Of a DNA stretch of 46,984 bases, positions 1 through 46,984 are shown in pieces; positions within the stretch are counted from its first letter, which is position 1, and every line of letters starts with the position of its first letter. The DNA is taken from contig JABFQN010000011.1 of the NCBI GenBank assembly GCA_019685555.1, positions 1 to 46,984 on the forward strand. Reading direction: 5' to 3'. Source of the stretch: Candidatus Bathyarchaeota archaeon A05DMB-3. GTDB lineage: Archaea > Thermoproteota > Bathyarchaeia > Bathyarchaeales > Bathycorpusculaceae. Position numbers and translations under genes: made by a program. A model generated the notes under the pieces. That model was not told the DNA's origin. It made no database searches and worked only from the letters and a program-made list of their open reading frames with translations.

Positions 1-203
1 AGGAGAAGTTAGCCATCAAAGAGCTGGAGCAGAAACTCAAGATTAAAACGGATGTGGTGGAGAAGCTTGAGTCAAGGATAAACGAGTTAGAGCGGAGGCT
101 CGGCGCATCTGCAGAAGTCGTGGCAGTTCCAGAGCTGGAAGGAAAGGCAAGCGCTCAGCAAGGTGAAAACAACTATAATTTGAGGAAGCTTTTCGGCGAA
201 TAG
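1..203 (+). CDS. C-terminal end of an unidentified coiled-coil protein (partial)
   Basis: The reading frame is open from the left edge and stops with TAG at 201-203, so only about 66 residues are visible. The first two thirds are strongly charged, with regularly spaced Leu/Ile/Val and many Glu/Lys, as in a coiled coil. A low-complexity Ala/Gln/Asn linker follows, and the end is short and basic-aromatic (Leu-Arg-Lys-Leu-Phe-Gly-Glu). No enzymatic motif is visible and I do not recognise the family. It is co-directional with the ferredoxin gene, but 141 bases separate them and no operon link is evident. Confidence 0.6.
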   Translation, partial: EKLAIKELEQKLKIKTDVVEKLESRINELERRLGASAEVVAVPELEGKASAQQGENNYNLRKLFGE

Positions 204-294
204 GCTGAATCTTGGCTGTGCTGTGCAGGATTGACGGTTTAGGTAGCTTGCTCCATAATTCGTATTTGGTTTGGCTTTAATTTTGGATAAAATA

Positions 295-303
295 GTTATA
301 ATC
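295..303 (+). promoter_or_regulatory. Possible TATA box for the ferredoxin gene
   Basis: GTTATAATC lies about 45 bases before the ATG at 345, in an AT-rich patch. It would give a leader of roughly 20 bases. Only the sequence match and spacing support it. Confidence 0.3.
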
Positions 304-344
304 CTCGAAGGTTATAGTTTTCTTGCAGAATGGTTTAGCTGAAG

Positions 345-839
345 ATGGATGGGATGGAGAAGAAAGACAAGCCCGGCGATTTCGCAGCTTCCGACATATT
401 CAGTTTGCTTGTTGAAACCAGCGAGAAGAAAAAGCGAAAACAGCGAGAAGAGCTTCTGGCACCGCTGGGCGTTAAAGAATTCTTTGTTGACGGAAAGATA
501 ACAATAGACAAGCGCACATGCAAGGGCGTTGAATGCAAATTATGCATTAAGGCTTGTCCCACAAACGCCCTGTTCTGGAAAAGCAGCGGCGAAGTCGGCA
601 TAACAGAAGAATTGTGCATATACTGCGGTGCATGCGTGCTAAACTGTATAGTGGACGACTGCATAAAAATTGTGAGACGGAGGGAAAATGGCGAAATGGA
701 AAGATTCAGCACGCCGAGAACTTACACGATGTTGGAAAACGCCATAAATACCAGAAAACGCCACGAAAGAGTAAAAGCGATATTTCCAACAACCGAGGAT
801 TATCTGAAACTCTACAAGCCACAAATGACCCTTCCATAA
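345..839 (+). CDS. Two-cluster 4Fe-4S ferredoxin-type protein
   Basis: A 164-residue soluble protein with a charged N-terminal extension of about 55 residues, a central ferredoxin domain and a basic C-terminal tail. Cluster 1 uses C59, C64, C67 and C71 in an unusual C-x4-C-x2-C-x3-C-P spacing. Cluster 2 uses C91, C94, C97 and C101 in the classical spacing, and C106 is an extra cysteine. It probably carries two [4Fe-4S] clusters and shuttles electrons. It converges on the cdhE end of the acetyl-CoA synthase operon, so a role as redox partner of CO dehydrogenase is attractive, but that is inference from position only. A second in-frame ATG at 354 is possible; no strong Shine-Dalgarno separates the two. 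Confidence 0.8.
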   Translation: MDGMEKKDKPGDFAASDIFSLLVETSEKKKRKQREELLAPLGVKEFFVDGKITIDKRTCKGVECKLCIKACPTNALFWKSSGEVGITEELCIYCGACVLNCIVDDCIKIVRRRENGEMERFSTPRTYTMLENAINTRKRHERVKAIFPTTEDYLKLYKPQMTLP

Positions 840-1013
840 TTTTGGTTGTGAAAATAGTCAATAGCGATCCCCCTCTAGATTTTCCAGTTATAAGGCAAAG
901 TCAATTTTACAACACTAGAAAACGTTAAATTAACATCAATTAATAGAAGGGAATTTTTATCTTGTTTGTAAATGTCTTTAGGGTTAAAATTCTTCCAAAA
1001 GCGGAAAAAGGAT

Positions 1014-2459
1014 TCAGGAATATTGGCTTATTTGCCATTTTTCTTGTAGGAATTTTGGTATATCCGACGAGTCTCTTGGGCCTACTAGGACTTGCCATCC
1101 GCTTAGCTCTTCTATTTCTCCGCTTAGTCGTGCCGCTTTGCCGGGTATGATGAGTTTTCTGTGTTTTACTTTGTTTTCTATGCCCGACGCTTTTATTGCT
1201 TCAGCTACTTTTTCTGATGTTAGTTTGCGTCCGGCGACGGCGCTGTCGACGGCTATTCCTTCCGTGTCTACAACGAGCAAGTAGGCGTTTATTTTTGCTG
1301 ATTCTATGTCTGAAGCCACAGTGTAATAGGTTAAAGCGAAGTTAGTTGTGAACATGACTGGCGAGTTCTCGTCTGGAGTGCCAAACTCCTTCAAGCCGGG
1401 TTCTACGGCAACAGGTTTCCGTGGGTCTGTGTAAATGTTCTGTCGTAATATGACGTTTGGTAGGATCGCCCATCCGTCTAGGTTATGCATTATTAAAATG
1501 TCGGCGAACCGCACTATCAGCATGGCTGCCAAATAGGCTTCCCGCCACTTTACGATTTCTTCTGCTAAGCCAGCGCTTTCAAGCCAAACCGTCATTGGCA
1601 CGCCTAGGAGTGGAAAGCCTAAAAGCTCGTCGCCTTGCTTGCATGCACTTCGCCTTATCATGGTGAAGTTGTTCAGCGTATCAGCTAAGCCTTCGCTTGG
1701 AAAAGTGCCGGGGTCTAGAACAAGGTTTTCAACGCCGTACTCGACGAGGGTTTTCGCTAAAGACTTTAAAAGTTTGAGGTTGTTGGGCGCTGAAACAGTC
1801 AAGGGGCAATCATACATTAGGGCAAGCTCAGCCATTTCACGCCAATTATCCTTTGTCGCAGCATACAACAATGGTCTCGCTTTGGGGGCAGCCATCAGTC
1901 CAGCTTCTAAAACATTGGGATTAAGCGAACATAAAACCATTGGAAGCTTTGTGTTTTCAGCCACTTTCTTAACTGTTGCCTTAAACTTTTCCGGGTCGTT
2001 GGAGGTGGAGCGAACTGCAATCATATCCAGCTTCAAGATCTGCCCGATATATTCAAAACGAAGCTCTTCAACGCGTTTTATTCTGCTTAAGATTTCTTCT
2101 TCAGCCATCTCGTCTGTTACGTCTATGGCTATGGCTGTGGGGTTAAAGTATGTAAGTTCATGGCGGTACATTACAAGTTTTCCGCCAATTTTTACGGCTT
2201 TTTCACCAGTGCCAACCACAACCTCTTTCACAGCTGGTTTCAATATTTCTTTAAGCTGTTTGTACGCTTTCTCATACTCCTTTTTTAGAAGGGGGGCACA
2301 CTTTTCAATGGGGACTTCGCGGTTAACCACTTTTGTGGCGAAAGCCATGCAGTTTTCTTCGCCGCACTCCTTACAGTTGGTTCTAGGCAAAAGCTTGTAA
2401 ACATCTATGGGGCTTAACTCTTTAACGCCAATCTTGCCTTTAACTTCCCTTTCACTCAT
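1014..2459 (-). CDS. cdhE: Acetyl-CoA decarbonylase/synthase gamma subunit (corrinoid iron-sulfur protein, large subunit)
   Basis: CdhE carries the methyl group on its corrinoid cofactor and passes it between the pterin methyltransferase reaction and the A-cluster of CdhC. The N-terminus has the family 4Fe-4S motif C29-x2-C32-x4-C37-x16-C54, which reduces the cobalt. A TIM-barrel region follows, then a C-terminal corrinoid-binding region. The 481-residue length is normal for the family. I start at the ATG at 2459 because GGGAGG lies about 9 bases upstream; a longer frame back to 2504 would overlap cdhD and has no such site. It is the last gene of the cdh operon, 23 bases after cdhD, and converges with the ferredoxin gene. 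Identification is confident from the motif, the context and family resemblance. Confidence 0.95.
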   Translation of the reverse strand: MSEREVKGKIGVKELSPIDVYKLLPRTNCKECGEENCMAFATKVVNREVPIEKCAPLLKKEYEKAYKQLKEILKPAVKEVVVGTGEKAVKIGGKLVMYRHELTYFNPTAIAIDVTDEMAEEEILSRIKRVEELRFEYIGQILKLDMIAVRSTSNDPEKFKATVKKVAENTKLPMVLCSLNPNVLEAGLMAAPKARPLLYAATKDNWREMAELALMYDCPLTVSAPNNLKLLKSLAKTLVEYGVENLVLDPGTFPSEGLADTLNNFTMIRRSACKQGDELLGFPLLGVPMTVWLESAGLAEEIVKWREAYLAAMLIVRFADILIMHNLDGWAILPNVILRQNIYTDPRKPVAVEPGLKEFGTPDENSPVMFTTNFALTYYTVASDIESAKINAYLLVVDTEGIAVDSAVAGRKLTSEKVAEAIKASGIENKVKHRKLIIPGKAARLSGEIEELSGWQVLVGPRDSSDIPKFLQEKWQISQYS

Positions 2460-2482
2460 ACGTTTAAACCTCCCTATTCGCC

Positions 2483-3706
2483 CTAAACCTTCACGGAAAC
2501 CCATTCAACAAACTTGTCTGCATTGCCCGACTTGCCGCCCATAAGCTGGCTTATAACGTCTTTAACAGTTTTAACGGCTGCTGGATGCATCATCATGAAA
2601 AGGTCCACACCAGCCAACAAAAGCGTCAAAGCTGTAACCACCTCCCACAATGGTCCGCGAAGCTCTCTGGGCTCCCATTCTGGAGCCATCTTAAGCCAAG
2701 CTTCTCTGGCAGCCCAAGCATTGGTTGTTCCAGAAGACATGGGATGCGCCAGTTCAGGGTCTCCCATTAAAGCCGCCAGTCTAGCCCGCTCCATGTTTGT
2801 AAAGGCGTAATCCAAACCATAGCCTAAAGCAGCGGTGGTTAAGTCCATGACAATGTCTTCTTTAGGCAGGAAATCGTATAGTCGGCGGTTCAATTCCCGA
2901 GCGAGGTTTAAGTCCATAGGCGTAAAAGACAAGGCAACATGTCCATTCTTTTTGACGAATTTGGCACAGCGTTCAACATCCATGTCCCGCGTGACTGAGC
3001 TTATCAAGAAGCGTTCGCCGGCGAAAGTTTCAGCAACTTCTTGGAAAACATCCGCGTCCTTAACAGGGTCTCCGCAGCCCCCAATTACGAGGGGGACATC
3101 CACCGCTTGAGCGACAGCCTCCACGGTTTTAACAGCCTCTTTAGGCGTGGCATCCTTCACTAACGGGTCGATGCTGATGAGGTGTATGGTTATGAGGTCA
3201 GCTCCAAACTTTTCAACAGCAAGCTTAGCCCAAGCCGCTGGGTCGCCCAAAACATCCTTAACATGCATTTTCACAGCCTTCGCCAAAGGCACCTCCATGT
3301 CAAAAACGTCTAAGGATATGACTGGCGGATGAGGCGTAACCCTTTCAAAAGTGTAGAAAGCCGGAGTTGTTTCTCCGCCAATAATCACGGTTTTGCCGCG
3401 GCTGCCTCCCTCGCTTTTTGTGGCGCCAAGCTTAACTTCAACAACTTTGCCCGGATAAGTTTCCATTGGTGGAACAAATTCCGCTTCAATTATTTGTGTG
3501 GGTTTAGCCTTAACTTGTGGAGCAACAGCCTTTGGCGGTGCAACCACTGGAGTGGCTACGGCGCTTGGTTGAAGCCATATTTCCAAATCGCCGACTTCCA
3601 TTTCAAAGTCTTCAAGCTCCAATTCCTGAAGTTTTGCCAAAAGCTCCAGTAGGCGGGAGTTAAGCTTCAAACCTAAAACCTTTTCGTTTTTCTCTTTCTC
3701 TGTCAA
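2483..3706 (-). CDS. cdhD: Acetyl-CoA decarbonylase/synthase delta subunit (corrinoid iron-sulfur protein, small subunit)
   Basis: CdhD pairs with CdhE to form the corrinoid iron-sulfur protein; its TIM barrel helps bind the cobamide and dock the methyl donor. The 407 residues comprise a charged N-terminal region (about 1-60), a Pro/Ala/Val-rich linker (about 50-80), and the conserved barrel from about 100 onward. The barrel includes the VIGGCGDPVKD and DLTTAALGYGLDY segments typical of the subunit. The start is TTG at 3706, supported by AGGTGA about 7 bases upstream; there is no nearby ATG alternative. It lies 6 bases after the cdhC stop, so the genes are translationally linked. Confidence 0.94.
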   Translation of the reverse strand: MTEKEKNEKVLGLKLNSRLLELLAKLQELELEDFEMEVGDLEIWLQPSAVATPVVAPPKAVAPQVKAKPTQIIEAEFVPPMETYPGKVVEVKLGATKSEGGSRGKTVIIGGETTPAFYTFERVTPHPPVISLDVFDMEVPLAKAVKMHVKDVLGDPAAWAKLAVEKFGADLITIHLISIDPLVKDATPKEAVKTVEAVAQAVDVPLVIGGCGDPVKDADVFQEVAETFAGERFLISSVTRDMDVERCAKFVKKNGHVALSFTPMDLNLARELNRRLYDFLPKEDIVMDLTTAALGYGLDYAFTNMERARLAALMGDPELAHPMSSGTTNAWAAREAWLKMAPEWEPRELRGPLWEVVTALTLLLAGVDLFMMMHPAAVKTVKDVISQLMGGKSGNADKFVEWVSVKV

Positions 3707-3712
3707 GCAGTT

Positions 3713-5134
3713 TCACCTTTTCTCGGGTTTTTCGCTTTTCACTGAGCGTATTATGACGCGTTTTGCGTAGATTTTCGCGTCTTTTAATATGATTTTGTAT
3801 CCGCCAGCGGTGATTGGCAAGGTTGCCGCAGTTATCGTCGGCACCATTGCTGGTGCTGCTTCTTCCCTTGCCTCTGCTTCAGCGGGCACGGCTTCTGCAA
3901 TTGCTACAGCTTCTTCTTTCCAGCTTTCTACAACTGGATGGTTGCGCTCTTTAAGGAAAGCCTTCAACTCGTCGATTGTTTTGGCTTCTTCTTCTGTGGC
4001 TATTTTGTCGGCTAGTTCTGCTGGAATGAAGTTTTTAACGCGTTCTTTCACTTCTTTAGGCATCCAAACCACGCGTTTGTAGCCGCCGTCAGCCTGCAAG
4101 AACTTTGGAGAACGCATGTATTCGATGGATATGCCGTGGAAACCGTCCACTTGTCGCCCGCCCGCGGTTGAGTCTGCAAGGGTTGAGAAGGCTAAACCGT
4201 TCACTGTCACGTCTTTATAGCCTCTGTGCACTATACCGAAGCCGTCCACTTCTGGAATGTAGAAGGCAACACCCTCAAAGCAACCGCAAGAAGTGTGCGG
4301 ATAACCGAAAGCTGTGTAAAGCCAAACTTTGGTTATCTCGCCCAAAGTTCTCTTCTTAACAGCCTCGTTCACGCCTGAATACTCGCCCTTTACTGGGTCT
4401 AGGAGTTCCCCACTGTCAATTTCGAAGATTGGTCCTTTAGGGTCGATGTTTGCTGATGCTCTAGCGTCAAACCAGCTTATAGCGCCGCAGTTGGAATACC
4501 GCTGAGGCGTTATCACACAGCAGTGGGTTGGCGCAAAAGACTGGCATAGTATGCAGCCATAAAACTTGTCCACTTCCTCGTCCTTAAGTCCCCGTGCTCT
4601 TGCGTCACGTGCCTCGTAAATCTGTAGGGCTTCATTGTAGAGGTCCCTAACTTTTTCAGCGTCTGTTATGAAGGTTACTTGCATCTTCTCTATTATGGGC
4701 AGTTCACTTTTGAAGAGCCTATGCAAAACTTTCCCAATATATTGGAAGGAGTTTAAGCCTTTCTGGTAGGATTTTTTGCTAAGCCTAAGCCAAATGTCAT
4801 AGCGCTGGTTCAAGTGCATAAAGCCCTCAATGTAGTTGCAGTAGGCGTGGATTCGCCTTTCAATAACGCCTTCAAGCTCTGGCTCAAGTTTGGCGCCAGC
4901 CACCTCTATGAGGATGCCGAAATGGTAGCTTTTGCCTTCTTCCATGTCCTTTAAGTCTGGTCCTATGATGCTGATTTTGCCGTCTTCAACCTCTTCCATC
5001 CGCTTAACTCTTGCCAGTTCAAACTTCTCTTTAATGTCTGGTCCTCCAAGTTCCACATGCATGTCTTTTCTTCGGATTCTTTCGCCTTCGTAGATTACGC
5101 CCACGTCGACTGGTATGTCTTGAAACATGCTCAT
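3713..5134 (-). CDS. cdhC: Acetyl-CoA decarbonylase/synthase beta subunit (acetyl-CoA synthase, A-cluster)
   Basis: CdhC condenses CO, the methyl group from CdhD/E and CoA into acetyl-CoA at the Ni-Ni-[4Fe-4S] A-cluster. The ligand cysteines are visible: C194, C197 and C206 in GCILCQSFAPTHCC, and C283 and C285 in SCGCFE, matching the spacing known from methanogen CdhC. As in other archaeal forms, it lacks the N-terminal CODH-binding domain of bacterial AcsB. The C-terminus (after about 405) is an Ala/Glu-rich linker plus a short basic tail. AAGGAGG lies about 9 bases before the ATG at 5134, and the start overlaps the cdhB stop by 4 bases. Confidence 0.96.
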   Translation of the reverse strand: MSMFQDIPVDVGVIYEGERIRRKDMHVELGGPDIKEKFELARVKRMEEVEDGKISIIGPDLKDMEEGKSYHFGILIEVAGAKLEPELEGVIERRIHAYCNYIEGFMHLNQRYDIWLRLSKKSYQKGLNSFQYIGKVLHRLFKSELPIIEKMQVTFITDAEKVRDLYNEALQIYEARDARARGLKDEEVDKFYGCILCQSFAPTHCCVITPQRYSNCGAISWFDARASANIDPKGPIFEIDSGELLDPVKGEYSGVNEAVKKRTLGEITKVWLYTAFGYPHTSCGCFEGVAFYIPEVDGFGIVHRGYKDVTVNGLAFSTLADSTAGGRQVDGFHGISIEYMRSPKFLQADGGYKRVVWMPKEVKERVKNFIPAELADKIATEEEAKTIDELKAFLKERNHPVVESWKEEAVAIAEAVPAEAEAREEAAPAMVPTITAATLPITAGGYKIILKDAKIYAKRVIIRSVKSEKPEKR

Positions 5135-5679
5135 TCTTTTTCGCCTCCTTCAAACTTTTCAATTATAACCTTAAGACTTTTTACCCAATCTTCATGGGAA
5201 ATGTTGGGAAAAGACCAGTTTGCATGGGGCTGGTAAACATTGTCCAAAGTTATGGTTTTCAAATGTTGGGCAAAATGCTTCAGTCCAGAAAGAATAGTCC
5301 ACTCCATATAGTAGGGAAGCCCCACAAACAAGGCTAGGTCGTGCTGACCTTTGCCGTCGACACCGCTCCAAGAAGGGTCGACAAGCCTATTTCCAATATC
5401 CACTGCTGGCATGAAACTGGCAGGTTTAAAGCCCCTCTTTGAAAACTCGCTTACCATGTGGGCTGTGGCTACTACCGGTATTCCGCTTTTCCCAGAAAAC
5501 TCGATGATAAAATCTACGAGTTTCCCCCCTTCAAATTCGATTTCCGCAGCCCTATAGCCAACCACCAGCACTGGATGTTTAGCCCTCTTAATCATCGCCG
5601 CCACAACTTCCGGCTTAGTTATAACCAAAGCCTTTTTCGGTCCTGGAATTTCCGCTGTCTGCCAAGGTTCAGCTGCCAT
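5131..5679 (-). CDS. cdhB: Acetyl-CoA decarbonylase/synthase epsilon subunit
   Basis: CdhB is the small accessory subunit of the archaeal CO dehydrogenase component (alpha2-epsilon2). It has a Rossmann-like (DHS-type) fold and is thought to help FAD binding or electron transfer. The 182-residue length and the VLVVGYRAAEIE and NVYQPHANWSFPN segments fit the family. It lies between cdhA (7 bases after its stop) and cdhC (overlap), the standard archaeal order. AAAGGAG is 10 to 11 bases before the ATG. Bacterial CODH lacks this subunit, so its presence marks the complex as archaeal. Confidence 0.93.
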   Translation of the reverse strand: MAAEPWQTAEIPGPKKALVITKPEVVAAMIKRAKHPVLVVGYRAAEIEFEGGKLVDFIIEFSGKSGIPVVATAHMVSEFSKRGFKPASFMPAVDIGNRLVDPSWSGVDGKGQHDLALFVGLPYYMEWTILSGLKHFAQHLKTITLDNVYQPHANWSFPNISHEDWVKSLKVIIEKFEGGEKE

Positions 5680-5686
5680 ATGCCAT

Positions 5687-8080
5687 TCACTCCTTTTTCT
5701 TTCGGATAAGCCTAGGCAAAAGCGTTGGGTCTGGAATGACCGTTTCCTTCCAGCCTTTCTCTTCTAGAATCTTTATAATTTCATCCTTCATTGTAACTGG
5801 GACATCGGCTATTGTGCGCACAAACCGATGGATGTCTTCAGGCATGGTTCCATAAAGCCTCTTATGCAAGTCAATATAATGAGTCAGCTTTATGGCTCTT
5901 CCCTTCGTCGTGTCGTTGGGGCGCATGCAAAGCTTGGCAATCATAACCATGGCTTCCTCTTTTGTTTCAGATGCATAGAACAAATGTTCCGGCGCTGGTC
6001 CAACATACACTTTCTCGCCTGTCCGCGCGTCATAAACATACCAGTCTTCCTCGCGGTCAGCCCTACCCAAAAGCATACGTCTATACTTTATGCCGTGCGG
6101 TCCAACAATTACAGGTACACCTAATCGCCAGAAGCCGCTTGCTATTGATGCTGCTTTTTGAGAGTAGGCTCCCCATGCCACGCCTACAGCGCCTACACGG
6201 TTGAGGATATAGTCTGCTATTTCCTCGTAATTAGCCCTCAAATTTCTTTTCGCGAAGATGCTGGCAATTTTTATTGCGGCTCCGGCTATGTGGGCGTTTG
6301 AAACGCATGAGCCAACGTTAACCATGCATCCAGCGGTGAATTCGCCTGTAAACTCTTCGTATGGTGTTTTGCCCTCCTCGTTCTTGTACATGCCAGCGGT
6401 CATGGCGGCGCATCCAGAAGTGACAACTATGTAGCGTCTATTGGCGAATTCTCTGCACATTTCCGCCACTTCGATTCCGCCGTTTGGATAGTTGGCGCAT
6501 CCCACAAAGGCTACCACGCCTGGAATCTCACCTAAAACAATTGGGCTTCCAACATTTCTTATTTCAGTATCTTGTATTGGGCCTCTTCCAGCCCTAACCT
6601 TGTAGGTTTCTTCTTTAAGCTTCTTCTCACCGGCCTTCACGATAAAGCTGTGAACTGGTAGGCTAACGGGGCATGCTTGTTCGCAGCGTCCGCATCCAAC
6701 ACATAAATCATATAAGTCTGCAAGCTTCGCCAATGAGCCTTGCATTGCGGCTTTCATGGCTTCTGGAATGTGCAAGTCTTGGGGACATGCCCTTCTACAG
6801 TCTCCACATTGCCTACAGTCTTTCGCTCTTTGGAGAACCTCCTCAACCTCTGGAATCGCCTTAAACTTCTTCCTTAAAGGCGCAACTTTTAAGGCTGTTT
6901 TAACAGCAACTTCGCCGACCTTTTCAGGGTCAAGGATTAAGGCGCCGGGCGTTTTTCCGCTTACAAGGTCTTCCACTATGGCGTCTGCCGGGTCGTTGGT
7001 GCGGTTTGGTAATCCCATACAGTTCTTTTCGGAAGCCACAATCACTGGTGCCTTGATTCTTTGAGCTTCGTAGAAGGAGTCTGTTCTTATGCATTGTTCA
7101 TCTAATATCACGACGTCCGGAACACCGCTTCTTATAAAGCGAAGCTGCCATGAAATTGGACCTATAATCTTACCCCGCTTATAGTAACGCGTGAAGTCGT
7201 GGGCTGTACAACATAAACCGCAAACCTCAATTTCCCCGTCAAGTCCGTTCTCCTTCATAAAGTCAATTATCCCCACCGATGGAACGACGTTGTGGCCTAT
7301 GCATAAAATGACGGGCTTCTCCACATTTACAGTTCCATAACCCAAATCCACAAGCGGAGCGTCTGGGTCTGCCTTTGGAAAACCGTAAGCCGCTATTTGG
7401 GCGATGTCTGCAACTTCCATTCCAACATGGTCTATCATGCCTGTCTGGAAAACCTTTGATTCAAAGTCTAAGTTGCTGCCTTCCTGCCCAGTGTGGACAA
7501 CGGATAGTAGGTGAGTAACTTGGGTTTCAACATAGTCCAAAATCTCTTCCAAGTCGCCCAGAGTTTCTGGTTTCACTCCGCAAACAAGCCGTGTTATTGG
7601 AGCCTCCACTTGAACGTTTAGTCCACCAACATCCAACGGCATCCTTCTGCCGAATTTTTCAATTAAATGCTCCAAAAGGTGCCGTGCATGTCCAATGTGG
7701 GTTGCTGCTCCAATACAGCACGCCAAAAGCACTATTCGAGATTGCTGAGCAGACATGTTTATGCCGCAGGCTCCACGTTTGTTACCCGTCAAGTCGCATT
7801 TTCCGAAAGTGCATAGGCAGCAAACGTCACAGAAGGGCAAATAAAACGGTTTATAGCGCTGCAACAGTTTCAAGTCCCATTCTCTTAAGGCTGTCAAGGA
7901 TGGGAATGGCGTGGGCCCCATTGGTTCAGCCCATGCTTCTTCAACTATTTTGCCGATGGAAAGCTCAAGATTTTTAACAAGCCCCACGTCTGTTTTCATT
8001 TCTCCAATTTTGATGTGTAATCCTTTTTTGCTCAAGGTGACACAACCTAGGGTAGAAGGTTTAATGTCATCAACCAACAT
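5687..8080 (-). CDS. cdhA: Acetyl-CoA decarbonylase/synthase alpha subunit (Ni-Fe CO dehydrogenase)
   Basis: CdhA interconverts CO2 and CO at the Ni-Fe C-cluster. Visible in order, numbered from the ATG at 8080: the B/D-cluster cysteines (C84, C87, C88, C90, C95, then C105), the C-cluster region with H263, C287/C290/C291, C330, C528, C557 and C592, and two inserted ferredoxin motifs, CRQCGDCRRACP (422-433) and CVGCGRCEQACP (460-471). The two extra clusters are specific to the archaeal Cdh form. About 797 residues is the normal length. The start is uncertain: an in-frame TTG lies at 8110, but neither site has a clear Shine-Dalgarno. TATAGTTTT at about 8113-8122 could be an internal promoter favouring the ATG. 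Confidence 0.95.
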   Translation of the reverse strand: MLVDDIKPSTLGCVTLSKKGLHIKIGEMKTDVGLVKNLELSIGKIVEEAWAEPMGPTPFPSLTALREWDLKLLQRYKPFYLPFCDVCCLCTFGKCDLTGNKRGACGINMSAQQSRIVLLACCIGAATHIGHARHLLEHLIEKFGRRMPLDVGGLNVQVEAPITRLVCGVKPETLGDLEEILDYVETQVTHLLSVVHTGQEGSNLDFESKVFQTGMIDHVGMEVADIAQIAAYGFPKADPDAPLVDLGYGTVNVEKPVILCIGHNVVPSVGIIDFMKENGLDGEIEVCGLCCTAHDFTRYYKRGKIIGPISWQLRFIRSGVPDVVILDEQCIRTDSFYEAQRIKAPVIVASEKNCMGLPNRTNDPADAIVEDLVSGKTPGALILDPEKVGEVAVKTALKVAPLRKKFKAIPEVEEVLQRAKDCRQCGDCRRACPQDLHIPEAMKAAMQGSLAKLADLYDLCVGCGRCEQACPVSLPVHSFIVKAGEKKLKEETYKVRAGRGPIQDTEIRNVGSPIVLGEIPGVVAFVGCANYPNGGIEVAEMCREFANRRYIVVTSGCAAMTAGMYKNEEGKTPYEEFTGEFTAGCMVNVGSCVSNAHIAGAAIKIASIFAKRNLRANYEEIADYILNRVGAVGVAWGAYSQKAASIASGFWRLGVPVIVGPHGIKYRRMLLGRADREEDWYVYDARTGEKVYVGPAPEHLFYASETKEEAMVMIAKLCMRPNDTTKGRAIKLTHYIDLHKRLYGTMPEDIHRFVRTIADVPVTMKDEIIKILEEKGWKETVIPDPTLLPRLIRKKKE

Positions 8081-8147
8081 TTTAAACTTTTCTAAGAACG
8101 TTCTCGGCAAAAACTATACGACTGAGCCATTTTCGGGAAGTTTTCAG

Positions 8148-8918
8148 CTACACTTTGCCATATCCAGCATTTTCCATTATCTTTTTGACGGAAAGGTAGG
8201 CTGGGGTGTCTGAGGGTAAGCCTAGCAATGATTTACCAGCGAGAACATATCCTTCAACATTGCTGTCATAGGCTATTCTTCCCAAAAACCTAAAAGGTAA
8301 AAGACTCCTAGCTTGGTTTTCTAGGCTTTCTGGAAACCTAAACCCGCCGACAACATAGAAGTTTTTAAATTCTATTTTTACTTCTTTCGCCACACGATGG
8401 GCACGTTCCACATGGTTAAAGGATTTTTTAGACGGATCTATCACATCGAAGATGTCGTCCAGTTTAGAGGTTATCCTTCTGTTTAGATGCTCCAAACCGG
8501 CTGGTGAGTCAATTAAAACGTACTTGTAGTTTTTTGTCAAAGACTCTAAAGCGCCTTTCAATGCGGCGTTTGGGAGACAGTAGCATCCTTCAACCCATTT
8601 TGTTCCAAGGGCTATGAAATCGAAACACTCACCTTCATACATTCCATGAGCCCATATGCGGCTCTCAATGCGCTCGGTTGGCGGAACACCAACAGTGGTT
8701 CCTCCCTCCTCTAGGAAAGTTTCTACGAGGAGCTCTGAAATGGATTTTTTACCCTTTTCGTGAAGTTCTACGCCGACCATTTCGCCTAGGTTTTGGTCTG
8801 GGTCTGCGTCCACCAAAAGCAAAGGGGATTCGCCAATTTCAACAAAATATTTTGTCATTAGGGCGACAAAACTTGTTTTCCCTGTTCCGCCTCGTCCCAT
8901 TGTAACTAGGATTTTCAC
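8148..8918 (-). CDS. cooC: CooC-type nickel-insertion ATPase, second paralogue
   Basis: A MinD/ParA-family P-loop ATPase of 256 residues with a deviant Walker A, GRGGTGKT at 8-15, the switch region VDADPDQNLG (36-45) and DSPAGLEH at 137-144. C112-x-C114 matches the metal-binding C-x-C of CooC proteins, which load nickel into CO dehydrogenase. It lies between the first cooC and cdhA, so maturation of CdhA (C-cluster) or CdhC (A-cluster) is the likely role; which one cannot be told. The start is GTG at 8918 with AGGAG about 10 bases upstream. It is clearly diverged from its neighbour, arguing for division of labour rather than recent duplication. Confidence 0.85.
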   Translation of the reverse strand: MKILVTMGRGGTGKTSFVALMTKYFVEIGESPLLLVDADPDQNLGEMVGVELHEKGKKSISELLVETFLEEGGTTVGVPPTERIESRIWAHGMYEGECFDFIALGTKWVEGCYCLPNAALKGALESLTKNYKYVLIDSPAGLEHLNRRITSKLDDIFDVIDPSKKSFNHVERAHRVAKEVKIEFKNFYVVGGFRFPESLENQARSLLPFRFLGRIAYDSNVEGYVLAGKSLLGLPSDTPAYLSVKKIMENAGYGKV

Positions 8919-8968
8919 GGCTGTTAGGCTCCTATACGCGTTTACTTATGCTATCCTTTCCAGTCTTA

Positions 8969-9748
8969 TTAGGTGTTACCTTGCAAAAGCTTTTCACACA
9001 AATTTTCTATGGCTTTCATCGCTTCTGCATCCCCGTATTTCAGCGGTGTCTCCCCTTGCATTTCAGCCTCCACAATCTTCTGGTCGTAGGGTAGAAAATC
9101 TAAAACTTCTAGGCTGTTTTTATTGGCGAAGTTTTCAACCGCTTCTTTTTGGGTTTCGTTTTCAATTTTGTTTCCAACAAGGTGGATGCGCCTTATTCCC
9201 GCTTGAACGCCTAGTTCGTGGATGCGTTTGGCTGTTTCAAGGGATTTCATGTTAGCGTTAACAACAACAAGCATAACATCCACATGCTGCGCTGTGCCAC
9301 GTCCCATGTGCTCAACACCAGCCTCCATGTCCAGAACAACGGCTTCATCCCGTTCAACAACTAAATGCCGCAAAAGCGAACGTATAACAGCGTTTGCTGG
9401 ACAAGTACAACCAGACCCTACGGAACGCACAGTCCCCATGACAATTAAGTTCACGCCAAAAGGCGTCTTAACAGAATATTCTCGGACAATATCATCGACA
9501 GTGAAGGTTAAACGAAAAACTCCAGCATAACCAGTACTCGTTTTAGACTCGACAAGCTGTTTATTCTCGGATATGGGCACTATTTTGCGCGCTTCTTCTG
9601 CCGATAAGCCCAGTGTTAGGGCAAGGTTCGGCGATGGGTCAGCGTCAATGGCAATAGTCTTAAACCCTTTACTAACGAAGGAATAAGCTAAACCAGCTGC
9701 AACAAGAGTTTTACCGACACCACCCTTACCAGAAACAGCCACCTTCAT
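8969..9748 (-). CDS. cooC: CooC-type nickel-insertion ATPase
   Basis: A 259-residue MinD/ParA-type ATPase with Walker A GKGGVGKT at 7-14, the switch segment IDADPSPNLAL (34-44), the C-x-C metal motif at C114/C116, and DMEAGVEH at 140-147. These are the marks of CooC, the ATP-dependent nickel-insertion factor of CO dehydrogenase. It is the first cdh-dedicated gene, 50 bases before the second cooC and 18 bases after the vapC stop. AGTGATG precedes the ATG and could serve as a weak ribosome site. The sequence before it is AT-rich, so it may carry its own promoter inside the vapC end, or be read through from vapBC. Confidence 0.88.
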   Translation of the reverse strand: MKVAVSGKGGVGKTLVAAGLAYSFVSKGFKTIAIDADPSPNLALTLGLSAEEARKIVPISENKQLVESKTSTGYAGVFRLTFTVDDIVREYSVKTPFGVNLIVMGTVRSVGSGCTCPANAVIRSLLRHLVVERDEAVVLDMEAGVEHMGRGTAQHVDVMLVVVNANMKSLETAKRIHELGVQAGIRRIHLVGNKIENETQKEAVENFANKNSLEVLDFLPYDQKIVEAEMQGETPLKYGDAEAMKAIENLCEKLLQGNT

Positions 9749-9766
9749 GAAAACATCACTTATATT

Positions 9767-10189
9767 TTAGATTTTTATTTCGGCAAGCGTTCGTGCTTTT
9801 ATCTCTCGAAACTGTTTAAAGTGAGGGTCTTCTGTCAATAGAATTTCAGCATCTTCAAGAAATGCGGTGGCGGCTATTATGCAGTCTCCCCACGGAAGCT
9901 TCTCTTTGTATTTATGTCGGAAGATTCCTGCCTGTTTTGCTATGTCTATTGTTAAATTGATGATGTTTAATCCCGAATTTATCAACTCTCTGAAATATTT
10001 TTCGGCGATATCTCTGCCTGTCTTTTTGCGCACTAGCGCGTAAAATTCCCCCAGCACAATTGTTGGCAATATTCCCTTGTTCCCAAGTTTCCTGCATTCT
10101 GTGAAAATTTTCTGGGTTTTGTTTAGGATGCTTTCTTCGTTGGAGAAATAATGGAGTACAAAGAAGGTTGTGTCAAATGCGATAATCAT
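9767..10189 (-). CDS. vapC: VapC-like PIN-domain ribonuclease toxin
   Basis: 140 residues with the PIN-domain layout: an acidic residue at the N-terminus (D6 in IIAFDTTFF), a central Glu near residue 48 (LGEFYAL), and Asp in LPWGDCIIAA and LTEDPHF near the C-terminus, which would coordinate Mg2+ for RNA cleavage. It follows the AbrB-type gene by 9 bases, a standard vapBC pair in which the antitoxin is translated first. The target RNA cannot be read from the sequence. The pair sits directly upstream of the cooC-cdh operon on the same strand. Confidence 0.88.
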   Translation of the reverse strand: MIIAFDTTFFVLHYFSNEESILNKTQKIFTECRKLGNKGILPTIVLGEFYALVRKKTGRDIAEKYFRELINSGLNIINLTIDIAKQAGIFRHKYKEKLPWGDCIIAATAFLEDAEILLTEDPHFKQFREIKARTLAEIKI

Positions 10190-10198
10190 GGGATTCCT

Positions 10199-10429
10199 TC
10201 AACGGAAGTTTTCTTCTCTTGCTTTTATGAGTTCAGTAATTAACTCTTTCGGATGTGCGTACTTTGCTAATTTGCCAGCTGAGTCAACTATATCTGGTAC
10301 TGGTTTTATAACTAATCCATATTCCGTTTCTTCAAAAACCACAAGACTTCCTTCTCGAAGATTATACTTTCGTCTAAATTTAACCGGGATTGTGGTTTGC
10401 CCTTTCTTGGTTATCTTTGAGTAAGACAT
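10199..10429 (-). CDS. vapB: AbrB/SpoVT-fold antitoxin (VapB-like)
   Basis: 76 residues. The N-terminal half is a swapped-hairpin AbrB DNA-binding domain (KITKKGQTTIPVKFRRKYNL, then EGSLVVFEE), and the C-terminal half is a helical tail expected to wrap the toxin. AGGGGGA is about 5 bases before the ATG. Antitoxins of this class bind VapC and repress their own promoter. An operator is expected in 10430-10488, which is AT-rich, but I see no clear palindrome there. Confidence 0.88.
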   Translation of the reverse strand: MSYSKITKKGQTTIPVKFRRKYNLREGSLVVFEETEYGLVIKPVPDIVDSAGKLAKYAHPKELITELIKAREENFR

Positions 10430-10488
10430 TTATTTCCCCCTTACAAATAAGCTGCCTTACTTCATATAAGCATTACTGAAGCATAAAC

Positions 10489-11418
10489 TCAAAACCTCTC
10501 CAACAGCGCCGCATATATTGTTGGTAGGACTATTGTTGCGTCTGCTTCTATGGTTACTGTTTTGGCTTTTTCGCGGATTTTTCCCCATGATATGGCTTCC
10601 CTTGGGCGTGCACCTGATAGGCTTCCATCGTATTCCACTGCTGTTGTTATGTAAACCGCATAGTCCAATCCCTTCTTGAATAGGTTCCACCATAAGACAT
10701 GATGTTTTGATATGCCTCCGCCTATGATTAGGGCTCCGGATTTTTTGGCTTCCCAAACCATGTCGCTTAGGAGTTTCTCGTCTTTCAACACGTTTATTCT
10801 CAGGTCGTGGTCTTGGCTGAACTGCCACAGCTGGTAGCCAACAGCTCCATCAGTTATGCCGGGAACTATGACGGGTATGCTGTTTTTCCAACACCAATAT
10901 AATAGGGAGCTTTCATCCAGCCTTTTTCCTATTTCCCAGCAGAGCTCATGGGTTGCCAGTTCCCGTTTACCTTCAGAATGGATTTCTTGTAGGAATTGGG
11001 TCATTTTCTTTTCAATTATTTCGCCGTAACACTCATCTGGCACTAGGATGTTTCCAAGCCTGCTTATCCCTCTTTTGAATAGTTCCTTGTCGTCCATCAT
11101 AAATTCGCCTTGATAATAATCCTTGTAGCATCTGGCTAAATCATGGTCCAAAGTGCCACATGTCGTAACTACAACATCGAACCATTTTCTTTTTAACATA
11201 TCTTTAATTATGCCTCTTGTGCCCGTGGCAATTATGCACGCCGGAAAAGAGAGGAAGTTAAGCGAATCATTGTCTTTCAGCATTTCCTCAAGGATATCCA
11301 CGCTTATGGCTAGGTTTTTTGCTGTGAAACCTCCGCTTTCCTTCATTTGGCGTGTCAACTTGTTGGGAGATATGCCCTTTGCTATTTCGAAATCCTTAAC
11401 TTTTTCCACAATACTCAC
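10489..11418 (-). CDS. dys: Deoxyhypusine synthase family protein
   Basis: 309 residues with the family signature. The catalytic-lysine loop GGGISKHH puts K238 at the position that forms the enzyme-imine intermediate, and SGARPREAISWGK (268-280) matches the conserved substrate/NAD loop. N-terminal segments such as FTAKNL and TCGTLDHDLARC also fit. The enzyme transfers the butylamine group of spermidine to a lysine of aIF5A. The start is GTG at 11418 with only a weak ribosome site. Some archaeal paralogues act on other polyamines, so the exact substrate is not certain. It is followed by the vapBC pair, and 74 bases separate it from the MBL gene upstream. Confidence 0.88.
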   Translation of the reverse strand: MSIVEKVKDFEIAKGISPNKLTRQMKESGGFTAKNLAISVDILEEMLKDNDSLNFLSFPACIIATGTRGIIKDMLKRKWFDVVVTTCGTLDHDLARCYKDYYQGEFMMDDKELFKRGISRLGNILVPDECYGEIIEKKMTQFLQEIHSEGKRELATHELCWEIGKRLDESSLLYWCWKNSIPVIVPGITDGAVGYQLWQFSQDHDLRINVLKDEKLLSDMVWEAKKSGALIIGGGISKHHVLWWNLFKKGLDYAVYITTAVEYDGSLSGARPREAISWGKIREKAKTVTIEADATIVLPTIYAALLERF

Positions 11419-11492
11419 GCAGCCACTTTCGCTTAAGCCTTATACTGAGCCGTGATAAGTCTGAAAGATCCCTCTTTTATGATTTTCTCCTA

Positions 11493-12470
11493 TTAAAAAG
11501 TGTAGAGGTTTCCAACACTGTTCCAAACGAAAGCCTTTGCCATGGCTTTTGCGATTGCGAAGGCGCCTCTCCAGCCGGTGCAGTGCATTGGCACCACAAT
11601 TTTTGGGTTTAACTGTTTCAGTGCCTTCACAGTCTTGTCTATCCTTTCTTCGCATTCTTTTCCAGAAAGGTGGAAGCCGCCGATTATGGCGTGGATTTTC
11701 GCGTTTCCGGCTGTTTGCCTTGCATAAAGTGTCGTGTTAATTATTCCTGCATGGGCGCATCCGGAAATTATCACAAGTCCTTTGCGTTTGACGTTTACTG
11801 CTAGTGCACGGTCATCCCAAACCCATGGGTCTGGTTGCCATACCCCGTTTATTAAGGCGCGTTGCCTCGTGTAACCCTTCTCAAAGTCTGTTTTTCGCGG
11901 TATCTCGCCAGTTACAAGAATTGTGTTGTCCGCCAAAAGAAACGGCTCTTTTGTTTCCACAAACTTTGCTGGGCTTATCTCGTTTTCCCTTGGAAAATTC
12001 GGATATTTCCTTATATTTCCATCATTGTCGGCTACACCTCGAGTTTTAAACATGTCCTCGTGCACAATTATTGGTAAACCAGCCTTGCCGATGGCTTGAA
12101 TGAACCTTATAAGCCCGCCCCAGTGGTCGTAATGCCCATGGGATAAGACTATTGCCTCTACCTGTTTTAAGTCGATTCCCATTCCTTTGGCGTTTGAAAC
12201 AGCTCCTTCTCGGCTTACACCAGCGTCGAAAAGAACTGTATACGATTTTCCGTTATAGGACACATTAATAAACATTGATAAGCCATGTTCAGCTATTGGA
12301 AGGCTAAAGTGTTCTCTAACCCACCTTTCGCCCATGCGTTTTGCAACCCAGCTTCGAACGCTTTGAACTTCCCTCCTATCAATGGATGAGGAAAAATCCA
12401 CGCAATTATCCATTAAACATATTATCTCCAAACCATCAACTTCTCGAAGCATAACATGTTCACTGTTCAT
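11493..12470 (-). CDS. Metallo-beta-lactamase fold hydrolase, pterin-biosynthesis (MJ0301) type
   Basis: 325 residues with the MBL metal motif SHGHYDHWGG (H111, H113, D115, H116), a further His in SGCAHAG (H240), GGFHL (H267) and a C-terminal VPMHCTGW. This architecture is that of the family annotated as 7,8-dihydropterin-6-methyl-4-(beta-D-ribofuranosyl)aminobenzene 5'-phosphate synthase of tetrahydromethanopterin-type synthesis, though many relatives are uncharacterised. Placement 10 bases after the F420 ligase gene supports a role in C1-carrier coenzyme synthesis. GGTGGTG lies just before the ATG at 12470. A general phosphodiesterase or sulfur hydrolase role cannot be excluded. Confidence 0.75.
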   Translation of the reverse strand: MNSEHVMLREVDGLEIICLMDNCVDFSSSIDRREVQSVRSWVAKRMGERWVREHFSLPIAEHGLSMFINVSYNGKSYTVLFDAGVSREGAVSNAKGMGIDLKQVEAIVLSHGHYDHWGGLIRFIQAIGKAGLPIIVHEDMFKTRGVADNDGNIRKYPNFPRENEISPAKFVETKEPFLLADNTILVTGEIPRKTDFEKGYTRQRALINGVWQPDPWVWDDRALAVNVKRKGLVIISGCAHAGIINTTLYARQTAGNAKIHAIIGGFHLSGKECEERIDKTVKALKQLNPKIVVPMHCTGWRGAFAIAKAMAKAFVWNSVGNLYTF

Positions 12471-12480
12471 TTTTCACCAC

Positions 12481-13233
12481 CTAGAGGAACAAATCCTTCT
12501 CCCTAGGTCTTATAAGCTCCACAGCCCTAGCATCTTCAGACTTTAAGAACTTGTATCCGCGGATTATAGCCACTGGAACACCTTCATCTGCCTGTCCTAT
12601 CACAAGTTCAGCCGCAGAAGCAAGCTCATCCGCCACAGCAGTTTGCTTAACTCTTAAAACATATCCAAACAAGTCTTTTTCGCCTCTGCGGTCTCTGATG
12701 GGCTTTAAACCAGCAACACCAACAGCAACGTTTATTTCGCCTTCCCTCAGGGGGCGACCATGAGTGTCAGAAATTATAACGGCAACATCACAGCCCACCA
12801 GCCGCTTTATCTCCCGCCTAATCCTATCTGCAGAAGCGTCCGGATTTTCTGGAAGCAAAGCCACACATCTTTCTCCAGGCACATTGGACTTGTCAACTCC
12901 GGAGTTGGCGCACACAAACCCGTGTTTGGTCTCTGTTATTATTTTGCCGTCAGCCATTCGCCTAATGCTTTTAGCCTCTCTTAGGACAACCTCAACAAGG
13001 GCGGGGTCTTTGTCATAAAGTTTTGCAATGTTTTCCGCAAAGGTTGAAGGCTTAACCTCGTCTAGATTTACAACGTGTCCCTCGGCTCTAGAAACAATAA
13101 CATGCGTAACAACTATTATATCGCCGTCTTGTATTGGGGTGCCTTGTTTTTCAGCGGCCTTGCAAATCAACTCTGCAATGTTGTCTCCAGCCTTAATTAT
13201 AGGCAAGCCTTCAATCCCCATTATCTGAACCAT
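12481..13233 (-). CDS. cofE: Coenzyme F420-0:L-glutamate ligase (first copy)
   Basis: CofE adds glutamates to F420-0 using GTP and a divalent metal. The 250-residue protein has the family landmarks: IKAGDN near the N-terminus, ANSGVDKSNV, LLPENPDASADRIR, SDTHGRPLREGEINVAVG and the KDLFGYVL...AVADELA core, with a PREKDLFL end. I place the start at the ATG at 13233 because GGGAGG is 9 bases upstream of it; the ATG at 13239 would leave only 3. It heads a three-gene stretch with the MBL enzyme and deoxyhypusine synthase and is divergent from the MetF-like gene. A second homologue lies at 29702-30475. Confidence 0.92.
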   Translation of the reverse strand: MVQIMGIEGLPIIKAGDNIAELICKAAEKQGTPIQDGDIIVVTHVIVSRAEGHVVNLDEVKPSTFAENIAKLYDKDPALVEVVLREAKSIRRMADGKIITETKHGFVCANSGVDKSNVPGERCVALLPENPDASADRIRREIKRLVGCDVAVIISDTHGRPLREGEINVAVGVAGLKPIRDRRGEKDLFGYVLRVKQTAVADELASAAELVIGQADEGVPVAIIRGYKFLKSEDARAVELIRPREKDLFL

Positions 13234-13239
13234 GTTCAT

Positions 13240-13385
13240 AAGCCTCCCACAAAGCGTTATATGAAACAGCGAAGTTTCTTATAGTTTCGCTCTCTTTAGC
13301 GGCTTTTAATCTGCAATTTCCGCCGTGTGCATGCAAAAATTTTTAATCTCATACTATTCTCTCTTAAAGGCGAGATGAGGTTTCA
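13240..13385. promoter_or_regulatory. Divergent promoter region between cofE and the MetF-like gene
   Basis: 146 bases separate the two starts. For the plus strand, AATTTTTAATC at 13338-13348 is a TATA-like box, and TGAGG at 13376-13380 is the ribosome site 5 bases before the ATG. For the minus strand, TTTCATATAAC (reverse of 13256-13266) could be a TATA box. A small inverted repeat, GCGAA...TTCGC, lies at about 13271-13292 between them and could be an operator for joint control. No factor can be named. Confidence 0.4.
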
Positions 13386-14111
13386 ATGAAGATATTACAT
13401 GAGTTTGTTCCAACCCGTAAATTCCTCAAACTCGCCGAAGAAGTTAAAGCCCTTGTTGATGGATGGAACATAACCGACAGCGCCGCTGGCATGCCGGCGC
13501 CAAGCGGCACAGCCGTTGGCTGCGTTCTCAAGGCTAAGTACCCCGACAAAATAGTGATACCAATCTTTATACTGCACTATAAGGGACCCGTCGAAGTTGG
13601 AGGTTTGGCTTTAGCCGCAGATGCTGTAGGCCTCGACGGGCTTGTGCTCACTATGGGCGACATACCAAAATATGGAGAACCCATAAAAATGTTAAAATCC
13701 TCAGAGGAAGCCCGTGATTTTCTCCGCACAACAATACGCCTAAAAAACGTTAAACTGGGATGCTTGCTCACCGCCCGCCGAAATGTTGAAGAAACCATCG
13801 CCCGTGCAAAAGAACCATGGGACTTCGTGTTTTTCATGAGACTTGAAGACAAAACTTTCCCAGCACTAGAACAAGTAGCTAAAGAATGCAAACGCCTCAA
13901 CAAGCCCATATACACATACTTCTTAGTAGGCACACCCAAAAACGCAGAAATGGTCAAAATAATAGGGTGGCCAACCACCACAACAATGGAACACGTCGAA
14001 GAAGTCGCCAGCAAACTTGAAGGCTTAGTGGACGGCGTAATCGCAACATGCGCCGGAGACTACGAAGGCGACAAAGAACTCCTAACAAAACTCCAAAAAT
14101 TCAGAAGCTAA
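13386..14111 (+). CDS. Short MetF-like methylenetetrahydrofolate (or methanopterin) reductase domain protein
   Basis: 241 residues forming one (beta/alpha)8 barrel. It lines up with the MetF fold: HEFVPTRKF at the N-terminus matches the FEFFPP strand with its catalytic-region Glu, NITDSAAGMPAPSG matches the strand-2 loop, IPIFILHY the strand-3 His segment, and LVLTMGDIPKYGEP the strand-4 ALRGDLP loop. MetF reduces methylene-tetrahydrofolate to the methyl level. In archaea the F420-dependent Mer usually does this job with tetrahydromethanopterin, so substrate and cofactor are open. It lacks bacterial-length extensions. Its position beside cofE and near the cdh operon fits the methyl branch of the Wood-Ljungdahl pathway; that link is inference. 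Confidence 0.75.
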   Translation: MKILHEFVPTRKFLKLAEEVKALVDGWNITDSAAGMPAPSGTAVGCVLKAKYPDKIVIPIFILHYKGPVEVGGLALAADAVGLDGLVLTMGDIPKYGEPIKMLKSSEEARDFLRTTIRLKNVKLGCLLTARRNVEETIARAKEPWDFVFFMRLEDKTFPALEQVAKECKRLNKPIYTYFLVGTPKNAEMVKIIGWPTTTTMEHVEEVASKLEGLVDGVIATCAGDYEGDKELLTKLQKFRS

Positions 14112-14227
14112 AAAAACACTCACATCTTCTCTCTTTTACTTCTAGAAAATCCCAATTAAACACAGAATTCTGAGAGCATTGAAATACGCTAAGATTCAGT
14201 TTCGCTTGAAAACTCTAAATTTAGAAG

Positions 14228-14422
14228 TTATATTTCGCGGATTTCGCATCGAAGCTTTTTTATGACTTCTTCAGCCTTTAACGGTTCAACTTTTAATGTG
14301 TAAAGCCTCTTTGCAGTGCGGAGTTTCAGCTTCACAACATCTTTAAGGCGTTTTACTGCACAGTAGTCTGCCCTTTCGCTGATTTCAACGAACTTATCTA
14401 TGTCGAAGATTTCTGACGGCAC
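14228..14422 (-). CDS. rpl38e: Large-subunit ribosomal protein eL38
   Basis: 64 residues starting MPSEIFDIDKF, followed by AVKRLKDVVKLKLRT and RLYTLKV, then a Lys-rich AEEVIKKL helix and an Ile-rich end. This is the full-length eL38 pattern (MPxEI at the start, VKxKxRTxxxLYT in the middle). The start is GTG at 14422 with TTGGAGATG about 9 bases upstream. Among archaea eL38 occurs mainly in the TACK group, which supports the taxonomic call. It is encoded 36 bases after a PfkB kinase gene, away from the other ribosomal genes in the window. Confidence 0.85.
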   Translation of the reverse strand: MPSEIFDIDKFVEISERADYCAVKRLKDVVKLKLRTAKRLYTLKVEPLKAEEVIKKLRCEIREI

Positions 14423-14458
14423 GGTTGCATCTCCAAATCGTCTGCTCTTTAACTTAAC

Positions 14459-15598
14459 CTAATTTTTATCTGTTTTGGTTTTCCACAAGCCTTTTAGCTT
14501 GTCACAGAATTTAATAAGCCCTTTACGAGTGGGATGTTTCCCCTCAGGATGTGAAATGTAGTAGGCTGCCACAGCGTTTGCCAATGTTAATCTGGCGCCG
14601 TCTGAAAGCCTATAATCGTCGCCAACAATGTTTCCAGCATTCCAAGCATCGCCAGCCCCGGTGGCTCTTAAAATTGGAACTTGGAAGGCTGGAACCAGTG
14701 TTTTACTGTTTTTTGAGAAGGTTGCTGCGAAGTTTGTGGTGTGCAAGTCAATTCTTGCTTTGAAATTTTCAGCTAAAAACTCGGCAGATTTTTTGGCTAA
14801 CTCTTCGAAACTTAGGCTTCCCATGGGGCGTTTCATCTTAGGGGTTAATTGTGAAGCGTAAAATACTGCTTCGTTTTCGTTTAGGCTTAAAATGTCCACG
14901 AGGTTTGTTTGCAGAAGTTTTCGCAATAATTCTCGTGTTTTTCTCTTGTTGGGGGTTGGGTCTGCCGTATCATAGTAGGTTTTTCCTCTGCCCTTTGTTT
15001 TAGTGTGGCGGAAAACAGTTTCAGCCAGTTGTGTTCCAAATTTTCTTGTTCCAGCCCAGTTGAAAATGCATACGTAATCGGCTTTTTCAATAGCCTCAAA
15101 GTCTTCGCTGTTTAGGTTTTGGGGTCCGAAATCCGCCAGTGAGCCGACATCTCTGAGCATAACATTTGTTTTCCCATCTCTTGTTTTGAATTCAATGGCT
15201 GTGGTTATGGAAGGATTTTCGGCGATTTTGATGTTGGAAAAGCTGATTTTCGGTGATTTAAGGTAGAACCTAAGGAGTTTGAACCCAAGCTTATCGGTGC
15301 ACACTATCGGCGTGACTTTTACGCCGAGGTTTGCTAGGGCGGAAGCGGTGTTTATGGCGTTTCCTCCCCTAAACTCTTTTTGAGCTATTCCGTCAATACT
15401 TCCTCCTTTTCGCTCTACAACGTCATTAACCATTTTGAGGAAGGTTTCGGGTTCCCAGTTTAGGTTTAGAAATCTGTCAAGGAAGAAGTCTGGCATGACG
15501 ACGACGTTAACTCCTTCATTTGGGTTTTTCAAGAAATCTTTAACTTCATCTAAATAGGTGTCCAGCAATTTCTCGCCGTCCAACCGTAGTTTTAGCAT
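14459..15598 (-). CDS. PfkB-family carbohydrate/nucleoside kinase
   Basis: 379 residues with both ribokinase-family signatures: the FRGGNAINTASALANLG glycine motif (76-92) and RATGAGDAWNAGN (311-323), with the catalytic base D317. The chain is longer than ribokinase because of an N-terminal extension of about 30 residues and an insert around 185-230. The phosphorylated substrate (a sugar or nucleoside) cannot be predicted. It lies 30 bases after the prepilin peptidase stop and 36 bases before eL38, so it may share a transcript, but a functional link to either is not apparent. Confidence 0.8.
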   Translation of the reverse strand: MLKLRLDGEKLLDTYLDEVKDFLKNPNEGVNVVVMPDFFLDRFLNLNWEPETFLKMVNDVVERKGGSIDGIAQKEFRGGNAINTASALANLGVKVTPIVCTDKLGFKLLRFYLKSPKISFSNIKIAENPSITTAIEFKTRDGKTNVMLRDVGSLADFGPQNLNSEDFEAIEKADYVCIFNWAGTRKFGTQLAETVFRHTKTKGRGKTYYDTADPTPNKRKTRELLRKLLQTNLVDILSLNENEAVFYASQLTPKMKRPMGSLSFEELAKKSAEFLAENFKARIDLHTTNFAATFSKNSKTLVPAFQVPILRATGAGDAWNAGNIVGDDYRLSDGARLTLANAVAAYYISHPEGKHPTRKGLIKFCDKLKGLWKTKTDKN

Positions 15599-15614
15599 AG
15601 GGTGAATTAACCCT
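15599..15614. repeat. Small inverted repeat before the PfkB kinase start
   Basis: AGGGT, six bases, ACCCT ends directly at the ATG of the PfkB gene (15598). Being in the ribosome-binding position, it could mask initiation as a hairpin or be an operator. It may also be chance, as the arms are only five bases. Confidence 0.3.
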
Positions 15615-15628
15615 TTTTGATGATGTTC

Positions 15629-16444
15629 TTATCCCAAGAGAAAACTGATTAAAATCCACACCATGTCGCCATAGAAGAGCGCAATAACAAGTCCAACAGT
15701 CATGAAAATCAGCATTGGCAGTCCAGGAGTTGCCCAAACCCTTTCTTTGATTTCTCCAGCTTGGACGGCTTTTTCCAGCCTTTCAACTATGGCGTTTCGG
15801 CTTTCATCCTTCGGCAAAAGCACAAGCTTTCTTTTGGTTCCGTCTTCGGTTTTTTCCACGTCTTCCAAGGGGTAGAGGTGCCATTTCTCTTTAAGCCTTT
15901 CAACTGAAACCTTATAACCCGTGATGAGGACGAGAATTTTTTTGCCTAAAGACTCGTTTTGCTGTTCTCCTTCGAAAAGGGCTTTGCCAGTTCGCTGTCG
16001 CCATAAAAGGTTGTGGGCGAGGAGGTAAACTGCCATTAAAGCTGCAAGCATCACGGAGTTGCTGAAAACTGTTAAGGGGAAAAACATTTGCATGAAGGGC
16101 GAAACCTCTCCTGAAAAGGGTATTAAAAGTTTCATGGGATAGAAGGGTAAAGCCAAAGCCAAACACATTAAAGCCTTGGCGTCTGCGCCGCCGAAACCCC
16201 CGGCATAGAAAAGTATTACTGCGAAGGCTGTTGTCAAGCCGAAGCATAAACCGAAAAAGGGTAAAGCGGAAAAATCAAAGAGCAAAAATTCAGCAAAAGT
16301 CAGTGCAAAAGCTGGCGGTGCAAGGAGAATCCAAACGCTGTTGCTTACCTCGCGGGTTTTATAGTCGCTCCAAGAAGCGTAAAAAAGGAAAAATAGTGTT
16401 AGGCATGTTTTTGCAGCTTCGATCAGCGCTTGCACTTTTGCCAC
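15629..16444 (-). CDS. Prepilin peptidase, A24 aspartyl protease family (PibD/FlaK-like)
   Basis: A 271-residue polytopic membrane enzyme that removes class III signal peptides from pilins. The catalytic Asp residues are D27 in SDYKTREVSN and D88 in GFGGADAK, the GxxD motif of the family. Hydrophobic segments fall at about 10-25, 36-52, 60-82, 93-108, 120-140 and 245-270. A cytoplasmic charged loop of about 80 residues (about 150-235) precedes the last membrane span and is longer than in bacterial TadV. It closes the pilus gene set on the same strand and is the obvious processing enzyme for it. The start is GTG at 16444; a GTG at 16435 after GGGTGG is an alternative. Confidence 0.87.
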   Translation of the reverse strand: MAKVQALIEAAKTCLTLFFLFYASWSDYKTREVSNSVWILLAPPAFALTFAEFLLFDFSALPFFGLCFGLTTAFAVILFYAGGFGGADAKALMCLALALPFYPMKLLIPFSGEVSPFMQMFFPLTVFSNSVMLAALMAVYLLAHNLLWRQRTGKALFEGEQQNESLGKKILVLITGYKVSVERLKEKWHLYPLEDVEKTEDGTKRKLVLLPKDESRNAIVERLEKAVQAGEIKERVWATPGLPMLIFMTVGLVIALFYGDMVWILISFLLG

Positions 16445-16547
16445 CCTAAATGATGAATATGGTGCTTTATGTTTTTAAACACTAATTAGAAAGCAAGCCA
16501 TGAGGATTTTTGGCTTCAAATTTAAAAGATAAAGTTTTAGCTTGAAA

Positions 16548-16988
16548 CTATGGGGCCTTTCTGTTGAACTCCAGAGCCGATCCGGTTTTTGGAACAACTT
16601 TAAAGTAGTATGTTGTTCCGCTTTGGTATGAATAGGTTATTGTTATTGTTATGGTGCCGCCATCTGCCAAAACAACTTTGTCTTGGGGGTCATATTGCAC
16701 GTTGGTCTGCTTGGCGAGATTTGTGGATGAGTCGCCTATGTAAACCGCGTCTATTATTGCGTCTGATGTTCCAACGTTTCTCACATACAGGGTTATGGTA
16801 GTATGATTCTGCCAGTTTACAGAGTCAATGTCTAGACGTACGCCTGCCTGGTGTCCGGCGCTGCTCATGTAGGTCATTATCCAAGCGTAGGTTACAACTA
16901 TGGCTGCTACGGCTATTACGATTAGTAGGAGAGTTGCAAGTATTGGGGATATACCCCTTCGAGATTTCATCAAGGTTTTGGTGTTCAT
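16548..16988 (-). CDS. Archaeal type IV pilin
   Basis: 146 residues with a textbook class III signal peptide: a basic leader ending KSRRG, a cut before ISPILATLLLIVIAVAAIVV, then an alpha-helical N-terminal domain and a small beta-rich globular head. The ISPI/L start and the AWIMTY transition are typical of archaeal major pilins. GGAAGGTG precedes the ATG by about 6 bases. It lies 95 bases after the 802-residue pilin-like gene and could be the major subunit of the fibre, being the shortest and best conserved; that is inference. Confidence 0.88.
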   Translation of the reverse strand: MNTKTLMKSRRGISPILATLLLIVIAVAAIVVTYAWIMTYMSSAGHQAGVRLDIDSVNWQNHTTITLYVRNVGTSDAIIDAVYIGDSSTNLAKQTNVQYDPQDKVVLADGGTITITITYSYQSGTTYYFKVVPKTGSALEFNRKAP

Positions 16989-17083
16989 GATTGCACCTTC
17001 CAGCTAGTTTAGGAAATTTGAGGATTACTTATTTAACTTGTATGAACTTGAAATCCAAATTCAAAATAAACCCTAACATGGGC

Positions 17084-19492
17084 TTAGCCTTCCGCTGTCA
17101 CTGTTATTACGGGCGGATACTCAACAAGTATCCACAAACCTGTAGGTGCTCCGCCTTCCAGCTTATAAATTGGCGTAGTGCCATCAAAAGTAACCACAGC
17201 ACCATACCAACAAACATCCAAACTAGACGCGAAATTGGAGACTTGAGAACGCTTAACTGGCAAGAACTCGATGAATTTGCTGGAACTTGAAACACTCAGA
17301 CATCCTGTCTTATCGCTTGCCATAGAATCGAAATGATAAAGCTTAACGTTAGAGTCGTTTGGAAACATTATTCCAAAACCTCTGGTTATGGATGAGCTTA
17401 ACTGGCTCCAGTGATGCTGCCAGATATTTGACATATTATAAAATAGGGTTGATGATGTAGAAACTCTTGGATAAAATCCTAATGTGCCGTTTTCTGTCAA
17501 GGCGGAAAATGTGCCGCCTGCTGTTGTGCTTATTCGTATGGGACAGAGGTCGATTATGGTTCTAGGTTTGTCTGTCGAGTTTAGAAATATTAGGCGCAAC
17601 TGGTACGTGTAGTATGTAGTATTTGCTGGCAATATTATAACAATATGTGAATAAACGTTGGCACAATTAGGAATGCCACCATAATCTCCAGGAGGATTGT
17701 CTTCCCATTCTGCTTCTGCATGAACTATATCTCTAACTATCCCGTTGTAGATTGCGTAGGCGGGGTTGGAACCGTATATGCTCCATTCATTGTTTGCCCG
17801 CATAAATCTGGCTGTAACCTCTATTCCAGTTGTAGTTATCCTTGACTTTACTAGGAAGGAGCTACCAGAAGCATCTATGGTTAAAGTCAACCGTCCGTTT
17901 CTTAACGTTCCGATATCACTGCTGCCAGTTGGTGGTTGATCGTTAAAGTAACGGTTTACATATGCATATGGTGTTTGTGTTGCTGTGTCGCTTCCATCCC
18001 ACCATAATGTTACTTTTGAAACATTTCGGTTTACAAGGAAAACAAGCATGTGTCTATTGCCGAAAACGCTCATGTTGCTGGCTAAGCCCAGCGGGACTTT
18101 ATAGTCTGAAGCCCAATCCTCCACTTGGAAGGGAACTTCACGGTTTATTCCGTTTATTGTTTGGTTTACGCGTACGGATTTCACTGGTATTGGCGGAATG
18201 GGTTTGGCCTGCGTTGTCAACTGAAGGTTTTGGCCAAGCCACCGCATGGTGCCGTTCTGCAAAAGTTCGACAACTATTGGCTCGTTTGGCGTTAGTAGAC
18301 TCATCTCCTTCTTAACAGTGACATAGTCGATGTATGCGTGTTCATTGTTGTCAACGCCTACTGCAGACCAGCGGATTTTGAAGTTTGATTTGAAAAATTG
18401 GTTGTCCGTAACCTTTTGTTGATAATAAAGCCACTGATTTTCAAGCGTGGTGTTCCCCAAATCGGCAACGTTAATCCAAGTATTCCCATTGTAATATTGA
18501 AGCAGAAATTCGCCACTTTCGCATCCATCGTCTCGGTACCAGAACTCTACATAAATTGAGGATGCGTCCGTGCAATTAAGGTCGAAGGTTGTTAAATCTC
18601 CAGACGCGCCTCCTCCTTGGCCATCCACACCAGCCGAAAACGCTCCATCATAAGCTGCGGCATTCTTTTTACCCCAGCTTCCGGTTGCAGTCCACCCGGA
18701 TGGAGGCCAGTTTCCCTCAAAAGATTCTCCGCTAATCAATGTTATGTTTGGGTTCCAAGCCAAAGTGTAGGCGTAGCGGGTGAAGGATGCAGCTGTGACT
18801 ATTATGCCTCTTTGGTCTTCCACTTGAACCATGAATGAGTCGGAGTCCACTCCATAGGGTAGGTTTATCGAATACATTCCGTTTGATGTTACTTCAGGCT
18901 CTTCTGTTGGATTAACTAGTTCCCATGTTAAGCTGTCATAGTCATATTTGTAGAATCTGAAGTTGTTTTTTCCAAGGTTTATTAGCGGCTCGTTTTCGTC
19001 TTTGGTTATGTTTAAATATGCCTTATTATCCACCGTGTTGGTTACATTTACGTTTAATTTGCATGTAATTCCGTAGGATATTCCATAAATTCCCAATCCA
19101 GTAAGGTTGTAGCTTACGGCTAGATCTCCCATGCTGTAGCTTATTTTTTCAAACCAACGTGCTTGCAAACTTATTGTGTCAACTTTAAAGGATGCACCCC
19201 AGTCTGGATGCATGTTTGCTATGTTAATGAGTCCGCTGTAGAGGTAGTTTTCAGCCAAAATTCTCGCGTATGTTACGTTGCCGGTGACTTTCAAAACTGA
19301 ACCGTAATAGCCTATTGTGAAGCCTAAAACCTGTTTTAGGGCGAAGTTGGTTTCGTCTATCGCGCTTAAAACTTGGGGCATGTCTGAAACTGGACTGCTG
19401 CGGATGGCGGAATAAGTGATTATAACCGTTGCTATCAATATTACAGCGACAAGCAAGGCGGCAATAAGCGAAAACTGACCCCTACGGTTCAA
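17084..19492 (-). CDS. Giant pilin-like surface protein with a beta-sandwich domain
   Basis: 802 residues beginning MNRRG followed by QFSLIAALLVAVILIATVII, a pilin-like class III signal and hydrophobic helix (about 6-28). The rest is extracellular, with many N-x-S/T glycosylation sites. Residues about 254-394 (SFEGNWPPSGWTATG to YIDYVTV) look like a jelly-roll/MAM-like carbohydrate- or ligand-binding domain. No C-terminal membrane span follows. The start is TTG at 19492, supported by GGGGGTG about 9 bases upstream. It may be a tip adhesin or minor pilin of the pilus encoded around it. The domain call rests on pattern only. Confidence 0.75.
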   Translation of the reverse strand: MNRRGQFSLIAALLVAVILIATVIITYSAIRSSPVSDMPQVLSAIDETNFALKQVLGFTIGYYGSVLKVTGNVTYARILAENYLYSGLINIANMHPDWGASFKVDTISLQARWFEKISYSMGDLAVSYNLTGLGIYGISYGITCKLNVNVTNTVDNKAYLNITKDENEPLINLGKNNFRFYKYDYDSLTWELVNPTEEPEVTSNGMYSINLPYGVDSDSFMVQVEDQRGIIVTAASFTRYAYTLAWNPNITLISGESFEGNWPPSGWTATGSWGKKNAAAYDGAFSAGVDGQGGGASGDLTTFDLNCTDASSIYVEFWYRDDGCESGEFLLQYYNGNTWINVADLGNTTLENQWLYYQQKVTDNQFFKSNFKIRWSAVGVDNNEHAYIDYVTVKKEMSLLTPNEPIVVELLQNGTMRWLGQNLQLTTQAKPIPPIPVKSVRVNQTINGINREVPFQVEDWASDYKVPLGLASNMSVFGNRHMLVFLVNRNVSKVTLWWDGSDTATQTPYAYVNRYFNDQPPTGSSDIGTLRNGRLTLTIDASGSSFLVKSRITTTGIEVTARFMRANNEWSIYGSNPAYAIYNGIVRDIVHAEAEWEDNPPGDYGGIPNCANVYSHIVIILPANTTYYTYQLRLIFLNSTDKPRTIIDLCPIRISTTAGGTFSALTENGTLGFYPRVSTSSTLFYNMSNIWQHHWSQLSSSITRGFGIMFPNDSNVKLYHFDSMASDKTGCLSVSSSSKFIEFLPVKRSQVSNFASSLDVCWYGAVVTFDGTTPIYKLEGGAPTGLWILVEYPPVITVTAEG

Positions 19493-19495
19493 ATG

Positions 19496-20845
19496 CTATA
19501 CACCCCCTACTTGCCCAAGCTGCAAAACAACAAGCCTAGTAACACCAGCAGCAGTATATTCGGACCTGTAGAGCCTAGGCTTAAAGGTGCATAGAAGACC
19601 GAGAGCTGTAAGCTTGATGTCTGTTGTCCTTGTTAAACCCAAAGCAAAAAATGACCCTGTGACTTTATTATCATTTGCGGCGACGTGTCGGAAAATTGCT
19701 CCAGGTATCCACCAACTATAATCTCTGTAGACTCTATCGAAGATATAGATAACGCGGGGTTCGGGTAAATGATAGTCATTTAATATGGAATAAGATAACG
19801 CTCTTGTTGAGGTCTGGTATGGTGAGGGGTAAATACCATAGTAATTGCAGTAATATAGCGCGGTTGGATTCAAGTAAACAACGCCCAAATCTTTAGTTTG
19901 ACTCTCGCTTGGAGGTGAATAACTTGGATATTGCGGATAATCCAATCCTCGGAGGAAAGCGGTAAGTCCTTTTCTAGCGACCATAACCATTCCGTAAATT
20001 CCCCACTCGTTCTGACTGCCTACGAGTTTTATGGTATTTGTTACGTAATAGAATGGCCAACCCACAATGCTGACCCAAGTCCAATTATGTAGATTAACCC
20101 TTCTTCCCAGTTGATAGAAATACTCCGCATACGAATCCCTATAATAAAGGTCTGCATAGCTTGATGGTATTGGTACGGCTTCTCCGAAGGTGTTTATTAC
20201 TACGGCGCCTTGCAGTGTTTCGCCTTCGAGGGCTGTGCCGTTTAGTATTTTTGCGAGTTGGGTTGTGTTTTGCACCATTACTGTTTTTTGGAAGTAGGGT
20301 GATAGGAGGTTGTAGAGGTCTTGGGCTAGGGTGTGAGCCGTATAGCCCGTTATCCACCAACCTCTGGCGTCGCTGCAATTCAATATATAGAGGGTTCCAC
20401 CTGTGCCTTGCCGCTCCCCAATTTTTTCCGGAATAACTCTGAAAGTAACATTGGAGGAGGCGACTAGATAGGATGAGGCTTCGGATTGTATGCCGAGGCT
20501 TTCAGCGTTCGAAATCGACTTTAAAGGTATGTAAAGCTCTTCTCCGCCGTCGCCTCGCACTTCATAAACAGTTAAATTGTAAACCATGTTTGGAGGCAGC
20601 AAAGCCGAAAGCGCCACTTGAAGCCGACTCCAAGCCAACGCGTAATCCGGGTCGTCGAGTTCTTTAAATGCCACTTCGCTTAGAGAGTAATCAGCATCCA
20701 AAACCTGAAGAGTTGTTAAGGCTATTCTTCTAAGGTTTAGCGGAGAAACCCGCCGCGGCACAGGTAGAACAGCGTAAAAGGACGCTATTATGAAGGCTCC
20801 AGTGATGATAATTATTACTAGGAACACTTCGATAGTACGCATCAT
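19496..20845 (-). CDS. Membrane-anchored exported protein of the pilus locus
   Basis: 449 residues with one N-terminal hydrophobic helix (about 7-27) directly after MMRTIEV, then a mostly beta extracellular part rich in Tyr, Asn and sequons. There is no clear class III cleavage site. A segment around 155-245 (ILNCSDARGWWITGYTAHT to VVINTFGEAVPIP) resembles a small Rossmann-like or glutamine-amidotransferase-like fold, but I would not assign a function. Its ATGA overlap with the preceding gene and the 3-base gap to the 802-residue gene show it belongs to the operon. It could be a minor pilin or assembly factor. Confidence 0.7.
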   Translation of the reverse strand: MMRTIEVFLVIIIITGAFIIASFYAVLPVPRRVSPLNLRRIALTTLQVLDADYSLSEVAFKELDDPDYALAWSRLQVALSALLPPNMVYNLTVYEVRGDGGEELYIPLKSISNAESLGIQSEASSYLVASSNVTFRVIPEKIGERQGTGGTLYILNCSDARGWWITGYTAHTLAQDLYNLLSPYFQKTVMVQNTTQLAKILNGTALEGETLQGAVVINTFGEAVPIPSSYADLYYRDSYAEYFYQLGRRVNLHNWTWVSIVGWPFYYVTNTIKLVGSQNEWGIYGMVMVARKGLTAFLRGLDYPQYPSYSPPSESQTKDLGVVYLNPTALYYCNYYGIYPSPYQTSTRALSYSILNDYHLPEPRVIYIFDRVYRDYSWWIPGAIFRHVAANDNKVTGSFFALGLTRTTDIKLTALGLLCTFKPRLYRSEYTAAGVTRLVVLQLGQVGGV

Positions 20846-22092
20846 CAGCCAATCACCTGATACCCTTCAAGGCTCCAAAGGGCAAGCTTAGCCTGATAGG
20901 CAACTTTGTCCACAATGACTTGGCGAATATCCGTGGCAACCCAAGTCTTGTCAGAAGGGTCTTCTCCGAAAACCACTGGAAAAGCCATAGCGCTTATACC
21001 CCAAGGCATAAGAACAACGCCATACTCATTGTTACTCTGATACGTGATTATTAGAATCCCCGGGCTCAGCGGTAAAGTAATGTTATCGTAATAAAACTGG
21101 CTGCCATGACCATAATTAATCTTGCCTATTTTCCCTTTAAAATTCTCAACTTCACGGAGAGTGAAGTCTTCGCTTAGATGAACGAAAGTTGCGTTGTAGA
21201 AGACTGCTGATTCTGGCGGACCATATTTGTGCACATCGTAGCTATGGGCAAGTATCACTCGCCCTTCTTTGAAACTTTCAACAAACGGAATGACGTAGCG
21301 TTTATCTTCTGTTACACGCTGATGGTAACCTATTCCAAAAAGTCCACTTATATGCGCATACACTATTAAAGCATAAGAATCCCCAGCGCTTACATTGTCA
21401 AATGAGAGCACTGCCAAACCAGTATTATCTGTGCTGGAAACACCCGACATAACGCTATAAGTAGGATAACTTCCTTGTTGTTGCTGCTTTTTGATAACGC
21501 TTATTAAGCAATAGCTTACATTGGCATTGGCTAAGGGGAAGCCTTTCCCCGTCACGGTTATGGTTAGGTTTAGAGGGCTACCGCTGTGGGTCTCCTCTAT
21601 TGCTATATTCACTATTGGCGTTATGGTTAACTGAAATCCATAGGTATTATTTATACCAAGCAATTTTGCTACCGTTGAGTAGTTTAGCGCCTTTGCAGTG
21701 GACACTAACAGAAAGTCGCCAAACCCCATAGTTATGTTGCTATACCACTGTTGGGTCCCAGGATAATAGATTGGCTCTCCAGCAGCGGATTGTAACCGCA
21801 TTAATGAAAATGGACTAAGCCTATACTGCGTAAATTCCGGGTCTTGCAGTCCGAAAATTGTTGGAGTGCAGTCGAGTTTACCCCACTCCACTGTTTTATT
21901 ATTTATACGGTAAGTCGTTCCCGGATTCAAGAGCATGTTATCCAGTAGGTCGCTGCATTTTGTTGCGAGGTACCTGTTTCTCTGGTATAGTATGGCTGTT
22001 TGGATTGTCTGATTAAACAACCCAACAAAAATCAGTATTGCCCCTATGAAAACGGTCATGGCGATTAAATGGTCTATTGTTGAGCCTGCCAT
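20845..22092 (-). CDS. Pilin-like exported protein of the pilus locus
   Basis: About 415 residues. MAGSTIDHLIAMTVFIGAIL gives a short leader and a hydrophobic helix like a pilin N-terminus. The remainder is extracellular, including an Ig-like segment (about 150-240) with the pattern seen in surface beta-sandwiches. I place the start at ATG 22092 because GGAGG is 9 bases upstream; a GTG at 22101 is in frame but sits on that site. It overlaps the next gene (ATGA) and lies 5 bases after the TadE-like gene. Confidence 0.72.
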   Translation of the reverse strand: MAGSTIDHLIAMTVFIGAILIFVGLFNQTIQTAILYQRNRYLATKCSDLLDNMLLNPGTTYRINNKTVEWGKLDCTPTIFGLQDPEFTQYRLSPFSLMRLQSAAGEPIYYPGTQQWYSNITMGFGDFLLVSTAKALNYSTVAKLLGINNTYGFQLTITPIVNIAIEETHSGSPLNLTITVTGKGFPLANANVSYCLISVIKKQQQQGSYPTYSVMSGVSSTDNTGLAVLSFDNVSAGDSYALIVYAHISGLFGIGYHQRVTEDKRYVIPFVESFKEGRVILAHSYDVHKYGPPESAVFYNATFVHLSEDFTLREVENFKGKIGKINYGHGSQFYYDNITLPLSPGILIITYQSNNEYGVVLMPWGISAMAFPVVFGEDPSDKTWVATDIRQVIVDKVAYQAKLALWSLEGYQVIG

Positions 22093-22097
22093 CGACT

Positions 22098-22583
22098 TCA
22101 CCCTCCAAAAGCTAAACGTATTGTTCCGTTGTTTGCGAACTTCTGGGCTATTATGCAGGCGTTTGTGGAGTTGCTTATAAAGGTGGACTCCCGCCAGACA
22201 ACATTCTGTCCCAAAAGGACTGTTGTGGTTACCTTTGTTCCCATTCCTTTCAGCCGCAGTGTTATGGTTAAAACTTTGCTGGCGTTCATACTGGGGTCTA
22301 AAACCGTCTTTAACGTTGCATTTCCAATATATGGATAGTTTTCTATGAAGGGCGGAACATCTGGTTTCTGGGTTATGGTTCCAACAGTTATTGTTTCATG
22401 GTTTAAAGTGAAATAAACTTGTTGGACGACGCTTCCAAGGTGGCTGGCAACCTCTTGTAGCGCAAGAGTTCTCCGCGAATCCACCCAGATGTTCATAAGC
22501 CAGCTTGCGGTTAAGGGGAACAGAATAATCTGCAGTATCAAAATTGGAAGCATGATAACATATTCAATAGTAATGTGCGCCAT
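22098..22583 (-). CDS. TadE-like pseudopilin
   Basis: 161 residues. MAHITIEYVIMLPILILQII, followed by a second apolar stretch and then VDSRRTLALQEVASHL, resembles TadE/TadG pseudopilins, whose hydrophobic helix is preceded by a Glu (E7 here) and followed by an amphipathic helix. The C-terminal head is beta-rich. AAGGAGGGG lies about 6 bases before the ATG. Minor pseudopilins of this type initiate or cap Tad-like pili. Family assignment is from the N-terminal pattern only. Confidence 0.72.
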   Translation of the reverse strand: MAHITIEYVIMLPILILQIILFPLTASWLMNIWVDSRRTLALQEVASHLGSVVQQVYFTLNHETITVGTITQKPDVPPFIENYPYIGNATLKTVLDPSMNASKVLTITLRLKGMGTKVTTTVLLGQNVVWRESTFISNSTNACIIAQKFANNGTIRLAFGG

Positions 22584-22595
22584 AACAACCCCTCC

Positions 22596-23444
22596 TTAAC
22601 CATGCAACCCTAAAGAAACCACCACCATTCCAGTGTAAAACTCCACAACTGAACCGTCTGGAACATCAAAAATTTCTGTGGTGTTTTCAAATCTGAAGAA
22701 GCTCTCTCCGAAACCTTTAGACACCCCTGGAAAACTCACAGTTATTTTGACAGCGTTGCAGCTTCCCGTTTTAACTGAAACGGATTTTCCTGAAAGGGTT
22801 ACAGACTGTGAATAACGGGGGTGACTTCCAGATTCTAGAATGGGCAAAAAGAATCGGAAATATTTTGTTGTTGTTCCCAAAGTTGAGTTTAGAATCCTTA
22901 TGCACGGTGCCACCGCAATTCTAATGTAGTCGCCGTCATACATGGGTAGCTTTTCAACAACGAAAACGTAGCTTGTCGGCGCTGATGTACCCTCCTGCAA
23001 GAAGGAGCTGCTTGAAGATGGAAAAACCCTTTCATAATGGTTGTTGCCAAGGGTGTAACTACTTATCGGCACATTGAACAACAGGATGCCTGTGGTAAAA
23101 TTGGCAAAAAACTTGTAGGTTGCGCCATCATGTAGGTAAACGCTATATTTCAATGTTTCGTTTTCGAAGTTTACATGACCATACTTGCTTGCATAACGAA
23201 GGGTTTGAACGCGTCCAGGAATCCAAGCCACATCGTCTATTTGAAGCCCAACGGTTTGCATGAACTGTTTCATGGCGCTGAACTCGTTTTCAGTCATCCT
23301 CGCGTTTAGAAAATTGTTTGCGAAAACAATTGTAACCAACAAAAGCACTACAATGGCACTTGTAAGTATAACCGTCGAAATCGCTGGACTAACAGCTTTC
23401 CTATTCTCCTTCAACCCCATGCAAGTTAATTTTTTAACTTTCAA
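22596..23444 (-). CDS. Type IV pilin-like protein with class III signal peptide
   Basis: About 282 residues. The basic leader GLKENRKA is followed by VSPAISTVILTSAIVVLLLV, the typical archaeal pilin cleavage context and helix, and then a beta-rich ectodomain with several sequons. I place the start at TTG 23444, since GGGGGG lies about 8 bases upstream; a TTG at 23468 inside the previous gene and an ATG at 23420 are alternatives. It follows the platform gene by 13 bases and is the first pilin of the operon. Confidence 0.78.
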   Translation of the reverse strand: MKVKKLTCMGLKENRKAVSPAISTVILTSAIVVLLLVTIVFANNFLNARMTENEFSAMKQFMQTVGLQIDDVAWIPGRVQTLRYASKYGHVNFENETLKYSVYLHDGATYKFFANFTTGILLFNVPISSYTLGNNHYERVFPSSSSSFLQEGTSAPTSYVFVVEKLPMYDGDYIRIAVAPCIRILNSTLGTTTKYFRFFLPILESGSHPRYSQSVTLSGKSVSVKTGSCNAVKITVSFPGVSKGFGESFFRFENTTEIFDVPDGSVVEFYTGMVVVSLGLHG

Positions 23445-23457
23445 GGCTTCGCCCCCC

Positions 23458-25161
23458 TTAAGCGCCAAATTTCACGAACATGGGCACCAGTTTTGCAGCT
23501 AAAACAGCGATTATCACGAGGATTGCCGCGTGCTTGAAGCCTGCCGCCACAGACTCTTCGCTTATTTTGCCAGCCACTATGCCTATCAAATAGCTGTGGA
23601 AAATTGCTGATGTGACAAAGGTTGTTATCATAGGGCCTAAATCCTTTGTTTGACCAGTTTCAGCAACGCCTAAAGTTCCCGATGTAAAGCCAATCATCAT
23701 TGTTGTTGTCGCCACAAGGAGAATAGCAGCGAAGTAAGGCATCATTATGTAGGGGCGAACAGCCATCTTCTTTTCTTTTTCCACCTCCTGTGTTAGGTTG
23801 TTGAATCTGGCAAGCGACTCAATCATGGCTATTGTGCCGCCGCCAACATCTATGGTCTCAACTAAAAGGAACATGACAAGCTGAGCCATCCAACTCTTTA
23901 CCCGCCTAACAAAATCCATAATCACTTTGCGCACTGGGACACCCCATGAAATTTCTGAGCTTATTTTGCGTAGTTCCTTGCTGAACTCGCCGTAGTCGCG
24001 GTTGGCAAGGCTTTCAATGCATTTTTCCGGAGACAAGCCGGTTTTTCTAACTTCGGTTAAGTCTCTTAAGAAGCTGTTTATTCCTTGCTCCATGCTTGCT
24101 TTTTTGCTGCTGACTTTTTGGTGGACAACGGCGGCTGGTGCTGTTGCAACGAATAAAGTTATGGCAATGGCTACTGGCAAGTCGATTAATGTTTGAAGTT
24201 GGCTGAAGAAGGGCAACTGCATATACCCAAAGAAGTTCGTTAACAAAAGCAACACTATTATACCCACTAAACTGCAGATTCCGAAAACCTTGTAGGGACG
24301 CATGTCCACAACAGGCGTTTTGGGCTGCATGCTGTGGGCCAAATAAATGAACATCAGCGAAAGCATAGGCGTGAACAAGTAGGTGTACAGAATAATGCCT
24401 GAATACATGGAGATTCCAACGCTGTAGATGGATTCAACGCTGAAGAGGATGTAGAAGCAAAGCGACATCAAAACCATGACTATTATAAAGGTTTCCAGAA
24501 GCATTCCAAGCCTCTCAGCTGCAGCCTTAACACGCATAGCTCTCGTTTTGAAAATGTCTTCAGCTTTTCTTTCGAGAAAGTGTCCAATGTCTCCGCCAAT
24601 TATGACTGTTGAAGCATATCCTGCAAGGAAATCTTTGAAAATGTCCAGTGGGTTTCTTTTTGCAGCGGTTTCTATAGCTGTAAGGGGGTCTATTCCGAAA
24701 ATTTCCACATCCTTTATTATCTCTCTCGCCTCGCTTCGCATGGCAGGCATCAATTCAACTTCTGCAAGCCTCTTAAAACTCGTGTAGGGCGCTATACCGC
24801 CGGATGCCATAACGCTGATGTAAGCAGCAGCAAAGGGCATTTCCCTTTCAAGGTTGGAGGCTCTCTCCCCCGCCCTCGACAAAGGTATCAGAAAGAACCC
24901 TATCATAATATACGCTGGAAGAGGAACCAGAAAGACCACTGGAATGAAACCGTAAACGTACAGTACGACTATGGAGAGTATAGTTACTGGAATTGTTAGA
25001 GCTGAAAGGAAAAGCATCAGTGAAACATAGGTTTCAGGATAAATTTTGATTTTCGCCCTTTCCAGATAATTTTTAAACTCCACTACATGTTTTAGGAAGA
25101 AAGGCGCTATTCGCCCGAAGACGCGGAAAGACCAAGCTTCAAGGGCTTCTAGAAACGGCAA
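23458..25161 (-). CDS. Type II/IV secretion system F-type membrane platform protein (FlaJ/TadC-like)
   Basis: 567 residues with two tandem T2SSF domains (about 110-235 and 365-480), each followed by membrane helices. Hydrophobic segments fall at about 46-66, 72-95, 225-245, 250-275, 290-312, 328-345, 455-480, 505-525 and 535-560. It anchors the ATPase at the membrane and transmits force to pilin insertion. The double-domain layout is the FlaJ/ArlJ type rather than the shorter bacterial TadB/TadC pair. The start is TTG at 25161, with GGAGGTGA about 6 bases upstream, inside the ATPase end (23-base overlap). Confidence 0.86.
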   Translation of the reverse strand: MPFLEALEAWSFRVFGRIAPFFLKHVVEFKNYLERAKIKIYPETYVSLMLFLSALTIPVTILSIVVLYVYGFIPVVFLVPLPAYIMIGFFLIPLSRAGERASNLEREMPFAAAYISVMASGGIAPYTSFKRLAEVELMPAMRSEAREIIKDVEIFGIDPLTAIETAAKRNPLDIFKDFLAGYASTVIIGGDIGHFLERKAEDIFKTRAMRVKAAAERLGMLLETFIIVMVLMSLCFYILFSVESIYSVGISMYSGIILYTYLFTPMLSLMFIYLAHSMQPKTPVVDMRPYKVFGICSLVGIIVLLLLTNFFGYMQLPFFSQLQTLIDLPVAIAITLFVATAPAAVVHQKVSSKKASMEQGINSFLRDLTEVRKTGLSPEKCIESLANRDYGEFSKELRKISSEISWGVPVRKVIMDFVRRVKSWMAQLVMFLLVETIDVGGGTIAMIESLARFNNLTQEVEKEKKMAVRPYIMMPYFAAILLVATTTMMIGFTSGTLGVAETGQTKDLGPMITTFVTSAIFHSYLIGIVAGKISEESVAAGFKHAAILVIIAVLAAKLVPMFVKFGA

Positions 25162-26767
25162 CCGCCTTCACCTCCTCTCCAGCGAGGACTTTTTCGTAGA
25201 TTTGCTTTGGCCTTGCATAGTATTCGGCGATGATTGCGGCTACATCCTTGTAGCTTCTTATGTTGCGCTCCCGCATCCAATGCAAAATTTCTTTGCGCCT
25301 CTCTATTTCCTCAAGCAAATCCTTTTTGCTGACCCCTAAGCGTTCAGTAATTCCAGACAGCATTATGCTCTTGTTTAACGCTGGCAAGTGTTCGTCTTTC
25401 GCTGGATGCCACTTGAAAACATTTCGGTAATCCTCGTAATCTGCTATTTCGTTGACGTTGAGAACACGTCTGTAGGCTTTTTTCTCTCCAGATTTTAGCA
25501 GATGGACCCTCTGGACGGACAAGACAATGTTCATCAGCGGAATATACGCTGGGGCAATATCCATAGGTTTCTGGGTTAAACGTTTGATGGCTGAATCCAA
25601 GTTTTCAGCGTGCATCGTGCACATGCCACCGTGACCCGTTGCCAAAGCTTGGAAAAGCACATATGCTTCTTGTCCTCGCACTTCGCCTACGATGAGGATG
25701 TCTGGACGGTGTCTCATTGAAGTTTTAACAAGGTCGAAGAGGGTTACTTCTCCGACACTGCTTCCGCCTAAGCCGTAGCTTTGCCTCGCAATCAAAGAAA
25801 CCCAGTTTTCGTGGGGAAGGTTCAGTTCCGCCGTTTCCTCAATCGTTATTATCTTGCTTCCAGGCTTAATCAAACATGCCAAAGCGTTTAGGGCTGTTGT
25901 TTTTCCGGCTGCTGTTCCACCTAAAACCATGACGGAGGCTCTGTTTTCAAGGCATGTCCAGAAATATGCCGCCATCTCCTCTGAGAATGTGCCAAGGTTT
26001 ATCAGGTCAATTATTGAGTAGGGGTCTTCCCTGAACTTTCTAATTGTGAAGGCTGTGCCGAAGGGTGTGACTTCCCGTCTATAACAGACTGCAAGCCTGT
26101 GCTTGCCGGGCAGTGAAGCGTCGACTATTGGGAAGGCTGAGCTTACGTGTTTTCCAGCCATGTGCACGAGTTTTACAACCATGTTGTCAAGTTCTTCATC
26201 CGTTTCAAACTCTAGGTTTGTTTCTATACTTTCGTAGCTTCTGTGCCAAACGTAAACTGGCTTGTTCACACCGTCGCATGAAATGTCTTCAATGTTGGGA
26301 TCTCGCATTAGGGGGTCAATTCTGCCGAAGCCTACAAGGTCTCTTTCAGCATGATAAAGAATTTTATACCAGGAAACGTCTGGAAGCCAGCCTAGGCTTA
26401 TCCGATATTTATCAACAATTTTTTTGGCTTCTTCTGCGAAGAATTTTCTCGGGTCTAATATCTCCTCTTTGGGGGATTCTATTTCTGCGAGAAGAATTTC
26501 CAGTATGCGGTTGTAAACGCTTCTTTCAAGGGGGTCAAGCTGAAGCTCATCTAATATGTATTTGTATTCGCCTGTTTTCGGGTTTTGCACTATGGCAACA
26601 TGCGCGAAAGGTTCATAAAGCGGGTATCGGTCAACAACTTTGAAGCCTTTTGGAACGGGTTTCGGCGGAGGCGGTGGGATAGCCACTTGTTTTGGTTTTC
26701 CAACTTTAAGTTTTATCCTTATCTTTTTGAGTTTTGCTAGCTTGTCTTTGAGTTGAAGTTTGACCAT
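25139..26767 (-). CDS. Type II/IV secretion system ATPase (pilus assembly, FlaI/TadA family)
   Basis: 542-residue hexameric motor ATPase. Walker A is GGTAAGKTT (283-291), the Asp box IITIEETAELNL lies at 306-317, Walker B DILIVGE at 356-362, and the His box GHGGMCTMHAE at 378-388. The N-terminal part has a basic segment, a poly-Pro stretch (31-37) and the usual domain that contacts the platform protein. It powers pilin extrusion. AGGAGA is 7 to 8 bases before the ATG. No archaellum-specific partners (FlaG/F/H) occur nearby, so an adhesive or Tad-like pilus is likelier than an archaellum. Confidence 0.9.
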   Translation of the reverse strand: MVKLQLKDKLAKLKKIRIKLKVGKPKQVAIPPPPPKPVPKGFKVVDRYPLYEPFAHVAIVQNPKTGEYKYILDELQLDPLERSVYNRILEILLAEIESPKEEILDPRKFFAEEAKKIVDKYRISLGWLPDVSWYKILYHAERDLVGFGRIDPLMRDPNIEDISCDGVNKPVYVWHRSYESIETNLEFETDEELDNMVVKLVHMAGKHVSSAFPIVDASLPGKHRLAVCYRREVTPFGTAFTIRKFREDPYSIIDLINLGTFSEEMAAYFWTCLENRASVMVLGGTAAGKTTALNALACLIKPGSKIITIEETAELNLPHENWVSLIARQSYGLGGSSVGEVTLFDLVKTSMRHRPDILIVGEVRGQEAYVLFQALATGHGGMCTMHAENLDSAIKRLTQKPMDIAPAYIPLMNIVLSVQRVHLLKSGEKKAYRRVLNVNEIADYEDYRNVFKWHPAKDEHLPALNKSIMLSGITERLGVSKKDLLEEIERRKEILHWMRERNIRSYKDVAAIIAEYYARPKQIYEKVLAGEEVKAVAVSRSP

Positions 26768-26810
26768 TCTTTCTTCTCCTGTACTTGTGTTATATATCTA
26801 TACACATTGG

Positions 26811-26822
26811 TTATTAAATATT
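26811..26822 (-). promoter_or_regulatory. Probable promoter of the pilus operon
   Basis: Read on the minus strand, an AT-rich TATTTAATAA box lies about 50 bases before the ATPase ATG. That would give a leader of about 24 bases containing the AGGAGA site. A second AT stretch (GATATATAAC, 26790-26799) is closer and would exclude the ribosome site. It is assigned from spacing only. Confidence 0.4.
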
Positions 26823-26862
26823 ACGTCTTACGAAACGCCACTCACTGCTGCCACTACCACCA

Positions 26863-29514
26863 CTACTCTTCCTCTTCACTTGTTGAAATGGAAATGACAC
26901 CCATCTTAATCAAGACCGCAACCACAACTACAAGCACCACTGGAATCAGTATCAGCAGAATTGTTGTTATGGGTATTCCTCCAGCTGCCTCCGGAACAAC
27001 TGTCAAATAAACATATTCCGTTGAGCTTGCGTATCCATACTTTGCAGCGTTCACACTGACGGTTATAGACGTGGCTTCCGCAGTTTTGGGCGTCAAAAAT
27101 GAAAATTCACTGTAGCCGCTTGAATTTGTTAGGGTTGATGTCGCAGTAAATGTTCCCACATTGGCGTCAACCGTAACATTTGCATTCTCTACTGGTCTGC
27201 CACCGCATTTCACATAAACTGCTATGCCCACTGTTTTCTCCGGACCAACCGTATAAGCGCTTGGAATAACAGTGATTGTTAGGTTTCCGGGTTTAGCTGT
27301 CAATGTTATTGAGCTGCTGTTGCTGGCGTAGCCTGTTTTTGAGGCTGTTGCTGTGATGGTGATGTTTGTTTCCTGTGGGACGGGGGGTGTTCTGAAGGTG
27401 ATGGTGGCGTTTCCAAGGATGTTAGTGTGTGCCGTTGTGGGAGACCATTCTCCGGCTTCGGCTGAAATTGTTACATTCGCGTCTTGAATCGGGGTGCCTT
27501 CGTATTCCACGTGGACTGTTACGTTCACAGCTTCCTCTGAAATTGTTGTGCTACGTTGAGCTGAAACCCTTATGGACAAAACCTTCGGCATTACAGCCAC
27601 AACCACTTGTCCTTCACCGTCGCCGTATCCTGGTTTCGCCGCCTGTGCCACAATTGCCGTGTTTATCTCGCTTATTGTTGGCGGAGCTTTGAAAATGAAT
27701 ACAGCTTCACCGTTTAAGTCTGTTAATTTTTCAGTTTCGCTGAAGTTTCCACCATTGCTGGATGATAAGCTAACAAGGGCTTCGGAAACCGGAGCGCCGT
27801 TCCAAGATACATGCACCGTTATTGTGGAAAGCTCTTCTGACAAGACCGTTGAAGGGTCAGCGACAACATCAACCGTTAACGGCGGAAGAACCTCCAAATA
27901 CTTGTAGCTGGAGCCGTCTGCGAAGCCTTCTATGGAAGCCCTTGCAATAACTCGTATATTGGTTATCTCCGTAACATCGGGCGCCCTAAAGGTTGCTGTT
28001 AAATAGCCGGAAGAGTTAGTCAAGTCCGATGTTGGCGAAAAGCTTCCGTCTTTAACTGAGAAAAGTGTCACGTTTGCATTTTCAACGGGATTGCCGCCTT
28101 GAGAAACATGAACTGTGACTGTTACTTTTTCGTTACGGTGGACTGTGGAGCTGCTGAGGGTTAGTTCCACGTTTAAGGGTGGAAGGTTTACTACGCGTAT
28201 AAGCGTGGAGGCTGCGCTGCTTATGCTGCCAAAGTCGTCCATAACCCTTAGGCTTGCAGTATAGTTTCCAGTTTCAGCGTAAGTATGGAAGAAAAGCGAA
28301 AGGGTTGTCCAATCAGTGCTATTTCCATCTCCGAAATCGAAGAGGTATTGGTCAACGCGTCCATCATCATGGGAATAGGAACCAACAAAAGTTACCTCTT
28401 GACCTGGCGCAACTAGGGTTTTATCCGTCCATAAAACAGCGTTTGGCGGAGCATTAGCATAGTCAATTCGGGCTGTTAGGAAGAATATGAAGTCTATGTT
28501 TGAACCGTTGCCGCCTACAGGGTTTCCCTTGCCCCTTGGGTTCAGAGACTCATGATACGGTCCGCTTCTGTCTCCCCAATAGTTCTGTTCGGCGTCAACA
28601 AAAGCTTCTGAAGAGGCGTCCATGCCTAAAGTGTTGCTGTAAATGTCGTTGAAGCTGGCTATGTGTTCTGTCCCTTGGCTGTAGAAGGCGCCTACATTAT
28701 TGTTTAGAACATAATTATGCGTTATAAACGTGCTTGCATCGGTTGAAATGTAGAAGCCGTAAAAGTTCGAAGCCACCACATTGTGGGTTATGGAAACGCT
28801 GCCAGAAACATCCATTTCCAGAAACACTCCGCTTTTCTTGTTGTATTCCAAGCGGTTCTGCACTATTGTTATGGTGGATGCCGACAAGTCTCCAGTTAGA
28901 GTTACACCATCCCCATTTAACACGATAAGATTGTCTTGTACAAGGGCGTTTCCTCCAGAGATGTTGACGCCGCCCTCATTGTTGCTTTGCAACGTATTTT
29001 GTTCAATAGTGATAGAGCCGCCTAGCAGCGCGATTCCGTTTTTAGAGTTAAACTGTATAATGCTTTTTTGAATGGTCAAAGTGCCTCCTTTGACAGTTAC
29101 GCCGTTTGTTCCATACTCGATTAAGCAGTTTTCCAGAACTGAGGGCTGTTGACCAACTCCGTTGAAGAGAATTGAATCCCAGTCTCCCGCTTCGGGGTTT
29201 TCCTTGTTGGATGTAAACCTTATCGGTTTCTCTTCCATCCCCCTAGAAAAAAGTGTGCCGTTGACAACAAGCGAGAACAAACCTCCAAATTTCACTTCAA
29301 CTCCAGGCTCTATGGTTAACGTGGCGCCCGCAAGGACGGTAATGTTTCCAGAAAGGATGAAAGGGCTGTCTACAAGGCTCCACACAGTATCTATTCCAAT
29401 TATTCCTTCCACGTAGGTTGCTTTTGCAGCTGGGACAAATTTTTCAAGTGGAAGGTTGAGGAGGCTGAAAGCTAAAGCAAGCGTGATAACGAAAAGTTTC
29501 ATTTTCTTCTTCAT
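26863..29514 (-). CDS. Surface adhesin: parallel beta-helix, PKD domain, four Ig-like repeats, C-terminal anchor
   Basis: 883 residues. A signal peptide (about 1-32) is followed by a NosD-like right-handed beta-helix (about 45-340) with repeating ITIxxNxLxxN-type turns. A PKD domain (about 355-440, FDFGDGNSTDW) comes next. Four tandem Ig-like repeats of about 95 residues each (about 445-830) share the pattern TVHVxxxGxPVxxANVTL...NSSGxxxxxF. A membrane helix (about 838-862) and an acidic tail end the protein. Such repeats extend adhesins from the cell surface, and the beta-helix could bind polysaccharide. It lies 95 bases upstream of the pilus ATPase on the same strand, so it may be co-expressed. 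It is probably heavily N-glycosylated. Confidence 0.85.
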   Translation of the reverse strand: MKKKMKLFVITLALAFSLLNLPLEKFVPAAKATYVEGIIGIDTVWSLVDSPFILSGNITVLAGATLTIEPGVEVKFGGLFSLVVNGTLFSRGMEEKPIRFTSNKENPEAGDWDSILFNGVGQQPSVLENCLIEYGTNGVTVKGGTLTIQKSIIQFNSKNGIALLGGSITIEQNTLQSNNEGGVNISGGNALVQDNLIVLNGDGVTLTGDLSASTITIVQNRLEYNKKSGVFLEMDVSGSVSITHNVVASNFYGFYISTDASTFITHNYVLNNNVGAFYSQGTEHIASFNDIYSNTLGMDASSEAFVDAEQNYWGDRSGPYHESLNPRGKGNPVGGNGSNIDFIFFLTARIDYANAPPNAVLWTDKTLVAPGQEVTFVGSYSHDDGRVDQYLFDFGDGNSTDWTTLSLFFHTYAETGNYTASLRVMDDFGSISSAASTLIRVVNLPPLNVELTLSSSTVHRNEKVTVTVHVSQGGNPVENANVTLFSVKDGSFSPTSDLTNSSGYLTATFRAPDVTEITNIRVIARASIEGFADGSSYKYLEVLPPLTVDVVADPSTVLSEELSTITVHVSWNGAPVSEALVSLSSSNGGNFSETEKLTDLNGEAVFIFKAPPTISEINTAIVAQAAKPGYGDGEGQVVVAVMPKVLSIRVSAQRSTTISEEAVNVTVHVEYEGTPIQDANVTISAEAGEWSPTTAHTNILGNATITFRTPPVPQETNITITATASKTGYASNSSSITLTAKPGNLTITVIPSAYTVGPEKTVGIAVYVKCGGRPVENANVTVDANVGTFTATSTLTNSSGYSEFSFLTPKTAEATSITVSVNAAKYGYASSTEYVYLTVVPEAAGGIPITTILLILIPVVLVVVVAVLIKMGVISISTSEEEE

Positions 29515-29701
29515 ATGGATGCATCCACTATCATTGCAGTTAAAGTATCCTTTCCGCCGCTGTTTGTTTAAACATTATGAATTTGAAATAAAACTTGAAA
29601 ATACGACTTCAAATTCTCTAAAGGTGGCGAAGCGAAAGCAACAGTTTTAACTTTAAAAGCCTTATGAATGCATCTACTGAAAAGCAGGGTGTGAGTAACC
29701 T

Positions 29702-30475
29702 TTGAAAAGCTTCACTGCGGTGGCTCTTGAAAAGTTTCCGTTAATAAAGCCTGGAGACAACCTAGCCAAAATAATTGTTGAAACTGCAGAGAAGAACTGT
29801 TTAAAAATTGAAGATGGCGACGTAATAGCCGTGGCTCAGAAAATTTTTTCAAAGGCTGAAGGGCGTGTTGTAAGGCTTAAAGATGTTGCCCCTTCAGAAA
29901 AGGCTAGAGAAATCGCAAAGAAAACTGGAAAAAGCTCAAAGTTTGTAGAACTGGTTTTGAGGGAGACGAAAAACATTTTGAAAGCTTCCCGGGAAGTGTT
30001 GCTTGTAGAAGACGTTCGCGGCTTGGTTTGTATTAATGCTGGAATAGACAAGTCGAACATAGAAGGCGCAGATACCTTTGCTTTTCTCCCGGAAAACCCT
30101 GACGTGTCGGCGGAAGAGTGTCGCAAGGAAATAAGGAGGCTAACTGGGAAACATGTTGCAGTGGTTGTCTGTGACACTTACAGTCGCCCTTTTAGACGGG
30201 GGCAAGTGAACTTTGCGATAGGTGTTTCTGGAATTAAATCGCTAAAGGATTATAGAGGGAAAAGAGACCTTTTCGGATATGTTTTAAAGGTTAAAAATGT
30301 GGCTGTTGCCGACGAGATTGCCGCTGCAGCCGAGCTTCTTATGGGTCAAGCTACAGAAGCCACGCCGGTGGTGATTTTTAAGGGTTTGAAGGACATTGTT
30401 GAATTCTGTGAAAAGGCGAGTGTAAGGGAGCTGGAGATTTCAAGGGAAGAAGACCTTTTCAAAGACGCTTTATAA
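29702..30475 (+). CDS. cofE: Coenzyme F420-0:L-glutamate ligase (second copy)
   Basis: 257 residues collinear with the first CofE: IKPGDNLAKI, INAGIDKSNI, FLPENPDVSAEECR, CDTYSRPFRRGQVNFAIG, KRDLFGYVLKV and VADEIAAAAELLMGQA. The residues around the metal and GTP sites are retained, so it is probably active. It differs in the SDTHGRP loop (CDTYSRP here), which might change acceptor preference. The start is TTG at 29702; a stop codon lies two codons upstream, and AGGGTGTGAG precedes it, so no ATG alternative exists near the N-terminus. It stands alone, divergent from the adhesin, with its tail overlapping the convergent hydrolase gene by 6 bases. Confidence 0.9.
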   Translation: MKSFTAVALEKFPLIKPGDNLAKIIVETAEKNCLKIEDGDVIAVAQKIFSKAEGRVVRLKDVAPSEKAREIAKKTGKSSKFVELVLRETKNILKASREVLLVEDVRGLVCINAGIDKSNIEGADTFAFLPENPDVSAEECRKEIRRLTGKHVAVVVCDTYSRPFRRGQVNFAIGVSGIKSLKDYRGKRDLFGYVLKVKNVAVADEIAAAAELLMGQATEATPVVIFKGLKDIVEFCEKASVRELEISREEDLFKDAL

Positions 30476-31117
30476 CCGCTGCCAAGCTCGTTGTAGAAAC
30501 GGATTGCCTTCTTTTTCCGCTTTAATTGTTGTTGGGGGTCCGTGGCCTGGATAAACAATAAAATGTTGTGGGAGATTTGCTAGTTTTTCCAGCGATTTTC
30601 GCATTTCTTTTTCTGAACTTTGTGGGAGGTCTGTTCTCCCTATAGAACCTGCAAAGAGGGTGTCTCCTGTGAAGACTTCTTTTTCGCCTATTAGTGATAT
30701 GCTTCCTGGACTGTGTCCTGGGGTGTGCATAACTTTTAGGGTTATTTTTCCAAATTTTATTTGGTCTCTGTCTTTGAGGAGGGTGTCTGCTTGGGGCGAG
30801 GAACTGTTGAAGCCGAAAAATTTTGCGATTACTTTGCCTAGTTTTCCAAGCATGAAGGCGTCTTTCTCATGAATCAGTATGGGTGTTTGCAGTTTTTCTT
30901 TAACTATGCCGTTTCCGCATATGTGGTCTGGATGTCCATGAGTATTCACGACGTATTTCAGCTTTAACAGTTTTTCTTCAAGAAACCTGAATATTTTTTC
31001 TGCTTCCGAGGTGCTGTCGAAGCCTGGGTCGATGATTATGGCTTCTTTTGTTTCTGGACATGCTACGATGTAGCAGTTTGTGAAGAGTTTTCCTACAGTG
31101 AACATTTGGGTTATCAT
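30470..31117 (-). CDS. Metallo-beta-lactamase fold hydrolase (glyoxalase II-like)
   Basis: 215 residues with THGHPDH (H60, H62, D64, H65), MHTPGHSPGS, FTGDTLF and YPGHGP, the complete binuclear metal set of hydroxyacylglutathione hydrolase-type enzymes. Archaeal members act on unknown thioesters or persulfides, as most archaea lack glutathione. It is convergent with the second cofE and divergent from a zinc-ribbon gene. The substrate cannot be assigned. Confidence 0.85.
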   Translation of the reverse strand: MITQMFTVGKLFTNCYIVACPETKEAIIIDPGFDSTSEAEKIFRFLEEKLLKLKYVVNTHGHPDHICGNGIVKEKLQTPILIHEKDAFMLGKLGKVIAKFFGFNSSSPQADTLLKDRDQIKFGKITLKVMHTPGHSPGSISLIGEKEVFTGDTLFAGSIGRTDLPQSSEKEMRKSLEKLANLPQHFIVYPGHGPPTTIKAEKEGNPFLQRAWQRL

Positions 31118-31218
31118 GTTTCGCTAGCCTTTGGAACAGTTCATGTCTTAATAAACTTTGTTTGAGTTTCAGTGTAAAAGAATATTGTGGTTTAAGCAGT
31201 AACTCATAAATTGTTAAA

Positions 31219-31455
31219 ATGTGTTTTTATTTTGAAGATGGGAGAGGCTTGAGGTTAGAGGAGATAATAGCTGCTGCAGGCAGATTAAACCTTTGTCCAA
31301 AATGCGGTTCTAAAGAGGGGTTTTGGCTAGGGGTGAAGCGCAACCACGCCTATGTCCAGTGTAAAGGCTGTGGGGCAAGCTTTGAACTTTTTGAAGTGTT
31401 CGCTTTAAGCGAGAAAAGCGGGGCTTCCCAGCGGCTGAAGCTTTTTAGAAAATGA
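31219..31455 (+). CDS. Small zinc-ribbon protein
   Basis: 78 residues with two zinc knuckles, CPKCG and CKGCG, about 25 residues apart around an aromatic beta-hairpin (FWLGV...YVQC). This is the classical rubredoxin-like zinc ribbon. The ends are helical and charged. The ATG follows an AT-rich stretch without a Shine-Dalgarno, so the message may be leaderless or short. Nucleic-acid or protein binding is possible; no specific function is visible. Confidence 0.7.
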   Translation: MCFYFEDGRGLRLEEIIAAAGRLNLCPKCGSKEGFWLGVKRNHAYVQCKGCGASFELFEVFALSEKSGASQRLKLFRK

Positions 31456-31487
31456 AATTTTAAATTTTAGAAAAAGAAGGGGTAGCG

Positions 31488-33185
31488 TTATGGGCGGGTC
31501 TTGTTCTTTCCTTTTGCCGCTATTGCAACTGTAAATGCAAGCAATGCCACTGTAATGGTTAACATTGTAAACTCGGGTATTATATGCGTTTCGAAGTAGA
31601 CTCCTGCCACTGGGGTTTGCGCAGTGTTCCCTGCCTTATCAACTGCCATTATGTAATAGTAGATTGTTGTGCATGGTTCCAAACTGCCTGAAGGAATTGT
31701 AGCTGTGTATTGGTTGCCTGTTGTTGGGTTCATTTGAATTTCCCTCCATTCTGTGGCTGAAATGTTGTAGTACAGCGAGACTTTTTCAGGGTTTAGCTCT
31801 GTTACGTTAACCTTCACCGTTATGTTGTAGCCAACTTCCACCTCCACAGTTTCACCTGGCTGAACCACTTGTCCCGGCGGGTCTTGATACGGATTGGATA
31901 TTGAAGGCGCCGTATTATCCAAAGTAAAGGTTACAGTGTCTGAAGCTGTGTTCTGGGCTAAGTCTGTGAAGTGCACAGTCACTGTTATTTGGCTGTCAGG
32001 TAGGGCTGTGTTGTTTAGGAAGGCAAACTTTCCAGTAGCGGTTTCCCACACTTGAAGGGTAAATCTTGCATCGTTTATTGTTGGGGTTTGAGCTCCCACA
32101 TTGGTTTCCGTTATTGTTCCATTTATCCACACCTTGCCAGTGGACAGATAGGCGCCGTCTATTGGGTAAGTTATTGTCACCGTCGGGTTAGTGTTGTCAA
32201 CTATTACGGCGTTCGTCTGGGTTGCTGTAGCGCTTAAATCGTAGATATTGAAGATTGTCACGTTTAGATTGTAAGAGCCTTCTGCTGTTCCAGCGGGTAT
32301 TGGCAAGATTTCTGTTCTTTGAATGTTTGTTCCACCAACCAAATCCGTTATTGTCCTGGTGACTACAGTGTGGGTTGAGTTATAAACTTTGATCGTCGCG
32401 TTTTTAGGGTTTATCTCTGTGTATTGGTATGTAACTTGAACTGTTTGGTCGGACTGAGTATACGTCGGACTTGTCGTTGTTGGACTGATTATTGTCACCG
32501 TAGGTGGTTCCGGTGGAACCTCTTCAGTTACTGTGAAATTCCATGTTTCTGTTGCAAGATTTCCAGCCAAATCTTCAACCGACAAACCTATACTGTAGTG
32601 TCCCGAGGTTAATGGATTTGTTTGACAGTAAAGCAGCCCTGTTTCCGAGTCGTAGGTCGGCGTGAGTTCAGTTGCGTTCAGTGTCAGTGTTATTGTTGCG
32701 GCATCCAACGCGAAGTTGTCGGTTATTGTTGCGTTAATCCATGTGGGTTGGTTTGGCGGCAGTGTTTCGTTGGGTGTTGGGGAGATTATTTCGATTGTTG
32801 GCGGGGTTGTGTCGATGACGGTGAGGTTTAATGTGAGAAAGGTTCCCTGGTGGAAGACTATACGCGTGACATTAATGTTTTTAACCCAAAGATCTATTGG
32901 CATATTGTCTTGAGAGGCGCTTGCGCCAAGCATGTAATATCCGTTTGAATCTGTTATCCATTTTCTATTAGGATCCTCCACATTGATTATTGTTGTGCCT
33001 TCTTTGGCGTAAACGGCGAATCCCGCTGGCACTGTCTTGTTTGTTTCGTCTATTCTGCGGATTAGCACATAGCCATCTATGGTCATGGGTATTAGCGGCA
33101 CTTGGAGTTTGGCTAGTGGGATTAAAAATGCCGCAGCTAATAGTGCGATTAAGATTATTGTAGCAAGTTTTTGAGGTTTCTCCAT
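31488..33185 (-). CDS. Secreted Ig-like repeat surface protein with PEF-CTERM-like tail
   Basis: 565 residues: signal segment KLATIILIALLAAAFLIPLA, a carboxypeptidase-regulatory-like domain (about 40-120), then three or more Ig-like/cadherin-like repeats with TPPTIEIISPTPNE-type starts. The end is IIPEFTMLTITVALLAF plus a basic tail (KGKNKTRP). Pro-Glu-Phe before a membrane helix and basic residues resembles the PEF-CTERM sorting signal used by archaeosortases. The start at ATG 33185 is chosen because GGAGG lies about 9 bases upstream; a longer frame to 33281 would run into the previous gene. It is probably the second gene of a two-gene operon with the 766-residue protein. Confidence 0.8.
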   Translation of the reverse strand: MEKPQKLATIILIALLAAAFLIPLAKLQVPLIPMTIDGYVLIRRIDETNKTVPAGFAVYAKEGTTIINVEDPNRKWITDSNGYYMLGASASQDNMPIDLWVKNINVTRIVFHQGTFLTLNLTVIDTTPPTIEIISPTPNETLPPNQPTWINATITDNFALDAATITLTLNATELTPTYDSETGLLYCQTNPLTSGHYSIGLSVEDLAGNLATETWNFTVTEEVPPEPPTVTIISPTTTSPTYTQSDQTVQVTYQYTEINPKNATIKVYNSTHTVVTRTITDLVGGTNIQRTEILPIPAGTAEGSYNLNVTIFNIYDLSATATQTNAVIVDNTNPTVTITYPIDGAYLSTGKVWINGTITETNVGAQTPTINDARFTLQVWETATGKFAFLNNTALPDSQITVTVHFTDLAQNTASDTVTFTLDNTAPSISNPYQDPPGQVVQPGETVEVEVGYNITVKVNVTELNPEKVSLYYNISATEWREIQMNPTTGNQYTATIPSGSLEPCTTIYYYIMAVDKAGNTAQTPVAGVYFETHIIPEFTMLTITVALLAFTVAIAAKGKNKTRP

Positions 33186-33232
33186 CCATTTTCGCCTCCA
33201 TTTAAAGGGGGGATAAAGAAAAGGGTAGGGAG

Positions 33233-35533
33233 CTATGGAATTGGTGGAATCAAATCTTGATCGGTGTAGAGGTATATCCAAAAGGCTTGCCCCGGATACA
33301 ACATGTCACTTGAGTCTTCTTTTGTGTCAACCATGATCCAGCTTTGTGTTGCCGCATCCCATACATAGAGCCATCGGAAGTAGCTTCCCGGCTCAAGGCT
33401 TTCAACATAGTCGTGGGCACACATATTCACAGTTTCTGTGAAGCCTACCAGACACCATCCTGCCGGCAGGTGGTATGTAGTTGGCAGGGCTGGAGGTTCT
33501 GGTGTTGGAAGCCCTTGCACTATTAGGACGTCGTAGGCTTTCATGTAGATCCAGTAGCCCTTCCCATCCGTCATAGTGGTTGGGTTCATGACCCATGATT
33601 TCGCCGTGTTGTCAAAGCCATAGGTTACCGTTACACCAGCGGCGTCTTGCTTCAGTATTAGCGAGTAAATGTTGGATGTTGCCGTGTTGTTGGGTATTAA
33701 GGGCAGCGATACCAAATTCCATTTTTGATGGAGCACTATTGGATACCAGGTGCCTTTGGGAACTGAGATTAGGGTGGAGACCCCTGTGCCTTCATTAGCG
33801 CCGTAGTCTACTGCTGCAATGGTTATGTTTGCAGTTTCACCAGCGTAGCTTGTAAGGTTGAGAACCAGTATTCCAGAGAATGTTCTATGTGAACCTACAC
33901 TGGTTAGCGTTTGAGCTTGAAGACTTGTAAGGGGCACAGTTACTGGTGTTCCATTAATGTAAACTTTGAAGCTTAAAACTCCAACATTGTCTGTTGCTGT
34001 TAAACCCCTTATTATTGCTCCGCCGCAGATAGGCTGAACAGTAAACGTTGGAGCAGAGGGTTTAACTCTGTCTCTCTTAATTTCCCATGTTCCGGTGAAG
34101 TTGTTTTGGGTGGGTGTGGCGCTGTCAACCAGAGTTATCTTGAGAACAACATAGTTGGAACCAGTCACATTAAAACCAGATGTTGCAGTTTCATTAGTAA
34201 ACACTTCGTATGTTGAGTTAAGATAGATCCTGCCAGTTATGGGCGCGGCTGGGTTGTAGAATGCGGCTTTAACCTTTATCTCTGTTGTGTCTGCTCCCAT
34301 CCAGTATACGTCGGAAACGTATGGCAGTTCGACATTACCTTGGTCTAGAGCTTTGACATAAACCATTTGAGGTGCAGAGTTGTCGATTGTTGTCGACCTT
34401 TCCGCTGAGCCTACACGCCCAGAAGCATCCATGGCTGTAACCTTAACAGTGAGCTTGCCGTCCTGGATTGCTGTTTTGTTGGCGAAAGCGAAGTTATAGG
34501 TTAAGTGGTTTGCTCCCTTTGCGTAGACTAGACGCTCAAACCTTGTGTCGTTGATTGTTAAGGTTACTCCATACTTTGTTATGTTTAAATCGTCGCTTAC
34601 AGTTCCGTTTATCCATATCCGTTTCCCAGAACCAACACTGTAATAATTAACGTCTGACCCGGGCTGGTTTATGGTAACTGTCGGATTTTGCCCGTCAACA
34701 GTTACTGAAAGACTGCGGTTTCCGAGAAATGTTCCGCTTATGTCCCAAGCCAAGGCGTCCCAATTAACTGGGTCGACACCAGAGGATTGTGTGGTCATGT
34801 TGACTTGTATCCAGAAATATTCATTCGCCAGAAGGTTTGGACCTGAAAGCTTGAAGGTTCTCGCAGAGGCGTCATGGACTATTGACCAAGACCTGCTGCC
34901 GCCGTAGTTCACTATGGCGTTAAAAGTCCATCCGGCTGGATAAGTCACGTTTACCGTTCCAAGTCCGGCGCTTGAGGCTAAGTTTACTACTGTAACGTTG
35001 AAGTTGTAGCTTGTGTTGCTCTTAACAAGTGATGGCGTTATAGTAGCGCTTAATTGAGGGTTGAATGTTACTGTAAGCCAAAATGTATTGTTACTTGCAG
35101 TATCCTGGGAAAAGGCGTCTACACCAAACCTGGCGGTTGTCGGAGGAACAGCAGGCCACTGTACAGTGACTCTGAATCCGGTCCAATGATTAGCTTCGAG
35201 GTTAGGGGTGGGACTTCCAGCTGCTATGGAGAAGTTGTAAGAGTTTGTTCCACTTACCCATGAGAATTCCCAATTGCCTGTGTCGTTTAAAGCTTGTGCG
35301 CTTATCTTTGTAAAGCCTGATGGCAGAATTATGTTTGTCTTGTTTACGCTTCCAGAGTTGCATGTTACGTTGAAAGTGTATGTGACTTCCGGAACGGGGG
35401 TTATTGATGGTGACAGGGTTGCTGTGTGTTGTAGAGAGTTACCGCTTACAATCGGTTTATACGCGACTACTAGCAGTGTTGATATTAGTAGTAGGGTGGT
35501 GATAACTAACGGTGTTATTTTTTCCTTATTCAT
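33233..35533 (-). CDS. S-layer-like secreted protein
   Basis: 766 residues. A signal peptide (about 1-30) is followed by beta-sandwich domains with dozens of N-x-S/T sequons. Two related C-terminal modules start with WNLVSLPLIPNN and GWCLVGFTE and carry repeated GYWIYM / AFWIYLY motifs, a pattern common in archaeal surface-layer-like proteins. There is no C-terminal membrane helix, so it may be held by protein contacts. It lies 47 bases upstream of the PEF-CTERM-like protein on the same strand and is divergent from a site-2 protease. Confidence 0.78.
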   Translation of the reverse strand: MNKEKITPLVITTLLLISTLLVVAYKPIVSGNSLQHTATLSPSITPVPEVTYTFNVTCNSGSVNKTNIILPSGFTKISAQALNDTGNWEFSWVSGTNSYNFSIAAGSPTPNLEANHWTGFRVTVQWPAVPPTTARFGVDAFSQDTASNNTFWLTVTFNPQLSATITPSLVKSNTSYNFNVTVVNLASSAGLGTVNVTYPAGWTFNAIVNYGGSRSWSIVHDASARTFKLSGPNLLANEYFWIQVNMTTQSSGVDPVNWDALAWDISGTFLGNRSLSVTVDGQNPTVTINQPGSDVNYYSVGSGKRIWINGTVSDDLNITKYGVTLTINDTRFERLVYAKGANHLTYNFAFANKTAIQDGKLTVKVTAMDASGRVGSAERSTTIDNSAPQMVYVKALDQGNVELPYVSDVYWMGADTTEIKVKAAFYNPAAPITGRIYLNSTYEVFTNETATSGFNVTGSNYVVLKITLVDSATPTQNNFTGTWEIKRDRVKPSAPTFTVQPICGGAIIRGLTATDNVGVLSFKVYINGTPVTVPLTSLQAQTLTSVGSHRTFSGILVLNLTSYAGETANITIAAVDYGANEGTGVSTLISVPKGTWYPIVLHQKWNLVSLPLIPNNTATSNIYSLILKQDAAGVTVTYGFDNTAKSWVMNPTTMTDGKGYWIYMKAYDVLIVQGLPTPEPPALPTTYHLPAGWCLVGFTETVNMCAHDYVESLEPGSYFRWLYVWDAATQSWIMVDTKEDSSDMLYPGQAFWIYLYTDQDLIPPIP

Positions 35534-35689
35534 TTTGTTTCACGCTCAGACGGATTGTGCGAGGAGCCGTTATTAAAAAGTTTTTAGGGGTTCAGAATCC
35601 GAACTTGAAGCCGACGAACATCCAATAAACTTTTCTACCACAACCCACACTTTCATAAGCAACCAATAACCAGAAAAGGAAAAGCAGTT

Positions 35690-36787
35690 ATGAACGAAGA
35701 TTTAGAAAGAACGCTTGAGCATGCAAGCCAAACAGAATTCGAAAAACTGAAAGAAATGGTTTCAGAGCATTTCCAAATAGAAGAAGCCCTAATAGAGCAT
35801 GACGTTCCCACCTTCTATCTTAAACAGCCCCAAGAAACAAAACAACCCTTCCTAAGACTACTTAAAAAGCTGGAACCTATAGGTTTGATAGCATTTCTAA
35901 GGAAATCCGGAGGAAGACTTGTCCTTAAAATATTTCAGAAGCCACCAACCAAACCAAGCAACATCCTCATTAATTGGATACTATTCTTTGTAACAATAGG
36001 AACAACCTTCATCACAGGATACATGCTTTCTGGAAGCCTTGCAAACATAGGTGGAGCCATAGACCCCATCCTCGGAGGCACCATGTTCACCGCCGCCATA
36101 ATGAGCGTTCTCGGAGTACATGAGATGGGACACAAATTAACCGCTAACAAAGAAGGAATAGAGGCAACACCGCCATACTTTATTCCCGGGCCGCCCCCTA
36201 TCCTCGGCGGAGGTATAGGAACCTTTGGTGCAGTTATAGTTCAAAAATCTTTGCCATCAAACAAAGATGCCTTGTTTGACGTGGGAGTAAGCGGCCCAAT
36301 AGTCGGCTTCATTATAGCGACTATTGTAACAGCTATTGGATTAACAATGTCGGTGCCAGCTCAACCTGTTAAGGACGCTGTTGAACTGCCTGCTCCTTTA
36401 ATAATGATTCTTATTGGAGAACTCCTTGGATACTTTAAACTGATTCCTCGTCCTGCTTTCGGACAAACATTATACCTGCATCCGGTCGGTTTTGCAGGTT
36501 GGGTTGGCATGGTTGTTACGATGCTTAACCTTTTGCCCGCGGCAATGCTTGATGGGGGACACGTTGCCAGATCGTTAGTCGGCGATAAAGTGAGAGCAAT
36601 TTTAACAGCGGTATCAATTTTCCTATTAGTTATAAGCGATTTTTGGCTGATGGCATTGTTTGTTCTCTTTCTGTCATTACAGAGGCATCCGGGACCGTTA
36701 GATGATGTATCAAGTCTTTCTAATGGTCGGAAACTTTTAGCGGTCGTTTTAGTTGCAATCTTTGTTTTGGCGTTTCCACTATTCTAA
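35690..36787 (+). CDS. Site-2 protease family intramembrane zinc metalloprotease (M50)
   Basis: 365 residues. A soluble N-terminal region of about 90 residues is followed by at least six hydrophobic segments. The zinc motif HEMGH (144-148) sits in the second, and the third zinc ligand D288 lies in NLLPAAMLDGGH (280-291). Enzymes of this class cut membrane-bound anti-sigma or transcription factors, or clear signal peptides. AAGGAAA precedes the ATG. It is divergent from the S-layer-like gene, with 156 bases between the starts; whether it acts on that protein is unknown. Confidence 0.88.
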   Translation: MNEDLERTLEHASQTEFEKLKEMVSEHFQIEEALIEHDVPTFYLKQPQETKQPFLRLLKKLEPIGLIAFLRKSGGRLVLKIFQKPPTKPSNILINWILFFVTIGTTFITGYMLSGSLANIGGAIDPILGGTMFTAAIMSVLGVHEMGHKLTANKEGIEATPPYFIPGPPPILGGGIGTFGAVIVQKSLPSNKDALFDVGVSGPIVGFIIATIVTAIGLTMSVPAQPVKDAVELPAPLIMILIGELLGYFKLIPRPAFGQTLYLHPVGFAGWVGMVVTMLNLLPAAMLDGGHVARSLVGDKVRAILTAVSIFLLVISDFWLMALFVLFLSLQRHPGPLDDVSSLSNGRKLLAVVLVAIFVLAFPLF

Positions 36788-36880
36788 TTGCGGTTTTGTA
36801 TTTTTGTTGAGCGATTGTACAGAAATCTTTATTAAATATTGTTATTTCGGATACTTTTGACTATAGACTAGGAGTGCAAA

Positions 36881-37105
36881 ATGAGGGGTATACCCATCCT
36901 AATAGTTTTCTTCTCCATATTTTTAGTGGCGTCGCTGCTCATCCCATCGCCAATGTTTCCGGGAAATGTCATTTGCACTTTAATTGGAAAAATTGAAGAA
37001 GAATACGCAGAGATTTTAAGCGCTCTTTTCAATGGAGCCTTTTATGGGATTGTCTTGTGGCTAGTTTTTGTTGTGGTAAGCCGGCGATTTGAAAAGGAAA
37101 AATAG
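36881..37105 (+). CDS. Small two-helix membrane protein
   Basis: 74 residues with two hydrophobic segments (about 4-23 and 50-66) separated by a short acidic stretch, and a basic C-terminus (RRFEKEK) that should stay in the cytoplasm. AGGAG lies 6 bases before the ATG, so it is probably translated. No family is recognised. It lies 93 bases after the protease gene and converges with a zinc-ribbon gene 12 bases away. Confidence 0.6.
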   Translation: MRGIPILIVFFSIFLVASLLIPSPMFPGNVICTLIGKIEEEYAEILSALFNGAFYGIVLWLVFVVVSRRFEKEK

Positions 37106-37117
37106 CTTCGAGGATTG

Positions 37118-37366
37118 TTAGCCTTCAGACTCTTGTAAGAAGCCCACAAGCCTTATGATGCTTCCACATTTGTTGCATTGTAGAACTAGCTCTTCTAGGT
37201 ATGTCCCTTTAACCTTTGTTTCAACAATTTGATATATTTCCTCAGTTTCATCGTCTGGAGATATTACAGCTCCGCATTTTGGGCATGGGAAGGCTCCGTC
37301 TCCATCAATCTTCGTCAAATCAACTGTGTACATCACGCTTTTTTTAACCGCAGCTTTTTTCATCAT
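37118..37366 (-). CDS. Zinc-ribbon protein
   Basis: 82 residues with a zinc pair CPKCG and CNKCG, 35 residues apart, flanking an acidic hairpin. The N-terminus is basic (MMKKAAVKKS). It is probably a nucleic-acid or protein interaction module. The start could be the first or second Met (37366 or 37363). No operon partner is evident. Confidence 0.65.
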   Translation of the reverse strand: MMKKAAVKKSVMYTVDLTKIDGDGAFPCPKCGAVISPDDETEEIYQIVETKVKGTYLEELVLQCNKCGSIIRLVGFLQESEG

Positions 37367-37473
37367 CTGACTACGCCTTCTTTGACTTTACGATTCCACA
37401 TCGCCATAAATATAATTAACAATTATGAATCATTAATCTAGATTACAGCTCTACTATTTTATCACCAATAATG

Positions 37474-38454
37474 TTATGGAGACGGTACTCCCGCGACTTT
37501 TGGGAATGGAACAGCATCCCAAATATTTTCAAGTCCGCAGATAAACCTCGTCAGCCTTTCGACGCCTATTCCAAAACCTGCAGAAGGTGGAATTCCAGCC
37601 TTTAACATGTCCAAGTACCATCCGTAATCAGAGGGGTTTTCGCCGCTGCGCCACATTCGCTCAACAAGCCTTTCGTAACGATGTTCCCTTTTTCCTCCTG
37701 AAACTGCCTCTCCAAACCCTTCTGGATATATTAGGTCAAAATCCTCTAAAACCTCCGGTTTTCTTTCATTTTCCATGTAATAGAAGCCTCTGGCGGTTAT
37801 TGGATAGTTTGTTATCCAGAAGGGTTCGCTGTGGGCTTTTGATAAGGCTTCTTCTGCTTCCCAAGGAATTTCCTCACCATATTCGACGTGCATTCCCATG
37901 TTTTTCAGAATCTCAACAGCCTCATTATATGTGTATTTTTTGAAGGGTTTTCGGGGCACTTTTAGACTTTTTCCACGTTCTCCCAGCTCTTCGCAACATT
38001 TCCTTTTCACTTCCCTTATTACGTGGCAAAGCATGTTTTCGCCTAGTTCCATAACCTCTTCGCATGTGGCGTAAGCTACTTCAAGGTCTATCTGCCTAAA
38101 CTCCGTTAAATGGCGGCGTGTTTTCACCGTTTCTAAGGGCTCAAGTCTGATGTTGGGTGAAAGCGCAAAAACTTTGGGCAGAGAAGCAATAATCATCTGC
38201 TTGTAAAGTATCATGCTGCTCATAACCTTAAAGGGAACACCGTAATAGTCAATTGTAACCTGCTTTGCGCCTCTGATTCCTGGATCTGTTACGGGTCCTA
38301 TGATGGGCGCTAAAATCTCGGTGAACCCCTCGCTTTTTAAGAAAACCCTAATCGAGGAGATTATCGCGTCTTGAATTTTAAATGTGTTGGCTAATCCGTT
38401 GTCTCTTAGTGTCAAGTATCGTTTTTTTAGGGTTTCGAAGGCGTCGCAGCTCAT
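37474..38454 (-). CDS. Archaeal asparagine synthetase, asparaginyl-tRNA synthetase-like (AS-AR type)
   Basis: 326 residues consisting only of a class II aminoacyl-tRNA synthetase catalytic core. Motif 2 is NIRLE...RRHLTEFRQIDLE (R103, E105) and motif 3 is GFGIGVERLTRF near the C-terminus. The N-terminal anticodon-binding OB domain of AsnRS/AspRS is absent. The matching Pyrococcus protein makes asparagine from aspartate and ammonia through an aspartyl-adenylate, so this is the most probable role. The ATG lies about 29 bases from a TATA-like box, suggesting a leaderless message. The divergent Lrp/AsnC gene strengthens the asparagine link. Confidence 0.82.
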   Translation of the reverse strand: MSCDAFETLKKRYLTLRDNGLANTFKIQDAIISSIRVFLKSEGFTEILAPIIGPVTDPGIRGAKQVTIDYYGVPFKVMSSMILYKQMIIASLPKVFALSPNIRLEPLETVKTRRHLTEFRQIDLEVAYATCEEVMELGENMLCHVIREVKRKCCEELGERGKSLKVPRKPFKKYTYNEAVEILKNMGMHVEYGEEIPWEAEEALSKAHSEPFWITNYPITARGFYYMENERKPEVLEDFDLIYPEGFGEAVSGGKREHRYERLVERMWRSGENPSDYGWYLDMLKAGIPPSAGFGIGVERLTRFICGLENIWDAVPFPKVAGVPSP

Positions 38455-38475
38455 GAAGGTTTAAATGTATAGAGG

Positions 38476-38490
38476 TGTTATTAAATTTTT
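38476..38490 (-). promoter_or_regulatory. TATA-like box of the asparagine synthetase gene
   Basis: On the minus strand AAATTTAATAACA is centred about 29 bases before the ATG at 38454, the spacing of a leaderless archaeal promoter. No Shine-Dalgarno precedes the ATG, which agrees. Confidence 0.5.
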
Positions 38491-38522
38491 TACTGAAAAT
38501 TCTGTATTTTTCTCAAATCGAT

Positions 38523-38533
38523 AAGTATTTAAG
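38523..38533 (+). promoter_or_regulatory. TATA-like box of the Lrp/AsnC regulator gene
   Basis: AAGTATTTAAG is centred about 29 bases before the ATG at 38558, again the leaderless spacing. It lies about 46 bases from the divergent box, so one protein bound between them (imperfect palindrome GAAAAT...ATTTTTC around 38494-38511) could control both genes. Confidence 0.5.
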
Positions 38534-38557
38534 TGTGAATTTATGTAATTTTTACAC

Positions 38558-39064
38558 ATGGAACCCAGACTCGACGAAAAAGATTTGGCTATACTGAATC
38601 TGCTGCAGAAAAACTGCAGAATGACCGCCAAAGAAATTGCGCGGAAAATAGATTCGCCCATAACAACGGTTTTCGCAAAAATAAAGAGGATGGAACAGCA
38701 GGGAATAATAAAAGAGTACAGGGCCATCTTAGACCATAAAAAATTAAACTTCGGCGTGACAGCCTTCATTTTGGCATCTTTTTCCTACAGAACTGGGAAA
38801 AATGAGGAAACACCTTTGTCGCAAAGAGCAATAGCTGAACAAATATCAAAATTTCCAGAGGTTCAAGAAGTTCACATAATTTCTGGAGACTGGGATATTC
38901 TGATTAAGGTTAAGGATAAGGATGTGGATGCTATTGGAAAATTTGTTGTGGACAAGCTTAGAACCGTTAAAGGGATAGAGAAAACTTTGACTTGCATGGT
39001 GTTTGACACTCCCAAGGAGACAACAGCCATACCTGTGCCATTAAAGACGCCCAAGCAGTTGTAG
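38558..39064 (+). CDS. Lrp/AsnC family transcriptional regulator
   Basis: 168 residues: an N-terminal winged helix-turn-helix (about 5-65, LDEKDLAILNLLQKNCRMTAKEIARK) and a C-terminal RAM domain (about 75-150) with VQEVHIISGDWDILIKV, the usual effector-binding and oligomerisation region. These proteins sense amino acids. It is divergent from the asparagine synthetase gene, as bacterial asnC is from asnA, and probably controls that gene and itself. The start rests on the ATG 29 bases after the TATA box. Confidence 0.88.
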   Translation: MEPRLDEKDLAILNLLQKNCRMTAKEIARKIDSPITTVFAKIKRMEQQGIIKEYRAILDHKKLNFGVTAFILASFSYRTGKNEETPLSQRAIAEQISKFPEVQEVHIISGDWDILIKVKDKDVDAIGKFVVDKLRTVKGIEKTLTCMVFDTPKETTAIPVPLKTPKQL

Positions 39065-39093
39065 CGCCAAAATAGGTAAAATAACAGTTTAGC

Positions 39094-39483
39094 CTAACTT
39101 TTATCCAAAGCTAAACCGCTTGAATAGTAGAGCAGTGGCAGTGCAAGCAACACAATGTTTCTGCCCTTCTCTGTGAGTGTATACTCCACTTTTATGGGTG
39201 GACCAGTTTCCACCAACCTTTTGATGTATCCGTTTTTCATTAGGTTTTTCAGCTTGTCTGATAGAGTACGGGAGTTTACACCTAAAATTTTCTTTAATCC
39301 GCTAAAGGATACAGTGTTTTTGAAGAAGAGGGTGTAGAGCAGTTCAAGGTTCCATTTCTGGGATAGGAGAGTGAAGCTTTTTTCAAGGCTTTTGATGTCT
39401 TCTTTTAAGTTGTCGAGGGTTATGTTCTGTTTTTCAAGTAGGTCTTTTAGGGTTTCCTCTATTCCATCTAGAGTACGTCTCAT
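39094..39483 (-). CDS. HxlR-like winged-helix transcriptional regulator
   Basis: 129 residues. An N-terminal coiled-coil of about 40 residues precedes a winged helix (SQKWNLELLYTLF to KVEYTLTEKGRNI) that matches the HxlR/MarR-like fold: helix-turn-helix with GVNSRTLSDKLKNL recognition, then the wing EYTLTEKG. It lies 29 bases from the convergent lrp end and is divergent from the geranylgeranyl reductase gene, so local control of that gene is possible. Confidence 0.75.
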   Translation of the reverse strand: MRRTLDGIEETLKDLLEKQNITLDNLKEDIKSLEKSFTLLSQKWNLELLYTLFFKNTVSFSGLKKILGVNSRTLSDKLKNLMKNGYIKRLVETGPPIKVEYTLTEKGRNIVLLALPLLYYSSGLALDKS

Positions 39484-39572
39484 CCGTGTCTCTATGAGGC
39501 CGCGGAGTTCACTGCTTAATGTTATTTTGCGATTTATTTGGCTACACCAAGTGTGAATAGGGTTACTTCAAC

Positions 39573-39582
39573 GTTTATAAAG
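39573..39582 (+). promoter_or_regulatory. TATA box of the geranylgeranyl reductase gene
   Basis: GTTTATAAAG lies about 55 bases before the ATG at 39632 and predicts a leader near 28 bases. It is close to the archaeal consensus. Confidence 0.5.
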
Positions 39583-39631
39583 GTTTACTATTACAACAAG
39601 GTATAGAAATCACACCGCAGAGGCTTGTTAG

Positions 39632-40990
39632 ATGAAGTATGACGTTATAGTTGTTGGTGCTGGAACAGCGGGTTGCCTAGCCGCAAAAACAGCAGCAGAA
39701 GCTGGATTAAAGGTTTGTTTGATTGAACGGAAAAGCCACAAAGAGATAGGAGAGAAAGTCTGCGGAGACGCCTTAGGAGAACACCACTTGAAGACCCTTG
39801 GTTTGAAGACCCCTCAACATGGCGAGTTGGAGAAGCGAATTGAAGGAGTAAAAATATACTCGCCGGATGTGGAGACAGTTTTCACAATTAAGCATGAAGA
39901 TTTTAAGGGGTATCTGCTAAACAGGCGTCTTTTTGGGCAGTGGCTTTTGAAAATGGCTTTAGATGAAGGCGCCGTCTTACATGAATCGACGCAGTGCCTT
40001 GAACCCATAGTCGAGAAAGGTTGTGTAACTGGAGTTTTCGCAAAAAACATGAAAACCAACTGGAAAGTTCGGTTTGATGGGAAAACTGTTGTGGACGCTA
40101 GCGGTTTCTTGGCTGTGGTTAGGCGGAAACTTCCAAAAAAGATGGGAATAGAAAATGAAATTTCAAACGAGGATGTGGAAGCTTGCTATAGGGAGATAAG
40201 ACAGCTTAAACAGGAAACAAAGGGCAAAGAATACTGTGAAATCTACTTGAATCAAAAAGTAACTCCAGGAGGCTACACTTGGATTTTCTATAAAGGAAGC
40301 GCCAAAGTTAACGCTGGCTTAGGGGTTTGCATGCGGGGCAAATTTCCAAATCCGAAAAACCAATTTTACAAGCATATCTTAACGAAGCCGCTTTTCGAAG
40401 GCTCGCTTTTGCTAAGTGGCGGAGCATGGTATGACCCTACGCGGAGACCGTTAGACAACATGGTTGGAAACGGAGTTATAATAGCCGGAGATGCCGCTTG
40501 CCTAGTTAATCCAATCCACGGCGGCGGCATAGGTCCTTCAATGTTAAGCGGATATTTAGCTGGAAAAACCATTACAGAGGCTTTGGAGAAAGGCGACATC
40601 AGCCAAAAAGCATTATGGACTTACAACGTCAAGTATATGGAGGATTATGGGACTAAGCAGGCTGGGCTTGACGTTTTTAGACTTCTGCTTCTAACATGCA
40701 AAGACGAAGATCTCAATTATGGGATGAAATATGCATTGCTAACGGAAGAGGATGTTTTAAAGGCTGGTCTAGGAGAAGAATTCCACTTAAACATAAATGA
40801 AACGGCTAGACGCGTTTTCAGAGGTTTAAAGCGAATCCGCTTCCTGAATAAGCTAAGGGTCACAGTTAAACTAATGAAGCAGGTTAAAGCGCACTACAGA
40901 AACTACCCGAAAGACCCGGAAGAGTTTGAAAAGTGGCGCTTAAAAACCGAGGCGCTTTTTAGAGAGGCAAGGTCAAAGCTTATAGAGTAG
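39632..40990 (+). CDS. Geranylgeranyl reductase family flavoprotein
   Basis: 452-residue FAD enzyme. The Rossmann motif GAGTAG (9-14) opens the chain, VCGDALGEHH and PGGYTWIFYKG are the family substrate-region signatures, and GDAACLVNPIHGGGIGPSM is the FAD ribityl motif. It is expected to saturate the isoprenoid chains of archaeal membrane lipids or of quinones. The C-terminal 60 residues are helical and basic and may contact the membrane. The dph6 gene follows after 6 bases, so they are co-transcribed. GAGGC is a weak ribosome site. Confidence 0.87.
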   Translation: MKYDVIVVGAGTAGCLAAKTAAEAGLKVCLIERKSHKEIGEKVCGDALGEHHLKTLGLKTPQHGELEKRIEGVKIYSPDVETVFTIKHEDFKGYLLNRRLFGQWLLKMALDEGAVLHESTQCLEPIVEKGCVTGVFAKNMKTNWKVRFDGKTVVDASGFLAVVRRKLPKKMGIENEISNEDVEACYREIRQLKQETKGKEYCEIYLNQKVTPGGYTWIFYKGSAKVNAGLGVCMRGKFPNPKNQFYKHILTKPLFEGSLLLSGGAWYDPTRRPLDNMVGNGVIIAGDAACLVNPIHGGGIGPSMLSGYLAGKTITEALEKGDISQKALWTYNVKYMEDYGTKQAGLDVFRLLLLTCKDEDLNYGMKYALLTEEDVLKAGLGEEFHLNINETARRVFRGLKRIRFLNKLRVTVKLMKQVKAHYRNYPKDPEEFEKWRLKTEALFREARSKLIE

Positions 40991-40996
40991 AAGGGC

Positions 40997-41674
40997 ATGC
41001 GGGTAGCGGTTTTAGCCACTGGCGGGAAGGATTCCACCCTTGCACTTTATAGAGTTTTAAGCAAAGGCTATGAAGTGAAGTGTTTGGTGAGCATGCTTCC
41101 CCTACGGGAAGACAGTTGGATGTTCCATTATCCGAACATGCACTTGATGGACTTGTTCTCTGAAGCTGTCGGAATACCACTTGTAAAATGTGAAACTTCC
41201 GGAATGAAGGAAGTTGAGGTTGAAGACTTGAAAAGTTTAATCGCCAAACTTGACATTGATGGACTTGTTTCTGGAGCTATAGCCTCCAACTATCAGAGGG
41301 CAAGAATAGAGGCGATTTGCAAACAGTTAGGACTTGAGTGCATAACCCCCCTTTGGCAGGAAAAACCCCCAAAAATCTTGAAAGAAATTTTAGACTTAAA
41401 GTTTGAAGTTATTATAACTGGAGTTTTCGCGTATGGCTTTTCAAAGGATTGGCTTGGAAGAAAAATTGACCAAGAAACCGTTAAAGCTTTGGCTGACTTG
41501 AATGAGCGGTTTGGCGTTTCGCTTGTTGGTGAAGGGGGCGAATATGAAACCCTGGTGCTTGACGCTCCATTTTTCAAGAAAAGGCTGAAAATCCTTGAAA
41601 CTGAAAAGGTTTGGAGAAATCAAAGCGGCTACTTCATTGTTAAAAAGGCGGAGCTTGAAGAAAAGGCGAGATGA
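40997..41674 (+). CDS. dph6: Diphthine-ammonia ligase (Dph6/MJ0570 family ATP-PPase)
   Basis: 225 residues with the PP-loop GGKDSTLALY (9-18) for ATP pyrophosphatase chemistry and the family signature EGGEYETLVLDAPFF near residue 180. It catalyses the last step of diphthamide formation on elongation factor aEF2. SGAIASNYQRARIE is also characteristic. It lies 6 bases after the reductase gene and is probably translated from the same message. A 7-base stem-loop follows it. Confidence 0.87.
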   Translation: MRVAVLATGGKDSTLALYRVLSKGYEVKCLVSMLPLREDSWMFHYPNMHLMDLFSEAVGIPLVKCETSGMKEVEVEDLKSLIAKLDIDGLVSGAIASNYQRARIEAICKQLGLECITPLWQEKPPKILKEILDLKFEVIITGVFAYGFSKDWLGRKIDQETVKALADLNERFGVSLVGEGGEYETLVLDAPFFKKRLKILETEKVWRNQSGYFIVKKAELEEKAR

Positions 41675-41679
41675 CGGTT

Positions 41680-41697
41680 CTTTTCCTTTTGGAAAAG
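41680..41697. terminator. Inverted repeat with T-rich loop after dph6
   Basis: CTTTTCC, loop TTTT, GGAAAAG forms a perfect 7-base stem 6 bases after the dph6 stop and overlaps the start of the eL15 TATA box. It could end dph6 transcripts or act as an operator for the ribosomal operon. Archaeal terminators rarely need stems, so the role is uncertain. Confidence 0.35.
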
Positions 41698-41706
41698 TTT
41701 ATTTTG
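41696..41706 (+). promoter_or_regulatory. TATA-like box of the ribosomal/RNase P operon
   Basis: AGTTTATTTTG is centred about 100 bases before the eL15 ATG. Transcription would begin near 41727 and leave a leader of about 74 bases that starts just before the GC-rich hairpin. Confidence 0.4.
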
Positions 41707-41734
41707 TTGACTGTTGAATCATTGAAAGCCGATG

Positions 41735-41750
41735 GCGGATGAGAATCCGC
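41735..41750 (+). ncRNA. Hairpin with GAGA tetraloop in the eL15 mRNA leader
   Basis: GCGGAT, GAGA, ATCCGC is a perfect 6-base-pair stem capped by a GNRA loop, extendable by two G-U pairs. A second small hairpin, AACC...GGTT, follows at about 41759-41771. The region is GC-rich in an AT-rich leader and ends about 50 bases before the ATG. A cis-regulatory element binding a ribosomal protein is possible. Confidence 0.4.
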
Positions 41751-41800
41751 TGGGATGTAACCTTTAGGGTTGAACCATAAACTATAAGCGAGGTGAAAAA

Positions 41801-42376
41801 ATGGCGTACAAATACATTGCAGAAGCTTGGAAAAAACCAGAGGAATCCTTTGTAGACGATTTAATGCGTCAAAGGCTTATAGAATGGCGAAAGCAGCCAA
41901 CAATAATCCGTGTGGAAAAGCCTACCCGTCTAGACAGAGCTAGAAAACTTGGATATAAGGCGAAGCAAGGATTTATTATCGTTCGTGTCCGCGTTAGGCG
42001 TGGAGGACTGCGGAAGCAGCGTCCAAAGGCTGGAAGAAGACCGAAAAGGATGGGTGTAACCAAATATAAGCCAGCCAAGAGTCTAAGGCTAATCGCTGAA
42101 GAACGCGCCGCCAGAAAATTTCCAAATCTAGAGGTTTTAAACTCTTACTGGGTTGGCGAAGATGGACGTTTCAAATGGTTTGAAATAATAATGGTGGACA
42201 ATGATCATCCAGCAATTAAGGCGGATAAGGACATAAATTGGATATGCCAAAAACAGCATAAGGGACGAGTCTTCAGAGGCTTGACAAGCGCAGGTAAAAA
42301 AGTTAGGGGTTTGAGGCATAGGGGTCGCGGAGCGGAAAAAGCCAGACCAAGCAAGAAGGCGGCAACAGAGGAGTAA
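41801..42376 (+). CDS. rpl15e: Large-subunit ribosomal protein eL15
   Basis: 191 residues matching eL15: start [13 protein letters not shown], basic core [22 protein letters not shown], then [21 protein letters not shown] and the terminal [21 protein letters not shown]. It binds 23S rRNA. GAGGTGA precedes the ATG. It opens a tight operon with eL13, an RNA-binding protein and two RNase P subunits. Confidence 0.95.
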
Positions 42377-42383
42377 AAAGGCA

Positions 42384-42638
42384 ATGGAAATTGTTAAACC
42401 TACAGTCGTCAAGAAAGGCGGAAACCAACGTCTAGGAAAAGGCTTCAGCTTAAGAGAATTGAAGGAAGCCGGGTTGAATGTAAAGCAAGCGCTAAAGCTT
42501 GGAATCTTTGTGGATTATAGAAGGAGAACATTCCATGAAGAGAATGTCAAGGCTCTTGAAGAATTTTTGGCAACTAAAAAGGCTTCGGAACCTAAGCCCA
42601 AAAGAAGAAAGCCTAAAAGTGAAAAGCAACAGAAATGA
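42384..42638 (+). CDS. rpl13e: Large-subunit ribosomal protein eL13
   Basis: 84 residues with the archaeal eL13 pattern: RLGKGFSLRELKEAGLNVKQ, LGIFVDYRRRT and EENVKALEEFL, then a basic tail. It binds 23S rRNA and is found mainly in TACK-related archaea and Thermoplasmata. It lies 7 bases after eL15, and its stop overlaps the next start by 4 bases. Confidence 0.88.
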   Translation: MEIVKPTVVKKGGNQRLGKGFSLRELKEAGLNVKQALKLGIFVDYRRRTFHEENVKALEEFLATKKASEPKPKRRKPKSEKQQK

Positions 42639-43102
42639 AATGTGATGATGCGGTTTTGTCTTCTAAGGTTCCGGTAACCCACATTAACATAAGAGTGTTC
42701 GCCCACGCAACAGAAGACGAAGATAAAGTTTTGTCAGCTGTGCGTAACACGCTTCCACCGCAAATATCCGAAAATATTACCTTTAAGAAGTCAAACTTAA
42801 CTGGTCATCATGGGAACCCCATAGTGCTTTTGGAAGCAAAAATTAAGGAGAAAGACCATGTTGAAGCCCTTCTTAAGAAGTTAGCCTCTGGTTTAAACGG
42901 TTTGGATAAGGAAGTTTTGAATAGCGAGATTGAACAGCACATTGAAAAGGGATGTTTATACATAAGGCTTGACAAGCAGTCTGCCTACTTAAACGAGATT
43001 AGGCTTTTTGCAACGGACCCCATACACTTCAGAATCCACTTTAAGAAATCCAACATGAAGGAAATTTTGGAAATCTGCCGAAAAATTGGGATAATTCCAT
43101 GA
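42635..43102 (+). CDS. RNA-binding protein of the exosome-associated COG1325 family
   Basis: 155 residues with a THINIRVFAHATEDEDKVL start after a short leader, HHGNPIVLLEA in the centre and YLNEIRLFATDPIHFRIH near the end, as in the archaeal conserved family usually labelled exosome or RNA-binding subunit. The fold is predicted alpha/beta with repeated strands that bind RNA. Overlaps on both sides (ATGA) tie it to eL13 and the RNase P genes. Confidence 0.78.
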   Translation: MKCDDAVLSSKVPVTHINIRVFAHATEDEDKVLSAVRNTLPPQISENITFKKSNLTGHHGNPIVLLEAKIKEKDHVEALLKKLASGLNGLDKEVLNSEIEQHIEKGCLYIRLDKQSAYLNEIRLFATDPIHFRIHFKKSNMKEILEICRKIGIIP

Positions 43103-43842
43103 GGAGAGCTTTTGCAGACCTACATCTAATGCCCGATTTAAGCAGCGTGGAACAGACAAGACAGATGTTTTTGAAGGCTTCAGCGCTTGGCTACCGCCTA
43201 ATAGCAACGCCGCTTCCAACGAGTTTCAGCGAAAATCACATTCAAAGGTTAAGGGGGATAAGCCAAGAAACAGCCTTAGATTTTGCTTCTCGTCTAGATT
43301 TAAAGCCAAAAACCCCAAAAGAACTTCTCTACCATTTAAGAAAATTTAGGAGAAAATTTGAGATAATTGCGGTAATTTGCGAATCAAAAACCGTTGCACG
43401 GCAAGCCGCAAAAGACCACAGAGTAGACCTCCTAAACTTTCCAGCTTTAGACCCTCACAAAAGATTTTTTGACAAAGCGGAGGCAGAGCTTGCCTCAAAA
43501 AGTTTAGCAGCTCTTGAAATTGATATTAAGCCGCTAATCACATTAAAAGGCTCATCTAAAATTAGGCTTTTATCCGCTTTACGGAGAGAAGCATCCATAG
43601 CCAAAGACTTCCACATGCCAATTGTCATTTCAAGCGGAGCCACAACCGAATTGCTTATGCGGAAACCCTTGGAAATCGCAGCTTTAACCTCTCTCTTCGA
43701 CCTAGATAGGTCTATGGCTGTAGATGCTGTTTCAAAAAACCCGCTGGCCATTGTTAAAAGAAACAGAGAAAAGCTTAGCCCAAACTTTATCGCGCCTGGC
43801 ATCCGCCTAATTCGAAGGGGAAGCGACTGCCATGAAAGTTAA
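43099..43842 (+). CDS. rnp3: RNase P protein subunit Rpp30
   Basis: 247 residues forming a TIM-barrel-like fold: FADLHLMPD at the start, YRLIATPLP, VDLLNFPALD, LEIDIKPL and PIVISSGATTELLMRKPLEIAAL. It helps the RNase P RNA remove 5' leaders of pre-tRNA, pairing with Pop5. It overlaps the next gene by 11 bases and the previous by 4. Confidence 0.9.
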   Translation: MRRAFADLHLMPDLSSVEQTRQMFLKASALGYRLIATPLPTSFSENHIQRLRGISQETALDFASRLDLKPKTPKELLYHLRKFRRKFEIIAVICESKTVARQAAKDHRVDLLNFPALDPHKRFFDKAEAELASKSLAALEIDIKPLITLKGSSKIRLLSALRREASIAKDFHMPIVISSGATTELLMRKPLEIAALTSLFDLDRSMAVDAVSKNPLAIVKRNREKLSPNFIAPGIRLIRRGSDCHES

Positions 43843-44158
43843 ACGCCGCTACCTAGCATTAAAAATTGATTCAACTGAAAAATTTGATTCAAGGGAGTTT
43901 ATGGACGCTGTTTGGAGCGCCTTCTTAAGGCTTTATGGGGAATATGGCGCCAGCAGAGTAGGTTTAGCACTAATAGACTATGATGCGGAGAAGAAGTTTG
44001 CCATAATCCGTGTGACCCACACTGAAACCACAAAAGTTAGGGCGGCAGTAGCCTCAATAACGGAGATAATGGCTAAACCAGCAGCAGTTCACGTCCTAAA
44101 GGTTTCCGGAACCCTCAGAGCACTTCGCAAGAAAATAAATGCTAGTGGGCGATTTTAG
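43832..44158 (+). CDS. rnp2: RNase P protein subunit Pop5/Rpp14
   Basis: 108 residues with the family start KRRYLALKI, the YGEYGASRVGLALIDYD segment, and the conserved IIRVTHTETTKVRAAVASI. The alpha/beta fold binds Rpp30 and the catalytic RNA domain. It ends the ribosomal/RNase P operon; the proteasome and exosome genes that often follow in other archaea are not present. Confidence 0.9.
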   Translation: MKVKRRYLALKIDSTEKFDSREFMDAVWSAFLRLYGEYGASRVGLALIDYDAEKKFAIIRVTHTETTKVRAAVASITEIMAKPAAVHVLKVSGTLRALRKKINASGRF

Positions 44159-44445
44159 CTGTTCGCCATAATACATTAATTTAACGAACCTTAAAGGTTT
44201 TACCCAACCCAAGCCCGTAAGGCTCTGCAACCTGACTTCTTTCCATTCTTCAAATTTGAAAACCTAGAAATCCTTGCAGGGGAAATTTTGAGAAGGTTTG
44301 GGAAGAGGATATGGATTCAAATGAAGCAAAAGCTTGGCTTAAGAAAGAGCATCTAAAAAAGTAAGCCTTACTATATTTGGGTTGGGAATAGAAAGGTAAC
44401 ATTTTTATAATGCGAAGGGGTATAACAATTGTATAGTGGGTTGCC
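44159..44445 (+). pseudogene. Intergenic stretch with possible gene remnant
   Basis: 287 bases. Between about 44236 and 44364 two plus-strand frames are each open over part of the span. One reads FENLEILAGEILRRFGK, and the other, shifted, ends EAKAWLKKEHLKK with TAA at 44362-44364. Joined, they look like the C-terminal end of a broken protein, but the match may be chance and the family is unknown. The remainder is AT-rich, with a TATA-like box at 44400-44412 for the next gene. Confidence 0.2.
44400..44412 (+). promoter_or_regulatory. TATA-like box of the CBM9-like protein gene
   Basis: CATTTTTATAATG is centred about 40 bases before the TTG start at 44446 and predicts a 14-base leader. Confidence 0.4.
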
Positions 44446-45438
44446 TTGAGTGTTGGACGGTTATTGGTTGTCATATGTTGGTTGTCTTTTGTTGTTGGAA
44501 ATGTTTGTGCCGCTATTGAAAAGGCTCCTTCTTTAGACGTCATTGAAATTAAGAAAATTAATAGCCCCTTTGTATGGGATGGTAACGTAAACGACCCAGA
44601 GTGGATGAACGCCACCTTTCTCGACTTCAATTTTACATTCGCCAACGGGAAGAGTTACAGGGCAAATGTATATCTCGGACATAATGGCACTCACTTTTTT
44701 GTTGGAGCAATTCTCTTCAATGTAGGACCAAACCCCACAACGGTTCCAGATTACGTAACCCGCCCAGACGGCTTTTACATATACTTTGATGTCAACAATG
44801 ACGGAAAATTAACACCGCCAGAAGACGCAAAAGGACTACTGAATTTCATCGGAGTTTACCACGGCCAAACTTTTTGGAGCTCATCAATATCAAAAGATGG
44901 CTTTTGGGATTCTGAAAAGGATCCATTGGCTGTGCAATTTTGGCATGAAAGACGACCAGAAGTTGAAGGAGAAATTCTGTGGGCACCTGATGAGAACGCA
45001 TGGCCACCCGAAAAAGTTCATTACAGTTCAACTCATGGTTCAGGGGGATATTATGATGGCGATCAGCATTTTGAATTTTATTTTTCTCTTAACTCCGATG
45101 ATATGCTTTCAGATGGGCTTCATTTAACTGGTGGAGCCAAAACGGTAGGCTTTGCTTTAGAATTTTATAGACAAGGCTACGACCTTGAAAATGGCACAAG
45201 GATTCCCGACTTGTATGATTTTTGGCCCGGCGAAGGATTCACCCCAAACGTATTCGTAAACCCTTCAGAATACGCCAAAATGTTCATAAACCTAAAAACT
45301 CAAACCAACAATCCCCTAGATAACTTAAGAATATTATTCATCACCTTAACAGCTGGCACAATCTTAATTTTAATTATTTTCGGCACCATCTCGCGCAAAA
45401 TCAAAACAAAATCTTGTCACCGAAAATTTTTTAAATAG
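44446..45438 (+). CDS. Secreted CBM9/DOMON-like domain protein with C-terminal anchor
   Basis: 330 residues: signal peptide (about 1-22), a beta-sandwich of the CBM9/DOMON type (about 35-270) with VWDGNVNDPEWMNA, YRANVYLGHNGTHFFVG and FYIYFDVNNDGKL (possible calcium loop), then a membrane helix (about 305-325) and a basic tail. Such domains bind carbohydrate or haem. The start is TTG at 44446; a stop 12 bases upstream excludes anything longer, and TTG 44464 is a shorter alternative. Confidence 0.75.
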   Translation: MSVGRLLVVICWLSFVVGNVCAAIEKAPSLDVIEIKKINSPFVWDGNVNDPEWMNATFLDFNFTFANGKSYRANVYLGHNGTHFFVGAILFNVGPNPTTVPDYVTRPDGFYIYFDVNNDGKLTPPEDAKGLLNFIGVYHGQTFWSSSISKDGFWDSEKDPLAVQFWHERRPEVEGEILWAPDENAWPPEKVHYSSTHGSGGYYDGDQHFEFYFSLNSDDMLSDGLHLTGGAKTVGFALEFYRQGYDLENGTRIPDLYDFWPGEGFTPNVFVNPSEYAKMFINLKTQTNNPLDNLRILFITLTAGTILILIIFGTISRKIKTKSCHRKFFK

Positions 45439-45440
45439 TT

Positions 45441-45452
45441 CATATAAAAAAT
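45441..45452 (+). promoter_or_regulatory. TATA-like box, probably leaderless promoter
   Basis: CATATAAAAAAT is about 25 bases before the ATG at 45471, so transcription would start at or next to the start codon. There is no Shine-Dalgarno. Confidence 0.45.
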
Positions 45453-45470
45453 ACAACCTATGGTTAAAAA

Positions 45471-46856
45471 ATGAAAGCCTACGCAAAATGTATTGTGCTA
45501 GGTTTCATAATTCTCTTGATGTCAACTGCTGTTTCAACGGCACACGGAAGTGTAAAGCCTAAGGATATTAGCGATTTTGAATTTTATGGATACGTATATG
45601 ATGATAACTTTAACCCTATTCAAGGAGCCACTGTCAGAGGTGGATATTACGAAACCACTACCGATGCAAACGGATACTACTACTTAGTCGTCAGGGGAGG
45701 ACCTTGCGATCAACTTATTGCCCAAAAAAATGGCTTTTTCACAGAAGTGAAGCAGGTTTATCCATACTACTACCCTCAACAAGTGAACTTCCGACTCACT
45801 AAGAATGTATATACCATTGTGACCGTTGTTGCTTTCTTCCCGAATACGGAATATGCCTACATGAAGTACACATATGGCTATCATCATACAGTAACAGTTA
45901 AAGCTTATTTAGGAGGTTTTGGAACTACGATAACTTCTCGGGAAGATGTTACCTACAGCGTAGACTCGCCTTATCCACATCGATCAACAAAGAGAAAAGC
46001 TATCGCTTCCGGTGCTTATGATGAATTTGGCAATCTATTGGACTTATTTATCGTAGATTTCGAGGATAATTATGACCAGTTTTATGAAAACGAGTATTTG
46101 AACCCGAACAACATTGGTGGAGAAATATGGGGAATACTTCCCGGATCAACTGTGGAAAAGACGGCGTCATTATCTGGTAGCGTAACTCTTCAAGGAGGGC
46201 TCAAGACCACAGTTTGCGCCTCAATACTTGGCAAGAGCGTTTCACAAGAATTAGAGACAACATTGGCAGTAACCGTTGGCTACACCAATCAATTTTATTG
46301 GAAGATAACGAATACTGATACTTACAAACATTATTTCAAGATATATTATGAAGGCAACACTTTAGTACATATTTGGGATCTGGGAAGGGAAAGCAGTGGT
46401 GGTGGAGGCGGCGGCTGTCCAATACTGTTTGTTTGGAATGGTACACACTACGTTGAAGAAGGATCACTTGACATTCATAACCCAAATGGCACAGACGTAA
46501 CCACTTTCCATATGCTTCACATAAAACCCAAACCTGTTCACGGAGTCTTACAGCTTCGGCTGACAGAACACCCCCAGACTCATTCCTACATAGATCAAGT
46601 CAAACTATACGCAGAACTAGAGAATGGGCAACTAATCGAGTTAAAACTAATATCAGCCACCCACTCCGAATATGGCAACGTCTTGCCACAATTGCTCTTC
46701 AGCGACGAATGGAAAACAGACACACTTGGAGCAAACCTCAATAACGGAACAAGCCAGAGCATAAACTTAAAATTCAAATTACGGCCAGATATTAAAAATA
46801 AAATCACGGGCTTCGTATTCCAAATAGAAGGAAACAACATAGTCCTCAAAGTATAA
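45471..46856 (+). CDS. Secreted protein with carboxypeptidase-regulatory-like domain
   Basis: 461 residues: signal peptide (about 1-25, ending STAHG), a carboxypeptidase-regulatory-like beta-sandwich (about 38-113, YGYVYDDNFNPIQGATVRGG, DANGYYYL), a middle beta region, a Gly-rich linker (SSGGGGGGC) near residue 312, and a C-terminal domain starting CPILFVWNGTHYVEEGSLDIH. There is no membrane anchor. I do not recognise the C-terminal domain. Together with the preceding protein it forms a secreted pair, but each has its own promoter. Confidence 0.75.
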   Translation: MKAYAKCIVLGFIILLMSTAVSTAHGSVKPKDISDFEFYGYVYDDNFNPIQGATVRGGYYETTTDANGYYYLVVRGGPCDQLIAQKNGFFTEVKQVYPYYYPQQVNFRLTKNVYTIVTVVAFFPNTEYAYMKYTYGYHHTVTVKAYLGGFGTTITSREDVTYSVDSPYPHRSTKRKAIASGAYDEFGNLLDLFIVDFEDNYDQFYENEYLNPNNIGGEIWGILPGSTVEKTASLSGSVTLQGGLKTTVCASILGKSVSQELETTLAVTVGYTNQFYWKITNTDTYKHYFKIYYEGNTLVHIWDLGRESSGGGGGGCPILFVWNGTHYVEEGSLDIHNPNGTDVTTFHMLHIKPKPVHGVLQLRLTEHPQTHSYIDQVKLYAELENGQLIELKLISATHSEYGNVLPQLLFSDEWKTDTLGANLNNGTSQSINLKFKLRPDIKNKITGFVFQIEGNNIVLKV

Positions 46857-46892
46857 GAATAAAACCTTCCAGGCCTCTTTTTAAATCATGAA

Positions 46893-46910
46893 CTTTAAAA
46901 TATATTTTAG
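46893..46910 (+). promoter_or_regulatory. TATA box of the C/D box sRNA gene
   Basis: CTTTAAAATATATTTTAG is centred near 46901, which predicts transcription from about 46927, a few bases before the C box. It is an exceptionally AT-rich element in this stretch. Confidence 0.5.
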
Positions 46911-46929
46911 GGAGGATGTTTATATCTAT

Positions 46930-46984
46930 GGGGGGATGATGTAGCCGTCCCAGTCTGATTTAAGCATATGAGGAACTCATGACG
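46930..46984 (+). ncRNA. C/D box sRNA (rRNA 2'-O-methylation guide), truncated by the window edge
   Basis: Box C ATGATGT is at 46936-46942, a 12-base guide at 46943-46954, box D' CTGA at 46955-46958, a 9-base spacer, box C' ATGAGGA at 46968-46974, and a second guide from 46975 to the edge. The 12-base C-to-D' spacing is the archaeal hallmark. The first guide (AGCCGTCCCAGT) can pair with the 23S P-loop ACUGGGGCGGU and would direct methylation to the G equivalent to E. coli G2251. The second (ACTCATGACG) can pair with helix 93, CGUCGUGAG. The rRNA sequences are recalled from E. coli, not from this organism. Box D is predicted just beyond the edge, near 46987. Confidence 0.75.

Follow-up and report, generated by a model that had tools for sequence, protein, structure and literature searches.

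INTRODUCTION

Archaeal C/D sRNAs are a well-described class with an established box consensus and N+5 rule (PMC4644070, PMC7994747), and their turnover is quick, fewer than two-thirds of predicted targets being common even within one genus (PMC7994747). The closest described counterparts of the RNA reported here are sRNAs predicted to act on the P-loop nucleotide of 23S rRNA equivalent to Escherichia coli G2251 (alignment position G2520), for example sR13/45 of Methanopyrus kandleri; the main text of Dennis et al. (2015; PMC4644070) predicts it to be guide-directed in three of the seven species, so G2251 is not new as a guided target in archaea, and also assigns both helix 93 and the P-loop to the P site. 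Our RNA is of the same kind and has the same predicted P-loop site; it differs in being found phylum-wide and in Asgard archaea, against three of seven species in that main text, and in a box D that reads CAGA in Bathyarchaeia.

The RNA lies at the end of a 46,984-base stretch of DNA (the window). This stretch makes up the whole of contig G000:C15 in a genome of 1.46 Mb (96% complete), the close relatives of which carry the name Bathyarchaeia; the contig ends inside the sRNA gene. The nucleotide predicted as its P-loop target is the same one that is methylated in eukaryotes via a C/D snoRNA (yeast snR67), which combines the P-loop G site with a different second site, and in bacteria by RlmB (Gm2251), a protein-only enzyme. 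Asgard archaea, which enter the comparison below, are the closest archaeal relatives of eukaryotes.

RESULTS

A C/D sRNA gene is cut off by the contig end

The elements of the locus are listed in Table 1. A first-pass annotation, made from the sequence alone, had described a truncated C/D guide RNA with boxes C, D', and C' and an exact 12-base guide between boxes C and D'; all of these can be read directly, boxes C and C' being RUGAUGA-like and box D' following a guide of 12 nt, within the 10 to 12 nt of archaeal C/D sRNAs. The stem begins 75 bases beyond the stop codon (46856) of an upstream 461-amino-acid open reading frame, and no protein gene overlaps the sRNA; a protein-coding origin was rejected on these grounds. 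Single-strand folding was uninformative (z of about -1.3), a weak signal that is expected because the C/D fold is protein dependent.

Table 1. Features at the 3' end of the window, whose last 55 bases read GGGGGG-ATGATGT-AGCCGTCCCAGT-CTGA-TTTAAGCAT-ATGAGGA-ACTCATGACG before the contig ends
Feature	Position	Strand	Remark
BRE/TATA-like promoter element TTTAAAATATATTT	46894-46907	+	Matches the relatives' upstream signal in register
GGGGGG run	46930-46935	+	Read directly
Terminal stem, 5' strand GGGG	46931-46934	+	CCCC partner beyond contig end; covaries in relatives
Box C, ATGATGT	46936-46942	+	Read directly; kept in 95 distinct full-length relatives
D' guide AGCCGTCCCAGT, 12 nt	46943-46954	+	Antisense to 23S P-loop
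Box D', CTGA	46955-46958	+	Read directly; CTGA or CCGA in relatives
Spacer TTTAAGCAT	Between box D' and box C'	+	Read directly
Box C', ATGAGGA	46968-46974	+	Read directly; TGAGGA, TGAAGA, or TGACGA in most relatives
D guide ACTCATGACG, ten bases visible	46975-46984	+	Antisense to helix 93

When 82 distinct upstream regions from relatives were aligned on the stem G-run, from which positions were counted, information peaked at -35 to -33 (A-rich) and at -30 to -25 (T-T-A/T-rich). Because this BRE/TATA signal is aligned at -35 to -25 upstream of the stem, the sRNA is probably an independently promoted gene. The archaeal C/D machinery is encoded in the source genome, with a fibrillarin gene adjoining the Nop5 gene and two proteins of the L7Ae family.

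Relatives complete the RNA and its terminal stem

In relatives the RNA continues as ...ATGAGGA-ACTCATGACGGA-CAGA-CCCC, giving a full length of about 64 nt, and the contig therefore stops two bases before box D. From these relatives the window would be expected to continue with CAGACCCC at 46987-46994, with box D at 46987-46990; the box D of the window copy itself and its 3' stem strand are unassembled and are predicted from relatives. The first-pass annotation had placed a CTGA at about 46987-46990. The distance was right, as a box D analogue stands there in relatives (CAGA, CGGA, CTGA, CCGA, or TTGA), whereas the sequence was not, the window's family having CAGA. The GGGG/CCCC terminal stem shows compensatory changes in all four pairs, and its covariation score lies above those of all 500 shuffles and of all slid versions.

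The remaining contig ends of the source genome were all checked for a continuation of the sRNA, and none provides it. Just as the window stops in the sRNA gene, many contigs of this metagenome-assembled genome stop in a tRNA or rRNA gene (contig ends L236, L241, L249, L269, L285, and others), so that conserved RNA genes probably interrupted the assembly.

The sRNA is conserved across the phylum and in Asgard archaea

Of 61 relatives, 43 carried the core from box C through the guide to box D' (TGATGNAGCCGTCCCAGTCTGA, up to 3 mismatches), whereas the reversed pattern, used as a control, matched in 2 genomes. A covariance model of the whole RNA, built from 32 relatives, matched 191 of 300 genomes of the phylum as well as the truncated window copy itself (E value, 4.4e-7). 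Searching all genome contigs with a degenerate pattern returned mostly Bathyarchaeia, together with Jordarchaeia, Baldrarchaeum, Njordarchaeota, Thermoprotei, Terraquivivens, and some DPANN; some bacterial matches, lacking the downstream boxes, also came up. The same two-guide layout is found in other Thermoproteota and in Asgard archaea. Viral contigs and plasmids gave no match to the sRNA, and there is no second copy elsewhere in the source genome. Degenerate copies of the 5' half (GATGATGTCGCCGTCCCAGCCTTAGGGCAAAGTAA), without C' and D, were seen in three genomes a few kilobases from the true gene (L031, ~840-905, minus strand; L090, 324; L108, 2382-2436, minus strand).

An Rfam scan of the window returned only an eL15 leader and no C/D family. 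The relatives' Rfam matches were all to C/D-box families and weak, below the gathering score (the best being 22.6 against 45 bits for L028 and 34.7 against 45 for L221). Their best archaeal subthreshold matches, snoPyro_CD (RF00095), sR5 (RF01304), and sR60 (RF01309), share the same architecture, with every score below gathering. The eL15 leader (eL15-Euryarchaeota, RF03144, 40.8 bits; window positions 41735-41781) lies directly upstream of an eL15-like open reading frame; the family is named for Euryarchaeota, yet the host genome is bathyarchaeial.

Both guides pair with the peptidyl-transferase center of same-family 23S rRNA

The P-loop and helix 93 of the source organism's own 23S rRNA were not found in the metagenome-assembled genome, and targets were taken from the 23S rRNA of same-family genomes, with boundaries from Rfam and fragments in relatives located by an A-loop pattern. 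This yielded GGCUGGGGCGGCA as the P-loop target (four genomes) and GACCGUCGUGAGACAGG as the helix 93 target (five genomes). One bacterial-looking 23S fragment in a Bathyarchaeia assembly (L166; G018:C13) is probably contamination and was left out as a target.

The D' guide forms 11 contiguous pairs of 12, two of them G-U, with the P-loop, and its fifth base from box D' faces the equivalent of E. coli G2251, whose 2'-O-methylation it would direct. The P-loop is the best site for this guide in the 23S rRNA, with a score equaled by 5 of 300 shuffled guides. The ten visible bases of the D guide form nine pairs (one G-U) with helix 93; in relatives the guide is 12 nt (ACTCATGACGGA/G), and the full family guide ACTCATGACGGA forms 10 contiguous pairs (one G-U), a result equaled by 8 of 300 shuffles. 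Its fifth base from box D faces the helix 93 nucleotide U2593 (E. coli numbering, obtained by counting from E. coli A2602), and the D guide would thus be predicted to direct 2'-O-methylation there. Both guides are complementary to same-family rRNA with the fifth base paired. The first-pass annotation had proposed an 11-of-12 match to the P-loop, with the fifth base on G2251, and a nine-base match to helix 93 from E. coli sequence; with same-family rRNA in its place, both matches hold.

The helix 93 register (at least 8 contiguous pairs over the fifth position) is retained by 56 of the 101 sequences matched by the model, including some from Bathyarchaeia, other Thermoproteota, and Asgard Jordarchaea. 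The single-guide shuffle values are modest; the conservation of both guides in the same register is the strong evidence.

One sRNA aimed at two loops, as the first-pass annotation had it, is what relatives have too, although not universally: an unrelated D guide accompanies an intact P-loop guide in 7 of the 27 members of the window's family. Because these members have lost or replaced the helix 93 guide, P-loop guidance appears to be the constant function, and the helix 93 half is usual, not universal. The changed D guides seen in some relatives (CTACAAGGCTGG, ATGAAAAACGA, and ATTGACGTTGA) have no site in 23S rRNA better than shuffles. Terraquivivens and its kin (L078, L093, L113, L125, and L132) keep the P-loop guide and carry GGAAGAGCCGAG as the D guide, which forms 11 contiguous Watson-Crick pairs with UCGGCUCUUCC, another stretch of the catalytic center (0 of 300 shuffles); in this group box C TGAGG occurs together with box D CCGA.

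Box D varies together with its kink-turn partner

Full-length copies in the window's family have CAGA as box D in 26 of 27 cases and CGGA in 1, so the literal CUGA is absent from these copies; across 95 distinct full-length sequences, archaeal outgroups included, CAGA occurs in 79. CUGA is a consensus and not an absolute requirement, and a few divergent boxes are reported by Dennis et al. (PMC4644070). A box D-box C kink-turn, with its tandem G-A pairs beside the terminal stem, is nevertheless supported in relatives by the covarying stem and by the 3b-3n position, where the model alignment gives the box C-box D combinations U-A (48), G-C (14), G-U (6), A-U (3), and U-G (3), the other 25 sequences being mostly U-U; since the sequences share ancestry, these counts overstate independent events. 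A box C with G goes with CCGA or CTGA and never with CAGA, whereas a box C with U goes mostly with CAGA or CTGA; the exceptions are three sequences with a box C A and CAGA. Because the altered base varies jointly with its box C partner in the kink-turn, we read CAGA as putting a Watson-Crick pair in place of the usual U-U, and the box as remodeled, not broken.

A second C/D sRNA candidate was noticed in the same genome (L184, 1488-1560; G000:C28, ~32177-32250, plus strand), with a perfect GAAGCC/GGCTTC stem and a D' guide that forms nine contiguous pairs with 23S UCGGCUCUUC in the catalytic center (18 of 300 shuffles equal). Its box D is CTGA, and CAGA is therefore not a genome-wide habit.

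DISCUSSION

The window very probably ends in a stand-alone archaeal C/D sRNA gene of about 64 nt that guides 2'-O-methylation at P-loop G2251 and helix 93 U2593. What the sequences offer in favor of this is the gene with its boxes, the stem covariation, the promoter signal, both pairings, the deep conservation, and the protein genes, and from these we infer expression, RNP assembly, methylation at both sites, and an effect on the ribosome. In such an RNP, two kink-turns bound by L7Ae would form, one from boxes C and D and the other from boxes C' and D', and Nop5 and fibrillarin would join; pairing of the D' guide with the P-loop would lead to 2'-O-methylation of the G2251 equivalent, and pairing of the D guide with helix 93 to that of U2593. 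In this way the sRNA may tune the active site of the ribosome, as the first-pass annotation suggested.

It is also conceivable, if rather improbable, that the RNA guides methylation with its D' half only and that the D half, with its CAGA box, binds helix 93 without methylating it, mainly tethering the P-loop to helix 93 during folding of the peptidyl-transferase center. Dual-site chaperone roles have been proposed for archaeal C/D sRNAs (PMC4644070), and a near-invariant D' guide beside a D guide lost or replaced in 7 of 27 members, together with a box D departing from CUGA, would fit such a division of labor. Against this, the D-guide register is maintained, so that Bathyarchaeia, other Thermoproteota, and Asgard archaea all have the same U facing the fifth base, even in lineages whose box D is a canonical CTGA; CAGA, moreover, retains the kink-turn GA and pairs with box C.

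Since the 3' end is unseen, the gene could be real in the family and decayed in the source genome, with the defect hidden by the contig break, and degenerate 5'-half copies do occur near the real gene in three relatives; we nonetheless hold it to be very unlikely, as the visible boxes, both guides, and the promoter all match the family consensus and the source genome has no second copy. C/D motifs are short, and shuffled guides match at rates of about 2 to 7% per single guide, so a chance resemblance in an intergenic stretch was also considered; with conservation and covariation extending over many genomes, its probability is negligible, and we rejected it as refuted by the relatives.

On the history of this dual-guide RNA, we lean cautiously toward a single orthologous P-loop/helix 93 sRNA, already present in the ancestor shared by Thermoproteota and Asgard archaea and retained ever since, whose terminal kink-turn was rebuilt in Bathyarchaeia with U-A (box D CAGA) in place of U-U. 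Box C/D kink-turns fold only with L7Ae, and in kink-turn folding the -1b:-1n pair is the main determinant, to which 3b:3n makes a smaller, additive contribution (Ashraf, Huang, and Lilley; PMC5689011). The U-A replacement would possibly alter folding before or on L7Ae binding, and the covarying position in boxes C and D supplies natural variants with which to test the kink-turn pairs that L7Ae tolerates.

In the main texts of openly accessible papers we found no report of this sRNA in Bathyarchaeia, of a CAGA box D, or of a guided U2593. The RNA is of a known kind, and what sets it apart is its unusual box D and its unusually wide conservation. If the proposed history is true, retention this deep would contrast with the rapid replacement of guides reported for archaeal C/D sRNAs. 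With both guides recurring phylum-wide and in Asgard archaea, the P-loop and helix 93 stand out as places from which guided methylation, or guided folding, may not easily be lost.
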